A stretch of DNA of 64,000 bases, taken from NCBI GenBank assembly GCA_945829235.1, contig CALZUA010000002.1, positions 122,650 through 186,649 on the forward strand, in the 5' to 3' direction. This document shows, piece by piece, positions 1-64,000 of the stretch (position 1 is the first letter of the stretch; every line of letters begins with the position of its first letter). Under the pieces are notes generated by a model. It saw nothing but the letters and a program-made list of their open reading frames with translations. It did not search any database and had not been told where the DNA came from. This DNA is from an uncultured Clostridia bacterium. Lineage in GTDB: Bacteria; Bacillota; Clostridia; Oscillospirales; Ruminococcaceae. The position numbers and the translations under genes are program-made.

Positions 1-32
1 TTTTCCTCTCGTTCCCTTTCGCTTTAGCGTGA

Positions 33-79
33 TAATGTGCTATTATATTATCACATCACTATAATATAATAGCACATTA
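33..79. repeat. Large perfect inverted repeat, candidate operator
   Basis: Bases 33-51 and 61-79 are exact reverse complements (19 bp arms) around a 9-base centre. The arms are AT-rich with a GTGC core. No T-run follows on either side, so it does not look like an intrinsic terminator. It covers the -10 box and probable start of the leftward promoter at 66-94, the usual place for a repressor site. Confidence 0.7.
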
Positions 80-94
80 AAGATAATTTGTCAA
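66..94 (-). promoter_or_regulatory. Sigma-A promoter reading off the left edge
   Basis: On the minus strand TTGACA (94-89), a 17-base spacer and TATTAT (71-66). The transcript runs out of the window. The first dozen bases of the window, read on the minus strand, contain an AGGA-type ribosome site, so the start codon of the controlled gene probably lies just outside. It lies downstream of polC in the same direction but is a separate transcription unit. Confidence 0.7.
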
Positions 95-147
95 GCAAAG
101 CTGAATTTTTCGCCAAATTTACCTAAAATTTTAAACAATGTTGAAAT

Positions 148-3100
148 TTACATATCAAAAAGTGTGAATTGAGCGGACTGCTGGAAGCCGTTGAACACGC
201 CCATTTCCTTCAGTTTTTCGATGACAGTGCTGTTAACACCGCTCATCGACTGAATTTCATCAATGCTCAACGCGTCGCCGCTGTCGATAACCTCTTTCAG
301 CTTAATCGCCGCTGTTTCTCCGCACCCCGAAACCGCCATAAACGGCATTCTGAGCTTCCCGTCCTCGACAACGTAAGTGACCGCATTCGACTTTTTCGCG
401 TCAACCGGCAGAACGTCAATCCCACGCGCCATCATCTCGTAAACCAGTAGCAATGCGTCAAGCGTACCTTCTTCCTTAGCGGAGGGCTTTGGGTTGTTGC
501 GGATATCCTGAATACGCTGTTTAACAGCTTCCTTGCCCCTCAGAATAACCTCAAGCTCCATATTTTCCGTGTGCTTTGTAAGCGTTGCCGCGTAGAACTC
601 GCAGGGCTTGTGGATTTTGAACCACGCCAGCTTAACCGCCGCCGTTACATAAGCCGCCGCGTGTGCTTTCGGGAACATATACTTGATTTTCTTACAGCTC
701 TCAACGTACCATTCGGGAACGTTGTTGTCCGCGAACGCCTTGTAAATATCATCGTTGAACAGCTTTTTTGCGTTGCCCTTACGGGTGATTTCCATTATCT
801 TGAACGCAAGACCCGGCTCAACGCCCTTGTGCATAAGATAAACCATAATGCTGTCGCGCGTTCCAATAACATCGGAAATTGTACAAGTGCCGTTTTTAAT
901 CAAATCCTGTGCGTTGCCAAGCCAAACGTCCGTGCCGTGCGAAAGTCCCGAAATCTGAAGCAAATCCGAGAAATTCTTCGGCTGAGCGTCCTGAAGCATC
1001 TGCATTGCAAAGCTCGTGCCAAATTCGGGTATACCGAAAGTGCCGCTTTTGACACCGATATCCTCTTGAAGATTGAGCGGTTCGGTTGAAGTGAACAGCT
1101 TGTACACAAGCGGGTCCGAGGTCGGAACATCGGCGATTTTCATTCCCGTCATATCCTCAAGGTGCTTGTAGAGAGTCGGCACATCGTGTCCAAGCTCATC
1201 GAGCTTCAAAATCGTGTCGTGAAGCGCGTGGAAGTCGAAGTGCGTTGTAATCATATCGCTCTCGGTCTTGTCGGCGGGGTGCTGAACAGGCGTGAAATCG
1301 TACACCTCAAAATCGTTCGGCACAACAACCATTCCGCCCGGGTGCTGAGAGGTTGTTCTCTTGACGCCCGTACAACCGATTGTTAAGCGCTCAATTTCCG
1401 CTTCATTGAGCGAAAGTCCGTGTTCATCGCAGTATTTTTTTACAAATCCGTATGCTGTTTTATCTTTAACAGCCGAGATTGTTCCCGCCTTGAAAACGTG
1501 GTCTTTACCGAACAATTCTTCGGTGTAGCGGTGAACCTTGCCCTGAACCTCACCCGAGAAATTCAAGTCGATATCGGGTGATTTATCGCCATGAAATCCG
1601 AGAAACGTTTCAAACGGGATATCATGACCGTCGCGTATCATATCGATACCGCAGTTCGGGCAGTTTTTCGGCGGCAGGTCAAATCCCGAGCCAACCGAGC
1701 CATCTGTTATAAACTCGCTGTGGCGGCACTTCGGGCAACGATAGTGCGGCGCAAGCGGGTTAACCTCGGAAATGCCCGACATTATCGCGACAAACGACGA
1801 GCCGACTGAGCCTCTTGAACCGACAAGATATCCGTTATCCTCGGAGTATTTCACGAGCTTTTGCGCAATCATATAGAGCACCGCGAAACCGTGTTCTATG
1901 ATAGAATCAAGCTCGCGTTTCAGGCGGCTCTCAACAATTTCGGGAAGCTCCTTCCCGTCCTCCCTGTACCACGCGTCTGCTCTGCCCCAGCACAAATCCT
2001 TAAGCTCCTGTTCCGCGCCTTCAATTGACGGAGTGAACGTGCCTTTTGGTATCGGTCTGATGTCGCCGTCAATCATATCGGCGATTTTATTCGTATTCGT
2101 CACGACAACCTCAAACGCTTTTTCCTCGCCTAAATACTCAAATTCCTTGAGCATTTCATCGGTTGTTCTGAAGTACAAATCCGCTTGATGGTCAGCGTCC
2201 TTATAGCCCTGTCCCGATTGCAAAATCTTGCGGAAAATGCCGTCCTCCTTGTCCTTGAAATGAACATCGCAGGTTGCCACGCAGAGCTTTCCGTGCTTTT
2301 CGGCGAGCTTCACAATTTTGCGGTTGAGCATACGCAGTGCCTCGGTATCGGGCACGCGTCCCTCGCGGACAAGATACTCGTTGTTGCAAATCGGCTGAAT
2401 TTCGTAGTAATCGTAAATCGAAGCGATTTCATCGATTTCCTCGGACGATTTTTCGTCGAGAATTGCCTTGAACAGCTCTCCCGCTTCACACGCCGAGCCG
2501 ATTATCAAGCCCTCGCGGTGCTTTTGCAGTTCCGAGAGCGGGATTCGCGGCTTCTTGTAGAAATACTCGAGGTTGGACAGCGAAATCAGCTTGTACAAAT
2601 TCTTCAAACCAACCTTGTTTTGCGCGAGAATTATCATGTGATAAATCGGGAGCTTTTTCGCGTCAACACCGCCGAACAGGTCGTTTAAATCACCGAGCTT
2701 AGTGAGCTTTCCGAGCTTTTCCGCATCGTTCAGAAGGCACTGAAAGATTTTCGCCAACATTCTCGCATCGTCAACGGCACGGTGGTGGTTAAAATCACCG
2801 AGCTTGTACTCTTTGGCAACGGTATCGAGCTTGTGATTTTTCAGGCGCGGCAAAGCGGCACGACAAATTCCCACAGTATCGACAAAGTTGAATTTGTAGT
2901 CGATATTCTGCCTTGCGCAACCCGCTCTGATAAACGATGTATCGAAATTAGCGTTATGCGCGACAAGCACGCCGTTACCCGCAAATTTTATAAATTCTTC
3001 GAGCGCGTCCTTTTCCGAGGGCGCGTTTTCAACCATCTCATCGGTTATTCCGGTAATCTCGGTAATCTGCGCGGGAATAGGCATTTCCGGGTTTACAAAA

Positions 3101-4491
3101 GTCCCGAACTCCTCGATAATCTCGCGGTTTTTGACTTTGATTGCACCGATTTCGGTTATCCTGTCGGTTTTGGAGGAAAGACCGGTTGTTTCGAGGTCGA
3201 AAACAATAATTTCATCGTCAACCGAATAATCGCAACAGCCCGCTACCAGCGCCGAGCTGTCGTTGACGAAATAAGCCTCAACGCCGTAAATCATCTTCAT
3301 TTCCGAGCCGTCTTTTTGCAGTTTTTCGATTGTGTTCATCGCCTCGGGATAGCTTTGGAGGTTGCCGTGGTCGGTTATCGCAACGGCGCGGTGTCCCCAA
3401 GCGTTTGCCTGCTTAACAAGCTCTCCCGCGGGAGTTGTCGCGTCCATATCGGACATATTTGTGTGCATATGAAGTTCAACGCGCTTTTGCTCTGCCTTGT
3501 CCTCGCGGCTCTTCAGCTTTATTCCCGCCATAGAGTCGGGACGGAAATTCAAGCTTTTCGTGAACTGGTCGAACTCAAATTTTCCGCTTGCAATAATCGC
3601 TTTTCCCTCAGAAAGGTTGGCTTTTACCAACTCTTCGTTTTTCGCTTCGGTGATAATTTTCAGAATTTGCGAAGAGGTTTTGTCGGAAAAATACGCCGTG
3701 AAAATCAGCGTGTTCTTATCTCGCGACAGCTTGTCCTCGGTCTTGAAAACCTTTCCCCAAAGGGTTGCCGTGTCCTGCTCGCCGAAAGGCTCGGACATCG
3801 GAACGGGTTCTTCAAAATTGCCTTTCCCAAAAAACAGATTGACCTTTTTATCGAAATGCGGATTCTCAAACGTAAGGAGAGTTTCCTCGGGCTTTTCAAG
3901 AAACATCGGACGCCTTCCACGTGAACCGCCGCCGACATACTTGGGCTTTGCAGGCTTTGGCGCTTCATTTGTAACCGAAACCGTTTCCACGGGCGAGGAT
4001 TCCTCGCGATTTACATACTCCTCAACATCAAGCTCGTTCTCGGAGGAAATGACAACGCTGATGTTTTTATCGAAAACTCCCTTGACGTAATTCTCGATTT
4101 TCTTGTTAATTCCCATTCCCATAAGCATTGATTTTCCGCCGCTTTTGAGGGTTATTTCAAACGTCTGCCCATCGTCATCAATTGTCGCGTCATCAAAATA
4201 TCCGTTTATTCCAACGAATTTTTTCTTCAAAAGCTCGATTATTTCGTATAAGTAGTCCGAATTGAGCAACTCGGGGAAATATTTCGGATAAATCACAGTT
4301 TCCGCGCCAAGCTTTTTCGCGATAATTTCAGCCGCGGAAAAAAGCTCCTTCATCGGTATAAGCTCCGAAAAGCTAACGTTTAAATTAACCTCATTTTTGG
4401 CTTTGTTATGAGCAATTTTGAGCACATGTCCCTCCGAAATATTCTTCGGAAAATCTAAATCATCAAACAAATCTTTAAGCGTAGCCGACAT
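148..4491 (-). CDS. polC: DNA polymerase III alpha subunit, PolC type
   Basis: Replicative polymerase of low-GC Gram-positives, about 1447 aa, near the family's usual 1440. In order: an N-terminal domain and OB fold (to about residue 330), a PHP domain opened by HMHTNMSD near residue 340, an inserted DEDDh proofreading exonuclease (VFDLETTG near 430, ending about 600), the rest of PHP, then the polymerase core with a CPKC/CPNC zinc knuckle and the PDIDLNFSG active-site segment, and helix-hairpin-helix motifs at the C-terminus. An upstream in-frame GTG at 4506 overlaps the ispG stop, but AAAGGA lies five bases before the ATG at 4491, which I take as the start. It is last in the hom-to-polC operon; no clear terminator follows. 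Confidence 0.97.
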   Translation of the reverse strand: MSATLKDLFDDLDFPKNISEGHVLKIAHNKAKNEVNLNVSFSELIPMKELFSAAEIIAKKLGAETVIYPKYFPELLNSDYLYEIIELLKKKFVGINGYFDDATIDDDGQTFEITLKSGGKSMLMGMGINKKIENYVKGVFDKNISVVISSENELDVEEYVNREESSPVETVSVTNEAPKPAKPKYVGGGSRGRRPMFLEKPEETLLTFENPHFDKKVNLFFGKGNFEEPVPMSEPFGEQDTATLWGKVFKTEDKLSRDKNTLIFTAYFSDKTSSQILKIITEAKNEELVKANLSEGKAIIASGKFEFDQFTKSLNFRPDSMAGIKLKSREDKAEQKRVELHMHTNMSDMDATTPAGELVKQANAWGHRAVAITDHGNLQSYPEAMNTIEKLQKDGSEMKMIYGVEAYFVNDSSALVAGCCDYSVDDEIIVFDLETTGLSSKTDRITEIGAIKVKNREIIEEFGTFVNPEMPIPAQITEITGITDEMVENAPSEKDALEEFIKFAGNGVLVAHNANFDTSFIRAGCARQNIDYKFNFVDTVGICRAALPRLKNHKLDTVAKEYKLGDFNHHRAVDDARMLAKIFQCLLNDAEKLGKLTKLGDLNDLFGGVDAKKLPIYHMIILAQNKVGLKNLYKLISLSNLEYFYKKPRIPLSELQKHREGLIIGSACEAGELFKAILDEKSSEEIDEIASIYDYYEIQPICNNEYLVREGRVPDTEALRMLNRKIVKLAEKHGKLCVATCDVHFKDKEDGIFRKILQSGQGYKDADHQADLYFRTTDEMLKEFEYLGEEKAFEVVVTNTNKIADMIDGDIRPIPKGTFTPSIEGAEQELKDLCWGRADAWYREDGKELPEIVESRLKRELDSIIEHGFAVLYMIAQKLVKYSEDNGYLVGSRGSVGSSFVAIMSGISEVNPLAPHYRCPKCRHSEFITDGSVGSGFDLPPKNCPNCGIDMIRDGHDIPFETFLGFHGDKSPDIDLNFSGEVQGKVHRYTEELFGKDHVFKAGTISAVKDKTAYGFVKKYCDEHGLSLNEAEIERLTIGCTGVKRTTSQHPGGMVVVPNDFEVYDFTPVQHPADKTESDMITTHFDFHALHDTILKLDELGHDVPTLYKHLEDMTGMKIADVPTSDPLVYKLFTSTEPLNLQEDIGVKSGTFGIPEFGTSFAMQMLQDAQPKNFSDLLQISGLSHGTDVWLGNAQDLIKNGTCTISDVIGTRDSIMVYLMHKGVEPGLAFKIMEITRKGNAKKLFNDDIYKAFADNNVPEWYVESCKKIKYMFPKAHAAAYVTAAVKLAWFKIHKPCEFYAATLTKHTENMELEVILRGKEAVKQRIQDIRNNPKPSAKEEGTLDALLLVYEMMARGIDVLPVDAKKSNAVTYVVEDGKLRMPFMAVSGCGETAAIKLKEVIDSGDALSIDEIQSMSGVNSTVIEKLKEMGVFNGFQQSAQFTLFDM

Positions 4492-4502
4492 ATTTTTTCC
4501 TT

Positions 4503-5531
4503 TCACAGCAAATCAATTTCCTTTTTCAGCTCCGACAAGAGCATTTCTTCGGGGACTTTTCGCAGAATTTCTCCCTTTTTAAAAATCAGCCCTTCCCTGT
4601 CGCCGCCGGCAATTCCGATATCAGCCTCGCGCGCTTCGCCGGGACCGTTTACCACGCAACCCATTACAGCAACCTTAATCGGTTTTTTCACATCGGCAAG
4701 CAACTTTTCAACCTCGTTTGCAAGAGAAATAAGGTTGATTTTTGTTCTGCCGCAGGTCGGACAGGAAACTATTTCTGCGCCCTCATACAACCCGCAGGCT
4801 TTCAGGATATCCTTTGCCGCGTACACCTCTTTAATCGGTTCAGCAGTGAGCGAAACGCGGATTGTCGAGCCTATTCCGTCGCATAACAACGAGCCTATTC
4901 CAACGGCTGATTTTACGATGCCCATACGCTCTGTTCCCGCTTCGGTAACGCCGAGATGAAGCGGATACTCCGTCTTTTGCGCAAGCAACCGATACGCCTC
5001 AATCATCAGCTTGACATTCGAGGATTTTATGCTGATTACAATATCATCAAAGTCAAATTTATTTAGCAACCTTGCGTGCCCGAGTGCGCTTTCAACCAGC
5101 GCTTCAGGAGTTGGACTGCCGTATTTTTCGAGGAGATTTTTCTCAAGCGAACCCGAATTAACTCCAATTCTAATCGGGATATTTTTCGCCCTGCAAGCGT
5201 CCGCAACAGCCTTTACGCCGTCTGCTGAGCCGATGTTTCCGGGATTCAGACGGATTTTGTCAACACCGCGTTCAATGCAAGCAAGCGCGATTTTATAATC
5301 GAAATGAATATCCGCGACAATCGGCACGTTCACAGCATTTCTCAGTGCTTCGATAAGAGCCGCGTTCTCGATTTTCGGAACAGCCGCGCGGATTATCTCG
5401 CAACCCGCTTTTTCCAGCTCAACCGCTTGTTTCACGCTGTTTTCGATGTCATCTGCGGGAACGTTCAGCATTGATTGAATATAGATTTTCTCGCTGCCGA
5501 GAACGCAGTTTCCAACTCTAACCTTTTTCAA
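4503..5531 (-). CDS. ispG: 4-hydroxy-3-methylbut-2-en-1-yl diphosphate synthase (GcpE)
   Basis: Penultimate step of the MEP isoprenoid pathway: reductive conversion of MEcPP to HMBPP with a 4Fe-4S cluster. 342 aa, the short bacterial form with a TIM barrel and a C-terminal cluster domain. The cluster cysteines are visible in CPTCGRT and GCVVNGPGEA; the N-terminus has the typical QSMLNVPADD stretch. It lies five bases after rseP and its stop codon is 11 bases before the polC start. With dxr and uppS it makes this operon the isoprenoid/lipid-carrier cluster. Confidence 0.96.
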   Translation of the reverse strand: MKKVRVGNCVLGSEKIYIQSMLNVPADDIENSVKQAVELEKAGCEIIRAAVPKIENAALIEALRNAVNVPIVADIHFDYKIALACIERGVDKIRLNPGNIGSADGVKAVADACRAKNIPIRIGVNSGSLEKNLLEKYGSPTPEALVESALGHARLLNKFDFDDIVISIKSSNVKLMIEAYRLLAQKTEYPLHLGVTEAGTERMGIVKSAVGIGSLLCDGIGSTIRVSLTAEPIKEVYAAKDILKACGLYEGAEIVSCPTCGRTKINLISLANEVEKLLADVKKPIKVAVMGCVVNGPGEAREADIGIAGGDREGLIFKKGEILRKVPEEMLLSELKKEIDLL

Positions 5532-5536
5532 TCAAA

Positions 5537-6709
5537 TCACCTCGAAACAAGCTTAGTTATATCGTTGAACGTAATCAAAATCATCAAAAGAAGCAACAGC
5601 GCCATTCCCACAAAGTGAATCATGCCCTCAACCTGCGGTTTAACGGGCTTTCTGCGGATAAGCTCGATAATCAGGAAAATCAGCCGCGCGCCGTCAAGAC
5701 CGGGTATTGGGAGAAGGTTGAAAATGCCGACGTTGATGGACAACAGCGCCATAATGCTCATAAAATCGGAGAACGTGTAGGTTTTCACAGCTTCGGTTAT
5801 TACAGAGCCAACGCCGATAGGTCCGGAGAGGTCGTTCAAGCCGTACTTGCCTTTTATCAGGTCAACAACCGTGAGCAAAATCACGCGTGCTGTCGAACAG
5901 CTTTCACGAAAAGCCTCGGTTACCACATTCCCAAAATTCTTCTCCAGCCGATAAACAAGAAAATCAAAGTAAACACCGCTTGAACCGTTTTCCCGCGGAA
6001 TTGTCATAAACTCAACATCTTTCAATGTCACGGTCTCGCCGTTTCTTTTAACGGTAATGTCGTAAACAAGATTTCCGGCTTCGTTTTTGCGGTCGCTTGA
6101 CTGTAATTTGTAGGTTATATCGGAAGCCGAGAGAATCGGAAGTCCCTCTACGCTCAGGATTTTATCGTTCACCATAAGTTGAGAGCTACTCACGCTTTGA
6201 TCTCTGAACTCGCATATTGTTGTAGAGGCAATCGCATTTGATGTGCAAAGCGAAATCAAAACCACTATATACCCCAAAATCAAATTCATCAGAGGACCGC
6301 AGAAAAGCACAATCATTCTCTGCCAGACGGGTTTTCTGTTGAACGCACGGGGATTTGGCTCAATCGCCTCGCTGGTTTCCTCATCAAACTCCTCGATATC
6401 CGTTTCAAATGCGCAAAATCCGCCCACGGGAAACGCGCGGACAACATACTCGGTTTCCTTACCCTTTTTCTTGAAAAGCGCAGGTCCCATTCCGAATGCA
6501 AATTGTTTTACATAGATACCGCAAGCCTTTGCCGCCAAAAAATGTCCCAGCTCGTGTACAAGTATGATGAACAAAAACACCAAAATCGCAACAAAGACAG
6601 GTATTATGTTCATAAAAACATCGTGTGCGAAAAAATTCAGCAAGACTAAAGTTCCCGCGATGACAAACAAGACTGCAAGTGCAATTATCCGTTTTAAAGC
6701 CGTTGACAT
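5537..6709 (-). CDS. rseP: Site-2 intramembrane metalloprotease RseP/RasP
   Basis: Membrane-embedded zinc protease (M50) that cuts anti-sigma factors and signal peptides within the bilayer. 390 aa. TM1 at about 35-57 carries HELGH (52-56), the zinc and catalytic motif; a PDZ domain spans roughly 190-270; the second motif NLLPIPGLDG is near 335, followed by hydrophobic helices. GGAGG lies just before the ATG. It sits between dxr and ispG, the usual Firmicute order. As the window holds two ECF sigma/membrane-partner modules, it is a natural candidate for site-2 cleavage of such partners, but that link is inference. Confidence 0.95.
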   Translation of the reverse strand: MSTALKRIIALAVLFVIAGTLVLLNFFAHDVFMNIIPVFVAILVFLFIILVHELGHFLAAKACGIYVKQFAFGMGPALFKKKGKETEYVVRAFPVGGFCAFETDIEEFDEETSEAIEPNPRAFNRKPVWQRMIVLFCGPLMNLILGYIVVLISLCTSNAIASTTICEFRDQSVSSSQLMVNDKILSVEGLPILSASDITYKLQSSDRKNEAGNLVYDITVKRNGETVTLKDVEFMTIPRENGSSGVYFDFLVYRLEKNFGNVVTEAFRESCSTARVILLTVVDLIKGKYGLNDLSGPIGVGSVITEAVKTYTFSDFMSIMALLSINVGIFNLLPIPGLDGARLIFLIIELIRRKPVKPQVEGMIHFVGMALLLLLMILITFNDITKLVSR

Positions 6710-6719
6710 ATTTCCTCCA

Positions 6720-7853
6720 TTAAAAGCCCGAAAGAACGTATTCCTCCGCGATAATCCGCGTGTTCAGGATATCCGAGAGCACGGGATTTTGTATGTATTT
6801 CACATCGGAAAGCGCCGCGTTTACCAGCTCGCCGATTTGCAGAAAACCGATTTTTTCCTCAAGAAACAGCGAAACCGCCGCTTCATTTGCGCAATTGATT
6901 ATACAAGGCGCATTTCCGCCCATTTCGATAGCTTTTTTCGCCGCCGAAAGACAGGTGAAAACGTCCTCGTCAGGCTTTTCAAAGGTGAGCGTGCCGATAT
7001 CCGTGAGCGAGAGCTTTTTCGCGGGACAAGCAAGCCGCTTCGGTGCCGTCAGCGCGAACTGAATGGGAATACGCATATCTGCGCTTCCGAGTTGTCCGAT
7101 AATCGCGCCGTCCTCGAATTCAACCGCCGAGTGCAAAATGCTCTGCCGATGAACCGTAATCTCAATCTGCGACGGTTCAACCCCGAACAGCCAAACCGCC
7201 TCGATAAGCTCGAGACCTTTGTTCATCATCGTCGCGCTGTCAACAGTAACCTTTTCGCCCATATTCCAATTCGGGTGATTGAGCGCCTGTTCCCTTGTGA
7301 TATTTTCAAGCTCGGCGCGTGTTTTCCCGTAAAACGGCCCGCCAGACGCAGTAAGAATTATCTTGGAAATCTTGTTTTCACCAGCACCCAAAAGGCACTG
7401 ATAAATCGCAGAATGTTCGCTGTCAATCGGAGTGATTTCAACGTTCTTCTTGCGCGCCGCGTTCATCACAAGCTCGCCGCCCGCAACCAGCGTTTCCTTG
7501 TTGGCAAGCGCAATGTTGTTCCCGACACTGATAGCCGCAAGCGTCGGCAAAAGTCCCGCCATTCCGACAACCGCGTTCACCACTTTATCGCAAGGCAAAG
7601 CCGCAAGCTCACATAAGCCATCGCTTCCCGCAAGAATTTTTATATTCGTGTCGGCGAGGCGGCTCTTGATTTCAGCAAAATTGCTCTCATCGGATACCGC
7701 AACATATTCCGGCAAAAACTCGCGCGCCTGTTTCTCGAGAAGGTCGAGATTATGCCGCGCGGACAAAGCCTTTATTCTGATATTATGCGCGCGGCAGACG
7801 TCTGATGTCTGCGTTCCTATAGAGCCGGTTGAGCCCAGAAGCACAATTTTCAT
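6720..7853 (-). CDS. dxr: 1-deoxy-D-xylulose 5-phosphate reductoisomerase
   Basis: Committed step of the MEP pathway: NADPH-dependent rearrangement and reduction of DXP to MEP. 377 aa, family length. The N-terminal dinucleotide fold has LLGSTGSIGTQT (residues 4-15); the substrate/metal segment follows (NKETLVAGGE near 120, DSEHSAIYQCL near 145). GGAGA lies a few bases before the ATG. It is 10 bases ahead of rseP and 63 bases after cdsA; the cdsA-dxr gap has an A/G-rich run and no convincing terminator. Confidence 0.96.
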   Translation of the reverse strand: MKIVLLGSTGSIGTQTSDVCRAHNIRIKALSARHNLDLLEKQAREFLPEYVAVSDESNFAEIKSRLADTNIKILAGSDGLCELAALPCDKVVNAVVGMAGLLPTLAAISVGNNIALANKETLVAGGELVMNAARKKNVEITPIDSEHSAIYQCLLGAGENKISKIILTASGGPFYGKTRAELENITREQALNHPNWNMGEKVTVDSATMMNKGLELIEAVWLFGVEPSQIEITVHRQSILHSAVEFEDGAIIGQLGSADMRIPIQFALTAPKRLACPAKKLSLTDIGTLTFEKPDEDVFTCLSAAKKAIEMGGNAPCIINCANEAAVSLFLEEKIGFLQIGELVNAALSDVKYIQNPVLSDILNTRIIAEEYVLSGF

Positions 7854-7916
7854 AATCGTTCTCCTTTAAAATCTTAAAGGGAGAAAACTTTTGTTTCCTC
7901 CCCCTTGCAGGAAATT

Positions 7917-8768
7917 TTATTGCATTAACGGCGAAACAAAACTGTAAACGACGTAAATAAACGGCGCAACAAACAAAACGCTGTCAAAACGGTCGAGTAT
8001 ACCGCCGTGTCCCGGCATAACGTTGCCAAAATCCTTCACATCGTACTGACGTTTTATTACAGACATCGACAAATCGCCGAGCACTCCCGCCACGCTTGCA
8101 ACCATTCCTATCGGAATAATAACGGCATAATTCATTTTATACATTTCCGGACTAGGCAAAAGCAGGTTGTACACCAAGCATTGAACTGTCACAACAATTC
8201 CCACCGTAACAATTCCGCCGATAAATCCCTCGACCGTTTTTTTCGGGCTGATATCGGGACAGAGCTTGTGTTTTCCCAAAAACGTTCCCACGAAATAAGC
8301 GCCAGAGTCGCCGAGCCACGCGCAGAACAGCAGATAAACCAGCATAAACACGCCCGGATAATAACCGCCGTCGGCATACCACGACAAATTTCTCACGAAA
8401 ATTATACAGCTCAAGGAAATGGGTATTGCCAGAGCCGAACCACCGCACGCCGCTACTTCAACAAACTTAATCGTCTTGTGTTGCGCGAGCATAATCAGCA
8501 ACATTACCATTATAAACAAAAGGCACGCCATTACCCAAAACGACCTTAACACATTAAAGGTTAAAAGTGACGGTACGCCGAGCGAAAAAAACACGCAAAA
8601 GCTGGTGAGAAACTTGTGGTTGTGGCACTTTATCGCGCGAATAAGCTCAAATGTTCCGATTGCACTGAAAAGCGATATCAAGACCAGATAAACTATTAGA
8701 TTGTCTATAATTAGCGCGGAAATGCCGATAACCATCGCAACCAGCGCTGAAAGTATTCGTTTAAGCAT
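7917..8768 (-). CDS. cdsA: Phosphatidate cytidylyltransferase (CDP-diglyceride synthase)
   Basis: Makes CDP-diacylglycerol from phosphatidate and CTP, the precursor of all phospholipids here. 283 aa of mostly membrane-spanning helices. The family signature is complete near the C-terminus: KRQYDVKDFG followed by PGHGGILDRFDS, which holds the metal-binding aspartates. It sits between uppS and dxr as in most Firmicutes, with a 24-base gap to uppS. Confidence 0.94.
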   Translation of the reverse strand: MLKRILSALVAMVIGISALIIDNLIVYLVLISLFSAIGTFELIRAIKCHNHKFLTSFCVFFSLGVPSLLTFNVLRSFWVMACLLFIMVMLLIMLAQHKTIKFVEVAACGGSALAIPISLSCIIFVRNLSWYADGGYYPGVFMLVYLLFCAWLGDSGAYFVGTFLGKHKLCPDISPKKTVEGFIGGIVTVGIVVTVQCLVYNLLLPSPEMYKMNYAVIIPIGMVASVAGVLGDLSMSVIKRQYDVKDFGNVMPGHGGILDRFDSVLFVAPFIYVVYSFVSPLMQ

Positions 8769-8792
8769 AAACAGCCTTTCCGGTCGTATACG

Positions 8793-9497
8793 TCAAATTC
8801 CGCCGAACCTGCGGTTTCTCGCCGCATATTCCGCGATAGCGTACTCCAAATCTTTTTTTGTGAAATCAGGCCAGAGCACGTCCATAAAAACGAACTCGGC
8901 ATAAGCCGCCTGCCATATCAAAAAATTCGACAGACGCTTCTCCCCGCTCGGTCTGATAATCAAGTCAAGCAGCGGCATTTCGCTTGTGTAAAGGTGCTTT
9001 TCAACAAGCTCCTCGGTTATGTCATCGGGCGAAATTTCCCCCGAAACACACTCCTCGGAGATTTGCTTCATCGCCCGTACAAGCTCGGCTCTTCCGCCGT
9101 AATTAAGAGCAATTCCCACGGTAAATCGGGTGTTGTTCTTCGAGATTTCCTGAAGGTCAATCAAGTCGTTTCGGATATCCTCGTCAAGCCGCGAAATATC
9201 CCCAAGAATTATAACTCGGTTCTCTTTCTCGGCAGTATCCCTGATATCCTTAATATACCGCCTTAACAGGTTCATTATTCCTTTTATTTCATCGGCGGGA
9301 CGGCTCCAGTTCTCGGTTGAAAACGCGTAAAACGTTGCGCTTTGAACGCCAAGCTCCTTGCACCAATCGATGCACTTCTTGAAAACGTCCGCACCCTTTG
9401 AGTGACCGAAATTTCTCGGCATAAGGCGCTTTTTTGCCCAACGTCCGTTTCCGTCCATTATAAAACCGATGTGAGCGGGAATTTGATTTTGTTCCAT
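8793..9497 (-). CDS. uppS: Undecaprenyl diphosphate synthase (cis-prenyltransferase)
   Basis: Condenses isopentenyl units onto farnesyl diphosphate to make the C55 lipid carrier for the cell wall. 234 aa, soluble. HIGFIMDGNGRW near residue 10 carries the catalytic Asp; RPSGEKRLSNF and the following WQAAYAEF complete the substrate site near 195-215. Its ATG shares one base with the frr stop codon (TAATG), so translation is probably coupled. Confidence 0.95.
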   Translation of the reverse strand: MEQNQIPAHIGFIMDGNGRWAKKRLMPRNFGHSKGADVFKKCIDWCKELGVQSATFYAFSTENWSRPADEIKGIMNLLRRYIKDIRDTAEKENRVIILGDISRLDEDIRNDLIDLQEISKNNTRFTVGIALNYGGRAELVRAMKQISEECVSGEISPDDITEELVEKHLYTSEMPLLDLIIRPSGEKRLSNFLIWQAAYAEFVFMDVLWPDFTKKDLEYAIAEYAARNRRFGGI

Positions 9498-10051
9498 TAA
9501 ATCGACATTATTTCCTTATTCTTCTCTTCACCGATTTTGTCTATCTGCTCGATAAACTTGTCGGTGATTTTCTGGATATCCTTCTCCGCTTCCTTAACGT
9601 CGTCCTCGGTAATTTCGTTTGCCTTCTTCTTCGCCTTGATTTTGTCCATACCGTCACGGCGAACGTTTCTCACTGCAACTTTGCTTTCCTCGCAGGTCTT
9701 GCTTACGGTTTTGCAAAGCTCTTTTCTGCGTTCCTCGGTGAGCTGCGGGAAGGTAATTCTCAAAACAGTACCGTCGTTCGTGGGGTTAATTCCAAGCTCG
9801 GACGCCTGAATTGCCTTTTCGATAGCCTTGAGCTGTGATTTATCGTAGGGAGAAACCACGAGTATTCTCGCCTCGGCAACCGAAATCGACGCCATCTGAT
9901 TTATAGGAGTTTCCGCCCCGTAATAGCTGACCGTAATTCTGTCAAGAACCGCGGGATTTGCTCTGCCCGCGCGGATTGACGCAAGCTCGCTCTGAAGCGC
10001 GTTTATGCATTTTTCCATTCTTTGCTTGGTGTTGTCGATAATTTCTTTCAT
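9497..10051 (-). CDS. frr: Ribosome recycling factor
   Basis: Splits post-termination ribosomes together with EF-G. 184 aa, the standard length, with the three-helix bundle sequence (KCINALQSELASIRAGRANP at the N-terminus, EERRKELCKTVSK and VRNVRRDGMDKIK in the middle). GAAGGGAG lies before the ATG. It comes 22 bases after pyrH, the conserved bacterial order. Confidence 0.97.
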   Translation of the reverse strand: MKEIIDNTKQRMEKCINALQSELASIRAGRANPAVLDRITVSYYGAETPINQMASISVAEARILVVSPYDKSQLKAIEKAIQASELGINPTNDGTVLRITFPQLTEERRKELCKTVSKTCEESKVAVRNVRRDGMDKIKAKKKANEITEDDVKEAEKDIQKITDKFIEQIDKIGEEKNKEIMSI

Positions 10052-10073
10052 AAGATTTACTCCCTTCGCTGAA

Positions 10074-10799
10074 TTATAATTTATTTACAACAAGTGTACC
10101 GACGCTCTTTCCCATAGCCGCGTCGTAGATATTGTCAGGTCTATCGAGGTTGAACACGATAATCGGGATATTGTTCTCGGTGCAGATAGCCGCCGCGGCG
10201 CTGTCCATAACCTTGAGCTTTTTCACCAAAATATCGTGATGAGTGATAACGTCAAATTTCACGGCATCGGGGTGTTTTTTCGGGTCTTTGTCGTAAATTC
10301 CGTCAACCATTGTCGCTTTGAGAATGATATCCGCTTTCAGCTCGGCAGCTCTCAGCGAAGCCGCGCTGTCGGTTGAAAAGAACGGGTTACCCGTGCCGCA
10401 ACCGAAAATTACAATTCTCCCCTTTTCAAAGTGACGAAGCGCTCTTCCCAAGATGAACGGCTCGGCAACCTGCTGCATTGTAATTGCCGTCTGCACTCTT
10501 ACAATACACCCCAAGCCCTCCAAAACGTCCGCTACGGCAAGCGCGTTCATTGTGGTCGCAAGCATTCCGATATGGTCGGCGCGCGCTCTGTCCGAGCCCT
10601 TGCAGTCACGCCCTCTCCAGAAGTTTCCGCCTCCGACAACAATACCTATCTCCGCGCCGGCGTCTGCGGTTTTCTTGATGCTCCTACAAATATTCTCGAC
10701 AGTCGGGAAATCAAGTCCCTGTCCCTTGTCGCCCGCAAGCGCTTCTCCGCTCAATTTAAGCAAAATACGCTTATATTTAAGCCCCGAGTTATCACTCAT
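10074..10799 (-). CDS. pyrH: UMP kinase
   Basis: Phosphorylates UMP to UDP; the bacterial hexameric amino-acid-kinase type. 241 aa. KLSGEALAG (near residue 15), GGGNFWRG (near 58) and the C-terminal segment ENNIPIIVFNL form the nucleotide and UMP sites. GGAGG lies before the start. In most bacteria rpsB-tsf precede pyrH-frr; here hom stands 30 bases upstream instead, so UMP kinase shares a promoter with homoserine synthesis. Confidence 0.96.
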   Translation of the reverse strand: MSDNSGLKYKRILLKLSGEALAGDKGQGLDFPTVENICRSIKKTADAGAEIGIVVGGGNFWRGRDCKGSDRARADHIGMLATTMNALAVADVLEGLGCIVRVQTAITMQQVAEPFILGRALRHFEKGRIVIFGCGTGNPFFSTDSAASLRAAELKADIILKATMVDGIYDKDPKKHPDAVKFDVITHHDILVKKLKVMDSAAAAICTENNIPIIVFNLDRPDNIYDAAMGKSVGTLVVNKL

Positions 10800-10829
10800 A
10801 AAAATCCTCCGTTCAAACCGTTACTGTTA

Positions 10830-12071
10830 TCAATAATCAAGAACTCTCAGTCTTCCGAGAACCTCAGCACCCTCGGAAAGCCCGTTCAAAGCGTCAAGAG
10901 CCGCTTTTTCGGTTATAACGCCCGTGACAAACGCAAGCTCGTTTTCAGCTTTTTTCTTTGATGTAAGATATTCGACATCGCCGAATATATTCTTAACGGC
11001 AACCTTTGTTTCCTCGGGATTTTTAGCAAGAAGTCTGATGTAGTTTCCGCAGGTGAACTGCTCGAAAGGTCTGATGAAGGACTGCTCGCTGTCCGCCCAG
11101 TCAAGCGAACGGCTGGTTTTGGTGTGCTTAACGGCAGAAACGATATCGGAAACAACCGCGCTTGCTGTCGGGAGCTTACCCGCGCCCTTACCGTAGAACA
11201 CAACATCACCTGTTGCGTCACCGCGGACCAAAATTGCGTTGAACACGTCGTTTACACCGCTTAATTGGCTCTCGTCCTTGATGACCGCGGGGAAAACACC
11301 GATAGAAATCTCGTTGTTCTCCTCACGGCGAGCGCAGCCGATGAGCTTGATTTTAGCGTTGTAGCTGTCCATATATTCAACATCTTCGGGAGTTACCTTT
11401 GTAATGCCCTCGGTGTGTACATTTTCGGGATAAACGTGTCTGCCGAACGAAAGCGACGCAAGAATACAGATTTTTCTGCAAGCGTCCACGCCCTCTACGT
11501 CTGCCGCGGGATTTCTCTCGGCGTAACCTAGCTCCTGCGCGATTTTGAGCGCCTCGTCAAACGCCATTCCGTCGCGGAACATTTTGGTTAAGATAAAGTT
11601 GGTTGTTCCGTTGAGGATACCCGCGATTTCCTTGATTTCGTTTGCCTCAAGGCACGCGTGAATGGGCTTTATAATCGGAATACCGCCGCCGACGCTTGCC
11701 TCGAAGAAAAAGTTTACGTTTTTCTCGCGAGCAATTTTGAGAAGCTCCGCGCCCTTTTTGGCAACAAGCTCCTTGTTTGACGTGACAACGCTCTTCCCCG
11801 CCATAAGCGAAGATTTCACGAAATCATACGACGGGTTAATTCCGCCGATAACCTCTGTAACAACCGTTACCTCGGGGTCGTTCAAAATCACATTAAAGTC
11901 CTTTACGAACTTATCTGCATACGGGCTGTCGGGGAAATCGCGGAGGTCGAGAATGTATTTTATATCCAGCGGCTCTCCCGCTTTCTTTTCCAGATTTTCC
12001 CTGTTTTTGTAAAATACCTCGACGGTACCCGAACCGACGACGCCGTAACCCAAAACGGCAATTTTTGCCAT
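10830..12071 (-). CDS. hom: Homoserine dehydrogenase
   Basis: Reduces aspartate semialdehyde to homoserine, the branch to threonine, methionine and isoleucine. 413 aa. N-terminal NAD(P) fold with GYGVVGSGTVE, catalytic domain with SNKELVAKKG and ILNGTTNFIL, and a C-terminal ACT-like segment from about residue 335 (feedback site in relatives). An in-frame start nine bases upstream exists, but GGAAAGGA is well placed only for the ATG at 12071. It is first in the operon, behind a strong promoter. Confidence 0.94.
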   Translation of the reverse strand: MAKIAVLGYGVVGSGTVEVFYKNRENLEKKAGEPLDIKYILDLRDFPDSPYADKFVKDFNVILNDPEVTVVTEVIGGINPSYDFVKSSLMAGKSVVTSNKELVAKKGAELLKIAREKNVNFFFEASVGGGIPIIKPIHACLEANEIKEIAGILNGTTNFILTKMFRDGMAFDEALKIAQELGYAERNPAADVEGVDACRKICILASLSFGRHVYPENVHTEGITKVTPEDVEYMDSYNAKIKLIGCARREENNEISIGVFPAVIKDESQLSGVNDVFNAILVRGDATGDVVFYGKGAGKLPTASAVVSDIVSAVKHTKTSRSLDWADSEQSFIRPFEQFTCGNYIRLLAKNPEETKVAVKNIFGDVEYLTSKKKAENELAFVTGVITEKAALDALNGLSEGAEVLGRLRVLDY

Positions 12072-12110
12072 AAATAACATCCTTTCCGATGATTTTTTCC
12101 TATCCTAAAT

Positions 12111-12139
12111 AGTATATCACATTTCGGAATATTTTTCAA
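12111..12139 (-). promoter_or_regulatory. Sigma-A promoter of the hom-polC operon
   Basis: TTGAAA (12139-12134), 17-base spacer, TATACT (12116-12111) with an extended TG before the -10. It lies about 40 bases upstream of the hom start and downstream of the glgA terminator, so it probably drives the whole nine-gene operon. Confidence 0.8.
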
Positions 12140-12182
12140 GTGTTTTTTGATTTTGTTGACACACTTTTTGAAAAAGTGCAAA

Positions 12183-12214
12183 AAACCGCGTCCGAAAAGC
12201 TCCGAACGCGGTTT
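12183..12214 (-). terminator. Intrinsic terminator of glgA
   Basis: Minus-strand hairpin with nine paired bases (AAACCGCGT arm) around an A/G-rich loop, followed by a T-run. It lies 40 bases past the glgA stop and separates glgA from the hom promoter. Confidence 0.85.
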
Positions 12215-12254
12215 ATCTGTCGATTTATGCATTTAGATGAACAATATCGAAATA

Positions 12255-13676
12255 TTATCCACCGCAAAGCTCCTTGTAAAGACCGATGTACAGTTTAGCG
12301 GAGGTATCCCAGGTGAAATCAGCTTTCATCGCGCGTGTAACAAGCTTGCCCCACTCGGTCTTGTTCTTGTACGCTTCTCTTGCGCGCTTGATTGCACCGA
12401 GCATATCACCCGCGTTGTAGCTCTGGAAGGTGTAACCGATTCCGTTGTCGCCCGCGTCGATGATGCTGTCGCGCAGACCGCCCGTTGACCTTACAATCGG
12501 CACAGTTCCGTATCTTGCCGCAATCATCTGCGCGAGACCGCAAGGCTCGCTCTTTGACGGCATAAGGAACATATCCGCGCCCGCGTAGATTTTCTTTGCG
12601 AGAGTCGGGTTGTATCCGCGATAGAAGCCAACCTTGTCGGGATAACGCCAGTGCATTTCCTGGAAGAAATCCTCGTACTGCTTCTCGCCCGAGCCGAGAA
12701 TGATAACCTGCATATCCTGAGCAACAATTTCATCGAACACATATCTTACCAAATCAAAGCCCTTGTGGTCAGCGAAACGTGAAATCATCGCGATTGTCGG
12801 GATATCGTAAACAGGCATACCGAATTCCTCGAAAATTGCCGCTTTGCAGGCAGCCTTTCCCTTGTGGTTCTTCGCGGAGAACTTGCAGGCAATGTTCGGG
12901 TCGGTTTCGGGATTGTACAAATCAACATCGATACCGTTCAGGAAGCCGGTTGTCTTGTACTGCTTTGTGCGGAGAATTCTGTCAAGACCGTGACCAAACC
13001 ACGGGTCGAGAATTTCTCTCGCGTAAGTCGGAGAAACGGTGGTAACCTTGTCCGCCATTTCGATAGCGCCCTTCATAAAGTTGATGTCGTGGTCGTATTC
13101 GATAATATTTACATTGCGCGGAGGTATTCCGACAATATCCTTTACCAAATCAAGTCCGTACTGTCCCTGATAACCGATATTGTGGATTGTGAAAACGTTC
13201 TTTATATCACCGAAGCCCCACTCGTTCTTGTAGAACAGGTTGTGGTAAACGGGAATAAGAGCGCACTGCCAGTCGTTTGAGTTGATAATCTGCGGGTGGA
13301 AGTCGATGTGACGGAGCATTTCAAGAACCGCTCTGCTGAAGAAAACGTATCTCTCTGCGTCGTCATAATAGCCGTAAAGTCCGTTGTCACGCTTGAAATA
13401 ATACTCGTTGTCAAGGAAGTAATATGTAACGCCGTTTACTTCCTGCGTGAACACGCCGCAGTACTGATGACGCCAGCCAACGGGAACGGTAAAGTTTGTG
13501 ATAAAGCGCATCTTTTCCTTTTGCTTGGGTTTGACTGTGTTGACATAGTACGGCATAACAACGCGCGCGTCGTGTCCTGCCTTAACGAGTGCCTTGGGAA
13601 GAGAACCTGCTACGTCTGCGAGTCCGCCGCTTGCTGCAAAGGGCAGTGCTTCGCTTGCTGCATATAAAATATTCAT
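12255..13676 (-). CDS. glgA: Glycogen/starch synthase, GT5 family
   Basis: Adds glucose from a nucleotide sugar to alpha-1,4-glucan for storage. 473 aa, normal for GlgA. The N-terminal domain opens MNILYAASEALPF and contains ASGGLADVAGS; the C-terminal domain has PSKSEPCGLAQ and STGGLRDS. The lysine that usually precedes the SGG/TGG motif (KTGGL in E. coli) is alanine here. An in-frame start 45 bases upstream lacks a ribosome site; GTGGAGG before 13676 decides the start. It is a single-gene unit with its own promoter and terminator; no glgBCD is visible. Confidence 0.93.
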   Translation of the reverse strand: MNILYAASEALPFAASGGLADVAGSLPKALVKAGHDARVVMPYYVNTVKPKQKEKMRFITNFTVPVGWRHQYCGVFTQEVNGVTYYFLDNEYYFKRDNGLYGYYDDAERYVFFSRAVLEMLRHIDFHPQIINSNDWQCALIPVYHNLFYKNEWGFGDIKNVFTIHNIGYQGQYGLDLVKDIVGIPPRNVNIIEYDHDINFMKGAIEMADKVTTVSPTYAREILDPWFGHGLDRILRTKQYKTTGFLNGIDVDLYNPETDPNIACKFSAKNHKGKAACKAAIFEEFGMPVYDIPTIAMISRFADHKGFDLVRYVFDEIVAQDMQVIILGSGEKQYEDFFQEMHWRYPDKVGFYRGYNPTLAKKIYAGADMFLMPSKSEPCGLAQMIAARYGTVPIVRSTGGLRDSIIDAGDNGIGYTFQSYNAGDMLGAIKRAREAYKNKTEWGKLVTRAMKADFTWDTSAKLYIGLYKELCGG

Positions 13677-13711
13677 AAACAAAACCTCCACAAATTTATT
13701 TGCACAATAAT

Positions 13712-13740
13712 AATATACCACAAACCGATATAAATTTCAA
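13712..13740 (-). promoter_or_regulatory. Sigma-A promoter of glgA
   Basis: TTGAAA (13740-13735), 17-base spacer, TATATT (13717-13712), 36 bases before the glgA ATG. Confidence 0.75.
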
Positions 13741-13784
13741 GTGCATTTTAACATTTTTTCCCGAAATATAAAAAAATAATAAAA

Positions 13785-13806
13785 TTCCCGCAGAAATTTG
13801 CGGGAA
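13785..13806 (-). terminator. Intrinsic terminator after the AIM24-family gene
   Basis: TTCCCGCA/TGCGGGAA stem (8 bp, 6-base loop) followed on the minus strand by TTTTATTATTTTTT, 20 bases past the stop of the upstream gene. Confidence 0.85.
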
Positions 13807-13826
13807 AGTTATTTGACAAAACTTGT

Positions 13827-14489
13827 TTAATGAACAAATGAAAGCGAAGCGGCAAGCTGGTTCTTGGGCATTGTTTGGAGATAAATTCTGCCGGGGCCTG
13901 TAACAACGGTATTGAAGAATCCCTCGCCTCCGAACAGCGAGTTTCCGATGCCGCCGACTTTTCTGAAATCCATTGTGCAGGTTCCTGACATTGCCGCAAG
14001 GTAGCCGGTGTCGATAATCATTTCCTGACCCGCCTGAAGCTCGTACTGAACAACATAGCCGTCAATTTCCGCAAAAGCCATTCCGTTGCCGTGAAGACGT
14101 TGCATAATAAATCCCTCGCCGCCGAAAAAGCCCGCGCCGATTTTCTTCTGAAATGCTATCGAAAAATCAACCGAGGGCTGGGACGCAAGATAGCCGCCCT
14201 TTTGTACAATCATATCGCCCTGACTGATATCGAACGGGATAATCGAGCCGGGAACGCTTGATGCAAAAGCAATCATACCGGGACCGCCCTGCGCGGTGTA
14301 AGTATTTTGGAACATTGATTCTCCCGAGAACATCTTGCCGAACGCTTTTCCGACGCCGCCCGTTCCCGTGGACATAGCCATATTCGGCGTCATCCAGCTC
14401 ATCGCGCCCTTTTGGCACATAACCGACTCGTTCGCGTCAAGATAAACAATCAGCACGGGAAGCGGTTCACCTTTGATTTCGTATCTCAT
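13827..14489 (-). CDS. AIM24/TIGR00266 family protein (DUF124)
   Basis: 220 aa, soluble, no signal or membrane segment. The glycine-rich beta-repeat sequence (MSTGTGGVGKAFG, GGPGMIAF, GGEGFIMQRL, GGEGFFNTVVTGPGRIYLQ) is typical of the bacterial AIM24 family, a trimeric beta-prism fold related to tubby-like domains. The molecular role in bacteria is unsettled; I do not assign one. An upstream in-frame start is possible but AAGGAG lies seven bases before 14489. The gene is monocistronic, with a consensus promoter and an unusually structured leader of about 90 bases. Confidence 0.85.
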   Translation of the reverse strand: MRYEIKGEPLPVLIVYLDANESVMCQKGAMSWMTPNMAMSTGTGGVGKAFGKMFSGESMFQNTYTAQGGPGMIAFASSVPGSIIPFDISQGDMIVQKGGYLASQPSVDFSIAFQKKIGAGFFGGEGFIMQRLHGNGMAFAEIDGYVVQYELQAGQEMIIDTGYLAAMSGTCTMDFRKVGGIGNSLFGGEGFFNTVVTGPGRIYLQTMPKNQLAASLSFVH

Positions 14490-14518
14490 AGCAATTCTCC
14501 TTATAATATTTTTGCACA

Positions 14519-14579
14519 ATTGTGCTAAAGGCAACACCAAAAAAATTGCGTTCTTGAGCACAATAATGGTGTGGTGTTG
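14519..14579 (-). promoter_or_regulatory. Foldable 5' leader with two exclusive stems
   Basis: In the transcript before the AIM24-family gene, CAACACC (14579-14573) can pair with GGTGTTG (14538-14532) around an inner ATTGTG/CGCAAT stem. Alternatively ATTGTGCT (14564-14557) can pair with AGCACAAT (14526-14519). The two folds share bases, so they cannot form together. No known riboswitch class is recognised. Confidence 0.4.
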
Positions 14580-14589
14580 TCTTGATTAT

Positions 14590-14618
14590 ATTATACAACA
14601 AGATTTTCCATTTGTCAA
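14590..14618 (-). promoter_or_regulatory. Consensus sigma-A promoter of the AIM24-family gene
   Basis: TTGACA (14618-14613), 17 bases, TATAAT (14595-14590), with TG just before the -10. It overlaps the last codon of the upstream M50 protease gene. Confidence 0.85.
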
Positions 14619-15196
14619 GATTTGTTTTTCAAACCAAACGAGGCGAGGAGATAAACAATTGTTGTCAACAGCGTAAACGAAGCGTCCCCGCCGAAAAATA
14701 TCATAAACAAAATGCTTGCGACAGCCGAAATTATCGCCGCGGTTTTCATTATAAGGTCAACATTTTCCGCTTTGCAGTGCCGTATTACAAATTCTTTCAG
14801 CAAAGCGGCACCGTCGTATTCACCGATGGGAAGAAGGTTGAATACACCGGTAAAAAGGTTGATAAGAGCCGCAATTTTTTCTCCCGTAAACCACAAAATT
14901 GCCGCGAAAATAAAATTCCCCGCGCTCCCCGCAAACAGCACGATATTTCGTTTAAAGCGTGGAGCTTTATCAATTTTGTCGGACGAAATTCTGATTCCCG
15001 CGCCGTAGAAGGTTATGGTTTCCGCGGGAATTGAAAAAATTATCATCATTATAAGGTGCGACATTTCGTGCAACGAACAGGCGATAATTGCCGAAAAGCC
15101 GAAAACGCCGCCGTCCGTGAGCATAAAAAACGCAATAACCGCGAAAAATGTAAAATCAAAGCAAACCTGCGTGTTTTTAAGGTTAATCTGTATCAT
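14615..15196 (-). CDS. M50 site-2 protease family protein (SpoIVFB-like)
   Basis: 193 aa polytopic membrane protein. HEMSH (near residue 43) matches the HExxH zinc motif in a membrane helix, and NLLPIGEYDG (near 120) matches the second metal motif NxxPxxxxDG. The compact size and lack of a PDZ domain resemble SpoIVFB, which cuts pro-sigma-K, so a sporulation role is plausible but not shown; no spoIVFA partner is adjacent. The ribosome site before the ATG is weak, and a terminator (15229-15256) stands just upstream, so expression may depend on read-through. Confidence 0.75.
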   Translation of the reverse strand: MIQINLKNTQVCFDFTFFAVIAFFMLTDGGVFGFSAIIACSLHEMSHLIMMIIFSIPAETITFYGAGIRISSDKIDKAPRFKRNIVLFAGSAGNFIFAAILWFTGEKIAALINLFTGVFNLLPIGEYDGAALLKEFVIRHCKAENVDLIMKTAAIISAVASILFMIFFGGDASFTLLTTIVYLLASFGLKNKS

Positions 15197-15228
15197 ACGA
15201 TATTTTATTCCGCGGTTGTCCGAAAAAG

Positions 15229-15256
15229 AACGCCCCGCGATATTTCACGGAGCGTT
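15229..15256 (-). terminator. Intrinsic terminator after the signal-peptidase-like gene
   Basis: AACGCTCC/GGGGCGTT stem (8 bp with one G-U), then CTTTTT on the minus strand, directly after the stop at 15261. Confidence 0.75.
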
Positions 15257-15260
15257 TAAT

Positions 15261-16412
15261 TCAATGCTTGTTTGTAATTCCCGACAAAATATCGTCAATC
15301 TCGTAGCGGTTTTTGTCGCGCTTGTCGTCCTCGTCCTTCATCAGGTCCTCAACACGCTTGTTTGCGATAATCTGCGAACTGCGCTTTGAAGATGTTCTTG
15401 TCGGGAACGAACTTTTTTCTTCGTCACGATTATCCTCGGCAACAGGCTGTTTCTTCGGTAACAGCTTGCTAATCTGCGGCACTTTTGACTGCGTGAAAAA
15501 CGCATCGCTTGTATCGTCCTTTTGGAAAATCGGGAGTTCCTCGGTTTTTTCACGCTTTTTCGCAGTGCCTTCTGTTCCCTTTTTCCTTGTGGTAACCTTT
15601 TCCGAAGGGATTTCAACCTTAAATGTGTTCACATCGTTTTCGGTTATCGGTTTAACAATCGGAGCGGGTTTCTGAGCTACCGGTTCGCTCGGTTTCTTGT
15701 CGGTAAGCGGGATAATCGGGCGCTGTTCTCTTTCGACTTTCTTTTGCCTTGCGGCGTAGGAAAACAGAACATCATCGGCGGCTTTTCCAGATTTAACGGA
15801 ACTCCTCGAATATGTGCCCTTCCCGTCCGCAGAAACCGAAATTCCCGCACGGTTTGCAAAATCCTCGTCGGGCATATTCTTGACCTGCGGAATAACCTCG
15901 GGCGGCGGCAATTTAGCGGCAAATGCTTTTATGATATCGTATAAAATGAGCGCAATGCACGGCAGAACCGCAACACAAAACATTCCGAACGGCGATTTAA
16001 CAAAGCCGATTATCGAACCGAGAACCGTACTGCAATAATCCGCTCTGCCGACAAGGTCACTTTCGGGCAATATGTAATCGCCGCTGTTCTCCATAACCTT
16101 GATGTAATAAACGCCGTCCTCCGCATAATATTCCTTCGCGTAGCCCATTGTCGGAGTTTTGTCCTCGCCTTTGGTGTAAAGGAGCAACTTTCCGGTTATG
16201 ACATCGCTAAGCTCGCATTTCTGAACAATAACCGCGCTGTTTCTCGGAGCGGTTTGGATATCGTCCGTCTGCACCATATAAATGTTGAAGCCAAAAATGC
16301 CAACAACATCTGACGACCGAAACGCCGCCGCTGTCACAATCATAATTATACACACCGCCAGCATCAGTCCGCAAAAAAAGTACCCGATAACGCGCGCGAC
16401 TTTTTTCCCCAA
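15261..16412 (-). CDS. Signal peptidase-like (S26B fold) membrane protein without catalytic residues
   Basis: 383 aa. TM1 (about 10-30), then an extracytoplasmic region whose layout follows SipW-type signal peptidases (GFNIYMVQTDD, VITGKLLLYTKGED, a C-terminal GSIIGFVKSPFG before TM2 at about 145-165), then a 210-residue charged cytoplasmic tail rich in Lys, Glu and Ser. Where active enzymes have the catalytic Ser-Met and the later His-Arg-Val, this protein has TDDIQ and MGYAK. It is therefore probably not a protease. The start is TTG, behind AGAGGTG. It follows the cellulase gene by 65 bases with a hairpin between. Function unknown; a scaffold or export-related role is possible. Confidence 0.55.
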   Translation of the reverse strand: MGKKVARVIGYFFCGLMLAVCIIMIVTAAAFRSSDVVGIFGFNIYMVQTDDIQTAPRNSAVIVQKCELSDVITGKLLLYTKGEDKTPTMGYAKEYYAEDGVYYIKVMENSGDYILPESDLVGRADYCSTVLGSIIGFVKSPFGMFCVAVLPCIALILYDIIKAFAAKLPPPEVIPQVKNMPDEDFANRAGISVSADGKGTYSRSSVKSGKAADDVLFSYAARQKKVEREQRPIIPLTDKKPSEPVAQKPAPIVKPITENDVNTFKVEIPSEKVTTRKKGTEGTAKKREKTEELPIFQKDDTSDAFFTQSKVPQISKLLPKKQPVAEDNRDEEKSSFPTRTSSKRSSQIIANKRVEDLMKDEDDKRDKNRYEIDDILSGITNKH

Positions 16413-16438
16413 CTATTTTCACCTCTTTTATTTGGTCA

Positions 16439-16467
16439 GCACTGCAAAATTTACGCTTTTGCAGTGC
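16439..16467 (-). terminator. Strong stem-loop between cellulase and next gene
   Basis: Perfect 11 bp stem (GCACTGCAAAA arm) with a 7-base loop, 11 bases after the cellulase stop. No T-run follows on the minus strand, so it may be an mRNA-stabilising or attenuating hairpin, not a full terminator. Confidence 0.5.
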
Positions 16468-16477
16468 CGCCTTACGT

Positions 16478-18556
16478 TTAAAGTCCCTTTGCGGAAGAAA
16501 GCGTGATTCCGTTTTCACCGAGAGGAATTGCGTGGTCAAGACCAACAAATTTCCCGTTTTCCTGCCAGAGAACCTCTTTCACGAAATTGTACTTCTCGGT
16601 ATCCCAAGTCTTGAAATCATCGAGAACCAGTCCGCCTGTATCACCCGAGTTCGCGTTAAAGCACCAGAAAGTGTGGTTCAAGTGGAAATCCTTGATAAGC
16701 TGACGCATACAGGTCATCCAAGTCAAATTCGGCTCTCTCATAAAGCCGCCCCATTCGCCGATAAGAAGCGGAGCGATGTTCTCCTTCTGAATGAACAGCC
16801 AGTTGTCGTTCCAGCAGTCCCTCATAAGACTGTCGTAGTTGTACCCGCCCTTAAACCACGGCTGTTCGTAAACCGTAGGTCCGTAATCGTGCGGCGAGTA
16901 AACGAGCTTGTTCTGATATTGTCCGAGATTAACGGGATAATCACGAACGCCGCGCAGGTTTCCGCCCCACCAGTTGTAATAATAATCCTTCTCGTTTGTG
17001 GATTTATAGTCGGAATTTGCCTTGCTCTTGGGGTAAATTTCCGTTCCCTCAACCATTATAAGCACGTTCGGATTTATCGCAAGAATTTTCTTCGCGGCAG
17101 TTTCCGCTGTGTATTTCCAGTTATTTTTGTCGGTTGAATCGTTCCAGATTGCCTTGTTTTGTTCATGCGGTTTGCCGTGCGGCTCGTTTTTGATATCGAT
17201 AGCAATTATGGTATCGTTGTTCTTGTAGCGCGAAGCAAGCCACTCCAGCGCGTGATAATAATCATCAACCGTCACCCTGTCCGTGTACCACAAGTTTACA
17301 TTATGCCCCATCGCGTCGGTTTCCGCGCAGTGAATATCGGGCATAACCTTCATTCCGTTTTCCTCGGCGAGCTTGAGGAAATACTCGAAAATCTCAAGGC
17401 TGTTCATATTGTTCAGCTCGGGATTGTAGGCATTGTTATAGTTTGCTCTTGGATACTCGCCCGATGCCCATTGATTGATAAGCTGAGCGGAAATCGGCAC
17501 TCTTATCAGGTTAAAGCCGTGGTCGGCGATTGCCTTTATCGCGGGAACAAGCTGGCTGTTCCAAAGTCCGTCAAAGGTGTTTGTACCGGTGTTGTAGCCG
17601 AACCAGTTCACGCCCGTAAGCCAAACCTGCTTGCCGTTTTTGTCGAGAATTTTGTTGCCGTCCGTGTGCAACCAGTCGTCACCCTGAACCGCGTTTTCCG
17701 AGCGCTTCAGCAGTTCCTTAACCTCGGTTGAACTCGGCGTGTAATTACTGTTGTTATTATTATTTTGACTTGAGCTTTGGGTGTTCTGATTATTGTTATT
17801 GTTATTCGAGTTGTTGGAACTGCTTGACGGCGTTCCGCTTCCCGAGCCGCCCGATGAATTGAGCGCGGACGGCGAGCTGTAATTGAAGCCGCCCGAAACC
17901 GAGCCGTTCGCGGGAATATTTCCGTTGTAATCAACGTTTGTCACGGTAACGGTCGTGCCGTTCACCGAGAAATTACCGCCCCACGAATTTGTGATTTTGA
18001 AGCCGCTCGGCACGGTGAAGCTAACCTTCCAGCCGCTCACGGCACTGCTTGAGTTGTTCCGTACAACAAGCTCCGCAGAACCGCACTTGTTTCCACCCTC
18101 TTCCCAGGTGCTCCCTGATTTAACCTCACAGGAAATTCCTCCCGAAGGAACGCTGCTTGATGAGCTTGAAGAAGATGAAGAAGAACTTGACGATGAACTA
18201 TAAGATGGCGAGGAACTCGAGGAGCTAGATGAAGAAATGCTCTGCGGGTTCTCGGGCAACTGCGTTGACGAAGAACTCTCCGTGCTTGAAGAACTTGCCG
18301 AGTTGCTTGACGAGCTGTTCTCGGAAGAACCTGTGCTTTCCGATGAATATGTACTGTCACCGCCAACAGGAGCACCGCCCGCGTTATATTCGCTCGAATT
18401 ATCCGAATTTCCCGAAACCGATGAGCCGGAATTTTCGGAAACCGAGCTTGTTGAAGAACCGCTCTCGCCCTCTTTAACGGTATTCCCTGCACAGCCTGTT
18501 GTTAATATCACGGCGGCAAAAATCAGCGCCGCGGATTTCTTTAGCATTTTGTTCAT
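16478..18556 (-). CDS. Surface lipoprotein cellulase: CBM2-like module plus GH5 domain
   Basis: 692 aa. A lipoprotein signal ends in LTTGC (Cys near residue 22); then a Ser-rich linker (about 30-135) with long poly-Ser; a CBM2-like carbohydrate-binding module (about 140-235: [20 protein letters not shown]); an Asn/Ser linker; and a glycoside hydrolase family 5 domain (about 290-680). The catalytic glutamates are in DIKNEPHG (near 458) and LLIGEWGG (near 601). It probably cleaves beta-1,4-glucan at the cell surface; no dockerin or S-layer domain is seen, so anchoring is by lipid. GGGAGG before 18556 sets the start, not the ATG-like codon 15 bases upstream. Confidence 0.9.
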
Positions 18557-18608
18557 AATTTCCTCCCGCAAATCAGCTTTACAAGTGAAAAATATCCATA
18601 TATAGATT

Positions 18609-18638
18609 ATTATAACACATTATAATATAAAATGTCAA
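18609..18638 (-). promoter_or_regulatory. Sigma-A promoter of the cellulase gene
   Basis: TTGACA (18638-18633), 18 bases, TATAAT (18614-18609). It lies just downstream of the SASP terminator and about 50 bases before the cellulase start. Confidence 0.7.
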
Positions 18639-18651
18639 GTACAAATACAAA

Positions 18652-18679
18652 AATCCCCCGGACTATTGCCCGAGGGATT
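18652..18679 (-). terminator. Intrinsic terminator of the SASP gene
   Basis: Ten-base stem (AATCCCTCGG arm, one G-U pair) and eight-base loop, followed by TTTTTGTATTT on the minus strand. Confidence 0.85.
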
Positions 18680-18698
18680 GCTTCAGGTCGAAAACTGA

Positions 18699-18875
18699 TT
18701 ACTGAGCGTTCTGCTCGTAGGACTCAATCATCTTTTTAACCATCATACCGCCGATAGAACCAGCCTGTCTTGCGGTGAGGTCGCCGTTATAGCCGTTGTT
18801 GAGGGTAACGCCAACTTCGTTGGCAGCCTGCATCTTGATGTTGTTAAGATTTGCCTTAGCCTGTTTGTTAGACAT
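18699..18875 (-). CDS. Alpha/beta-type small acid-soluble spore protein
   Basis: 58 aa DNA-binding protein that coats and protects spore DNA. The two conserved helices are present (NEVGVTLNNGYNGDLTARQAGSIGG, then MVKKMIESY). The germination-protease site, normally MKxE(I/V)AxE, reads IKMQAANE, so the usual P1 glutamate is glutamine. AAGGAG lies seven bases before the ATG at 18875; a longer in-frame form starting at 18896 lacks a site. Monocistronic with its own terminator. It would be forespore-expressed (sigma-G) in known relatives; I could not identify a clear sigma-G promoter. Confidence 0.93.
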   Translation of the reverse strand: MSNKQAKANLNNIKMQAANEVGVTLNNGYNGDLTARQAGSIGGMMVKKMIESYEQNAQ

Positions 18876-18894
18876 AATAATTCTCCTTGATATC

Positions 18895-18956
18895 AATAAT
18901 AAGCAAAGGTTTTTCGATTAAAACGTTAAGCGGTTCATCGCCTTTGCGTTATTATT
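18895..18956. repeat. Inverted repeat in the SASP upstream region
   Basis: Bases 18895-18909 (AATAATAAGCAAAGG) and 18941-18956 are reverse complements except for one bulged base; 31 bases lie between. It starts just upstream of the SASP ribosome site. It may be a leader hairpin or a regulator site; no T-run follows. Confidence 0.45.
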
Positions 18957-19028
18957 ATTTTCACACTCCGAAAAAATATTAAAGGGAATTGTTGCTCAAA
19001 AAGTTATAAATTGCTTTTTGAAAACAGT

Positions 19029-19057
19029 TTGACAACAGGAAAAATTTTCGCTATAAT
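19029..19057 (+). promoter_or_regulatory. Consensus sigma-A promoter of the first ECF module
   Basis: TTGACA (19029-19034), 17 bases, TATAAT (19052-19057), about 55 bases before the sigma-factor start. A TGTCTT about 20 bases before the ribosome site recurs in the second ECF module and could be part of an autoregulated promoter. Confidence 0.8.
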
Positions 19058-19111
19058 AATTGTAATATTCTCTCAAAGAATCTGTCTTAATTTACGAGGG
19101 GGGTGAGTTGG

Positions 19112-19672
19112 TTGGACGATAAACGAATTGTCGAATTGTTTTTTGAGCGTGACGAGCAGGCGCTGAAAATAGTTGAGCAAAAGTACGGCGGGCTTTGCTT
19201 TTGCGTGGCGAATAATATTCTGAACTCACACTCCGAGGCGGAGGAATGTGTGAACGATACATATTTAGCCGCGTGGAACTCTATCCCGCCTCAGTGCCCG
19301 AACAAGCTCTCGGCGTTTTTGGCAAAAATTGTGCGAAACAAGGCGCTGAACCGTTACGAGCGCGACAGCAGTATGAAACGCGGCGGCTCGGAGCTGAAGC
19401 TGATTTTGTCGGAGCTGAACGAGGACATTTTGTCAAAGGACGATACCGAGGAGCTTTTCAACGAGCATTTGGTGACCGATATCATCAACGAGTATCTTCA
19501 CAGCGTTTCCAAAGGCAAAGCGGCAATTTTTATTCAGCGTTATTTTATGTGCTTTTCGGTGGACGAAATTGCCGAGAACACGGGGCGCTCGTATAACTCA
19601 ATCGCGACAACTCTACACAGAATGCGAAACGAGCTTAAACAAAAACTGATAAACGGAGGAGTAGAGCTATGA
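19112..19672 (+). CDS. ECF-type RNA polymerase sigma factor
   Basis: 186 aa two-domain sigma factor. Sigma2 region (LFFERDEQALKIVEQKYG, then AEECVNDTYLAAWNSIPP, KIVRNKALNRYERD) and sigma4 helix-turn-helix (FSVDEIAENTGRSYNSIATTLHRMRNELK). It is a close paralog of the sigma factor at 53421-53978; both share the EAEEC(V/I)NDT and KRGG(S/N)E(L/I)KLI signatures. Start codons are non-ATG: the TTG at 19112 has GGGGGGTGA at proper distance, while the GTG at 19103 is too close to it. Its last four bases overlap the next gene (ATGA), so sigma factor and partner are translationally coupled. Confidence 0.92.
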   Translation: MDDKRIVELFFERDEQALKIVEQKYGGLCFCVANNILNSHSEAEECVNDTYLAAWNSIPPQCPNKLSAFLAKIVRNKALNRYERDSSMKRGGSELKLILSELNEDILSKDDTEELFNEHLVTDIINEYLHSVSKGKAAIFIQRYFMCFSVDEIAENTGRSYNSIATTLHRMRNELKQKLINGGVEL

Positions 19673-21414
19673 AAAACATCTTATTTAACAGTATGACAAA
19701 CATTGATGAAGATTTGCTCGATATGACCGCGAAAAAAATCACGCGCGCAAAACCCCGAAAAATTGCCTTGCGGGTAACCGGACTTGTGGCAGTAGCGGCG
19801 GCTTGCGTCTTTGCCGTTAACTATGGACTTTCGTTTGTCAACAAAAACAAAATTCCCGTTCAGTCGGAAGGTTCGTCATACGAAAAGGTTTTCGTGCCTT
19901 ATCAGGGGAAAGAATTTGTCATCGATTACGATAATCTGCCGTTTAAATGCAATTTCCGCGAACTCACAAAGCTAAATCCCGACCCGATTGTAAACTATAC
20001 GGGAATAGGAGTGAGGGAAATTTTGGCTTACGATATTTCCGAATATATCGGGAACAATCCGTGGAACGAAAATCTCGAAATCACAGAAATGCCCGTGTTT
20101 CAGACTATTGACCAAGACAGCCGGATAATGTCATTCAACGAGAAACTTGAAAATTATAATGAAAACGGTGAGATAAAGTCCGAAGAATTAAAAAGACTCG
20201 CTGAAAAGTATTCCGAAAAACTAGGATTTAATGACTATGAGATTAGCGTAAATAGCTTGTACCGCCTCGGCGATGAGGGACTTGTGAAAGTGTGGATTAA
20301 CAGCATTTATCCAAGCTCAGAAAATATTTTTGAGGCAATTCTGAACTCTAATTTCAGGCGGGTCTTCTTTACTTACACCCAAGAGTTACTGCCGTACTCT
20401 CTTAAAATATCATACAATGATAGGCTCGGTTCGCTTGAATGTATCGGCTTTTACCCGATTATCAGTGCAAAAGAAGCGCGCGAAAAGCTGATTTCAGAGC
20501 CGCACAATTATTTCGGCAATCCGATTAGCGAAGATTTCTTCAAGGACGGCGCGAACGTTGACAAAATAAAGCACGTTGAGCTTGGTTACGCCGGTGCAGT
20601 TGATGGAAAATCGATGCCGTATTATGTTTTTTATATAGAGGATACCGAGGATTATGACGACCTTCCCGAGGGGATAAACCACTACATCACCGCGCTTTAT
20701 CCCGCAGTTTCTCCCGAGTATCTGATGGACAGAACAGAGCAAAGTCTTGCCAAAGAAAACGAAAATTCCTCATCAACCGAGCAAAAAGCGTTTTATGACG
20801 ATACCTTCGTCGGCATGGCTTTACAGGGGTGCGGTCCGCGTACAACTTACAATGAAGTTATGGATAGTTTAACCTCGCAAGGCGCAAAAGACCACGGCAT
20901 TTATATCGACTCATTCTACCTTGTTGAAACGGTTCAGGCTCTTTCGACTGAAGGATACGAGTGGGATAGCAGTGACAGTACTATCTACGAGGTTAAAATC
21001 ATCAAGGATTTAATCAGCGGAGAAGATATCAACCGTACCGAAAAAATCCTTATTTCCAACGGCACGCCCAAGTGGCAGTACGAATACGACCCTGCTTATG
21101 CACCGGGAGAAAGGTTTACCGTTGCACTCGGAAAGCCTAAAGAGGGCAAAGATTATATTAAGGCACCGGGCAGTTATATGTTCAAATATGACGTTCCTTC
21201 GGACGATTCGGGATATATTTACTCAAGATGTAGCGAAATGGATAAATTAAATCTGCCGACCTCAATAAATATTAAAGAAACTGTTGTGACAAGCACAACG
21301 CAAAATCCCGCCGGATACACGCAAAAGGTAACGCTTGACGCTGTTGTGGAGTTCCTGCGCAGAGATTGGAAAGCAAGAGGCGTGTCCTCGCATTTTGACG
21401 GCACAACGTCATAA
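19669..21414 (+). CDS. Single-pass membrane protein, putative anti-sigma/sensor partner of the ECF factor
   Basis: 581 aa. A short cytoplasmic N-terminus (about 36 residues, with DEDLLDMTAKKI), one membrane helix (about 38-56, RVTGLVAVAAACVFAVNYGL), then a 520-residue extracytoplasmic part. That layout and the 4-base overlap with the sigma gene fit a membrane anti-sigma factor. No ZAS zinc motif is seen. The outer part appears to have two regions, about 70-350 (with an ISAKEAREKLI segment reminiscent of YycH/PepSY-like regulators) and 370-570. I do not recognise a specific family. A terminator follows at 21490. Confidence 0.6.
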   Translation: MKNILFNSMTNIDEDLLDMTAKKITRAKPRKIALRVTGLVAVAAACVFAVNYGLSFVNKNKIPVQSEGSSYEKVFVPYQGKEFVIDYDNLPFKCNFRELTKLNPDPIVNYTGIGVREILAYDISEYIGNNPWNENLEITEMPVFQTIDQDSRIMSFNEKLENYNENGEIKSEELKRLAEKYSEKLGFNDYEISVNSLYRLGDEGLVKVWINSIYPSSENIFEAILNSNFRRVFFTYTQELLPYSLKISYNDRLGSLECIGFYPIISAKEAREKLISEPHNYFGNPISEDFFKDGANVDKIKHVELGYAGAVDGKSMPYYVFYIEDTEDYDDLPEGINHYITALYPAVSPEYLMDRTEQSLAKENENSSSTEQKAFYDDTFVGMALQGCGPRTTYNEVMDSLTSQGAKDHGIYIDSFYLVETVQALSTEGYEWDSSDSTIYEVKIIKDLISGEDINRTEKILISNGTPKWQYEYDPAYAPGERFTVALGKPKEGKDYIKAPGSYMFKYDVPSDDSGYIYSRCSEMDKLNLPTSINIKETVVTSTTQNPAGYTQKVTLDAVVEFLRRDWKARGVSSHFDGTTS

Positions 21415-21489
21415 CCCGATTTCAAAACGGACGCAAAATTTCAGCTTTCATCTAACCACAATTCCCCGCCTCCCGTTTTGATATAAAAG

Positions 21490-21517
21490 AAGCTCTCGGT
21501 TTAACCGCCGAGAGCTT
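21490..21517. terminator. Bidirectional intrinsic terminator
   Basis: Ten-base stem (AAGCTCTCGG arm) with an 8-base loop between convergent genes. The minus-strand side is followed by CTTTTATAT and the plus side by a weaker GCTTTAT. It ends the long leucine operon and probably the first ECF module. Confidence 0.85.
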
Positions 21518-21527
21518 GCTTTATAAC

Positions 21528-22115
21528 CTATTCCCTTTTACCCGCGTAAATCAGTCCGCGAATGATGTTGCTTCCGACAAGATTTCCGACAATCAGCACG
21601 GGCAAAACCAGCAAATCCGCCACGTTGTAATTCCCCGCCGCGCCGTAGTAAAACAAATCCGCGACCGTGTGATCAAATCCGCAGAGCACAAACACGGGAA
21701 TTGAGAAGATAATTCCGATATAAGTGCCGTGCTTTTTGAAAATGTCAACGCCGAGATAGATGAGAATACCGCAGAAAATTGCCGAAACAAACAGCCACAG
21801 CAGGTTGTTCGAGAGCTTTGTCGTACACACCTCAATCGCCTTTTCCTTAACTGCGGGATTGAACGAGCCGAGAACTCCGAAGCCAAATGCAAAAACGCAG
21901 TTTACAACAGTCACCACGGTAAATTCAAGCGCATTATTCTTGACAATATAGCCCGCCATTCCCGTGAAAAGGCTCATCGAATAACGACAGACCGCTATCA
22001 GTCCGAACGCGAAAAGCACAGCACCGACGTACTTGTTCCCGCAGATTAGGTTGCAGTAGGACGCGATTGAAATCATCATCGCCGCGCTTATCGCGTTAAT
22101 CACAGCTTTTTTCAT
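21528..22115 (-). CDS. Formate/nitrite transporter family (FNT) channel
   Basis: 195 aa, six predicted membrane helices. The signature CGFDHTVADLF holds the central FNT histidine, and an earlier LFTGM segment matches the cytoplasmic slit helix break. It is short for the family (usually 250-280 aa); the N-terminal and inter-helix tails are minimal. Formate, nitrite or another small monovalent anion may be the substrate. It is the last gene of the leucine operon, 18 bases after leuB. Confidence 0.85.
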   Translation of the reverse strand: MKKAVINAISAAMMISIASYCNLICGNKYVGAVLFAFGLIAVCRYSMSLFTGMAGYIVKNNALEFTVVTVVNCVFAFGFGVLGSFNPAVKEKAIEVCTTKLSNNLLWLFVSAIFCGILIYLGVDIFKKHGTYIGIIFSIPVFVLCGFDHTVADLFYYGAAGNYNVADLLVLPVLIVGNLVGSNIIRGLIYAGKRE

Positions 22116-22133
22116 AAAAACCTCGCCGAAAAA

Positions 22134-23216
22134 TCAGATAAGCTCGGCAATCTTATCGCCCATTCCCGAGCAGGAAACAAGCGTCATTCCCTCGCTCATA
22201 ATATCGCCCGTGCGGAAACCGTTTTCAAGCGCCTGATTAACCGCGTTTTCAACCGCGTCCGCTTCCTTGTCCATCTTGAACGAATAGCGAAGCATCATTG
22301 CCGCAGAAAGAATGGTTGCAATGGGGTTTGCCTTGTTTTGACCGGCAATATCGGGCGCAGAACCGCCGCTCGGTTCGTAAAGACCGAAGCTGGTTTCGTT
22401 CATCGAAGCGGAAGCCAACATTCCGATTGAACCGGTAATCATAGACGCTTCGTCCGATAAAATATCGCCGAACATATTCTCGGTCACCATAACATCAAAC
22501 TGCGCGGGGTCTCTCACCAACTGCATCGCGCTGTTATCGACAAGCATATGTTCAAGAGTAACCTCGGGGTAATCCTTGGCAACCTCTTCGACAATTTTTC
22601 TCCAAAGCCGTGAGCTGTCGAGAACGTTCGCCTTATCGACGCTGGTAACTTTCTTGCGGCGTTGCATTGCCACATCAAACGCCTTTATCGCAATTCTGCG
22701 AATTTCGTTTTCGTTGTACGAGAGCGTATCAACCGCAGTCATAACGCCGTCAACCTCCTCGGTCTTGCGTTCGCCGAAATACAAACCGCCTGTAAGCTCA
22801 CGCATAATCAGCATATCGAAGCCCTTGTCGGCGATTTCCTTTTTCAGCGGACACGCCTCGGAGAGCTGTTTGTACAAAACGCACGGACGAAGGTTTGCAA
22901 ACAGTCCGAGCGACTTGCGGAGCTTCAGCAGACCTGCCTCGGGGCGAAGATTTGCAGGGAGCTTGTACCACGGCGAGGTTGTTGTGTTTCCGCCGATTGA
23001 ACCCATCAGAACCGCGTCTGCCGCCTTGCAACGCTCAATTGTTTCATCGGTAAGCGGAACGCCGTTTGCGTCTATCGAGCAACCGCCCATCAAAAGCTGT
23101 TCGTAATTGAACTTGTGACCGAATTTCTCCGCAACCTTATCGAGAACCTTCATCGCTTCGGAAACGATTTCGGGACCGATACCGTCACCCTTGATTACCG
23201 CTATGTTCTTTTCCAT
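22134..23216 (-). CDS. leuB: 3-isopropylmalate dehydrogenase
   Basis: Oxidative decarboxylation of 3-isopropylmalate to 2-ketoisocaproate with NAD+. 360 aa. GDGIGPEIV near residue 10; [14 protein letters not shown] near 90 (substrate arginines); [13 protein letters not shown] near 140; [19 protein letters not shown] near 275-295 (NAD site). GGAPs of the neighbours are 15-18 bases, so it is co-transcribed with kptA and the FNT gene. leuC and leuD lie further upstream with unrelated genes between. Confidence 0.96.
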
Positions 23217-23231
23217 TGTAATTATCCTTTC

Positions 23232-23771
23232 TTAAAGATCCCGCAAATATTCAGCGGGAACAATTTTTGTCAGCCAAACGCCGTTTTCCGAGAGAAAAAA
23301 CTCGTATCCATTCCGCGACATTTCGCCCGAATTTACCTGAAACACAACCGGCTTTCCGTGCCGTGAACCGACTTTAACCGCCGTTTCCCTGTCATTTGAA
23401 AGGTGAACGTAAAGCCGCGATTTCGGTTTCAGTCCCTCGCTTTTGATTGAGGCAACATATTTTTCACCCGTTCCGTGATAGAGAATTTCGGGCGGCTCGG
23501 CTTTTTTCAGCTCAACGTCAACATTGACGGAATGACCTTGATTTGCGCGGATTTTCGTCTTGTCGTCGTTGAACGAATAACGCTGTTTTTCGTCCTCGAC
23601 AACAATTTCCTCGAGTGTTTGCATATCAATTTCATTGCCGCAGGCGTTAATTCCCGAAAGAAGCTCCGAAACACTCGCCCAACCGTGTTCATCGAGCGTA
23701 ATTCCGACAGCTTCGGGTTTGTGACGCAAAATCAGCGCGATAAATCTGCTTAAATTAGTTTTGTTCGTCAT
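23232..23771 (-). CDS. kptA: RNA 2'-phosphotransferase, Tpt1/KptA family
   Basis: 179 aa, normal length. Transfers an internal RNA 2'-phosphate to NAD+, giving ADP-ribose 1''-2'' cyclic phosphate in yeast Tpt1; the bacterial substrate is uncertain. Family motifs: FIALILRHKPE at the N-terminus (the Arg-His of the RNA lobe), ILYHGTGEKY near 95 and RLYVHLSNDR near 120 (the NAD lobe). It sits between an acetyltransferase and leuB inside the leucine operon, with gaps of 12-15 bases. No partner RNA ligase is nearby. Confidence 0.92.
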   Translation of the reverse strand: MTNKTNLSRFIALILRHKPEAVGITLDEHGWASVSELLSGINACGNEIDMQTLEEIVVEDEKQRYSFNDDKTKIRANQGHSVNVDVELKKAEPPEILYHGTGEKYVASIKSEGLKPKSRLYVHLSNDRETAVKVGSRHGKPVVFQVNSGEMSRNGYEFFLSENGVWLTKIVPAEYLRDL

Positions 23772-23783
23772 TTTTATTACCTG

Positions 23784-24278
23784 TCAAAACTCAATTTTAT
23801 AGGTAACATAATTAACGCCGTCATAATTTCTCGCGGCAAATTTCTGTTCCTCAAAACCAAATTTCTCGTAAAACTTTCTTGCGTTTGTGTTACCCACGGC
23901 AGTTTCAAGAACCGCGCTTTTGAAGCCTTTTTTCCGCATTTCGCGCAGTGAGTACATCAAGAGTTTTTTCCCGTATCCCTTATGTTGATTTTCGGGTGAA
24001 ACGTACAGCATCAGGATTTTCGCGCACCCGTCAAACGGTTTTTCCTCGCAGAACTCCTCCGTGCAAACCGCGGAAATTTCCCCGTCAACGAGCAGAATAT
24101 AGATATATTTCCCGTCAACGAGGAGCTTGGTAAAACTGTTTCGGCGGGCTTCTCCCGTGTAGCGGTCGATTTGCTCGGGAGTGAAAATTTCCCTATAATT
24201 CTCCCGCCAACAGCTGTCCACAACCCTGCTCATTCCCTCAACATCGGGTATCTGCGCAGGTCTGATATCAATTCTCAT
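23784..24278 (-). CDS. GNAT-family N-acetyltransferase
   Basis: 164 aa single GNAT domain. The acetyl-CoA-binding motif A is visible as [17 protein letters not shown] (about 98-114, the Q/R-x-x-G-x-G/A pattern), and motif B as [13 protein letters not shown] near 130-145. Substrate cannot be read from sequence. Its start overlaps the leuD stop by four bases, so it is translationally coupled to leuD. Confidence 0.88.
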
Positions 24279-24757
24279 TTCTTCAGCGAGATGAGCAAGC
24301 CGCCCTTGTTGATGATATCTTTGATGAACTCGGGGAACGGCTGTGCCTTGTAGGTTTTGCCCTTTGTAACGTTTGTGATAACGCCGCTGTCGAAGTCAAT
24401 TTCAACCTCGTTTCCATCGTCAATATCCTTTGCGGCTTCATCACATTCAAGAATAGGCAGACCGATGTTGATTGCATTGCGATAGAAAATTCTCGCAAAA
24501 GTTGACGCGATAACGCAGCCGATTCCGCTTGCTTTTATCGCAATCGGAGCGTGCTCACGCGAGCTTCCGCAGCCGAAATTCATATTCGCAACCATAATAT
24601 CGCCCTCTTTGACTTTCTTGACAAAATCCTTGTCGATATCCTCCATACAGTGAGAAGCAAGCTCCTTGTGGTCGGAGGTGTTCAGATAACGCGCGGGGAT
24701 AATTACGTCCGTGTCAACGTTATCGCCGTATTTATGTACAATTCCGTGTGCTTTCAT
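24275..24757 (-). CDS. leuD: 3-isopropylmalate dehydratase small subunit
   Basis: 160 aa swivelling domain of isopropylmalate isomerase, the short type that pairs with a 420-aa Leu[16 protein letters not shown] near residue 10 and [17 protein letters not shown] near 60 are the substrate-binding loops. Between leuC and leuD lies a small Dabb gene; a GNAT gene overlaps the 3' end. Confidence 0.95.
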
Positions 24758-24768
24758 AAAAATTCTCC

Positions 24769-25071
24769 TTATATTTCAAAATCAACGCATTTTCTGTCCG
24801 CAACGAACGGTCTTACACGCTCGTCCGCTACCTTGACGTGCTCGGGGTGAACAGCGTACGCTTTCAGCGATTTTTCATCGGTAAACGTGCTGTCCAGCAT
24901 CAAATCACCGCTTGACGACGGCAAAAGCTCGGTTACAACCTTGATTTCAATCAGACCGTCAATCTTGCCTTTCAATCCCTCAAGCCCCTCTTTGATAAGC
25001 GCTTTATGCTCGGACTTTTCGGTATCGGGCATCTCTTTCAGTTTCCAGATAATAACGTGCTTAATCATCAC
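24769..25071 (-). CDS. Dabb (stress-responsive A/B barrel) domain protein
   Basis: 100 aa, a single dimeric ferredoxin-like domain. The opening [12 protein letters not shown] and the closing [25 protein letters not shown] are typical of Dabb/Dabb-like proteins. Function in this family is generally unknown. It overlaps the leuC stop by four bases and leads leuD by 11, so it is made together with isopropylmalate isomerase; the reason is not evident. Confidence 0.88.
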
Positions 25072-26330
25072 TCAAACTCTCCCGAAATATAGCCTTTGAG
25101 CGCACTTGCCGCCGCAACAGCAGGACTTGCGAGGTAAACCTCGGAGGTGGTGTCGCCCATTCTGCCGACAAAGTTGCGGTTTGTGGTGGAAACAGCTCTC
25201 TCGTGGGGTGCGAGAATACCCATGTGACCGCCCAGACAAGGACCGCAAGTGGGAGCAGAAACAACCATTCCCGCTTCAACGAAAATCTCGAGCAAGCCGT
25301 TTTTCAGCGCGTCCAAATAAATCTGCTGTGTTGCGGGAATAACAATTGCGCGAACGCCCTTTGCAACCTTCTTGCCCTTGACAATAGCCGCGGCCGCTTC
25401 AAGGTCGCTGTAACGACCGTTGGTGCAGGAACCGATTACAACCTGGTCAATCTTGATATTCAGCTTCTCCGCTTCATCGATTGTCTTGGTGTTCTCGGGC
25501 AGATGCGGGAAAGATACAGTCGGCTTGATTGTGCTCAAATCGATGTCGATAACGCGGTTATAGTGCGCGTCCTCGTCAGCCTTGAAAATCTCAGGCTTGC
25601 GGTCGGTTCTGCCCTTAATGTAATCAAGAGTAACCTCGTCAACCTCGAAAATGCCGTTCTTTGCGCCCGCTTCGATTGCCATATTCGCCATACAAAGTCT
25701 GTCGTCCATCGAAAGGCTCTTCAAGCCCTCGCCGGTGAACTCCATCGACTGGTAAAGCGCGCCGTCAACGCCGATTTCACCGATAATGTGCAGAATAACG
25801 TCCTTGCCGCTAACCCACTTGTTGAGCTTGCCGGTGAGGTTGAACTTAATCGCGGACGGTACCTTGAACCAAGCCTCGCCCGTTGCCATTCCGGCAGCCA
25901 TATCGGTTGAACCTACGCCCGTTGAGAAAGCGCCGAGCGCGCCGTATGTACAGGTGTGGCTGTCCGCGCCGATTACGCAGTCACCCGAGATAACCAGACC
26001 TTTTTCGGGCAAAAGCGCGTGCTCGATACCAACATTTCCGACATCGTAGAAATTCTCGATATCGTACTTATCCGCGAAATTGCGGCACTGCTGGCACTGA
26101 ATAGCCGCTTTGATATCCTTATTCGGTGTGAAGTGATCCATTACCAGCGAGATTTTTGTTTTGTCGAAAACTCCCGTAAAGCCGTTCTTGTTGAACTCGT
26201 TGATTGCAACAGGGCTTGTGATATCGTTTCCGAGAACCATATCCAGCTTCGCCTTTATCAGCTGCCCCTCAACCACGGAATCAAGTCCCGCGTGCTTTGC
26301 CAGAATTTTCTGCGTCATTGTCATTCCCAT
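25068..26330 (-). CDS. leuC: 3-isopropylmalate dehydratase large subunit
   Basis: 420 aa aconitase-family enzyme, isomerises 2- and 3-isopropylmalate; the clostridial/archaeal (short) class. The 4Fe-4S cysteines are in [12 protein letters not shown] (near 300) and [11 protein letters not shown] (near 360). [14 protein letters not shown] near 120 is the other active-site loop. Its ribosome site GGAGG lies inside the end of ligA, two bases upstream of which it starts, so leucine genes have no separate leader or attenuator here. Confidence 0.96.
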
Positions 26331-26332
26331 TT

Positions 26333-29009
<2,677 letters not shown>

Positions 29010-29072
29010 ATTCACCACTCCCCCGATTATAATATGCGGGAAATCGGAGTAAAGTGAATATATTTGTCCGAT

Positions 29073-30482
29073 TTATGAGTTTATAAACGCCTCAAATGCT
29101 TTATAAGCGGCGTAAACGTCGGTTTTTGCCGTAATTTCAAACGGCGCGTGCATCGACATAACGGGGACTCCCACGTCAATCGTGTCAACGTCAAGGTTTG
29201 CGATATATTTGGCAACCGTTCCGCCGCCGCCGATATCAACCTTTCCAAGCTCGCCTGTCTGCCAGATAACCTCGTTCTTGTCGAGAATTGCGCGAATTTC
29301 GCCGACAAATTCCGCAGAAGCATCGGAAGTGCCGCTTTTTCCTCTCGAGCCGGTATACTTTGTCACGCACACGCCGCCGTTGAGAACGCAGGAATTTGTC
29401 TTATCAAACGCGTCCGCAAAGGTTGGGTCATAAGCCGCGTTTACATCTGCCGACAGGCACTTTGAGTTCGACAGAACATCGCGAGCTCTTGCACCGAAAA
29501 TTGCCGCCAAATCCGCGATAAAATACTTCAGATAAGCGGACTGAAGTCCCGTGTTTCCGTCGGAGCCGGTTTCCTCCTTGTCAGTGAGGATAGCAACAAC
29601 GGTCTTTTTCGGGGATTTCGTTTCGAGAACCGCCATAAGTTCTGTATACGCGCAAACTCTGTCGTCCTGACCGTAAGCACCGACAAGACTTCTGTCAAAG
29701 CCGATATCGCGCGCCTTGAACGCAGGTACAGCCTCAAGCTCTGCTGAGAGGAAATCGGCTTCGGTTATGCCGTACTTTTTGTTAAGAATTGCAAGAAGAT
29801 TGAGTTTAACGCCCTCGGAAACCTCGTCGTCCTTGAACGGGCGCGAACCGATGATAAGATTAAGCTCCTCGCCCTTGATAATCTCGGTTGCGGGGCGCTT
29901 CATCTGCGCGGAAGCAAGGTGCGGGAGCAAATCCGATACGCAGAAAACAGGGTCGTTTTCGTCCTCGCCGACATTTACCGTGATTTTCGAGCCGTCTGCC
30001 TTGACGATAACTCCGTGAAGCGACATCGGAACAGTTGTCCACTGATATTTCTTGATACCGCCGTAATAGTGCGACTTGAAATAGCCAACCTCGTCCTTTT
30101 CAACAAGCGGGTTCTGCTTCATATCAAGACGCGGTGAATCAATGTGCGCGGCAAGAAGGTTCACGCCGTTTTCGATAGGCTCCGAGCCGATTACCGCGAG
30201 AATAGCCGATTTTTCACGGTTGATAAGATAAACCTTGTCGCCCGCCTTGTACTTCTTTTTCTTGTCGAATTTCACGAAACCCGCCGCCTTTGCCTCGCGC
30301 TCAATATAACCCGCCGCCTCACGCTCGGTTTTCGCCTCGTCAAGAAAACGCTTGTACCCCTCGCAGAATTTGTCGCATTTTTTGATTTCGCCATCGCTCA
30401 TACGCAGAAAAGCATTTTTCTTGTGCATAAAGAGCTTTTCCTTGAGCTGTTTTGCTTCGTTTTCGGTTTCTTTCTTTGCCAT
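29073..30482 (-). CDS. M18-family aminopeptidase
   Basis: 469 aa zinc aminopeptidase forming large tetrahedral complexes in relatives (yeast Ape1, bacterial ApeB-like); cytosolic. Metal ligands appear in AAHIDSPRLDM (near 110), DKEETGSDGNTG (near 300, catalytic Glu pair) and MSMHAPFE (near 445). Removes N-terminal residues, with acidic or neutral preference in known members. It lies 17 bases after the lytic transglycosylase gene. Confidence 0.93.
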   Translation of the reverse strand: MAKKETENEAKQLKEKLFMHKKNAFLRMSDGEIKKCDKFCEGYKRFLDEAKTEREAAGYIEREAKAAGFVKFDKKKKYKAGDKVYLINREKSAILAVIGSEPIENGVNLLAAHIDSPRLDMKQNPLVEKDEVGYFKSHYYGGIKKYQWTTVPMSLHGVIVKADGSKITVNVGEDENDPVFCVSDLLPHLASAQMKRPATEIIKGEELNLIIGSRPFKDDEVSEGVKLNLLAILNKKYGITEADFLSAELEAVPAFKARDIGFDRSLVGAYGQDDRVCAYTELMAVLETKSPKKTVVAILTDKEETGSDGNTGLQSAYLKYFIADLAAIFGARARDVLSNSKCLSADVNAAYDPTFADAFDKTNSCVLNGGVCVTKYTGSRGKSGTSDASAEFVGEIRAILDKNEVIWQTGELGKVDIGGGGTVAKYIANLDVDTIDVGVPVMSMHAPFEITAKTDVYAAYKAFEAFINS

Positions 30483-30499
30483 TTTGTTTGTCCTTTCTT

Positions 30500-31090
30500 T
30501 TAATTTTTGTCGTTATCGTACAGCTTTTTGTACGTTTTCAAAGCGTTTGTGATTTTATCGACATAATGCGCGGTATCGGGCATCGGTATAACCTCAAGAT
30601 GAACTCCGTCCGATGAATAACGCCTGTCGGAAAGCCACTCGTTAACCGTACCTCGTCCCGCGTGATAAGCCGCCGCAGTCGCTTCGATTGTCCCGAATTC
30701 CTCGTAAAGATACCCCAAAAGCCAACAGCCGTAGTCGATATTTTTCTGCGCATTGTACATATCGAAATAAACCGCATCGTTATCATCGCGCTTATACTTT
30801 ATCCAGTCAAAGGTTTCTTCCATAATCTGCATAAGCCCGCGCGCGCCGACATTTGAAACAGCGTCGGTTTTGAAGCCGCTCTCGGTCTTGATAACTGCGT
30901 AAACCAAGTACTTGTCGATACCGTTCTGCGCCGAGTATTTTTCAACATAAGTCTGATATTTCAGCGGATGTGTTTCGATGATATATTGCCGATAACCGAA
31001 GTAAACCCCGACTCCCACAATAGCCGCCGCAACAATAATTATCGCCGCGATTAAACCCGCACGTTTCTTTTTTTGCTTTTTATAAACCAT
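30500..31090 (-). CDS. Membrane-anchored lytic transglycosylase (SLT/GH23)
   Basis: 196 aa. A basic N-terminus, one membrane helix (about 11-32), then a Slt-type transglycosylase domain: YAVIKTESGFKTDAVSNVGARGLMQI (about 63-88) with catalytic Glu in TESGF, and AYHAGRGTVNEWL near 145. It cleaves peptidoglycan with 1,6-anhydro product formation, outside the membrane. Its ATG shares a base with the coaE stop (TAATG). Confidence 0.9.
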   Translation of the reverse strand: MVYKKQKKKRAGLIAAIIIVAAAIVGVGVYFGYRQYIIETHPLKYQTYVEKYSAQNGIDKYLVYAVIKTESGFKTDAVSNVGARGLMQIMEETFDWIKYKRDDNDAVYFDMYNAQKNIDYGCWLLGYLYEEFGTIEATAAAYHAGRGTVNEWLSDRRYSSDGVHLEVIPMPDTAHYVDKITNALKTYKKLYDNDKN

Positions 31091-31689
31091 TATTTGCCTT
31101 TCAATTTAACGATAATCGCCTGCGCTTTATCGTAAAGCTCCTTTTCCGAGCCGTTGTTTTCGATAGCAAAATCCGAGTGTTCCCTGAAAAATTCAACTCC
31201 GTGCTGAGAAGAAAGCCGTTCTCTTGCCTTTTCCAGAGTGATTTTATCGCGCTTTGAAATTCTCTCGGCGCAAAGCTCGATATCGGCAACAACGCTGATT
31301 ATCTCCGTACACAAGCCGTCAATTCCCGCTTCAAAAAGCGTCGGCGCGTCAAGCAGAACATCTTTGTCGAAACGTTCGATTTGCCGCATAATATCGTAGG
31401 TTATATAGGGGAAAATTATTCCGCAGTACTCGGCGTACTTTGCCTTGTCGTTGTAAATCATCGCCGCAGTTTTCACGCGGTCAAGTGTGCCGTCGGAGTT
31501 CAGGATATCCTTGCCGAAACGCTCGGAAACCTCGAGCAGAAAAGCGCTCTTTGACGCGATTTTCCGCGCAACATCATCGCAGTCGATAACCGCGAAACCG
31601 TTTTCCTCAAAGACGCGCCGCACGGTTGATTTACCCGCGCCGCTTTGCCCCGTAAGCCCGATTATTCTGATTTTCTGCGGATTTTCCAT
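31090..31689 (-). CDS. coaE: Dephospho-CoA kinase
   Basis: Last step of CoA synthesis, phosphorylating the 3' hydroxyl of the ribose. 199 aa P-loop protein: GLTGQSGAGKSTVRRVFEE (Walker A), DCDDVARK, and DAPTLFEAGIDGLC further on. It has its own sigma-A promoter in the 73-base gap after sua5, so the operon can be entered here. Confidence 0.94.
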   Translation of the reverse strand: MENPQKIRIIGLTGQSGAGKSTVRRVFEENGFAVIDCDDVARKIASKSAFLLEVSERFGKDILNSDGTLDRVKTAAMIYNDKAKYAEYCGIIFPYITYDIMRQIERFDKDVLLDAPTLFEAGIDGLCTEIISVVADIELCAERISKRDKITLEKARERLSSQHGVEFFREHSDFAIENNGSEKELYDKAQAIIVKLKGK

Positions 31690-31737
31690 AATTATACACC
31701 ACGCCGTTCAAATTAAACAAATGCCGATATTTATATA

Positions 31738-31766
31738 AGTATAACGCAACTTTTCCCGTTTGTCAA
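31738..31766 (-). promoter_or_regulatory. Internal sigma-A promoter before coaE
   Basis: TTGACA (31766-31761), 17 bases, TATACT (31743-31738). The -35 box overlaps the stop codon of sua5. It leaves a 45-base leader before coaE. Confidence 0.75.
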
Positions 31767-32758
31767 GAGGTTTCGATTATCCTGAAAGCCGCGGCTCGAA
31801 GCAGACGGTTGTACACAGCAAGCCCCACGCCGTACTTTGATGGAATTTCAACATACACCTTTTCCGCGCCGATTTCGTCCGCGTGCCGCAGCAGCGCGAA
31901 CAACCGATGCGCCTGAATTTCCGAGGTTTCGCCGTAATCCATACAACCCTCTCGTTCACCGCACGAAAGAAAAATTGTTTTCTCGCCGCCGTTATCTTGA
32001 CAGAATTTCTTGAAATCATCGCCATGCGCGTTCACGATAAAAACGTCCGCTTTCGGGGAATAATGCTTGTACTTCATTCCCGGCGAAAGCACCTTTTCAT
32101 CGGCTTTCGGCGCGGCTTCAACAGCCTTGTCCACCTCAACCTCGGCAAATTCCGCGAGCATTTCCCGTGTTATACCGCCCGGACGAAGAATGTGGATTTT
32201 CCCGTTTCTGAAGCAGATAACCGTGCTCTCCACGCCGACCGAACATTCTCCATCATCGATTATCAGCGGAATTTTGCCGTTCATATCCTCGAAAACGTGT
32301 TCCGCTTTTGTGGGGCTTGGCTTGCCCGAAGTGTTTGCAGAAGGCGCGGCAAGCGGAAATCCGCATTTTTCGATAATCTCACGCGCGGCTTCATTTGCGG
32401 GCATTCTCACGGCAACGGTTGACAAACCGCCGCTTGTTTCCTCGGGAACGACCTCGGTTTTATCGAAAATCATTGTAAGAGGTCCCGCCCAAAACTGCTC
32501 GGCAAGCCGCTTCGCAAGCTCGGGGATATCGGTTACAAGCGGCTTCATCATCTCGAAATTGCTTATGTGGACGATAAGCGGGTTATCCTGCGGTCTGCCC
32601 TTGGCGACAAAAATACTGCGAACCGCGTTTTCATCGAGCGCGTTTGCCGCAAGCCCGTAAACCGTTTCGGTGGGAATTGCAACAATCCCGCCGTTTTTCA
32701 GAATTTTCGCGGCTTTCTCGGCGCTTTCCTCGGTATATTTTTCAAGCTCCGTGAGCAT
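31763..32758 (-). CDS. L-threonylcarbamoyladenylate synthase, Sua5 type
   Basis: Makes threonylcarbamoyl-AMP for t6A37 of tRNAs reading ANN codons. 331 aa: a YrdC/TsaC domain (about 15-200, with PTETVYGLAANAL and KGRPQDNPLIVH) plus the C-terminal Sua5 domain (about 230-331) joined by a linker with PGMKYKHYSPKA, which together identify the long Sua5 form. AAGGTG precedes the ATG. It is between the small post-prfA reading frame and coaE. Confidence 0.94.
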   Translation of the reverse strand: MLTELEKYTEESAEKAAKILKNGGIVAIPTETVYGLAANALDENAVRSIFVAKGRPQDNPLIVHISNFEMMKPLVTDIPELAKRLAEQFWAGPLTMIFDKTEVVPEETSGGLSTVAVRMPANEAAREIIEKCGFPLAAPSANTSGKPSPTKAEHVFEDMNGKIPLIIDDGECSVGVESTVICFRNGKIHILRPGGITREMLAEFAEVEVDKAVEAAPKADEKVLSPGMKYKHYSPKADVFIVNAHGDDFKKFCQDNGGEKTIFLSCGEREGCMDYGETSEIQAHRLFALLRHADEIGAEKVYVEIPSKYGVGLAVYNRLLRAAAFRIIETS

Positions 32759-32783
32759 TTTTTCACCTTCTCAAATCATTCAA

Positions 32784-32984
32784 TCAGCCCGTACAGCCGG
32801 TACATCGCAAGCATATTTGCAAGTGCATTTTCTCGGCAAAAAGCTGGCGATAGGTCGCGGTTTTCTCTTTTCCGGCACTTTTCAGCTCGGTGAGTTTCCT
32901 CGATTTTTCATCGTATTGCTCACGAACCGACAAAAGCATTTCCTCAAAGCTGTCAAGCCGTGATTTTTCGCTGTCTTTTATCAT
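32784..32984 (-). CDS. Small coiled-coil protein after prfA, with a probable 3' frameshift
   Basis: As it stands, 66 aa: Lys/Glu-rich and helical (EEMLLSVREQYDEKSRKLTELKSAGKEK), then TATYRQLFAEKMHL, and an odd Cys-rich tail. The KSAGKEKTATYRQLFAEKM stretch resembles small clostridial proteins that end in a hydrophobic helix. In the neighbouring frame the DNA continues LANMLAMYRLYGLIE and stops at 32776, so a one-base loss near 32823-32828 is likely. Starts three bases after the prfA stop with a weak ribosome site. Function unknown. Confidence 0.55.
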   Translation of the reverse strand: MIKDSEKSRLDSFEEMLLSVREQYDEKSRKLTELKSAGKEKTATYRQLFAEKMHLQICLRCTGCTG

Positions 32985-32986
32985 CG

Positions 32987-34060
32987 TCAACTCTCGTTCT
33001 TGGCAAGCAACGCCGTTCTCTCGGCAAGCCGCAGCGCGTCAAAAATCTCATCGCAACCGCCGTTCATCATCTCGTCCAGCTTGTACAGCGTAAGCCCGAT
33101 TCTGTGGTCGGTGACGCGGGACTGCGGGAAATTGTAGGTTCTGATACGCTCGGAGCGGTCGCCCGTGCCCACTTGACCGCGGCGTTCCTCGGCTATGGCG
33201 TTGTCACGCGCGGTTTTCTCCGCCTCGTAAAGCCTGCTGTACAGCATTTTCAGCGCCTTTTCCTTATTCTTCATCTGCGAGCGCTCTTCCTGACACTCAA
33301 CCACAACTCCCGATGGGTGATGAATAATACGAACAGCGGACTCGGTTTTGTTGATGTGCTGACCGCCCGCGCCGCTTGAACGAAACGTCTGTACCGTCAA
33401 ATCAGCCGGATTTATGTTCACGTCAACGTCCTCAACTTCGGGCAAAACCGCCACGGTTACCGTCGAAGTCTGGATACGTCCCTGCGACTCGGTTTCGGGA
33501 ACGCGCTGAACACGGTGCACGCCGCTCTCGTATTTCAATTTCGCGTAAACGCCCTCGCCCTCAACGCCGAACGAAATCTCCTTGTACCCGCCAAGCTCGG
33601 TTGGATTTGCGCTCATAACGTCAATTTTCCAGCCTTGACGTGCCGCGTACATCGAGTACATTCTGAACATCGAATTTGCAAAAAGAGCCGCTTCTTCACC
33701 GCCAGCGCCCGCACGTATTTCAACGATAACGCTCTTATCATCGTCGGGGTCACGCGGCAAAAGCAGAATTTTCAGCTCCTCGTCGCATTTCTCCATAAGC
33801 GCCTTGTTTTCAATATAGTCAAGCTCGGCAAGTTCTCGTAGCTCGTCTTCAACCGAATTATCGTCCAAAATAGCTTTCGCGTCAAGACAGGATTTTTCGG
33901 CTTTGCTGTACTGATTGTACATATCGACAATCGGTGTGAGGTTCTTGTATTCCTTCATAAGCTCCGCGTAGAGCTTGTTGTCGGCGGCAACCTTCGGGTC
34001 GGACAGCTTCGCGCTTATCTCATCGTACCGCGCGATTATCATTTGTATTCTTTCACGCAT
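32987..34060 (-). CDS. prfA: Peptide chain release factor 1
   Basis: Recognises UAA/UAG and triggers peptide release. 357 aa. The tripeptide stop-reading motif is PET within RVPETESQGR (near 185), as in other Firmicutes; the catalytic loop is SGAGGQHINKTES (near 230). GGAG before the ATG. No prmC (release-factor methyltransferase) gene follows; instead a small reading frame and sua5. Confidence 0.96.
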   Translation of the reverse strand: MRERIQMIIARYDEISAKLSDPKVAADNKLYAELMKEYKNLTPIVDMYNQYSKAEKSCLDAKAILDDNSVEDELRELAELDYIENKALMEKCDEELKILLLPRDPDDDKSVIVEIRAGAGGEEAALFANSMFRMYSMYAARQGWKIDVMSANPTELGGYKEISFGVEGEGVYAKLKYESGVHRVQRVPETESQGRIQTSTVTVAVLPEVEDVDVNINPADLTVQTFRSSGAGGQHINKTESAVRIIHHPSGVVVECQEERSQMKNKEKALKMLYSRLYEAEKTARDNAIAEERRGQVGTGDRSERIRTYNFPQSRVTDHRIGLTLYKLDEMMNGGCDEIFDALRLAERTALLAKNES

Positions 34061-34072
34061 AGTTTTCTCCGA

Positions 34073-34264
34073 TTATTGATTTTCGTCGCGGATAATCGAC
34101 TTGATGTTTTTCTCGCACTTGGAACGCGGTGTCATCACAATTCTCCCGCACCCCTCGCAACAAAGCCTGAAATCCGCTCCCGCGCGCAAAACCTTCATTC
34201 GCACACTCCCGCAAACAGGGTGATTTTTTTTCATCACGAGGATATCTCCAACCTTTATATCCAT
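34073..34264 (-). CDS. DUF951 family protein
   Basis: 63 aa. The family pattern is complete: MDIKVGDILVMKKNHPVCG, VLRAGADFRLCCEGCGRIVMTPRSK. Four cysteines (one early, three in the FRLCCEGC knuckle) suggest a zinc site and the HPxCG element is typical. Function unknown; common in Firmicutes near translation genes. AGGAGG precedes the ATG. An overlapping frame at 34053-34268 is discarded. First gene of the minus-strand convoy, behind a promoter. Confidence 0.88.
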   Translation of the reverse strand: MDIKVGDILVMKKNHPVCGSVRMKVLRAGADFRLCCEGCGRIVMTPRSKCEKNIKSIIRDENQ

Positions 34265-34308
34265 TCAATCACCCTCCTTTTTACAACCTTTTCTGCATAC
34301 ATATATAA

Positions 34309-34337
34309 ATTATATCACTTTTTCCGAATTATTTCAA
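34309..34337 (-). promoter_or_regulatory. Sigma-A promoter of the DUF951-prfA convoy
   Basis: TTGAAA (34337-34332), 17 bases, TATAAT (34314-34309), about 45 bases before the DUF951 start. It probably drives the 12.7 kb run down to the FNT gene, helped by the internal promoter before coaE. Confidence 0.8.
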
Positions 34338-34396
34338 GTCGGTTAACGATTTTTTTCAAGTATTTGTAAAAATTTTTATTTTTTTGCAAAAAACAC

Positions 34397-34425
34397 TTGA
34401 CAAATGAGATGTTATCTGCTATAAT
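34397..34425 (+). promoter_or_regulatory. Consensus sigma-A promoter of tRNA-Lys
   Basis: TTGACA (34397-34402), 17 bases, TATAAT (34420-34425), about 18 bases before the tRNA. TTTTTGCAAA lies a few bases before the -35 box, an element that recurs at other promoters here. Confidence 0.9.
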
Positions 34426-34442
34426 AGATACGTTGCAGTTAT

Positions 34443-34518
34443 GATCCACTAGCTCAGGCGGTAGAGCACCTGACTTTTAATCAGGGTGTCCCGGGTTCGA
34501 TTCCCGGGTGGATCACCA
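34443..34518 (+). tRNA. tRNA-Lys(UUU)
   Basis: 76 bases with encoded CCA. Acceptor arms GATCCAC/GTGGATC; anticodon loop CTTTTAA gives anticodon TTT; T loop GGTTCGATTCC. An intrinsic terminator follows eight bases later. Confidence 0.97.
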
Positions 34519-34526
34519 ACATAACG

Positions 34527-34561
34527 CCGAATCCTTGGGAGCAAGGATTCGGAGTTTTTTT
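34527..34561 (+). terminator. Intrinsic terminator after tRNA-Lys
   Basis: Ten-base stem (CCGAATCCTT arm, 34527-34536 with 34543-34552), six-base loop, then seven T from 34555. Confidence 0.9.
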
Positions 34562-34579
34562 CAGCAAGATAAAATATCA

Positions 34580-34656
34580 GCGCCCGTAGCTCAGCTGGAT
34601 AGAGCAATAGCCTCCGACGCTATGTGTCGTGCGTTCGAATCGCATCGGGCGTACCA
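34580..34656 (+). tRNA. tRNA-Arg(CCG)
   Basis: 77 bases with encoded CCA. Acceptor GCGCCCG/CGGGCGT (first pair G-U); anticodon loop CTCCGAC gives anticodon CCG, reading CGG. A terminator separates it from tRNA-Lys; I see no separate promoter in the short gap, so read-through may serve it. Confidence 0.95.
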
Positions 34657-34667
34657 AAAATATTCTC

Positions 34668-34692
34668 GGAGAGCGAAATGCTCTCCATTTTT
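34668..34692 (+). terminator. Intrinsic terminator after tRNA-Arg
   Basis: Seven-base stem GGAGAGC/GCTCTCC with a five-base loop, then ATTTTTG. Confidence 0.75.
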
Positions 34693-34749
34693 GTAAATGC
34701 AGTGAATATCTAATTTTTAGCGAGAAAAATTATGTGAGGAGTGCAGGTT

Positions 34750-35448
34750 ATGTCAAAGAAATCCGAGCTTCATCAAGGTCATAGAAAACGGATGCTTGAC
34801 AAGTTCCTTGCGCAAGGCATAGGCTGTTTCGAGGAGCACGAAATTCTCGAAATCCTTCTCTATTCGATTTTCTCGCGGTGCAACACCAACGAAATAAGTC
34901 ACAAGCTCATTGACAAATTCGGTTCACTGTCCAACGTTTTGAGCGCGTCAAAAGATGATTTAATGACAATCAGCGGTATAGGCGAAAATGCCGCCGCTTT
35001 TATTTGTTTTTTGGGCGAATTTGTTTCAAAATACCGCGAAGATGCGCTCGATAAACGCAGACGCCTGAATTCCCCGGAAAAGCTCGCCGAATACGCGAAA
35101 ACTCTGTTCGTAAATCCGCTCGAGGAGTCCGCTTACGTCATTATGCTCGACAAGTCGCTTTACCTTATCGGCTCGGAGAAAATCTCGGACAGTGCCCCCG
35201 ACTCGTCTTGTTTTAACGCAAAAAACGTTATCGGAGCGGCAATTGCCCGAAAAAGCAACAACATCGTTCTCGTTCACAATCACCCCGTCGGAACCGCAAA
35301 CTTTTCTTCCGCCGATGTTTCCGCGACAAGACGGCTTGTCAATCTTCTTAAAGAGCTTGACATCGAGCTTAACGACCACATCGTTATCTCGGGCGACAGC
35401 GTTGGTTCAATGCGCTCGGCGGGTGTTTTCAGCGAATATTGGGGATAA
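34750..35448 (+). CDS. radC: RadC family JAB1/MPN domain protein
   Basis: 232 aa. N-terminal helix-hairpin-helix region (with SKDDLMTISGIGENAA near 80) and a C-terminal JAMM metalloprotease-like domain: the motif HNHPVGTANFSSAD (near 175) keeps both histidines, the serine and the aspartate. The historical link to recombination repair is doubtful; function is unresolved. GAGGAG eight bases before the ATG at 34750 sets the start. It lies just upstream of the uvrB promoter. Confidence 0.9.
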   Translation: MSKKSELHQGHRKRMLDKFLAQGIGCFEEHEILEILLYSIFSRCNTNEISHKLIDKFGSLSNVLSASKDDLMTISGIGENAAAFICFLGEFVSKYREDALDKRRRLNSPEKLAEYAKTLFVNPLEESAYVIMLDKSLYLIGSEKISDSAPDSSCFNAKNVIGAAIARKSNNIVLVHNHPVGTANFSSADVSATRRLVNLLKELDIELNDHIVISGDSVGSMRSAGVFSEYWG

Positions 35449-35463
35449 ATTTTATTTTTCATA

Positions 35464-35492
35464 TTGACAAATCAGCCGTTCACTTGTATAAT
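35464..35492 (+). promoter_or_regulatory. Consensus sigma-A promoter of uvrB
   Basis: TTGACA (35464-35469), 17 bases, TATAAT (35487-35492), 34 bases before the uvrB ATG. Confidence 0.9.
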
Positions 35493-35504
35493 ATAAGTGA
35501 ACGG
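35476..35504. promoter_or_regulatory. Palindromic operator candidate over the uvrB -10 box
   Basis: CCGTTCACTT (35476-35485) and AAGTGAACGG (35495-35504) are exact reverse complements around a nine-base centre that holds the -10 box. The placement is that of a repressor site. It does not match the Gram-positive LexA box (GAAC-N4-GTTC). Confidence 0.6.
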
Positions 35505-35526
35505 TTTTGCAAAATGAGGTGATTTT

Positions 35527-37494
35527 ATGGATAAATTTGAGTTGCACTCCGAATACAAGCCCACCGGCGACCAGCCCGAAGCTATCGCCGCGCTTTCCGA
35601 GGGAGTTTTGCGCGGTGACAAGGAACAGACCTTGCTCGGCGTTACCGGCTCGGGAAAGACCTTTACTATGGCGAATATTATCGCAAATGTCAACAAGCCG
35701 ACTCTCGTTCTCGCGCACAACAAAACGCTTGCCGCACAGCTTTGCTCGGAGTTCCGCGAGTTTTTCCCGAACAACGCCGTGGAGTTTTTTGTGAGCTATT
35801 ACGATTACTATCAACCCGAGGCGTATATCCCCTCAACCGATGCTTATATCGAAAAAGACAGCTCCATAAACGATGAAATCGACCGACTGCGTCACTCCGC
35901 GACCGCTTCGCTTGCCGAGCGCCGCGATGTTATTATCGTGGCAAGTGTTTCGTGTATTTACTCGCTCGGTTCGCCCGAGGATTACCGCGCCAACACGCTT
36001 TCCCTCCGTCAAGGTATGGAAATCTCGCGCGAGGAGATAATAAGAAAGCTCGTTGATATGCAGTACGAGCGCAACGAGCTGAATTTTGTCCGCAACAAAT
36101 TCCGCGTAAAGGGCGACACGCTCGAGATTTTCCCTGCGGGAAGCACAAATGAAACTGCTATCCGTGTGGAATTTTTCGGCGATGAAATCGAGCGGATTTC
36201 ACAGTTTGAGGTTGTAACGGGCAACACAAAAGCAACTCTTTCCTACGAGATAATCTTTCCCGCTTCACATTATATTATCGGACAAGACAAAAAAGAAGAA
36301 GCTCTCGCGGAGCTTGAAAAGGAGCTTGAGGAGCGCGTGAAGTTCTTCAAGGACAACAACAAGCTGATTGAAGCGCAGAGAATTGACCAGCGCACGCGTT
36401 ATGATATCGAGATGCTTCGCGAAATCGGCATCTGCAAGGGAGTCGAAAACTATTCGCGCGTGCTTGCGAGAAGACCGCCGGGAAGCACGCCGATAACCCT
36501 GCTCGACCACTTCCCCAAGGATTTTCTGCTGATGATTGACGAGAGCCACGTCACGCTCCCGCAGGTTCGAGGAATGTTCGGCGGAGATGTTGCGCGAAAG
36601 AAAAATCTCGTGGATTACGGCTTCAGATTGCCCTGCGCTTACGATAACCGTCCGCTGAATTTCGATGAATTTTACGATAAACTAAACCAGATTGTGTTTG
36701 TTTCGGCAACTCCCGGTGAATTTGAACGCGAAAAATCAACGCAGATTGTTGAGCAGATTATCCGTCCGACAGGGCTTCTTGACCCCGAAATTACCGTCAA
36801 GCCAACCGAGGGGCAAATCGAGGATTTGATTTCCGAGATAAACCAAAGAACCGCGAAAAATCAGCGCGTTCTCGTTACAACGCTCACCAAGAAAATGGCA
36901 GAGGACTTGACCGAGTTCCTCGAAAAAGCAGGAATAAAGGTGCGCTATATGCACCACGATATCGATACAATGGAACGTATGGAGATAATCCGCGACCTGC
37001 GCGAGGGCGAGTTTGACGTGCTTGTCGGAATAAACCTGCTTCGCGAGGGTTTGGACATTCCCGAGGTATCGCTTGTGGCAATTCTCGATGCGGATAAAGA
37101 AGGCTTCCTACGCTCGGAAACATCGCTTGTGCAGACTATCGGACGCGCCGCGCGTAATGCTGAGGGTACTGTAATAATGTATGCAGATGTTGTCACGAAG
37201 TCAATGGAAACGGCTATCACCGAAACTCAGCGCCGCCGTGAAATTCAGCAGAAATACAACGAGGAGCACGGAATTATCCCGAAAACCATTGTAAAGGATA
37301 TCCGCGATGTTCTCGAAATCACAAAGAAAGAAACCAAGAAGATGAAAAAGAGCGATTACAGGAAACTTCCGCGGCGTGAACGCGAACAGCTTATCGCTCA
37401 ATATACCGCCGAAATGAAGAAAGCCGCAAAGCTTCTTGATTTCGAGCACGCCGCGTTTCTGCGCGATAAAATTAAGGAAATTCGCGGCGAATAA
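35527..37494 (+). CDS. uvrB: Excinuclease ABC subunit B
   Basis: Damage-verifying helicase-like subunit of nucleotide excision repair. 655 aa, family length. Walker [10 protein letters not shown] (near 40), the [10 protein letters not shown] beta-hairpin that clamps DNA (near 93), helicase motifs including [14 protein letters not shown] (near 505) and QTIGRAARN (near 540), and a C-terminal UVR motif ([17 protein letters not shown]) that binds UvrC/UvrA. GAGGTGA precedes the ATG. In operon with uvrA, 29 bases apart. Confidence 0.97.
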
Positions 37495-37523
37495 TATCGG
37501 ATTTTTCAAAAGAAAGGTTGACT

Positions 37524-40343
37524 ATGGCTAACGATAAAATTATTATAAAAGGTGCGCGCGAGCACAATCTTAACAACATCGACGTCACAATCCCGCGCGA
37601 CAAGCTGGTTGTTCTCACGGGAGTTTCGGGTTCGGGAAAAAGCTCGCTTGCGTTCGACACGATTTTTGCGGACGGTCAGCGGCGCTATATGGAGAGCCTT
37701 TCAAGCTACGCGAGAATGTTCCTCGGGCAAATGGAAAAGCCCGATGTTGACAGCATCGAGGGACTTTCCCCCGCTATTTCCATCGACCAGAAAACCACCT
37801 CGAAAAACCCGCGCTCCACGGTTGGTACGGTGACCGAAATTTACGACTATCTGCGCCTTATGTACGCGAGAATCGGTATTCCCCACTGCCCTGTCTGCGG
37901 TCGAGAAATCCGTCAGCAGACCGTGGACGAGATTGTGGACAAGGTTCTCGAATTGCCCGAAAAGACAAAGTTTCAGGTTCTTGCGCCTGTTGTCAGAGGG
38001 CGCAAGGGCGAGCACAAAAAGGAGTTTGAGAACGCGAGAAAAGCGGGTTTTGCGCGTGTTCGCGTTGACGGGATAACCTACGATTTGTCCGAAAAAATCT
38101 CGCTCGAAAAGAATATCAAGCACTCGATTGAGATAATCGTTGACCGTCTTGTGATAAAAGACGGCTTGAAATCGCGCCTTGCCGAGAGTATCGAAACGGC
38201 AGGAAATCTCACGGGTGGGTTGATTTACATTGATGTTATTGACGGCGAAGAACTGCACTTTTCGCAGAGCTACTCCTGCCCTGAGCACGGCGTTTCAGTG
38301 GACGAGCTTGTGCCGAGAATGTTCTCGTTCAACAACCCGTTCGGTGCTTGCCCCGAGTGTACGGGACTCGGCGTTTACCGCAGAATTGACCCGTCGCTGA
38401 TTATGCCGAATATGGATTTGTCGATAAAAGACGGCGCGATTAAAGGCTCGGGCTGGACTTACGGCGAGGGGACGATTGCCGCGATGTACTTTGACGCAAT
38501 TTGCGAAAAGTACGGCTGTTCTCCCGACCAACCTTTGTCCGAGTTCCCCGATAAGGCAATTGACGAGCTTTTGTACGGCACGCACGGCGAGAAAATTCTC
38601 ATCAAGCGTTCAAAAAAGCAAGGCGGCGGCGAGTTTTACACCGATTTCGAGGGCGTTGCCAGCAACCTTGAGCGGCGATACAAGGAGTCGGCAAGCTCTT
38701 ATTCCCGCGATATTATCGAGGACTATATGAGCGATGTCGAGTGCCCGAAATGCCACGGTGAGCGCTTGAACGACACCGCGCTTTCCGTCACTGTCGGCGG
38801 GATAAATATTATGGAATTCTGCAAAATGTCCGTTGTGAAAGCGCTCGATTTTGTTGATAATCTTGAGCTTTCAAAGCGCGATATGATGATTGCGGGACAA
38901 ATTCTCAAGGAGATAAAATCAAGACTGGGATTTTTGCGCTCGGTTGGTCTGGAGTACCTCACCTTGTCGCGTTCTGCCGGCACTCTTTCGGGCGGCGAAA
39001 GCCAGCGCATACGTCTTGCAACGCAGATAGGAAGCGCGCTTACGGGTGTTTTGTATATCCTCGATGAGCCGAGTATCGGTCTGCATCAGCGCGACAACGA
39101 CAAGCTGATTGCCACGCTGAAAAAGCTCCGCGATTTGGGCAACACGCTGATTGTTGTCGAGCACGATGAGGACACAATGCGCGCGGCAGACTGGATTGTC
39201 GATATCGGACCTGCGGCGGGTGTTCACGGCGGAAATGTTGTGTACAGCGGCGAGGTTGCGGGCATTTTGAAGTGCAAGGAGTCCGTCACGGGGCAGTATT
39301 TGAGCGGGAAAAAGAAGATTGCCGTTCCCGAAAAACGCCGCGAGCTTACGGGAAAATGGCTTGAGGTTATCGGCGCGGCTGAAAACAACCTCAAAAATGT
39401 TAACGTGAACGTGCCGCTCGGCATTTTCACTTGCGTTACAGGTGTTTCGGGTAGCGGAAAAAGTTCGCTTGTGAACGAAATTATCTACAAAAATCTCTTC
39501 GGCAAGCTCAACCGCGGACGTGTTCGCGCGGGCAAATTCAAGGATATGAAGGGACTGGAAAATCTTGACAAGGTGATTATGATTGACCAGTCACCTATCG
39601 GCAGAACCCCGCGCTCAAATCCCGCAACCTACACGGGTGTTTTCACGGATATCCGCGACCTTTTCGCCAAAACAAATGACGCAAAAACGCGCGGCTACTC
39701 GGCAGGACGTTTCTCGTTCAACGTCAAGGGAGGGCGTTGCGAGGCTTGCGAGGGTGACGGAATTGTGCGCATCGAAATGCACTTTTTGCCCGATATTTTC
39801 GTGCCCTGCGAGGTCTGCAAGGGTCACCGCTACAACCGAGAAACGCTCGAGGTTAAGTACAAGGACAAGAATATCTACGATGTTCTCGAAATGACGGTTT
39901 CCGAGGGAGTGGAGTTTTTCGAGAATATTCCGAGAATTTACAACAAGCTGAAAACGCTCGAGGAAGTCGGTCTTGGATATATCAAAATCGGTCAAAGCTC
40001 AACCACTCTTTCGGGCGGCGAGTCGCAGAGAATTAAGCTTGCAACCGAGCTTTCAAAGCGCTCCACCGGCAAGACAATCTATATTCTCGATGAGCCTACT
40101 ACAGGACTGCACTCTGCCGATGTTAAAAAGCTCATCGATATCCTTCAGAGGCTCACGGACGCGGGAAACACGGTTCTCGTTATTGAGCACAATCTTGACG
40201 TGATAAAGTGCGCAGATTATATCATCGATATGGGCAAAGAGGGCGGCGACGGCGGCGGCACGGTTATCGCAAAAGGCACTCCCGAGGAAATAGCCGCAAA
40301 TCCCGAGTCCTACACGGGACAATATCTCAAGCGGTTGCTCTAA
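37524..40343 (+). CDS. uvrA: Excinuclease ABC subunit A
   Basis: DNA-damage-recognition ATPase. 939 aa. Two ABC modules, each with Walker A ([13 protein letters not shown] near 32; [13 protein letters not shown] near 637) and signature (LSGGESQRI near 488 and 830). Zinc-binding cysteines in [15 protein letters not shown] and in [15 protein letters not shown]. An in-frame TTG six bases earlier is possible; AAAGG before the ATG at 37524 favours that start. Co-transcribed with uvrB. No uvrC in the window. Confidence 0.97.
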
Positions 40344-40361
40344 AAATTTGCAAGTTACCGC

Positions 40362-40390
40362 TTGACAAAATTCGTGTTTTATGCTAAAAT
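40362..40390 (+). promoter_or_regulatory. Sigma-A promoter of mscL
   Basis: TTGACA (40362-40367), 17 bases, TAAAAT (40385-40390), 33 bases before the mscL start. TTTGCAAG lies about ten bases upstream of the -35 box. Confidence 0.8.
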
Positions 40391-40423
40391 ATTCTTGAAA
40401 TAAAAATTGAAAGGAAGTTTTTT

Positions 40424-40852
40424 ATGAAAAAGTTTTTTGAGGAATTCAAAACGTTCGCGTTAAAGGGCAACGTTATGAGTATGGCTGTCGGCGTTATCAT
40501 CGGCGGCGCTTTTCAGGCAATCGTTTCCGCGCTGACAAACAGCTTTATCAACCCGCTTATTGCGCTTATCACGGGCGGTGTTGAGAAAGACCCGGAAACC
40601 GGCGCGCTGAAGTACATAGGCGGTTATTTCGAGGTAAACGGCGTAAAATTTGACTACGGCGCTTTTTTGTCCGCAGTTATCAACTTCATCATAATGGCAC
40701 TCATTCTGTTCCTGTTGGTTAAGGGAATGAATAGCCTTATGGGGCTTGGCAAGAAAAAGAAGGAAGAGGAAAAGCCTGCTCCTCCCGCGCCTTCAAAGGA
40801 AGAAGTTCTCCTCACCGAAATCCGCGACCTGCTCAAAGAGAAGAAAGACTGA
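40424..40852 (+). CDS. mscL: Large-conductance mechanosensitive channel
   Basis: Pentameric membrane pore that opens under turgor. 142 aa. The N-terminal helix and TM1 read FKTFALKGNVMSMAVGVIIGGAF, the classic MscL signature; a periplasmic loop (about 48-75), TM2 (about 78-100, SAVINFIIMALILFLLVKGMN), and a charged C-terminal helix after a Pro-rich linker. Single gene with its own promoter. Confidence 0.97.
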   Translation: MKKFFEEFKTFALKGNVMSMAVGVIIGGAFQAIVSALTNSFINPLIALITGGVEKDPETGALKYIGGYFEVNGVKFDYGAFLSAVINFIIMALILFLLVKGMNSLMGLGKKKKEEEKPAPPAPSKEEVLLTEIRDLLKEKKD

Positions 40853-40872
40853 TTGCAATTTTTGCAAAGCAC

Positions 40873-40901
40873 TTGACATTTTGCAAGAAACGTTATATAA
40901 T
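40873..40901 (+). promoter_or_regulatory. Consensus sigma-A promoter ahead of a terminator
   Basis: TTGACA (40873-40878), 17 bases, TATAAT (40896-40901). Transcription would begin near 40908, only a few bases before the hairpin at 40911. The next gene starts at 40961. TTTTTGCAAAG precedes the -35 box. Confidence 0.8.
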
Positions 40902-40910
40902 ATATTCAAC

Positions 40911-40944
40911 AAAGGTGTTCCGTTTGGGACACCTTTATTTTTTT
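40911..40944 (+). terminator. Intrinsic terminator in the FUSC-gene leader
   Basis: Eleven-base stem AAAGGTGTTCC/GGGACACCTTT (one G-U), four-base loop, then A and seven T. It lies between the start point of the preceding promoter and the gene it should drive, so it is either an attenuator or an mscL terminator invaded by a promoter. Confidence 0.85.
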
Positions 40945-40960
40945 AACGAAGGTTGATTTT

Positions 40961-42265
40961 ATGAAAAAGACAAAAAAAATACCGGCAATCGGAGCGAGAA
41001 TTCTCAAATCAGCGGCGGGAGTTTTCCTCTGCTATCTTGTGTACATTCTGCGCGGACAGAAAGGTATTCCGTTTTACTCGATGCTCGCGGTTTTGCAGTG
41101 CGTTCAGCCGTACACTGGCAAAACGCTCTCGATGGCTGTTCAGCGGTCAACGGGAACGGTTGTCGGAGCGGTTTTCGGGCTGTTTGTGATACTGCTCGAA
41201 ATCTATGCGTTCAATATCTACAACACCCTTGCGGGCTACGCTTTGACCGCGCTGATGATTATCCCCGTGATTTATGTCACTCTGCTGCTGCACAAGCAAA
41301 ACGCGGCTTATTTCTCATGTGTGGTGTTTTTGAGCATTACCGTGAACCATATCACCGACAGCAACCCGTATCTGTTCGTGCTAAACCGTGTGCTTGACAC
41401 GATTATCGGCATTGTTATCGGCATTTTGATGAACGCGGTTAAACTGCCGCGAAAAAAGGACAAAAACACGCTGTTTATCGCGGAGCTTGACGATATGCTC
41501 ACGCCGTACAGCGAGCAACTCACACCGTTCTCAAAGGTGGAAATCAACCGAATGCTCGATGACGGGCTGAAGCTCACGGTTGCCACGATGAGAACGCCCG
41601 CGTCACTTATGAAGCCGCTTGAGGACGTGCGGATTAAGCTACCGGTGATTGTAATGGACGGCGCAGCGCTTTACGATATCAAGGAAAAAACCTACCTCAA
41701 GGCTTACGTTATCTCGAACGAAACTGTTTCCGAGCTGCGCGCGCTTTTCGCCGAGAACAACCTCAATTGCTTTATCAACGCGCTTTGCGGGGATATTCTG
41801 ATTATTTATCACGGTGAACTTGAAAATCCTGCCGAGAAAAAGTTGTACAACGATTTGCGGAAATCGCCTTACCGAAACTACATTAAACGTGAACCGAATG
41901 CTGATGACGGGATAATTTATCTGATGTTGCTGGACGAGAGTGAGAAAATCCAAAAATTTCGCGAGAAACTGCGTGAAAAGGGCTTTGATGAGAAGCTGAA
42001 AATTCTCTGCTATGCGTCCTACGACTATCCCGGTTACAGCTACATCAAGATTTTCAACAAAAACGCTTGCCGTGAAAATATGCGGAATTATCTCGAAAAT
42101 GACATAAAAACCGATCGTTCCGTCACCGTTGGGGCGCGCCCCGAGAGCGATATTCGCGTTGACGATAACGTAAACAGCGTTGTTAAAGCACTGAAATCGG
42201 GCTTTGAACCAACTGTTTTCTCGAAAAACAGTAAATTGCACAAACAAAATGCTCCGCTTGCATAA
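40961..42265 (+). CDS. FUSC-family membrane protein fused to a degenerate HAD domain
   Basis: 434 aa. Residues 10-160 form a four- to six-helix FUSC/aromatic-acid-exporter-like membrane domain (KSAAGVFLCYLVYIL, then two hydrophobic hairpins). Residues 170-412 follow a Cof-type HAD phosphatase fold: FIAELDDMLTP in place of DxDGT, LTVATMRT in place of TGR, PVIVMDGAALYD in place of NGA, and VGARPESD in place of GDxxND. The nucleophilic Asp is Glu (175) and the metal-binding Asp of motif IV is Ala, so it should lack phosphatase activity and may be a ligand-binding regulator. GAAGG precedes the ATG. Function unknown. Confidence 0.7.
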   Translation: MKKTKKIPAIGARILKSAAGVFLCYLVYILRGQKGIPFYSMLAVLQCVQPYTGKTLSMAVQRSTGTVVGAVFGLFVILLEIYAFNIYNTLAGYALTALMIIPVIYVTLLLHKQNAAYFSCVVFLSITVNHITDSNPYLFVLNRVLDTIIGIVIGILMNAVKLPRKKDKNTLFIAELDDMLTPYSEQLTPFSKVEINRMLDDGLKLTVATMRTPASLMKPLEDVRIKLPVIVMDGAALYDIKEKTYLKAYVISNETVSELRALFAENNLNCFINALCGDILIIYHGELENPAEKKLYNDLRKSPYRNYIKREPNADDGIIYLMLLDESEKIQKFREKLREKGFDEKLKILCYASYDYPGYSYIKIFNKNACRENMRNYLENDIKTDRSVTVGARPESDIRVDDNVNSVVKALKSGFEPTVFSKNSKLHKQNAPLA

Positions 42266-42307
42266 ATTTATGGTAAAAATGCAGAAATGATATTATTTTG
42301 CGTAATT

Positions 42308-42335
42308 TTGCAAGTTTTATCTTGACAACTTGCAA
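42308..42335. promoter_or_regulatory. Palindrome around the -35 box of the amino acid ABC operon
   Basis: TTGCAAGTT (42308-42316) and AACTTGCAA (42327-42335) are exact reverse complements with a ten-base centre. The right arm starts on the last base of the -35 box. It is a candidate operator for regulation by amino acid status. Confidence 0.55.
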
Positions 42336-42350
42336 ATATTGAGCTATAAT
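42322..42350 (+). promoter_or_regulatory. Consensus sigma-A promoter of the amino acid ABC operon
   Basis: TTGACA (42322-42327), 17 bases, TATAAT (42345-42350), 27 bases before the ATPase start. Confidence 0.9.
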
Positions 42351-42377
42351 ACAAACAGAAAGCGAGAGTGTGAATTT

Positions 42378-43103
42378 ATGATTAGACTAGAAGATGTACA
42401 CAAAAGTTTCGGTGATTTGGAGGTGCTCAAGGGCATAAACCTGCACGTTGCCGAGGGCGAAAAGCTGGTTATTATCGGGCCGTCGGGTTCGGGTAAATCC
42501 ACGTTAATTAGATGTATGAACTATCTCGAAGAACCAACCTCGGGTAAAGTTTACATACACAACCACCTGATGAGCCACAAGCGCCGCGCGTTTATAAACA
42601 AAATTCACTCGTCAATGGTGTTCCAGCAGTTTAATCTGTACCCGCATTTGACGGTGCTTGAAAACCTGACGCTTGCTCCGATTAAGCTGAAAAAGGTGCC
42701 CAAAAAAGAGGCAGAGGACATCGCGATGACTTATCTCAAGCGCGTCGGGCTTGAGGAAAAAGCGAACGTTTACCCCACTACCCTTTCGGGCGGTCAACAG
42801 CAGAGAATTGCAATCGCGCGAGCGCTCACGATGCAAAACCGCGTGATTTTCTTCGATGAACCAACCTCGGCTCTCGACCCCGAAATGGTTCAGGAAGTGC
42901 TCGATGTTATGATTGAATTATCGCATGAGAAAAATTTCACGATGGTTGTCGTAACGCACGAAATGGGCTTTGCGAGAGAGGTTGCCGACAGAATAATATT
43001 CGTTGACGGCGGAAATATTCTCGAGGAAGGCACTCCCGAGCATTTCTTCACCAATCCCACAAACGAGCGTACAAAGGCGTTTTTAAGCAAAATAATCCGT
43101 TAA
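42378..43103 (+). CDS. Polar amino acid ABC transporter, ATP-binding protein
   Basis: 241 aa, the GlnQ/HisP class. Walker [14 protein letters not shown] (near 35), Q-loop [15 protein letters not shown], signature [15 protein letters not shown] (near 135), Walker [16 protein letters not shown]-loop [11 protein letters not shown] 48-base in-frame extension upstream runs through the promoter and is discarded; ATG at 42378 has a modest GAGAGTG site. First gene of a five-gene operon (ATPase, binding protein, two permeases, dehydrogenase). Confidence 0.95.
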
Positions 43104-43152
43104 AACGGTTTATTTATAGAAAAAGAAAACAGACAAAAGAGAGGTAACTATT

Positions 43153-43965
43153 ATGAAACTTAAGAGAATTTTGGCGGCGGCTTTTGCAGGAATTATGGCA
43201 GTTTGTTGCACAGGTTGCGCGGGAAAAAAGAGTGAACCGCTTAAAGTCGGCGTAAAGAGCGATGTTATCGGTTTCGGCTTCAAGGATACCGTCACAGGCG
43301 AGTATCAGGGACTTGAAATCGAGCTTGCCAAGAAGCTCGCCACCGAGCTTGGTTACAGTGACGTTGAGTTCACCGCAGTAACGGCGGCTACAAGAACAGA
43401 GTTGCTTGATTCGGGCGATTTGGACTGCGTTCTTGCTACGTTCACAATCACCGAGGAGCGCAAGAAGAGCTGGGATTTCTCCACGCCTTATTTCACCGAT
43501 GCGGTAACCGTTCTCGTTGAAAAGGCTGACGGAATTACGGATTTAAGCGGGCTTGTCGGCAAGAAAATCGGCGTTTCCACCGGTTCAACCTCCGCTTATA
43601 ACCTCGCTAAGGCAATGAGCGAAAAGGGCTTGTTCGGTGATTACAAGGTTCCCGAAAGCTCCAAGGATTTCGATATCTCCTCGTTTGGCGAGAAAGGCAC
43701 AAAGTTTGAGCAGTTCGCTGATTACCCCGCTATTTCCAACGCTATGGCGGCAGGCACGATTGACGCTTTCTGCGTTGATAAGTCCATTCTTGCCGCTTAC
43801 AAAACCGATGAGCGCGACTACATTTCCGACACTTTCGCACCGCAGAATTACGGCGTAGCAACCAAGAAGGGCTCGGAGCTTTCCGCGAAGATTGAGGAGC
43901 TCATCGTTAAGTGGAAGGACGACGGTACTATTGACAAGCTGGTTAAGCAGTTTGGTCTTGACTGA
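43153..43965 (+). CDS. Amino acid ABC transporter substrate-binding lipoprotein
   Basis: 270 aa family-3 solute-binding protein. Signal peptide with lipobox-like CCTGC (Cys near 23), then PLKVGVKSDVIGFGFKD, LEIELAKKLATELG, and the hinge region GKKIGVSTGSTSAYNL near 140. The arginine that grips the ligand carboxylate probably lies in the TAATRTELLDSGD segment. It would capture a polar amino acid outside the cell. A stem-loop follows before the permeases. Confidence 0.94.
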   Translation: MKLKRILAAAFAGIMAVCCTGCAGKKSEPLKVGVKSDVIGFGFKDTVTGEYQGLEIELAKKLATELGYSDVEFTAVTAATRTELLDSGDLDCVLATFTITEERKKSWDFSTPYFTDAVTVLVEKADGITDLSGLVGKKIGVSTGSTSAYNLAKAMSEKGLFGDYKVPESSKDFDISSFGEKGTKFEQFADYPAISNAMAAGTIDAFCVDKSILAAYKTDERDYISDTFAPQNYGVATKKGSELSAKIEELIVKWKDDGTIDKLVKQFGLD

Positions 43966-44005
43966 TTTTCGCATTTGATTATTTGAAGTTTTCCTGAAAA
44001 ATAAT

Positions 44006-44033
44006 TCGGCGGTAGTCGAAAAACTGCCGCCGA
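44006..44033 (+). other. Intergenic stem-loop between binding protein and permease genes
   Basis: TCGGCGGTAG/CTGCCGCCGA stem (10 bp, one G-U) with an eight-base loop and no T-run. Such hairpins commonly stabilise the upstream message, giving more binding protein than permease. Confidence 0.65.
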
Positions 44034-44059
44034 TACTTATAATAAAGGGAGTTGAGAAA

Positions 44060-44848
44060 ATGTTTGACGCGGACAAATGGGAACTTGTGTGGACGCACCG
44101 GCAGACGTTCATCGATGGCACGCTCTCAACGCTTTTAATGGCGCTGTTCGGACTGCTGATTGCGCTGGTTCTCGGGGTTATTTTCGGGTTGATGTCAACA
44201 AGCCGTTCGAGATTGCCGCGGGTTATCGCAAGAATTTACGTTGAATTTATCCAGAATACACCGCTTATGCTGCAAGCGCTGTTTTTGTTTTACGCGGTTG
44301 TGTTCTCGGGAATTGAGGGATTTTCGGCACTGCTCTGCGGTATAATCGCGCTCGGTATCTATCACGGTGCTTACATCTCCGAGGTTATCCGCGCGGGAAT
44401 TACCGCTGTTCCCAAAGGACAGCTTGAGGCGGCTTACTCGCAGGGATTTACGCACATTGCGGCAATGTTCTACATCGTTCTCCCGCAGACAATTAAGATT
44501 ATTCTCCCGCCGATGGTGAACCAAGTTGTGAACCTCATCAAAAACACGTCTTGTATGTTCCTCGCGGGCGGCGCGGTTGACCTGATTTCCCGCACAAACG
44601 CTTTTGCGGTCGGCGAAGGCACCGGCTCTGCCGCAGGTCAGGGCTACATAATCGGCGGCGTGATTTTCTTCATCATCTGTTTCCCGCTGTCAATGCTCGC
44701 TTCGCACTGGGAGAAAAAGCTCAAGATGCGCGATGTGGCTACGGTTAAGGTTCGCAAAAAGCCCGATGATATTTCGGACGCAGAGCTGGATATGATTATC
44801 GAGAACAAAGGAGGCGAAAACAATGGACGCGTTGACGGGCAGTCTTAA
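44060..44848 (+). CDS. Amino acid ABC transporter permease
   Basis: 262 aa, HisMQ/GlnP type. Membrane helices with the conserved FIQNTPLMLQALFLFY and the EAA loop EVIRAGITAVPKGQLEAAYSQGFT (about 108-135), followed by IVLPQTIKIILPPMVNQ. GGGAG precedes the ATG. It overlaps the second permease gene by 26 bases, so the two subunits are made together, probably as a heterodimer. Confidence 0.94.
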   Translation: MFDADKWELVWTHRQTFIDGTLSTLLMALFGLLIALVLGVIFGLMSTSRSRLPRVIARIYVEFIQNTPLMLQALFLFYAVVFSGIEGFSALLCGIIALGIYHGAYISEVIRAGITAVPKGQLEAAYSQGFTHIAAMFYIVLPQTIKIILPPMVNQVVNLIKNTSCMFLAGGAVDLISRTNAFAVGEGTGSAAGQGYIIGGVIFFIICFPLSMLASHWEKKLKMRDVATVKVRKKPDDISDAELDMIIENKGGENNGRVDGQS

Positions 44849-45602
44849 AATGATAACCAACGGGAGTGTACTTTTGTACATTCTCAAAGGACTTGGCTTT
44901 ACAATCGGAATTGCTTTTTTCGCGGTTGTTCTCGGCATAATTATCGGCACAATCCTTGCTCTTGTGCGGAATTACTGCAACAAGGGTGCGGCGAAAATTT
45001 TCAAGTACATCTCAATCGCGTACATCGAAGTTTTTCGCAACACTCCGCTTATGCTGTGGATTTTTATCGGACTAGTGTTCTTCCCTTCAATCGAGTTCCC
45101 GACCGAATTTACCAAGCTGTTTGAGCTGTCGAGAACCGAAATGGCAGTGCTGTTCAAGGCGATTATCGCGCTTGTTCTTTTCACCTCGTCCGTTATCGCG
45201 GAAATTGTTCGCGGCGGGTTGAACTCAATCTCCAAAGGTCAATTTGAGGCGGCGTATTCGCAGGGCTTCAATCTCCCGCAAACCTTGCTTTTCATCATCA
45301 TTCCGCAGACGTTCAAAAACATCGTCCCCACGCTGTTGAGCCAAGTCATTACAACAGTTAAGGACACCTCTTACATCGCGAACATCGCCGTTGCTGAGCT
45401 TATGGGCAGAACGTTCCAGCTTATCCAGATTTCGCCGCGCTACACGGGCTTTTCCACGCAGAATGTGTCCGATGTTTTCGTGCTTTGCGGGCTTGCGTGC
45501 GTGATGTATTTCGCGGTCAATTTCACCATTTCCTGCGTTGTTCGTCATATGCAGAAGCCAAAGAAAGTTAAAGTTGCCGTAAAGCTTGAGGAGTCGAAAT
45601 GA
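44823..45602 (+). CDS. Amino acid ABC transporter permease (second subunit)
   Basis: 259 aa paralog of the preceding permease: VFRNTPLMLWIFIGL and the EAA loop EIVRGGLNSISKGQFEAAYSQGFN (about 122-147), then IIPQTFKNIVPTLLSQ. GGAGG precedes the ATG inside the previous gene. It overlaps the next gene by four bases (ATGA). Confidence 0.94.
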   Translation: MDALTGSLKMITNGSVLLYILKGLGFTIGIAFFAVVLGIIIGTILALVRNYCNKGAAKIFKYISIAYIEVFRNTPLMLWIFIGLVFFPSIEFPTEFTKLFELSRTEMAVLFKAIIALVLFTSSVIAEIVRGGLNSISKGQFEAAYSQGFNLPQTLLFIIIPQTFKNIVPTLLSQVITTVKDTSYIANIAVAELMGRTFQLIQISPRYTGFSTQNVSDVFVLCGLACVMYFAVNFTISCVVRHMQKPKKVKVAVKLEESK

Positions 45603-46528
45603 AGTTGTTTATTGAAGCACCTTTTTCTGCGGAAAACCGTGAGTTTCTGCTTAACTCGATAAGCGGCTGTGAGCTTTGTGAAAACGCTTCCGAAGCCGAG
45701 ATTTTTGTCGGGGATTTGCCGAAAAATGTGAATTTCCCCAAGCTGAAATTCTTGCAGATTTGCTTTGCGGGCGCGGAAAAATACTGCCGAGAAAAAACCG
45801 TTTCGGACGGCGTTGTTATCGCAAATGTAACGGGTGCGTTCGGTGACGTTATCTCGGAGTATATTCTCGGCGCGGTGCTTGCGGTGTATCGGAAATTTTT
45901 CGGCTACAAAAGTCTGCAAGACGAGAAAAGCTGGCTGGATTTGGGTTCGGAACGCACGATTTTCGGCGAGAACGCGCTGATTTTAGGCTGCGGAAATATC
46001 GGTTCTCTCACGGCAAAAAAGCTCGGTGCTTTCGGGGCGCGGGTTGTCGGTATACGAAAAAATTCACGTCCAACCGAATTTTTTGACGAGGTTTACGGGA
46101 TTGAGATGCTTGAAGAACAGCTTCCCAAAGCGGATTTGGTGGTCTGCTGTTTGCCCGATACCCCGCTCACGGTTGGACTTTTCGACAAGGAAAAAATCGC
46201 GCTTATGAAGCAAAACGCGCTGTTCGTAAACATTGGGCGCGGCTCGCTGGTTGACGAAAAAGCGCTTGCTGATGCTCTAGGAGAAAAGCGGATTTTCGGG
46301 GCAATCCTCGATGTTTTCCGAGAAGAACCACTCCCGAAAAGCTCCCCGCTTTGGAGCTTGCCGAACGTTTTCATAACGCCGCACATCTCGGGGAAATCCT
46401 TCAACCACTCCCCTGTTATCGAGCGAAAAATCGCCGAAATCTGCGCGGAAAATATCAACCGTTTCATTGACGGTAAACAGCCGAAAAATCTTATCCGAAA
46501 AGAAATCGGCTACGCTGAAAACTGCTAA
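45599..46528 (+). CDS. D-isomer-specific 2-hydroxyacid dehydrogenase
   Basis: 309 aa NAD(P)-dependent enzyme. Rossmann motif LILGCGNIGSLTAKKLG (near 122), catalytic Arg in NIGRGSLVDE (near 215), Glu in DVFREEP (near 240) and His in ITPHISG (near 262). The substrate is unknown. Its four-base overlap with the amino acid permease gene suggests a role in metabolism of the imported compound or its keto acid, which is inference from context. A terminator follows. Confidence 0.9.
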   Translation: MKLFIEAPFSAENREFLLNSISGCELCENASEAEIFVGDLPKNVNFPKLKFLQICFAGAEKYCREKTVSDGVVIANVTGAFGDVISEYILGAVLAVYRKFFGYKSLQDEKSWLDLGSERTIFGENALILGCGNIGSLTAKKLGAFGARVVGIRKNSRPTEFFDEVYGIEMLEEQLPKADLVVCCLPDTPLTVGLFDKEKIALMKQNALFVNIGRGSLVDEKALADALGEKRIFGAILDVFREEPLPKSSPLWSLPNVFITPHISGKSFNHSPVIERKIAEICAENINRFIDGKQPKNLIRKEIGYAENC

Positions 46529-46543
46529 TTAAAAGATTCCGCC

Positions 46544-46586
46544 AAAGCCCGAAATGACCGTTTAATCGGTTGTTTCGGGCTTTTTT
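46544..46586 (+). terminator. Intrinsic terminator of the amino acid ABC operon
   Basis: Long hairpin: AAAGCCCGAAA/TTTCGGGCTTT outer stem (11 bp) with an inner ACCG/CGGT stem, followed by six T. It separates convergent operons. Confidence 0.9.
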
Positions 46587-46689
46587 GCGTCAGGCGAGAT
46601 TTGCCTTGGAGAAAGCTTCTGCCCTATTCGGCTTGATGAACGGTCACTTTGTTGTATCGGTTTTCTTCGCATCAAGAGCCGCTTTCAAA

Positions 46690-48714
46690 TCAACGCTCTG
46701 TTCTTGCTCCGCTATAACTCAAATCCACCGTCTTACACGAAAAATCCGTATTTCGCACGACTAATATACCATTATCGGTTATTGCAAATCGGCTGAACAA
46801 AGCATCATATACCGGCTCATCACTGCCAAGACGATAAATCGCATTGTCCTTGCTGTAAAAAATATCCGAGCCGTTTGAGCATAACTGAACGGCAGAAATA
46901 TCCGAGAGCTTATTTGTGAAAAAATCATCGGGAGATAGCTCATAGATACCGTTCTTATCCGAAAACAGAACTCTTGTTCCATCAAAGTAAAGTGTTCTCA
47001 CAAACTCGCCCGGCAATCGTGAAATTTCTCCCGTTTTCATATCGTACCGTTTTAACTGTAACAGGTTGTTTATATAAAATATGGTTTTTCCGTCACAGCA
47101 TAGTGCCAGATTATACGCGCCCTCGTCAATAATGCAAGCGCCGTCCTCCAGAACACAGTTGTTAAACACATAGTACATTGAGTTGTTTGCAGTGAAAAAG
47201 CCTGTTAAACAAAAGGACGAATTGGAATTATCTCTCTGCGGTGAGAGATTTATTCCCAAAAATCCCGATTCGTCGTTTTCCTTGGTCGTATAGTAAGGCA
47301 TATTCGTGTAGTTGGAAGCGGATATGCTGTTCACCGAAAAACTTTGCAGATAAAGCAGATTATCACCTATGTTATAAAGCGAAGTAATTCTGTCATTATT
47401 CTTGACAAGCTCGTGGATTACCGATAATTCATCATCACTGTTTTTGAAATGCCGCGTAATACTATTCGTATCGTTAGTGTAGAAGCTGTCCTTATCTTCA
47501 ACAAAAAATGCGTTCTCGGAAAGATTATACTTAATGACATTCTTTCTTTCAAACCGATTTGAACAGCCCGACATCAGAACGCATACAGAAATCACAGATA
47601 CCACCGACATCAAGCGGAGCTTTTTCCTTGTTCCGCCCAAGTAATAATTATTCGCTATAACGCCTGCCGCACAGATAAACAAAACTGTCAGGATAATCAA
47701 AACAAACAAATGAGCAAGCGGTATTTCGGAAAACAGCTTTATCTGTTCTCCGTTATCATTCTCCGAAATCACATCTCCGCGTAAATATCCGACAGCGCGT
47801 AAAAATCCCGTTGGAAGATAATACGCGGGAGTTGCGGGGGTAAAAGCAAACTGCTGAAGAACGCAAAACGCACTCGGAATAAACACCGTAAACAGTGCCT
47901 TGCGAAGTGTTACCGAAAGCAGAATTACAAGAGCCGCAACAAAAAAATATCCGACTGTTCGCAATAAAGATATTATTAAAAATCCTTGTAAAATCGAAAT
48001 ATCGTAGGGGCAATTCTGATAGAACTCTATGGATTGAATAGGATAAGACAACTCGGTGAAACTCCCCTGCGAAATCAATGTTAAAAGCTCTGCTGCCATT
48101 CTCGCCGCTTGACAGGACAGAACAAACACAATCAGCGCGGTTGTTTTTCCAAAAAGCGTTTTGTTTCTACCGTTTTCGCATATTCTGATAAATGTGATAA
48201 CATTTGATGTTTCCTCGTTCAAGAACAGCAAAGCCGTCAGGAAAATCACTGCCGCAAGGAGCGGAATATCGGGAAAATCCTGTCCTAAAGCCGAATAATC
48301 GCTAACCGTCAAATAACGTGTGGTGGGAGATTTTTCCGCGTAATAGTATTGCTCCATAACAAGGTCAAGAGCTTCTTTACGGTCGGTTATTTCGCGCACT
48401 CTTTCATACTCCGACAGAAATTCGCTCTCGCTGTCATACTCACCGTTCAGAAGCTTCTTCTCGATACTGCTTTTAATATTCAGCGCGTCAACGATATTCT
48501 CTTGTTCTGCAAGAATAGCAGACTTTTTATCCTCGGTAAGTTTCCCCGAAAATTCCTCCATATAACTGAAAAAAATCTGTTCATTTTTGCTTGTGGTAAA
48601 ATCTCGCTTTTGGTATGAAAAATTCAGAATGACAATTTCCACAGCGATTATCACACCGGTCAAAATCAAGCCGAAATGCTTTATGTACAACTTTTTTAGT
48701 TCTTCCTTAAACAT
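46690..48714 (-). CDS. ABC-2 type permease fused to a lipoprotein-like repeat domain
   Basis: 674 aa. Residues 1-362: an exporter permease with TM1 (about 14-34), a long outer loop (35-148) and a group of helices (about 150-355). Residues 363-384 read like a complete lipoprotein signal, RKKLRLMSVVSV then CVLMSGC (Cys 384). Residues 385-674 look like a beta-propeller of DUF5050 type (repeats such as DGKTIFYINNLLQLKRYD, GTRVLFSDKNGIYEL, GSDIFYSKDNAIYRL). It is probably one polypeptide with the repeat domain outside, but an internal start at 47610 could give a separate lipoprotein. AAGGAG precedes 48714. Last gene of the second ECF operon. Confidence 0.65.
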   Translation of the reverse strand: MFKEELKKLYIKHFGLILTGVIIAVEIVILNFSYQKRDFTTSKNEQIFFSYMEEFSGKLTEDKKSAILAEQENIVDALNIKSSIEKKLLNGEYDSESEFLSEYERVREITDRKEALDLVMEQYYYAEKSPTTRYLTVSDYSALGQDFPDIPLLAAVIFLTALLFLNEETSNVITFIRICENGRNKTLFGKTTALIVFVLSCQAARMAAELLTLISQGSFTELSYPIQSIEFYQNCPYDISILQGFLIISLLRTVGYFFVAALVILLSVTLRKALFTVFIPSAFCVLQQFAFTPATPAYYLPTGFLRAVGYLRGDVISENDNGEQIKLFSEIPLAHLFVLIILTVLFICAAGVIANNYYLGGTRKKLRLMSVVSVISVCVLMSGCSNRFERKNVIKYNLSENAFFVEDKDSFYTNDTNSITRHFKNSDDELSVIHELVKNNDRITSLYNIGDNLLYLQSFSVNSISASNYTNMPYYTTKENDESGFLGINLSPQRDNSNSSFCLTGFFTANNSMYYVFNNCVLEDGACIIDEGAYNLALCCDGKTIFYINNLLQLKRYDMKTGEISRLPGEFVRTLYFDGTRVLFSDKNGIYELSPDDFFTNKLSDISAVQLCSNGSDIFYSKDNAIYRLGSDEPVYDALFSRFAITDNGILVVRNTDFSCKTVDLSYSGARTER

Positions 48715-48718
48715 AAAA

Positions 48719-49876
48719 TCATCTCCTTGATTTTTGCCCGATAAATGTATTTGCCGCACATAATACGGCACATTCAACCACCGAGAGTATTATTGCCGCC
48801 CACAACGTAAGTACGGGTTGCCCGAAGATATTCACAACAGAAAATTCTTCAGCCAATTCCGTTGGTACGATAATGTTAAACGGATTAAGTATGCTTTTTG
48901 AAACTGCCGTGAGGATTATCAGAACAAGTGCGAACCCAAAGCTCAAAACAATAGATATAATGGTGTTTGGGGAGATTTTTGAGGCAAAAAGTATCGTCAG
49001 AGCAACAACGAAAAGCGCAAAAAATTTCACCGCTATCCACAGCAAAATTGTTTCTGAAAAGCTGAACGAAAAAGGAGTATTCTGAAACATTTTCGCAGAA
49101 TACAGCGGCATATCAAGTCCGTCAACACCAAGTGTGATGTTTGCAGCAGCAAGGTCAGCCGCGGTAAAATATACGCTCAAAAACAAGCAATACACAGCCG
49201 CAGACGCAATTTTCGCAAGCGTTGTTGATTTTGATTTTCCGGAAGAACCGATGATTTGGAGCATACCGCTTTCACGCTCGTTTGTAAAGCTGTTTGCCAA
49301 TCCTAAAATCAGCATTATTATACATAGCAGGGAAGAAAAATCGTGATTAAAGAAAAGGTTCGTCCAATGGGTTGCTCTGTATTCGGGGATTTGACGGTTT
49401 TGATACATTTTGTAAGCCATAGCGTATTTCTCGGCTTCGTAGTCATTTCCAACGCTTTTGTAGAAATGAAAACATTCTGCGGCGTTGGCGGCGATTTTGT
49501 CGGAAATATTCGGATAAGTTGCACAGTAAGATATTTCGGGAGCAATATCAACATTATAGAGGTTGAAATCTCCGAAAATATAACCCGTGTAATACAGGTC
49601 GGGACGGTATTCCGAACTGAAAACCATATCCGAAACCTCATTGTTAAGCCAATTTGCGCGCTCTCTGAACGGAGCGATTTTTTCCTCCGAAATTTCGCCG
49701 CAAACCGTGTTGTAGAGCGCAAAATATGCTTCGCCGCGTTTGCCGTAGGTCTTGTTATAATATGTGCCGCAAGTGCCGTCGGCTTGTATGAAATTGAGAA
49801 CAGTCAGAATTACAAGTATAATAAGTGTTGAAATTTTAAACCAGCTTTTCCGCATTTCATAGTAAACAATCTTCAT
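48719..49876 (-). CDS. ABC-2 type exporter permease
   Basis: 385 aa. TM1 near residues 13-32, a 140-residue outer loop, then five to six helices from about 170. LGLANSFTNERESGMLQIIGSSGKSK (about 190-215) is the cytoplasmic coupling loop typical of ABC-2 permeases (the E-R-E-x-G pattern). It overlaps the ATPase stop (GTGATG) and is four bases ahead of the fused permease. Its substrate is unknown; relatives export peptides or confer antibiotic-peptide immunity. Confidence 0.8.
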   Translation of the reverse strand: MKIVYYEMRKSWFKISTLIILVILTVLNFIQADGTCGTYYNKTYGKRGEAYFALYNTVCGEISEEKIAPFRERANWLNNEVSDMVFSSEYRPDLYYTGYIFGDFNLYNVDIAPEISYCATYPNISDKIAANAAECFHFYKSVGNDYEAEKYAMAYKMYQNRQIPEYRATHWTNLFFNHDFSSLLCIIMLILGLANSFTNERESGMLQIIGSSGKSKSTTLAKIASAAVYCLFLSVYFTAADLAAANITLGVDGLDMPLYSAKMFQNTPFSFSFSETILLWIAVKFFALFVVALTILFASKISPNTIISIVLSFGFALVLIILTAVSKSILNPFNIIVPTELAEEFSVVNIFGQPVLTLWAAIILSVVECAVLCAANTFIGQKSRR

Positions 49877-50727
49877 CACAATTCTCCAAAGCTATAAAGG
49901 CAAACGTCCTCTAAATCGGGAGCAATATTCTTCGCATTTGCGGAGGGTTTATCATCGCAAACTGCGCGAATTTTGCATTGCTCACCCATTGAAACAACAT
50001 TTGAAACGCGCAGTTTGCTCATTATTTCAAGCACATCGTGACTGTCGCAGACGAACTCCCAGACTTTGCCGTCAATCTTTTCCGTAATTTCCCGCTGTGT
50101 GCCAAAATCCACCATAACACCATCGTTCAGCAGAATAATTTCGTTTGCTATGTACTCAATATCCGAAACAATGTGAGTTGCAAGAATGACAATTCTGTCA
50201 CTGCCGAGCGAGGAAATTATATTGCGGAAACGCACACGCTCTTTCGGGTCAAGTCCTGCTGTCGGCTCGTCAAAAATCAGTACACTCGGCTCTCCGATGA
50301 GTGCTTGTGCAATACCCAATCGTTGTTTCATACCGCCCGAAAACGTTCCAATGCGCTTTTTTCCCACATCTCCCAAATTCACCAATTCAAGTAAATCGGA
50401 AATATATTTTGACGTGTTTTCGGGTTTATAATTCTTTAACGCGAGCATATATCGCAAAAATTCGGGCGCGGAATAATTCTTGTAATAGCTTTGATATTGC
50501 GGCAGATAGCCAAGCTTGTTGTGGAGCTTGTTTCCGTCCTCGTCTGTGAATAAAACGCTCCCGCAGTCAGCTTTTACAAGTCCCGTGATAGTGCCGATAA
50601 GCGTGGATTTTCCCGCACCGTTCGGACCGAGCAAGCCGTAAACTCCGGCTTTGAAATCGAGTGAAAAATTGCTTAACGCCCGCTTTTTACCATAGGTTTT
50701 GGTGACATTTCTGATTGACAGTTCCAT
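49876..50727 (-). CDS. ABC transporter ATP-binding protein (ABC-2 exporter type)
   Basis: 283 aa. Walker A LLGPNGAGKSTLIGTI (near 33), signature FSGGMKQRLGIAQALIG (near 130), Walker B LIFDEPTAGLDPKER, H-loop ILATHIVSD. The sequence style resembles CcmA/BcrA/LanF exporters. Its ATG overlaps the lipoprotein stop and its own stop overlaps the next permease, so ATPase and permease are coupled. Confidence 0.93.
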   Translation of the reverse strand: MELSIRNVTKTYGKKRALSNFSLDFKAGVYGLLGPNGAGKSTLIGTITGLVKADCGSVLFTDEDGNKLHNKLGYLPQYQSYYKNYSAPEFLRYMLALKNYKPENTSKYISDLLELVNLGDVGKKRIGTFSGGMKQRLGIAQALIGEPSVLIFDEPTAGLDPKERVRFRNIISSLGSDRIVILATHIVSDIEYIANEIILLNDGVMVDFGTQREITEKIDGKVWEFVCDSHDVLEIMSKLRVSNVVSMGEQCKIRAVCDDKPSANAKNIAPDLEDVCLYSFGEL

Positions 50728-52685
50728 TAGTCAAGCTCCCAACACTTCATTGTTTTTCCGTTGCTTTCAATTACATCAGCGTAAAGCATACTGTCTGTAT
50801 GGACGATGTTTTCGGCACTGTTGCCTGTGCCAACAGAAATTTCGCGAATTTTAGCGCCGTTCTTGTATTGCTTGATAACTCCGTAATTGTCGCCAATAAC
50901 GGTAAAGAACTCATTCTCTCCCGTCAAAAACACATCTTGACTTTCAAGAATATTTTCGGTTGTAAAATTCTGAAAAGAGCCGTTTGTGTACATTACAAAA
51001 TTACCGCTCGGCATAACTCCGTTTACAACATCAGTATGCCTATCTCCCCAAACAGCCGTTTTACCGCAGACCTGCGAATAATTTATTCCGTCTTTCCTGT
51101 ATATCTCATAATTACCCGAAAAATCGCAAACTCCGTAAAAATCAGCGTCCTTATTGTTGATTTCAGCCTGCGCGTTAAATGCGACAAACCCATCGCCGAG
51201 CTTTATATCAACAAAATACTCAGCCCCTTGGGAAGCGCTTGATAACGAAAATAAAGTTCTATGATTTTCCCAATTCCAATCGCAGGAACATATCTCGTTA
51301 TCATTTCTGACGTAAACAATTCTGTCCTCGTTAAAGTCGATTTTTCCGTAACTACCGGTTATGTCAAGCGATTTAACCACATTCAAATCCTTATCAAGAA
51401 GCATGATTTTCATAGCATTTGTGCCGGTGGAAAATGTATCACCGCTGTACTTAACAACAGAAATTTTATCCCCGTGCATTCTTGCACCGCTGACATCTGC
51501 AAGTGTCTTCACCATATCGCCGCTTGAATTAACCATGCATAATGCGGGATAAACGGCACTCCCGCGTTTGGTTTCGGCATAAAGATTATCTCCTATCGCA
51601 AACATAGGCTTAAGGTCTGTGTTGCTTACAACATCACCTCCGTCACTGATGTTTTCTGCACTTTCGGCGGGTGTGCTTGTGCTGTAAGAGCCGCTTGATT
51701 TATCACCTATCACCATTTTGGAAGTGCTTTTCATAGCCACTTCTCCCTCGGTAAGCGGTGCGGCAATACAATAAACAAAATCCCCCACCTTGATATTTTC
51801 AAGAGTAATTTCGGTTTTGGAAATTTTCCCGCCCTCCATTGTGACATCAATAAAATCGTAAATACCGTTTATCTTAACAGGCTTATGATTGACAAAAACC
51901 GTTACGCGATAAGGTTGAACATTCGGCATTGTGCTATAAGCGCAGAGTGTTGACGTAAGACAGTTTTCGCCGCTTTTCAGTGTGAATGTTTTTTCCAATC
52001 TCTTAAATTGCTGTAAATCACATTCAACCGTATATCCCGACTCGTACTCATCGAGTCCGTATTCTTCCTTTTCCTCATTTGTAAGAACACGATTTTCCGC
52101 TTTTAGCACCTTGTATTCATCGGTTGCGGCAATGCCTGTAATTTCATCGGAGAGTTTCTTGGACTTGTTGCGGAGTATCCTGTGATAGTTTCCAAAAGTT
52201 GGAGTTTCAAGCGGGGGAACAAAGTCGGGAGCAAGTATCGTTGATACGGAAATGATATGCTCTGACATATCATTGTCAATAATAGGGTCAACAGTCAGCT
52301 CGTGCGCTTTCTCCGAGTTTTCTTCGATATCAAAACTGCTTATATAGGAGTATTCCGGTGAGTTTTCCGAGCAATATTTCTGCGGAATACCGTCAATAAA
52401 AACCATAAATCCAACTCTTGTTGGAGTGTCGCCGCCCATCAGCGTAGGAGAAAGAACCAATTCTCCGCTCCCATAATCTATATCCTTTGTTCCAAAATTG
52501 AATCCATAGCTTGTTGCAGGCGGTATTTCGTGAGATGAGTCTGTCGGCTGTTTCATCGGGTCGGAAATTTCCGAGCTAATGTTTGATGTTGTTATGCTCG
52601 GAATGCTGTCCGGTTCGGCTTTTGAGCAACCCGAAACAAGAATCGCGGTACTTAAAAGTACTACCGATATTCTTTTGAATTTCAT
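50727..52685 (-). CDS. Lipoprotein with a C-terminal propeller-like repeat domain
   Basis: 652 aa. Lipoprotein signal with LVSGC (Cys near 20), a Ser/Thr/Pro linker, then an N-terminal globular part (about 60-315) and, after a second Ser-rich linker, a C-terminal part (about 345-650) with repeated hydrophobic strands of the type IGDNLYAETKRGS, NEDRIVYVRNDNEICSCD, DGFVAFNAQ, suggesting a beta-propeller. It resembles the outer domain of the permease fusion in the same operon. It may be a sensor or substrate receptor. The start at 52685 is chosen by the signal peptide; the ribosome site is weak. Confidence 0.6.
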   Translation of the reverse strand: MKFKRISVVLLSTAILVSGCSKAEPDSIPSITTSNISSEISDPMKQPTDSSHEIPPATSYGFNFGTKDIDYGSGELVLSPTLMGGDTPTRVGFMVFIDGIPQKYCSENSPEYSYISSFDIEENSEKAHELTVDPIIDNDMSEHIISVSTILAPDFVPPLETPTFGNYHRILRNKSKKLSDEITGIAATDEYKVLKAENRVLTNEEKEEYGLDEYESGYTVECDLQQFKRLEKTFTLKSGENCLTSTLCAYSTMPNVQPYRVTVFVNHKPVKINGIYDFIDVTMEGGKISKTEITLENIKVGDFVYCIAAPLTEGEVAMKSTSKMVIGDKSSGSYSTSTPAESAENISDGGDVVSNTDLKPMFAIGDNLYAETKRGSAVYPALCMVNSSGDMVKTLADVSGARMHGDKISVVKYSGDTFSTGTNAMKIMLLDKDLNVVKSLDITGSYGKIDFNEDRIVYVRNDNEICSCDWNWENHRTLFSLSSASQGAEYFVDIKLGDGFVAFNAQAEINNKDADFYGVCDFSGNYEIYRKDGINYSQVCGKTAVWGDRHTDVVNGVMPSGNFVMYTNGSFQNFTTENILESQDVFLTGENEFFTVIGDNYGVIKQYKNGAKIREISVGTGNSAENIVHTDSMLYADVIESNGKTMKCWELD

Positions 52686-52695
52686 TTTAATGATC

Positions 52696-53424
52696 TCACT
52701 CTCTGATATCTGTGCCATGTGTAAATGGTGTGATTGTCTTATCGCTGTAATCGACAGTAATATTGATTGTAGTAACCTGCATTAAATAATCGCTGTCCGA
52801 ATTATTATCATTTGTATCCGTGCGCTTGCTGAACAATGGATTTGTTTTAAATCCACTGCCGAAGCTTGGCAGACATAGCTCGTTCAGACAATTTTCTGTT
52901 ATTGCTGTCGAATACTCAACCAAAAAATTGACCTTGACAGTAAGTTCCTGCTTTAAGAGAACGGGATTGCCGTCAACTACCAGAAATATAGATTTTGCGC
53001 TTGTTATCTCCGCGTTTTCGCCAAATTTATCGCCTATTTCGTAACGCTTTATTTTTTTTGAATTATCCTCGTAACCATAAGCAGCATTTACGGAAATTTC
53101 CCCCGAGAAGTTATCGCTCAAATTGAGCTGATACTCGTCATTAACAGGGGATACTAATCCGCTTGAATTGGCGTTCAGACTAACCCCCGAGTTGTCCGAA
53201 CTGCTTTCAAGCCTTATCTTTCCACCGCCTAAAATCACCGCAAAAACTCCGAATATTGCCGCTGTGCAGGTAGCCACCGCTATAATATTCTTCCAAGCGG
53301 ATTTGCGATGAGCTTTTTTATTATCTCTTTGCTGATTACGGTATTTTTCCAAATCCTTGCCTGCGTTGTCGATAAATTTCTCGTCAATGCCGTTCCACAT
53401 TTGCCAAAAATCCTCGCTCCTCAA
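52696..53424 (-). CDS. Single-pass membrane protein, putative anti-sigma partner
   Basis: 242 aa. A cytoplasmic N-terminus of about 45 residues (EDFWQMWNGIDEKFIDNAG, then a basic stretch), one membrane helix (about 46-66, IIAVATCTAAIFGVFAVILGG) and a 175-residue outer domain. It overlaps the sigma-factor stop (TTGA), starts at TTG with AGAGGTG, and has the layout of a membrane anti-sigma factor. No zinc motif. Not closely similar to the 581-aa partner in the other module except for this layout. Confidence 0.6.
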   Translation of the reverse strand: MRSEDFWQMWNGIDEKFIDNAGKDLEKYRNQQRDNKKAHRKSAWKNIIAVATCTAAIFGVFAVILGGGKIRLESSSDNSGVSLNANSSGLVSPVNDEYQLNLSDNFSGEISVNAAYGYEDNSKKIKRYEIGDKFGENAEITSAKSIFLVVDGNPVLLKQELTVKVNFLVEYSTAITENCLNELCLPSFGSGFKTNPLFSKRTDTNDNNSDSDYLMQVTTINITVDYSDKTITPFTHGTDIRE

Positions 53425-53978
53425 CTCAGCACACCTCTTTTCCGCAAATAATCCAAAAGTTTCTTGCGCTCCCGCTTGATGATATTATAGACGTTTGCCT
53501 CGGTCAAGCCCGTTACAGCCGCAATCTCCGAAACCTCACAACAGTACCAATATCTCAAAACAAGCACCTTTCGTTTTCGTCCGGTCAAACGCTTTAGGAA
53601 ACCGCTTATTTCGGCAATGATTTCGTGTTGTTCTGCAACTGCTTCCACGGAATAATCCGAGGAAAATTCAGCCAGCTCGTCCATTATCAGTTTAATTTCA
53701 TTGCCGCCGCGCTTTTTGGCAGTATCGCTTTTTATCCTGTTAATCGCATTGTTTCTTGCGATTTTTCCCACATAAGTACGAAGGTTTTCGGGTTTGTTAG
53801 GAGGAATGGAATTCCAGACGTCCAACAATGTATCATTGATGCACTCTTCGGCGTCAAAGGTGTTTCCGATAACATTTTTGGCAATAATCTCGCAGTACCG
53901 CCCGTATTTTTGGGAAACTGCCGATATTGCTTCTTCATTCCGTTCAAAAAAGAGCTGTATGATTTTTTTGTCCTCCAC
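53421..53978 (-). CDS. ECF-type RNA polymerase sigma factor
   Basis: 185 aa. Sigma2 (LFFERNEEAISAVSQKYG, AEECINDTLLDVWNSIPP, KIARNNAINRIKSD) and sigma4 (CEVSEIAAVTGLTEANVYNIIKRERKKLL). Paralog of the factor at 19112. GTG start behind AGGGGG. First gene of the six-gene operon with the ABC exporter, so it probably controls that operon in response to a signal seen by the partner or lipoproteins; this is inference. Confidence 0.92.
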   Translation of the reverse strand: MEDKKIIQLFFERNEEAISAVSQKYGRYCEIIAKNVIGNTFDAEECINDTLLDVWNSIPPNKPENLRTYVGKIARNNAINRIKSDTAKKRGGNEIKLIMDELAEFSSDYSVEAVAEQHEIIAEISGFLKRLTGRKRKVLVLRYWYCCEVSEIAAVTGLTEANVYNIIKRERKKLLDYLRKRGVLS

Positions 53979-54077
53979 TTTTTCGCCCCCTTTTCCCCTC
54001 TATATAAAAAGACAAAATTTATTTCATGGTTCGGTCACAATTTATCAAATTTTTTTAAATTCTTTACATATATGTTA

Positions 54078-54106
54078 ATTGTAAATATAAAGTTTGAAAA
54101 AGTCAA
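54078..54106 (-). promoter_or_regulatory. Promoter of the second ECF operon
   Basis: TTGACT (54106-54101), 17 bases, TACAAT (54083-54078), about 100 bases before the sigma-factor start. Closer in, GAACC followed about 15 bases later by TTGTCT could be a second, ECF-type self-regulated promoter. Confidence 0.6.
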
Positions 54107-54196
54107 TAACATTTTCAGCAAATGTTAGAGTAGCTCATTGAGCAGTTGGTTTTTTACTTTGGAGATATTTTCGCTATTCACAAGCCTTTATGAAAC

Positions 54197-54330
54197 ACAC
54201 AAAAATAAAAGCGGAGAACTTTTACATTCTCCGCTTTGCGATATATTCGGTTGTATCAGATATCTGCGGCGGTTATCACACTGTCCGCTATCATCAGCCG
54301 TTCCCGCTTCTATAATACAACTTTAGCGGC
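54197..54330 (-). ncRNA. Candidate structured RNA between tandem terminators
   Basis: On the minus strand GTTGTAT (54321-54315) can pair with ATACAAC (54256-54250), enclosing GCGG/CCGC pairs, and is followed by the strong terminator at 54208-54237. No gene fits this segment. It could also be remnant sequence. Confidence 0.25.
54208..54237 (-). terminator. Intrinsic terminator, distal to aspS
   Basis: Eleven-base stem AAAGCGGAGAA/TTCTCCGCTTT with an eight-base loop, then TTTTATTTTTG on the minus strand. Confidence 0.85.
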
Positions 54331-54369
54331 ATTTTTAAGGATAACACGAATATCTCTCGTCAATCAAAA

Positions 54370-54400
54370 AAAGGACACCTTTCATAGAAAAGCGTCCTTT
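54370..54400 (-). terminator. Intrinsic terminator of aspS
   Basis: AAAGGAC/GTCCTTT outer stem with an inner CTTT/AAAG pairing, followed by a T-run on the minus strand, about 100 bases past the aspS stop. Confidence 0.75.
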
Positions 54401-54503
54401 AATCGTTGTTCGGGTATGGTCTGAAATTTTTGCGGCACTACAATTCCTTTTGTAATGCGGGTTTGCGTCTATATTCCTTGTTAAAATCGAGCGGGAATTT
54501 TGT

Positions 54504-56267
54504 TTAATTTTGCTTTCTGACCTTGATGTGAACCTCGCGGAGCTGTTGCTCGGTAACCTCGGTCGGTGCGCCGAGAAGCAAATCCTGCGCGTTGGAGTTA
54601 AGCGGGAACGCGATAACCTCGCGGATACTTTCTTCTCCGGTGAGGAGCATTATCATACGGTCAACGCCGGGCGCCATTCCCGCGTGAGGCGGTGCGCCGA
54701 ACTTGAACGCGCTGTACAACGCGCCGAATTTTGACGCAACATCTTCCTCGGTGTAGCCCGCAATCTCAAACGCCTTAATCATAATGTCAAGGTCGTGGTT
54801 GCGGACAGCGCCTGATGAAAGCTCCACACCGTTGCAGACGATATCGTACTGATACGCGAGAATATCAAGCGGGTTTTTGTTCAAAAGCGCGTCCAGACCG
54901 CCCTGCGGCATCGAGAACGGGTTGTGCGTGAAGATGATTTTTCCGGTTTCCTCGTCAAGCTCGTACATCGGGAAATCAACGATGAAGCACAGCTCAAAGC
55001 GGCTCTCGTCAATCAAATTCATACGCTTCGCAACCTCTGTGCGGATTTGTCCCGCGAATTTGGGAGCGTTTTTCGGGGTATCGGCGATAAAGTACAGAAC
55101 ATCGCCAACCTCAAGCTCGCAACGCTTTGCAAGCTCTTTTCTCTGCTCGTCGTTGAGGAATTTATCGATAGGACCGTTATACTTGAAGCCGCCCTCGCCC
55201 TCTTCAACCTTGAAGTAGCCGAGTCCCTTCATTCCGACTTCGTTTACCGCAAAATCTTCCATATTCTTGAAAAAAGTCTTGGTCTGCGTTGCCATCTTCG
55301 GCACGCGAATACCGCGAACCGTTTTGTTGCAGAACGGCTTGAAATCGCTGTCAACAAACAAATCCGACAGCTCCTTGATAACAAGCGGGTTACGCAAATC
55401 TGGCTTGTCTGTACCGTAGGTCAGCATCGACTCTGCAAACGTAATTCTTCTGAACGGCGCGGAGCTTACCTGTTTATCCGAGAACTCCTTGAACACCGCC
55501 GACAATACCTCCTCGGCAACCGCAAAAACGTCCTCTTGAGTTGCAAAACTCATCTCGAAGTCAAGCTGGTAGAACTCACCGGGTGAACGGTCTGCTCTTG
55601 CGTCCTCGTCGCGGAAGCACGGCGCAATCTGGAAATATTTGTCAAAACCCGATACCATATAAATCTGCTTGAAAATCTGCGGTGCCTGCGGCAGAGCGTA
55701 GAATTTTCCGTGATGCTTGCGGCTCGGAATCAGGTAGTCGCGCGCGCCCTCGGGCGAAGATGTCGAGAGAATGGGCGTTTGAAGCTCAAGGAAGCCCATT
55801 TCCTGCATTTTGTTGCGCAAAAAACTGATTATCTTTGAACGCAGAATGATGTTGTCGTGCATTTTCTTGTTGCGCAAATCAAGGTAGCGGTACTTCAGGC
55901 GAACGTCCTCGCGGGTTTCGCGGGAAGTCTGAATTTCAAACGGGAGTTGCTCGGTGACCTTGCCGAGCATTCTCACCTCTTCCGCTTCTATTTCAATAGT
56001 ACCGGTTTCGATTTTATCGTTAAAGGTGCTCTCATCGCGCTTCAAAACAGTTCCTGTGATAGAAACCGCGCACTCCTTATGAATGCCCTCAAGCAGGCTC
56101 TCGTTGTGAAAAACAACCTGCACAACGCCGTAATGGTCGCGAAGGTCAACGAACATAATTCCGCCGTGGTCGCGGATATTCTCAACCCAGCCCGCCGCGC
56201 GTACCTTATTTCCTATGTCATTTTCGCCGAAGCCGTTGCAGTAAGCGGTTCGGTATTCATTTTCCAT
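54504..56267 (-). CDS. aspS: Aspartyl-tRNA synthetase
   Basis: Class II synthetase charging tRNA-Asp, bacterial type. 587 aa. N-terminal OB anticodon-binding domain (1-110), motif 2 FRDEDARADRSPGEFYQLDFEMSF (near 215), bacterial insertion (about 280-420), motif 3 GAPPHAGMAPGVDRMIMLL (near 525). The start is uncertain: ATG at 56267 or a TTG six bases upstream; AAAGGG is rather far from both. Single gene with a consensus promoter. Confidence 0.96.
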   Translation of the reverse strand: MENEYRTAYCNGFGENDIGNKVRAAGWVENIRDHGGIMFVDLRDHYGVVQVVFHNESLLEGIHKECAVSITGTVLKRDESTFNDKIETGTIEIEAEEVRMLGKVTEQLPFEIQTSRETREDVRLKYRYLDLRNKKMHDNIILRSKIISFLRNKMQEMGFLELQTPILSTSSPEGARDYLIPSRKHHGKFYALPQAPQIFKQIYMVSGFDKYFQIAPCFRDEDARADRSPGEFYQLDFEMSFATQEDVFAVAEEVLSAVFKEFSDKQVSSAPFRRITFAESMLTYGTDKPDLRNPLVIKELSDLFVDSDFKPFCNKTVRGIRVPKMATQTKTFFKNMEDFAVNEVGMKGLGYFKVEEGEGGFKYNGPIDKFLNDEQRKELAKRCELEVGDVLYFIADTPKNAPKFAGQIRTEVAKRMNLIDESRFELCFIVDFPMYELDEETGKIIFTHNPFSMPQGGLDALLNKNPLDILAYQYDIVCNGVELSSGAVRNHDLDIMIKAFEIAGYTEEDVASKFGALYSAFKFGAPPHAGMAPGVDRMIMLLTGEESIREVIAFPLNSNAQDLLLGAPTEVTEQQLREVHIKVRKQN

Positions 56268-56308
56268 AAACAATTCAATTCAGCCCTTTCGTTATATTTT
56301 AACAATTT

Positions 56309-56337
56309 ATTATACCACTTTATGCCGCGTTTGTCAA
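56309..56337 (-). promoter_or_regulatory. Consensus sigma-A promoter of aspS
   Basis: TTGACA (56337-56332), 17 bases, TATAAT (56314-56309), about 40 bases before the aspS start. Confidence 0.9.
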
Positions 56338-56398
56338 GTTAAATTAAAAAAAATCCCGAATTTTTTGCATTTTTGTTTAAATTGTTTGCGAAAAACCC

Positions 56399-56427
56399 TT
56401 GACAATAACGGAAAAGTATTCTATAAT
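56399..56427 (+). promoter_or_regulatory. Consensus sigma-A promoter of the flippase-prfC operon
   Basis: TTGACA (56399-56404), 17 bases, TATAAT (56422-56427), about 27 bases before the first start codon. Divergent from the aspS promoter 60 bases away; TTTGCGAAA precedes the -35 box. Confidence 0.9.
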
Positions 56428-56453
56428 TATAATAATATTGTTTTTTAAGGGGT

Positions 56454-57560
56454 ATGATAAATTTGAAAGAAAAGAAAAAAGGTGGAAATAAAGTAAACCT
56501 GATAATCTGCGGAGTTGCGTTTGTTATAATGCTTGTGTACCTCTTTGTTTTCGACAAGCCCGATGCGGTACTAAAGGCGCTTCAGTCGCTCAATCCGCTG
56601 TTTTTCATTTTGTGCGTTTTGTTTATGTTCGGCTACTGGCTCTGCGAGTCGGCAACCGTTCACACTGTTCTCAAATCTCTGCACCCGACAATGCGTTTTC
56701 GCGATACCTTTACAAATACAATTATCGGGCAATATTTCAACTGTATAACCCCCTCCGCTTCGGGCGGTCAGCCTATGCAGGCTTATTACTTCATGAAAAT
56801 GGGCGTGCCGCTGGGAACAGGTCTTACCGCGCTTCTTTCAAGATTCATCGTATATCAGTTTGTCCTCACTCTGTACTCTGTATTCACGCTTATCATCGGT
56901 TTCCGGCAATTCGGCGATGAATTGGCAAACAAGGGACTTATGCCGTTCGTTTTCATCGGCTTCGGCGTAAACACGCTCGTAATTATTTTCCTGCTCGGAA
57001 TTGCTATTTGGAAAAACGTTACCGTGAAGTTGCTGAACGGAATTATCACTCTGCTTGCAAAAATCAAAATTATCAAGCACCCGATGAAATTCCGCGTTTA
57101 TCTCACTCGTGAAATCAACAAGCTCCACGATAACTTTAATTTTCTGAAAAAGAACGTCCCCATTATAATTAAATCTGTGATTTTAACGTTTTTACAGCTC
57201 ACCCTTTACCTCAGCATTTCTTATGTTCTGTTCAGAGGCTTTGGGCTTGAGGGAGCTAGTCTTTTGAAGGTTATTTCTTATCAGGCGTTCGTGCTGATGA
57301 TAGCCTCGTTTGTGCCGCTTCCGGGCGCTATGGGCGCGGCGGAGCTTGGTTATTCGGGATTTTTCAAGGATATGTTCGGCGATTACATAGGTGTTTCCAC
57401 AATGCTCTGGAGAATTCTCACCTTCTATCTGCCGATTATCGTTGGTATGGGCTTTATGCTCACGCTCAAAAAAAGAGGAATAGAAGCTCCGACAAAGCAA
57501 GATGTCAAAGACAATGTCTATGACGTTGAAGATACAAATGAAATCGATAATATAAACTAA
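56454..57560 (+). CDS. Flippase-like membrane protein (LPG synthase TM domain family, UPF0104)
   Basis: 368 aa, eight or so predicted helices. CITPSASGGQPMQAYYFMKMGVP (about 98-120), FVPLPGAMGAAELGYSGFF (about 280-298) are the signature of the MprF/AglD flippase domain. No catalytic LPG-synthase domain is attached, so it probably moves a lipid or lipid-linked molecule. The annotated ATG at 56454 is only one base after AAGGGG; the TTG at 56463 is better spaced and may be the true start. It leads prfC by 15 bases. Confidence 0.85.
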   Translation: MINLKEKKKGGNKVNLIICGVAFVIMLVYLFVFDKPDAVLKALQSLNPLFFILCVLFMFGYWLCESATVHTVLKSLHPTMRFRDTFTNTIIGQYFNCITPSASGGQPMQAYYFMKMGVPLGTGLTALLSRFIVYQFVLTLYSVFTLIIGFRQFGDELANKGLMPFVFIGFGVNTLVIIFLLGIAIWKNVTVKLLNGIITLLAKIKIIKHPMKFRVYLTREINKLHDNFNFLKKNVPIIIKSVILTFLQLTLYLSISYVLFRGFGLEGASLLKVISYQAFVLMIASFVPLPGAMGAAELGYSGFFKDMFGDYIGVSTMLWRILTFYLPIIVGMGFMLTLKKRGIEAPTKQDVKDNVYDVEDTNEIDNIN

Positions 57561-57575
57561 AAAAGAGGAAAGAAA

Positions 57576-59192
57576 ATGTCCGACCTGAAACACGAAATTG
57601 AACGCCGCCGCACTTTTGCGATTATTTCCCATCCCGACGCGGGTAAAACCACACTAACCGAAAAATTTCTCCTTTACGGAGGAGCTATCGCAATGGCTGG
57701 CGCAGTTAAAGGAAAGAAAAATACCCGTCACGCGGTTTCCGACTGGATGGAAATCGAAAAACAGCGCGGAATTTCCGTAACATCTTCTGTTATGCAGTTC
57801 AACTACAACGGCTACTGCATTAACATTCTCGATACCCCCGGTCACCAAGACTTCTCCGAGGATACTTACCGCACGCTTATGGCGGCGGACTCTGCGGTAA
57901 TGGTTATCGACGCGGCAAAGGGCGTTGAGAACCAAACACGAAAGCTGTTCAAGGTCTGCGTTATGCGGAATATCCCGATTTTCACGTTCATCAATAAAAT
58001 GGACAGAGAGTCGCGCAATCCCTTTGACTTGCTAGAGGAAATCGAGAACGAGCTTGGTATCAAGACTTATCCCGTGAACTGGCCTATCGGCTCGGGAAAG
58101 GATTTCAAGGGCGTTTATGACCGCGAGAACCGCAGAATTATATCGTTTGAGATGAACGACGGTATGAATTACGGAACCAAAGAGGTTGCCGCAACCGAGG
58201 TTGACCTCAATGATGATAATCTCGCAAACGTTATCGGGCAGTCCAACTACAACACGCTCAAGGACGATGTGGAGTTGCTTGACGGTGCTTCCGAGGTGTT
58301 TGACAGCGAGCTTGTCAACAACGGAAAGCTTTCGCCCGTGTTTTTTGGCTCGGCGCTCACGAATTTCGGCGTTGAACCGTTCCTCGAGAACTTCCTCAAA
58401 ATGACGCCTCCTCCGCTCCCGAGAAATACCGAAAGCGGCTTGGTTGACCCGTTCGACGAGAATTTCTCCGCGTTTATCTTCAAAATCCAAGCAAACATGA
58501 ACAAGGCTCACCGCGACAGAATTGCTTTTATGAGAATTGTCAGCGGCAAGTTTAACAAAGAAATGGAGGTTCTGCACGTTCAGAACAACCGCACAATGCG
58601 TCTTTCTCAGCCTCAGCAGATTATGGCAAACGAGCGCGAGGTTATCGAGGAAGCCTATGCGGGCGATATTATGGGAGTGTTTGACCCGGGCGTGTTCTCA
58701 ATCGGCGACACGATTTGCGCGCCATCGAAAAAGGTTGTTTTTGAGGGAATACCGACGTTTGCTCCCGAGCATTTTTCGCGTATTCGCCAAAAAGACACGC
58801 TCAAACGCAAGCAGTTCATCAAAGGCACAACCCAAATTGCCCAAGAGGGTGCAATTCAGATTTTCTCAGAGCCGCAGAGCGGTTTTGAGGAGGTTATCGT
58901 GGGAGTTGTCGGCGTGCTTCAATTTGACGTTCTCGAGTATCGCTTGAAAAACGAGTACAATGTTGATATTATCCGCGAGGATTTGTCCTACGAATATATC
59001 CGCTGGATTACAAGCCAAAAGCACCTTGACGGCGGGCTGGACGAGCTGAAAAAGCTGGTTCTCACGTCCGATACAAAGCTAATTCAGGACGTTCGCGGAA
59101 ATTACCTGCTGATTTTTACCTCCGAGTGGAACATCAAGTGGGCGCTTGACAAAAACGAAGGTCTGGAGCTTGCGGAATTCAGCAGGAACTAA
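57576..59192 (+). CDS. prfC: Peptide chain release factor 3
   Basis: GTPase that recycles RF1/RF2 and helps ribosome quality control. 538 aa. G1 SHPDAGKTTLTEKFLLYGG (near 20), G3 DTPGHQDFSEDTYRTL (near 88), G4 NKMDRE (near 142); domains II and III follow. AGAGG precedes the ATG. Its partner prfA is elsewhere in the window. Confidence 0.96.
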   Translation: MSDLKHEIERRRTFAIISHPDAGKTTLTEKFLLYGGAIAMAGAVKGKKNTRHAVSDWMEIEKQRGISVTSSVMQFNYNGYCINILDTPGHQDFSEDTYRTLMAADSAVMVIDAAKGVENQTRKLFKVCVMRNIPIFTFINKMDRESRNPFDLLEEIENELGIKTYPVNWPIGSGKDFKGVYDRENRRIISFEMNDGMNYGTKEVAATEVDLNDDNLANVIGQSNYNTLKDDVELLDGASEVFDSELVNNGKLSPVFFGSALTNFGVEPFLENFLKMTPPPLPRNTESGLVDPFDENFSAFIFKIQANMNKAHRDRIAFMRIVSGKFNKEMEVLHVQNNRTMRLSQPQQIMANEREVIEEAYAGDIMGVFDPGVFSIGDTICAPSKKVVFEGIPTFAPEHFSRIRQKDTLKRKQFIKGTTQIAQEGAIQIFSEPQSGFEEVIVGVVGVLQFDVLEYRLKNEYNVDIIREDLSYEYIRWITSQKHLDGGLDELKKLVLTSDTKLIQDVRGNYLLIFTSEWNIKWALDKNEGLELAEFSRN

Positions 59193-59206
59193 TTAAATAA
59201 CAGCCG

Positions 59207-59258
59207 CGCGGCGCTTTCGATTGAACACGGTTTCTTTCGGGCACCGCGTATTTTTTTT
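59207..59258 (+). terminator. Probable intrinsic terminator of prfC
   Basis: An imperfect hairpin (CGCGG at 59207-59211 with CCGCG at 59244-59248) is followed by TA and eight T. The inner stem is poorly matched. Confidence 0.55.
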
Positions 59259-59275
59259 GCCCGAAAATTTTCGTT

Positions 59276-59283
59276 TTCGACAA
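59276..59283 (-). promoter_or_regulatory. Spo0A box upstream of spoIIGA
   Basis: The minus-strand octamer TTGTCGAA exactly matches the core 0A box of Firmicutes. It lies 34 bases upstream of the spoIIGA -10 box, where Spo0A~P binds the spoIIG promoter in B. subtilis. Confidence 0.75.
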
Positions 59284-59289
59284 CCGAAA

Positions 59290-59322
59290 CCGACATAAAT
59301 TATACACTATAAGTTGTATAAT
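59290..59322 (+). promoter_or_regulatory. spoIIG-type promoter with wide spacer
   Basis: The -10 box TATAAT is at 59317-59322. The best -35 is CCGACA at 59290-59295, leaving 21 bases between them; no TTGACA sits at 17. Over-wide spacing with Spo0A dependence is the hallmark of spoIIG in B. subtilis. An 8-base inverted repeat (59305-59312, 59322-59329) straddles the -10. Confidence 0.55.
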
Positions 59323-59373
59323 TATAGTGCAAGCTAATCCTTGCGGAAATTCTGTTTTTTCGAGGTGAGGAGC

Positions 59374-60198
59374 TTGGTTGTTTACATCGATGTTCTGATA
59401 ATTCTCAATTTGTACATAAATTACTTTCTTCTGCGTTCATCGGCGCTCTTTCTGCGGCGTGGCGTTGACCGAAAAAAGCTTGTCTGGGCATCGCTTTTGG
59501 GTGCGCTCGGCTCACTGATAATTCTCGCTCCGGCGCTTCCCTTTTACATAACTTATCCGTATAAAATCTTGCTGGGTGCGGCGATGGTTCTCATTGTTTA
59601 CGGCAGGCAAAAAATCAAAGATTTTCTGATTTGCGAGCTGTTTTTCCTGTTGGCTGGATTTATGTTCGGCGGTATTCTGACGGCAATCTGGACATTCTTC
59701 TCACCCGCGGGAATGCTCCTCAACAACGGCGTCTGCTTTTTCAACATTCCAATGGCGGCGCTCGTTTCGTTCACCGTGGGAGCATACTTCTTGATGAAGC
59801 TGTTAAAATTCCTCGCAGACAAGCACAAGCGAAGAATTTGCACGGTGAAAATCACCCAAAACAACACCGAAATTTCGCTTCGCGGACTTTGCGACACAGG
59901 TTGCGAGGTGCGTGATGTGTTTACGGGAAAACCCGTGATTATCTGCGATTTCGAGAAGGCGGCGGCTGTTCTCCCCGATGAGATTATCGAGTACCTTTCG
60001 GGTCAGCCGCAGAATATCGAGAAAATCCGACTTATCCCCTGCCGAACCGTTTCGAATAGCTCGGTTATCCCCGTGTTCAAGGCGCAGAACGTTGTTGTTG
60101 ACGGGAAACAAGCCGACGCGCTGGTTGGCGTGAGTAAGGAGCGCCTCGGCGATGGTGTTGACTGCATTTTCAATCCGAAGATTATTCCTATATCATAA
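59374..60198 (+). CDS. spoIIGA: Sigma-E processing peptidase SpoIIGA
   Basis: 274 aa. Five predicted membrane helices in the first 150 residues (YIDVLIILNLYINYFLL at the start) and a cytosolic aspartic-protease-like domain with the catalytic motif LCDTGCEVRD (near 175). It cleaves the propeptide of sigma-E at the septum on a signal from the forespore. TTG at 59374 follows GAGGTG at six bases; a longer in-frame form would start at 59341. Directly upstream of sigE, 25 bases apart. Confidence 0.93.
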   Translation: MVVYIDVLIILNLYINYFLLRSSALFLRRGVDRKKLVWASLLGALGSLIILAPALPFYITYPYKILLGAAMVLIVYGRQKIKDFLICELFFLLAGFMFGGILTAIWTFFSPAGMLLNNGVCFFNIPMAALVSFTVGAYFLMKLLKFLADKHKRRICTVKITQNNTEISLRGLCDTGCEVRDVFTGKPVIICDFEKAAAVLPDEIIEYLSGQPQNIEKIRLIPCRTVSNSSVIPVFKAQNVVVDGKQADALVGVSKERLGDGVDCIFNPKIIPIS

Positions 60199-60223
60199 AA
60201 TTTTGAAATAAAGGAGAATTGCA

Positions 60224-60943
60224 ATGCTAAAGCTATTGTTAAAGCAACTGAAAGCTACTGCGGAGCGTCTTTTAAAGCAACGCGCAGAAAACTATGTTCA
60301 CTATCTCAGCGGTCAGGAGCAACTCCCTGCGCCGCTCACCAAGGAAGAGGAAGAGGCGGCGTTTCGGCTGATGGACACGGATTTTGATAAGGCACGGGAC
60401 ACGCTTATTGTACATAATCTGCGGCTGGTGGTTTATATTGCAAAAAAGTTTGAGAACACGGGAATTTGGCTTGAGGACTTGGTTTCAATCGGTACGGTCG
60501 GTTTGATTAAGGCTGTAAGCACGTTCAGCAAGGACAAGAATATCAAGCTTGCAACCTATGCGTCACGCTGTATCGAGAACGAAATTCTGATGTTTCTGCG
60601 AAAGTACAGTCAGTACCGCTACGACGTTTCCATCGATGAACCGCTGAACGTTGACTGGGACGGAAACGAGCTTCTCTTGTCGGACGTTCTCGGCACGGAA
60701 AACGACTGCGTTAACTCGCATATTGAGGAAGAGGTTGAAAAGCAGTTACTGCACGATGCGGTTAATCGGCTTGGTGAACGTGAGCGGAAAATTATGGAAA
60801 TGCGCTTTGGCTTAAACGGGTGCAAGGAAAAAACGCAAAAAGAGGTTGCCGATGAAATCGGCATCTCGCAAAGCTACATCTCCCGCCTTGAAAAGCGCAT
60901 TATAAAGCAACTTCGTGAGGATTTGGAGAAGGTTTGCAATTAG
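60224..60943 (+). CDS. sigE: Sporulation sigma factor sigma-E
   Basis: First mother-cell sigma factor of sporulation. 239 aa, the same length as in B. subtilis. The hydrophobic/basic propeptide ([17 protein letters not shown]) ends near ENYVHYLSG, the SpoIIGA cut region. Sigma2 ([33 protein letters not shown]) and sigma4 ([28 protein letters not shown]). GGAG before the ATG. sigG, which usually follows, is not here. Confidence 0.97.
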
Positions 60944-60980
60944 TCATTAGCTGTTATTCACCGCAAAATTTTGATAAAAA

Positions 60981-61009
60981 ACGGGCGTATGCGAAAGACA
61001 TACGCCCGT
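60981..61009 (-). terminator. Intrinsic terminator of the chemoreceptor gene
   Basis: Eleven-base stem ACGGGCGTATG/CATACGCCCGT with a seven-base loop, then TTTTTTATC on the minus strand. It may also stop sigE transcripts on the other strand. Confidence 0.9.
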
Positions 61010-61028
61010 GTTATTTGTTGATTCAAAT

Positions 61029-62702
61029 TTAATCGCGGAGCTTGAACTCGGCAATAAGTCCCTTGAGCGTTTCCGCCTGTCCCGAAAGCTCCTCGGAAGC
61101 GGCTGCGGACTGTTCTGCGGTTGCTGAGTTGGTCTGAACAACGTTTGAAATCTGTTCAACGCCCGTGTTAATCTGGATAATCGAATCGGCAGCTTCAGCA
61201 GACGCACCGGAAATACCCGCGTTCAGCTTCGCAACCTCGCCGGCAGATGTGGAAACCTGCTCCATCATAACGGCAACCTCGCCGACAAGTCCGTTGCCCT
61301 GTTCAACCGCTCTTACGGTGTTTTCGATAAGCTCGTTGGTGTTGTTGGCGGCTTCTGCGGACTTGGACGCAAGGTTTCTTACCTCGTCGGCAACAACCGC
61401 AAAGCCCTTGCCTGCTTCGCCTGCGCGAGCCGCTTCAATTGCCGCATTAAGCGACAGAATGTTGGTCTGGAAGGCAATATCCTCGATAGTCTTGATAATC
61501 TGACTGATTTGGTTGGAGCGCTCTTTGATTTCCTCCATCGCACTGACAAGCTCGTTCATCTTCGCATTTGCGGAGTTCATCGCGATTCCTGCCTCGTCGG
61601 TCTTGAGGCTTGCTGCCTTGGCAGCCTCGGCGTTCTGGTTAATCTGTCCCGCGATAATCTGGATTGTTGCCGCAAGCTCCTCAACGGAAGAAGCCTGTTC
61701 GGTTGCACCCGAAGCAAGCGCCTGAGCACCCGCAGAAACCTGCTCGGAGCCCGAAGCAACCTGTTCAGCGGACTGGTTGATGTTGAGCAGAATTTCGTTC
61801 AGCTTGTCAACAACCTCGCACTTGTTGTCGTAAATCGACTTGTATGCGCCGACATAAATGGAAGCATTGTCGTTTGCAATCGCAAGATTGCCGTTTGACA
61901 GCTCGTCAAAGGTGTAGTCGATATCATCGATAACCTCTTTGGTTCTGTCGCAGAGCGTTCTCATATTATCGGCAAGCTGACCAAGCTCGTCCTTGGACTT
62001 GTATTCAATGTTAATGTTGAAATCACCCTCGGACATCTTCTCGGCCGCCGCGTGAACCTGCTTGATAGCGGAAGTAAGGCTCTTTGTGAGGTACAACGCA
62101 AGTATAATCGAGAAAATTGTTACGATAACGCCAAGCGCAGAATCAACTATCATCAAAGTCATACTTGTTCCGGTGCCGTCCTCGTAAACCTTTTTCGCGT
62201 CTGCAACTGCCGCTTCATGAACTGCGTCGATAGAGGTTTTGGCAGAAACCATATTCGGATAAACATCGTTCATATAGAACTCGTAAGCACCGGATACATC
62301 GTGCGCCTTGCAGTGCTCGGAAAAGTTTTTAAAGCCCTCGAGAGATGCATTTATGTAACCCTCTGCTTCGGTAAGAGAAGCTGAACGACCGCCGTACAAT
62401 TCATTCATTCCCTGAACAGCTTTTAGAATATTATTTAACTCTTCCTCCGCAGAAGCAAGTTTTTCAAGCTTCTTTGTTTCATCGGGTTCAACAGCCGCCT
62501 GCATCATATCCTTTGCGGCAATCTGAATAGTTTCTTTCATATTATCAACTCTTTGTACACACAAAAAAGATGTATTGAAAGAATCGATATCAGCCGATAC
62601 TCTTGAAAAGCCGATAGCCGCAAATGCAACCAAAGCAATTGTCATTACAACAATTATTCCAAAAGAAAGAAGCAATTTTTTGGAAACCTTTAAATTCTTC
62701 AT
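61029..62702 (-). CDS. Methyl-accepting chemotaxis protein
   Basis: 557 aa. TM1 (about 10-30), a helical extracytoplasmic sensor of four-helix-bundle type (31-185), TM2 (about 190-208), a HAMP domain (210-262) and a long coiled-coil signalling domain with the invariant tip [23 protein letters not shown] (around 420). It should signal to CheA/CheW at a receptor array. No other chemotaxis or flagellar gene is in the window. GGAGG precedes the ATG at 62702. Confidence 0.95.
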
Positions 62703-62737
62703 AGAAATGTCCTCCAATTCCCTATTTTTGTAACTTA

Positions 62738-62766
62738 ATTATATCACTTTATTATACCGATGTCAA
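62738..62766 (-). promoter_or_regulatory. Consensus sigma-A promoter of the chemoreceptor gene
   Basis: TTGACA (62766-62761), 17 bases, TATAAT (62743-62738), about 36 bases before the start. Confidence 0.9.
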
Positions 62767-62887
62767 GAGATTTATGACGAGTTATGTATAATTAAATATC
62801 ATTTTTTTTGCACAAATGTCAATTTTTTCATCTTAAATTTCCCATTTTTTGACTAAGTGAAAAAACCGACAAATTGTTACAAGACTC

Positions 62888-62914
62888 ACCAAAATGCTGA
62901 AAAAATCATATAAT
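62888..62914 (+). promoter_or_regulatory. Candidate sporulation promoter of cotJ
   Basis: CATATAAT (62907-62914) resembles the -10 box used by sigma-E and sigma-K. An ACC lies 16 bases upstream (62888-62890), as in sigma-K promoters; no good sigma-E -35 is seen. No consensus sigma-A promoter is nearby. Confidence 0.35.
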
Positions 62915-62961
62915 CAAACAGCGGATATTATACCGCTAAATCTGCAAGAAAGGAAGATTTT

Positions 62962-63126
62962 ATGGAATCGATGAAAAACCCGAAACGTCCGGGTTATGCT
63001 TATGTTCCAAATCAGCGAATGGAAAAGGTGTATTCACCGTCTAAAGCGCTGAAAGCAGGGACAATTTTCCCCGAGCTGAATATCACAATGGAGGAATATC
63101 AAAGGGGGCTTTTTAATGGGAAATAA
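62962..63126 (+). CDS. cotJA: Spore coat-associated protein CotJA
   Basis: 54 aa, small. YAYVPNQRMEKVYSPSKALKAGTIFPELNITMEEYQRG matches the CotJA family (P-x-Q-x-x-x-x-Y, AL-x-x-GT-x-FP-x-L). AAAGGA seven bases before the ATG. Its last 11 bases overlap the cotJB start. In B. subtilis CotJ proteins enter the inner coat. Confidence 0.9.
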   Translation: MESMKNPKRPGYAYVPNQRMEKVYSPSKALKAGTIFPELNITMEEYQRGLFNGK

Positions 63127-63454
63127 CTATATGAACAAGCGCGGGAATATGAACGACAATGTCCGCGTTCCAAGACAGAATGTTGAGAATAGCGGTTCGA
63201 GCGGCAATTCTCCCGCGTGTGATGAGCTTTTGAGAGCTATCGCCGAAGCGTCGTTTTTTGCGATGGATTTGAAGCTTTACCTCGACACTCACCCCGATGA
63301 TACAAGAGCCGTTGAGATGTTCCGCGAGGCTGTTAAGCAGTACAAAGCCTGCAAGGCGGCGTTTGAGGACAGCTTTTACCCGCTTACGGCAATGAGCGCG
63401 GGCAAAGACGGCGATTGGGATTGGTTATGCGGAACTTTCCCGCCGTTGAGTTAA
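63116..63454 (+). CDS. cotJB: Spore coat protein CotJB
   Basis: 112 aa. A polar N-terminal tail of about 35 residues, then the CotJB domain: ELLRAIAEASFFAMDLKLYLDTHPDD, FREAVKQYKACKAAFEDSFYPLTA, and the closing DWDWLCGTFPP. GGGGG lies seven bases before the ATG. Middle gene of the cotJABC operon, 16 bases before cotJC. Confidence 0.92.
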   Translation: MGNNYMNKRGNMNDNVRVPRQNVENSGSSGNSPACDELLRAIAEASFFAMDLKLYLDTHPDDTRAVEMFREAVKQYKACKAAFEDSFYPLTAMSAGKDGDWDWLCGTFPPLS

Positions 63455-63470
63455 GAAATCGAGGTGGCTT

Positions 63471-64000
63471 ATGTTTATTTTTGAAAAAAGAACGCAAATT
63501 CCTATCTGCATAAAAAACAAGAACCCCAAGCTCGCGGGGATTATTATCAGCCAGTACGGCGGCCCCGATGGCGAGCTCGGCGCTTCTCTGCGTTACCTCT
63601 CGCAACGCTTCACAATGCCCGACAACCGCGGCAAAGCACTTCTCACGGATATCGGCACGGAAGAACTTGGGCATCTTGAAATGATTGGAAGCATTGTCGG
63701 ACAACTCACCGACGGCGAGGGCGCAAAGAGCTTTGACAAGTTCGGTCAAGCGGAACGCTACGTTGACCACGGAAACGCGGTTTATCCGTCAAGCGCGGCG
63801 GGTGTTCCCTTTACCGCGGCTTATCTTCAGTCAAAGGCAGACCCGATTTCCGATATTATGGAGGATATGGCTGCCGAGCAAAAGGCTCGTGCTACTTACG
63901 ACAACATTCTGCGGCTTTCCGATGACCCTGATGTTAACGAGGTTATCAAGTTTCTTCGCGCAAGAGAGGTCGTGCATTTTCAGCGGTTTGGCGAGCTGCT
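63471..64000 (+). CDS. cotJC: CotJC, manganese-catalase family spore coat protein (partial)
   Basis: 176 aa visible; cut by the window end (family about 190-220 aa). Di-manganese ligands appear in DIGTEELGHLEM (near 63-70) and in REVVHFQRFGE near the break. The family decomposes hydrogen peroxide; CotJC is coat-associated. GAGGTGG precedes the ATG. Confidence 0.93.
   Translation, partial: MFIFEKRTQIPICIKNKNPKLAGIIISQYGGPDGELGASLRYLSQRFTMPDNRGKALLTDIGTEELGHLEMIGSIVGQLTDGEGAKSFDKFGQAERYVDHGNAVYPSSAAGVPFTAAYLQSKADPISDIMEDMAAEQKARATYDNILRLSDDPDVNEVIKFLRAREVVHFQRFGEL

Follow-up and report, generated by a model that had tools for sequence, protein, structure and literature searches.

The stretch of DNA analyzed here (64,000 nucleotides, referred to as the window) comes from a relative of the Oscillospiraceae and carries a recently inserted ABC transporter operon in which one open reading frame (ORF) joins an ABC-2-like permease to a predicted beta-propeller through a mid-chain lipobox. 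The sequence of this junction suggests that a single ORF yields both a permease and a lipoprotein through processing by Lgt and LspA. The core of the module consists of a lipoprotein, an ABC ATPase, an ABC-2-like permease and the permease-propeller fusion; it is found in different families and also outside the class, and the ECF sigma/anti-sigma pair found with it in the window lies outside this core. Its significance is that of a recently inserted and widely recurring module, built mostly from unnamed protein families and served by exchangeable regulators.

Results

ORF calls place all six genes of the operon on the minus strand at 46690-53978; every gene, domain and motif described below is on that strand. 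An earlier note, made from the letters of the window, described six genes in one direction spaced by 10 bases or less, and the spacings are indeed an overlap of 4, a gap of 10, overlaps of 1 and 4, and a gap of 4 bases. The span assigned there (46690..54106) contains the gene set, but its far end is that of a sigma70-like promoter (54106-54078) in noncoding DNA, the first gene starting at 53978. This gene encodes an ECF sigma factor (53421..53978; 185 aa) with regions 2 and 4, both over the Pfam cut-off (PF04542, 36.4 bits; PF08281, 39.1 bits), and scores 75.9 bits against TIGR02937 of NCBIfam. Overlapping it by 4 bp is the gene of a putative anti-sigma factor (52696..53424; 242 aa), for which hydropathy indicates ∼46 residues, one membrane helix (47-65) and an extracytoplasmic part, with no Pfam or NCBIfam family over cut-off. 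Regions 2 and 4 next to a single-pass membrane protein are the features expected of an ECF factor held by a membrane anti-sigma factor. Apart from the sigma-70 regions and the ABC ATPase, which Pfam supports, the remaining four proteins reach the cut-off of no Pfam family, and a named Pfam or NCBIfam family is lacking for four of the six. No RNA element of Rfam was matched in 46400-54700. A defense system was considered and rejected, as PADLOC matched the ATPase and, weakly, the sigma factor, and nothing else.

The ATPase (49876..50727; 283 aa; PF00005, 97.6 bits) has canonical Walker A, Q-loop glutamine, signature, Walker B and H-loop motifs. In LanF an E-loop replaces the Q-loop, whereas all 30 cassette ATPases that were read keep the Q-loop glutamine. 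Its best NCBIfam scores, all under cut-off, are for GldA (179.3 bits), DrrA (171.1 bits) and, third, the lantibiotic-protection model TIGR03740 (163.8 bits; cut-off 309.75 bits), and its best matches among solved structures are ABCA1, ABCA3, ABCA4 and ABCA7 (161-148 bits), with NosF listed at 110 bits. GldA and DrrA scores above that of TIGR03740, together with the ABCA matches, count against regarding a peptide substrate class as settled. Permease 1 (48719..49879; 386 aa), with a large loop following helix 1 by hydropathy, bears weak similarity to the fusion's permease half (∼360 aa). Both have six helices, and their ABC-2 class is assigned from topology and model, with no Pfam match. Comparison of the fusion profile (A3) with solved structures gave three weak matches (E from 0.076 to 0.41).

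The fused gene (46690..48714) encodes 674 aa from the ATG at 48714, in an ORF open from 48777. The earlier note had recognized this permease-lipoprotein fusion and missed its most unusual feature, the internal lipobox. The permease half (47635..48714; residues 1-360) comprises six helices, the first two separated by a helical domain, and in the AlphaFold model and hydropathy profile these lead through a basic loop into a segment resembling a type II signal peptide (47563..47631; residues 362-384), which ends in M-S-G-C with the codon for Cys384 at 47563-47565. Model confidence is low at residues 362-391. Among 76 homologues, Cys384 is present in all, Gly383 in 75 and Ser382 in 68, while most columns flanking the cysteine are variable (other columns mostly have 1.4-3.6 bits of entropy). 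The region upstream carries a mean net charge of +4.0. The standard lipobox expression is found in 72 of these 76 sequences; the other four deviate at −3 or −2 and keep Gly-Cys.

A lipobox was found at all 29 junctions read (26/26, and 3/3 outside the class), several of which are near-identical pairs; the lipobox cysteine of L110, L147 and L148 was assigned by reading the sequences. Excluded from this count were chains taken to be two joined permeases without a propeller, judged so by reading the sequence (L146, L100|3, L149, L159 and L162) or by length and match alone (L110|1, L150, L160 and L161), as was L031, whose sequence stops within the permease. A strict junction pattern, defined after the junctions had been seen, occurs in 28 of 29 fusion rows, which are 26 distinct sequences plus three duplicates (L029, L030 and L163, equal to L091, L092 and L096), versus 6 of the 347 other ORFs with 250 aa or more. 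It misses L105, and in the six non-fusion ORFs it lies at residues 68-109, near the ORF starts. The fused propeller thus has the basic region, hydrophobic core and lipobox cysteine of a bacterial lipoprotein, but its signal is not at the protein N-terminus, the cysteine being residue 384, past six helices. A recent accidental fusion was rejected as an explanation, as most of 92 homologues span nearly the whole protein and it is present in distant genera.

The separate lipoprotein (50727..52685) has 652 aa from its own ATG, with the ORF open from 52718 upstream, and an N-terminal lipobox whose Cys20 is invariant in two alignments (21/21 and 30/30 aligned sequences). It has an N-terminal beta domain (51705..52508; residues ∼60-327; AlphaFold model with a mean pLDDT of 79.4) that other lineages encode as a lipoprotein in its own right, ∼331-358 aa long (L101, L104-L107 and L188-L190), and a predicted C-terminal beta-propeller (50730..51653; residues ∼345-652). 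The C-terminal domain of the fusion (46723..47535; residues ∼394-664) is likewise predicted to be a beta-propeller. Structure prediction and fold search therefore agree with the earlier description of the outer domains as propeller-like; note that propellers filled the fold-search lists, so that the permease half and the N-terminal domain of the lipoprotein were barely probed by fold. When the alignments of the fusion and of the lipoprotein were compared as profiles, no domain in common emerged apart from one 30-column stretch at 8.7% probability.

The gene order lipoprotein-ATPase-permease-fusion was found at 19 of the 29 loci that were read; three of these 19 lie outside the class (loci between L155 and L157 were read in part). 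A scan of public genome contigs yielded three loci only. The four transporter genes co-occur widely, but the regulator differs between loci, and the reading of the six genes as one conserved, co-inherited set was rejected on this ground. The ECF pair was seen before the transporter genes only in the window and, judged by the partner gene, in G027, where part of that gene directly adjoins a lipoprotein gene and is cut by the contig end. Among 28 partner-gene matches, 4 shared the exact longest-contig size with a lipoprotein match and 2 with a fusion match. Relatives of the pair are a paralogous pair in the same genome (C35) and a homologous pair in G018. At other loci the place of the ECF pair is taken by OmpR-type (seven loci) or LytTR-type (four loci) two-component systems, kinds of regulator that often drive inducible exporters, and regulators of three kinds accompany the cassette in all. 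Since the same outer domains stand beside all three, the propellers are unlikely to exist for sigma-factor release, the purpose for which the earlier note proposed that they sense a ligand.

An ECF-type promoter-like motif, GTGACCGAA-N-(C/T)GTC, lies before the ECF gene (54011..54038) and is common to two homologous ECF upstream regions. It occurs twice in the 3.2 Mb genome, before the window ECF gene and before its paralogue, versus zero times for a reversed control, although the pattern was derived from regions that include both genome occurrences. That the motif precedes only these two genes is a hint in favor of self-induction of the operon by its ECF factor, as the earlier note proposed. 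We infer that the sigma factor pairs with the adjacent membrane protein and uses the motif. A sigma70-type promoter-like site (TTGACT-17-TACAAT; 54078..54106; 10/12 matches) is weak, the region having 21 such sites versus 17.4 in shuffles.

The module occupies an inserted segment of ∼7,950 bp (46535..54484, supported by BLASTN and GC content) between a flanking dehydrogenase gene and aspS. BLASTN of the corresponding sites against the window identified empty sites in two same-genus genomes (G018 and G031), in which the dehydrogenase gene and aspS adjoin with a terminator-like repeat alone between them; the insertion apparently splits this repeat. The segment has 41.3% GC, whereas the minimum elsewhere in the 64 kb is 45.5% (403 overlapping windows of the length of the insertion). 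The AT-richness seen in the earlier note is borne out, and the empty sites support the transfer supposed there and make it a recent one, with the module entering a single lineage.

Discussion

Inducible ABC exporters are one way in which bacteria survive each other's peptides. We give roughly even chances to the reading that the operon was acquired horizontally and encodes an ABC-2 export module that regulates itself and broadly follows the Cpr/LanFEG plan. It would act against a compound that attacks the cell envelope, with an antimicrobial peptide as the likeliest candidate; the export direction and the peptide substrate are parts that we infer. Such a compound would perturb the cell surface, upon which the anti-sigma factor would free the ECF factor to switch on the operon that encodes it through the GTGACCGAA/(C/T)GTC promoter, and the pump would then clear the compound from the membrane. 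On the outer face, two lipid-anchored propellers may capture the compound or present it to the permease pair. The permease part of the fusion would end in the cytoplasm, and the following hydrophobic segment would function as a type II signal peptide inside the chain; Lgt and then LspA would lipidate the protein and probably cut it before Cys384, so that one ORF would provide equal amounts of the permease and the second lipoprotein.

For the fusion itself, we favor with some confidence an ABC transporter polyprotein family with a mid-chain type II signal peptide, from which Lgt and LspA produce a six-helix permease and a lipid-anchored propeller in a fixed ratio. Lipidation and cleavage at the internal lipobox would mean that a lipoprotein signal can lie away from the N-terminus, here working after six membrane helices. 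Alternatively, the segment might be an unprocessed seventh membrane helix that tethers the propeller, with the cysteine kept for another reason. Lipoprotein signals are usually defined as N-terminal, and the low model confidence at the junction is compatible with such a helix; this is nevertheless unlikely, given a Cys, Gly and Ser that stand out among variable columns, the basic residues before a short hydrophobic core, and the same lipobox pattern in distant fusions. Two starts in one gene, the first giving the permease and an internal one before the lipobox giving a free lipoprotein, would also supply both products. The window fusion does have an in-frame ATG 15 codons before the cysteine with a Shine-Dalgarno-like stretch (AGGA) upstream, and some in-frame ATG, GTG or TTG is found at 21 of 26 junctions, but 5 of the 26 have none between 36 and 10 residues before the cysteine, and a start accompanied by a Shine-Dalgarno-like string (loose pattern) occurs at only 8. 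We therefore regard this as quite improbable.

Two other functions were weighed against export of an envelope-active compound. The pump could secrete a bacteriocin or small protein made by the cell itself; the lipoproteins would then serve in immunity or as chaperones. Mutually homologous small secreted proteins (140-146 aa, with nothing over cut-off in Pfam or NCBIfam) are encoded directly upstream of lipoprotein genes at L092 and L097; they stand beside the cassette in G066, G422 and G150, the last being the only new strong match and close to a cassette; and L096-L098 and L103 have GHKL/LytTR regulators, a type often used in peptide signaling. This reading is doubtful, however, because the window's own genome has no such match, strong matches are confined to one of the 43 genomes of the genus and two of the 394 of the order, and three of the four strong matches are the search seeds themselves. 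A similarly low probability is assigned to an exporter of membrane lipid or envelope polymer (ABCA/Nos/Gld-like), induced by envelope stress and with the propellers as extracytoplasmic chaperones. The top structures and top curated model of the ATPase, with NosF also listed, point this way, but its scores with the named models are all under the curated cut-offs, and inspection of the insertion revealed no evident synthesis genes. ABC ATPases are in any case poor guides to substrate.

The preferred export module resembles CprABC/LanFEG, as described in PMC5786555, in having one ATPase encoded together with two different ABC-2 permeases, a lipoprotein nearby (NisI, or the CD1348 neighbor) and a private inducible regulator; the window likewise has one ATPase gene and two different ABC-2 permease genes. 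It differs in size, full-size transmembrane domains being tabulated there at 214-252 aa versus 386 and ∼360 aa in the window, where a large loop follows helix 1, although six helices fit. It differs also in its propeller outer domains and permease-lipoprotein fusion, in the Q-loop glutamine of its ATPase, and in having an ECF pair and no adjacent two-component system, which other loci do have. BceAB-type systems likewise combine an ABC exporter that has an outer domain with a regulator of their own, but BceB is a single ten-helix permease with its outer domain between helices VII and VIII (PMC5786555), as opposed to two six-helix permeases and a propeller at a C-terminus here. Among the literature matches listed, no title or abstract start describes the operon or an internal lipobox, and the phrase 'internal lipobox' is absent from the literature searched, which is weak evidence of absence as most subscription papers fall outside that scope.

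Substrate-binding protein-permease fusions such as OpuA and GlnPQ are alike in joining an outer domain to a transporter. These are importers and are not known to carry an internal lipobox. One solved propeller, 3s25 (EUBREC_1955), is presumably to be grouped with DUF5050 (PF16472). The window propeller differs from DUF5050 proteins in sitting behind a permease and in having no PF16472 match in Pfam at E values up to 1; the family is recorded for 5 of the 92 fusion homologues.

Operon composition and outer domains

Six tightly spaced genes occupy the minus strand from 53978 down to 46690, in the order ECF sigma factor, single-pass partner, lipoprotein, ABC ATPase, permease, and permease fused to an outer domain. 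Matches to Pfam over the cut-off were obtained for the sigma and ATPase genes only. The GC content of this stretch is 41.3%, whereas 403 overlapping windows of equal length from the rest of the 64 kb have a minimum of 45.5%. GC3 is 0.42–0.48 in the six genes versus 0.55–0.64 in three neighbour genes. In the predicted structures, the lipoprotein (modelled from 30 sequences; mean pLDDT 79.4, pTM 0.50) is a beta-rich N-terminal domain plus a propeller, and the fusion (76 sequences; mean pLDDT 78.3, pTM 0.57) has six helices, the first of them followed by a helical domain, and a propeller. Note that, at these pTM values, the domain arrangement in both models is untrustworthy, and that residues 362–391 of the fusion were modelled with low confidence.

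Internal lipobox of the fusion

The most novel and most testable feature of the operon is the lipobox within the fusion. The segment from helix 6 to the propeller carries a basic region with a mean net charge of +4.0, a hydrophobic core whose hydropathy averages 2.0 and, as a rule, L/F/I/M-S-G-C. Helix 6 would end on the cytoplasmic side if the N-terminus is cytoplasmic, and by topology the lipobox segment has to bring the propeller outside in the manner of a signal peptide. Among 76 homologues the Cys is present in 76, the Gly in 75 and the Ser in 68, with entropies of 1.4–3.6 bits in most other columns of residues 359–396. The standard lipobox expression matches 72 of the 76, and the remaining four retain Gly-Cys.

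Twenty-nine distinct permease-propeller fusions were read, and the junction lipobox was found in 26/26 (that of the window included) and in 3/3 from outside the class, although several near-identical pairs reduce the number of independent cases. A strict junction test, whose limits were chosen after the fusions were seen, was passed by every fusion row but locus L105 (28 of 29, the rows comprising 26 distinct fusions and three duplicates) versus 6 of 347 other ORFs of at least 250 amino acids, a set containing duplicates and mechanical ORFs. The six non-fusion passes lie at residues 68–109, two of them in the same gene, and are most simply N-terminal lipoboxes for which the start codon was chosen too early. 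A start codon with a Shine-Dalgarno-like string is found at 8 of the 26 junctions, including that of the window. Internal translation starts are not a general explanation, because ATG, GTG and TTG are all absent between 36 and 10 residues ahead of the Cys at 5 of the 26.

Distribution and gene order

Any match to the fusion alignment was obtained in 18 of 43 same-genus genomes; matches with E <1e-70 were found in seven, counting the window's own genome and one (G009) with its match at a contig end. In an order-wide sample, 31 of 394 genomes (own genome counted) gave matches at E <=1e-10, and in a phylum-wide sample 4 of 398 did so at 1e-15, three of them from outside the class and the fourth being the own genome. 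Many of the weaker matches in these searches span the permease alone. For 9 of 36 lipoprotein matches, the longest contig has exactly the size of that of a fusion match, which suggests that the two lie on shared contigs.

The order lipoprotein-ATPase-permease-fusion is found at 19 of 29 fusion loci, with the lipoprotein at two of these (L147, L148) called from its lipobox only. Gene order differs at L092, L100, L103, L110 and one of two L098 cassettes; the other L098 cassette starts at the edge of its stretch, contig ends cut L093 and L094, and at L151 and L152 the ORF picker called neither an ATPase nor a first permease. L188 and L189 carry one additional gene (∼390 amino acids) ahead of the ATPase. 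The lipoprotein is a single gene in some lineages and two genes, for the N-terminal domain and the propeller, in others. In additional relatives the lipoproteins are separate and the permeases unfused (L153, L154, L157, L158, L164, L165); in others, two permeases are fused and there is no propeller. In related modules at L149, L150, L159, L160, L161 and L162 the permease pair is apparently one chain of ∼660–800 amino acids, with separate lipoproteins seen at all of these except L161; by inspection, L162 has a response-regulator/kinase-like pair.

Probable insertion between the dehydrogenase gene and aspS

A search with aspS gave a match in 43/43 same-genus genomes, several yielding just a paralogue of ∼40% identity or contig pieces. 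Outside the window's genome, the flanking dehydrogenase was found at >=91% identity in genomes G031 and G018 only. There, dehydrogenase and aspS (96–97% identity) are 42 and 48 bases apart, separated by a terminator-like inverted repeat recognized by eye. BLASTN against these two sites places the window's additional DNA at about 46535 to 54484, with both flanks 88–89% identical. In the window, the repeat keeps its right arm from 54485 onward, and a degenerate left arm is discernible by eye past the end of the BLASTN match. The simplest reading is insertion into the window's lineage; loss from both G031 and G018, leaving a whole repeat behind, is less likely. No ORF resembling a transposase or integrase was noticed on inspection of the window's ORF list, and no target duplication was seen at the insertion. 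Two terminator-like hairpins (minus strand, 54208–54237 and 54370–54400) lie within the insertion upstream of the operon and are perhaps remnants of the donor context. Near the insertion, two neighbouring plus-strand ORFs (44060–45602) resemble amino-acid ABC permeases by inspection.

Regulators and promoter-like motif

A regulator was recognized at 14 of 29 loci. The ECF gene and partner occur in the window and at L091 in genome G027, the latter recognized from a partner gene that the contig end truncates. An OmpR-type response regulator and kinase are present at L101, L104–L107, L188 and L189, a kinase only at L109, and a LytTR-type regulator with a GHKL kinase on the same strand at L097 and divergently at L096, L098 and L103; Pfam was run on samples of these two-component genes. 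At the other 15 loci no regulator was recognized by single-sequence searches, which may miss some, or the contig ends. L102 has an ECF-like gene downstream of the cassette (32 bits).

Among 28 partner matches, the longest-contig size equals that of a lipoprotein match in four (404551, 10011, 19415, 97523) and that of a fusion match in two (10011, 12328). The ECF pair is also found outside cassettes: after a paralogue on contig C35 of the own genome (L143, C35:3748-9694) come genes for a lipoprotein and a membrane protein, neither of which matches anything in the operon or, over the cut-off, in NCBIfam. A second ECF gene lies immediately upstream of this paralogous ECF/anti-sigma pair. Across the 3.2 Mb of this genome, sigma-70 region 2 was matched 34 times, an apparently high number.

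The pattern GTGACCGAA-N14 or 15-(C/T)GTC is located upstream of the window ECF gene, its C35 paralogue and the G018 homologue. It occurs twice in the whole genome, at both ECF genes that supplied it, with no third site and none in a reversed control. This fits, and does not prove, autoregulation with a very small regulon. We infer that a signal would lead to release of the sigma factor.

Possible function

Cpr and LanFEG are resistance or immunity systems with one ATPase, two ABC-2-like permeases, a lipoprotein and an inducible regulator (PMC5786555). The operon has one ATPase, two ABC-2-like permeases, a lipoprotein and an inducible regulator as well, but was not classed with them because its size, regulator, outer domains and ATPase Q-loop differ. 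The partly covered literature yielded no description of this operon or of an internal lipobox. Peptide export is the likeliest function, at roughly even chances; alternatively, the operon may export a lipid or polymer, or may secrete a product made by the cell.

Mutually homologous small secreted proteins of 140–146 amino acids, with no Pfam or NCBIfam family over the cut-off, are candidates for a substrate or toxin. Their genes adjoin cassette lipoprotein genes at L092 (3652–4071 and 5437–5859) and L097 (2740–3177), and one lies near a cassette in genome G150 (C1:536280-536711).
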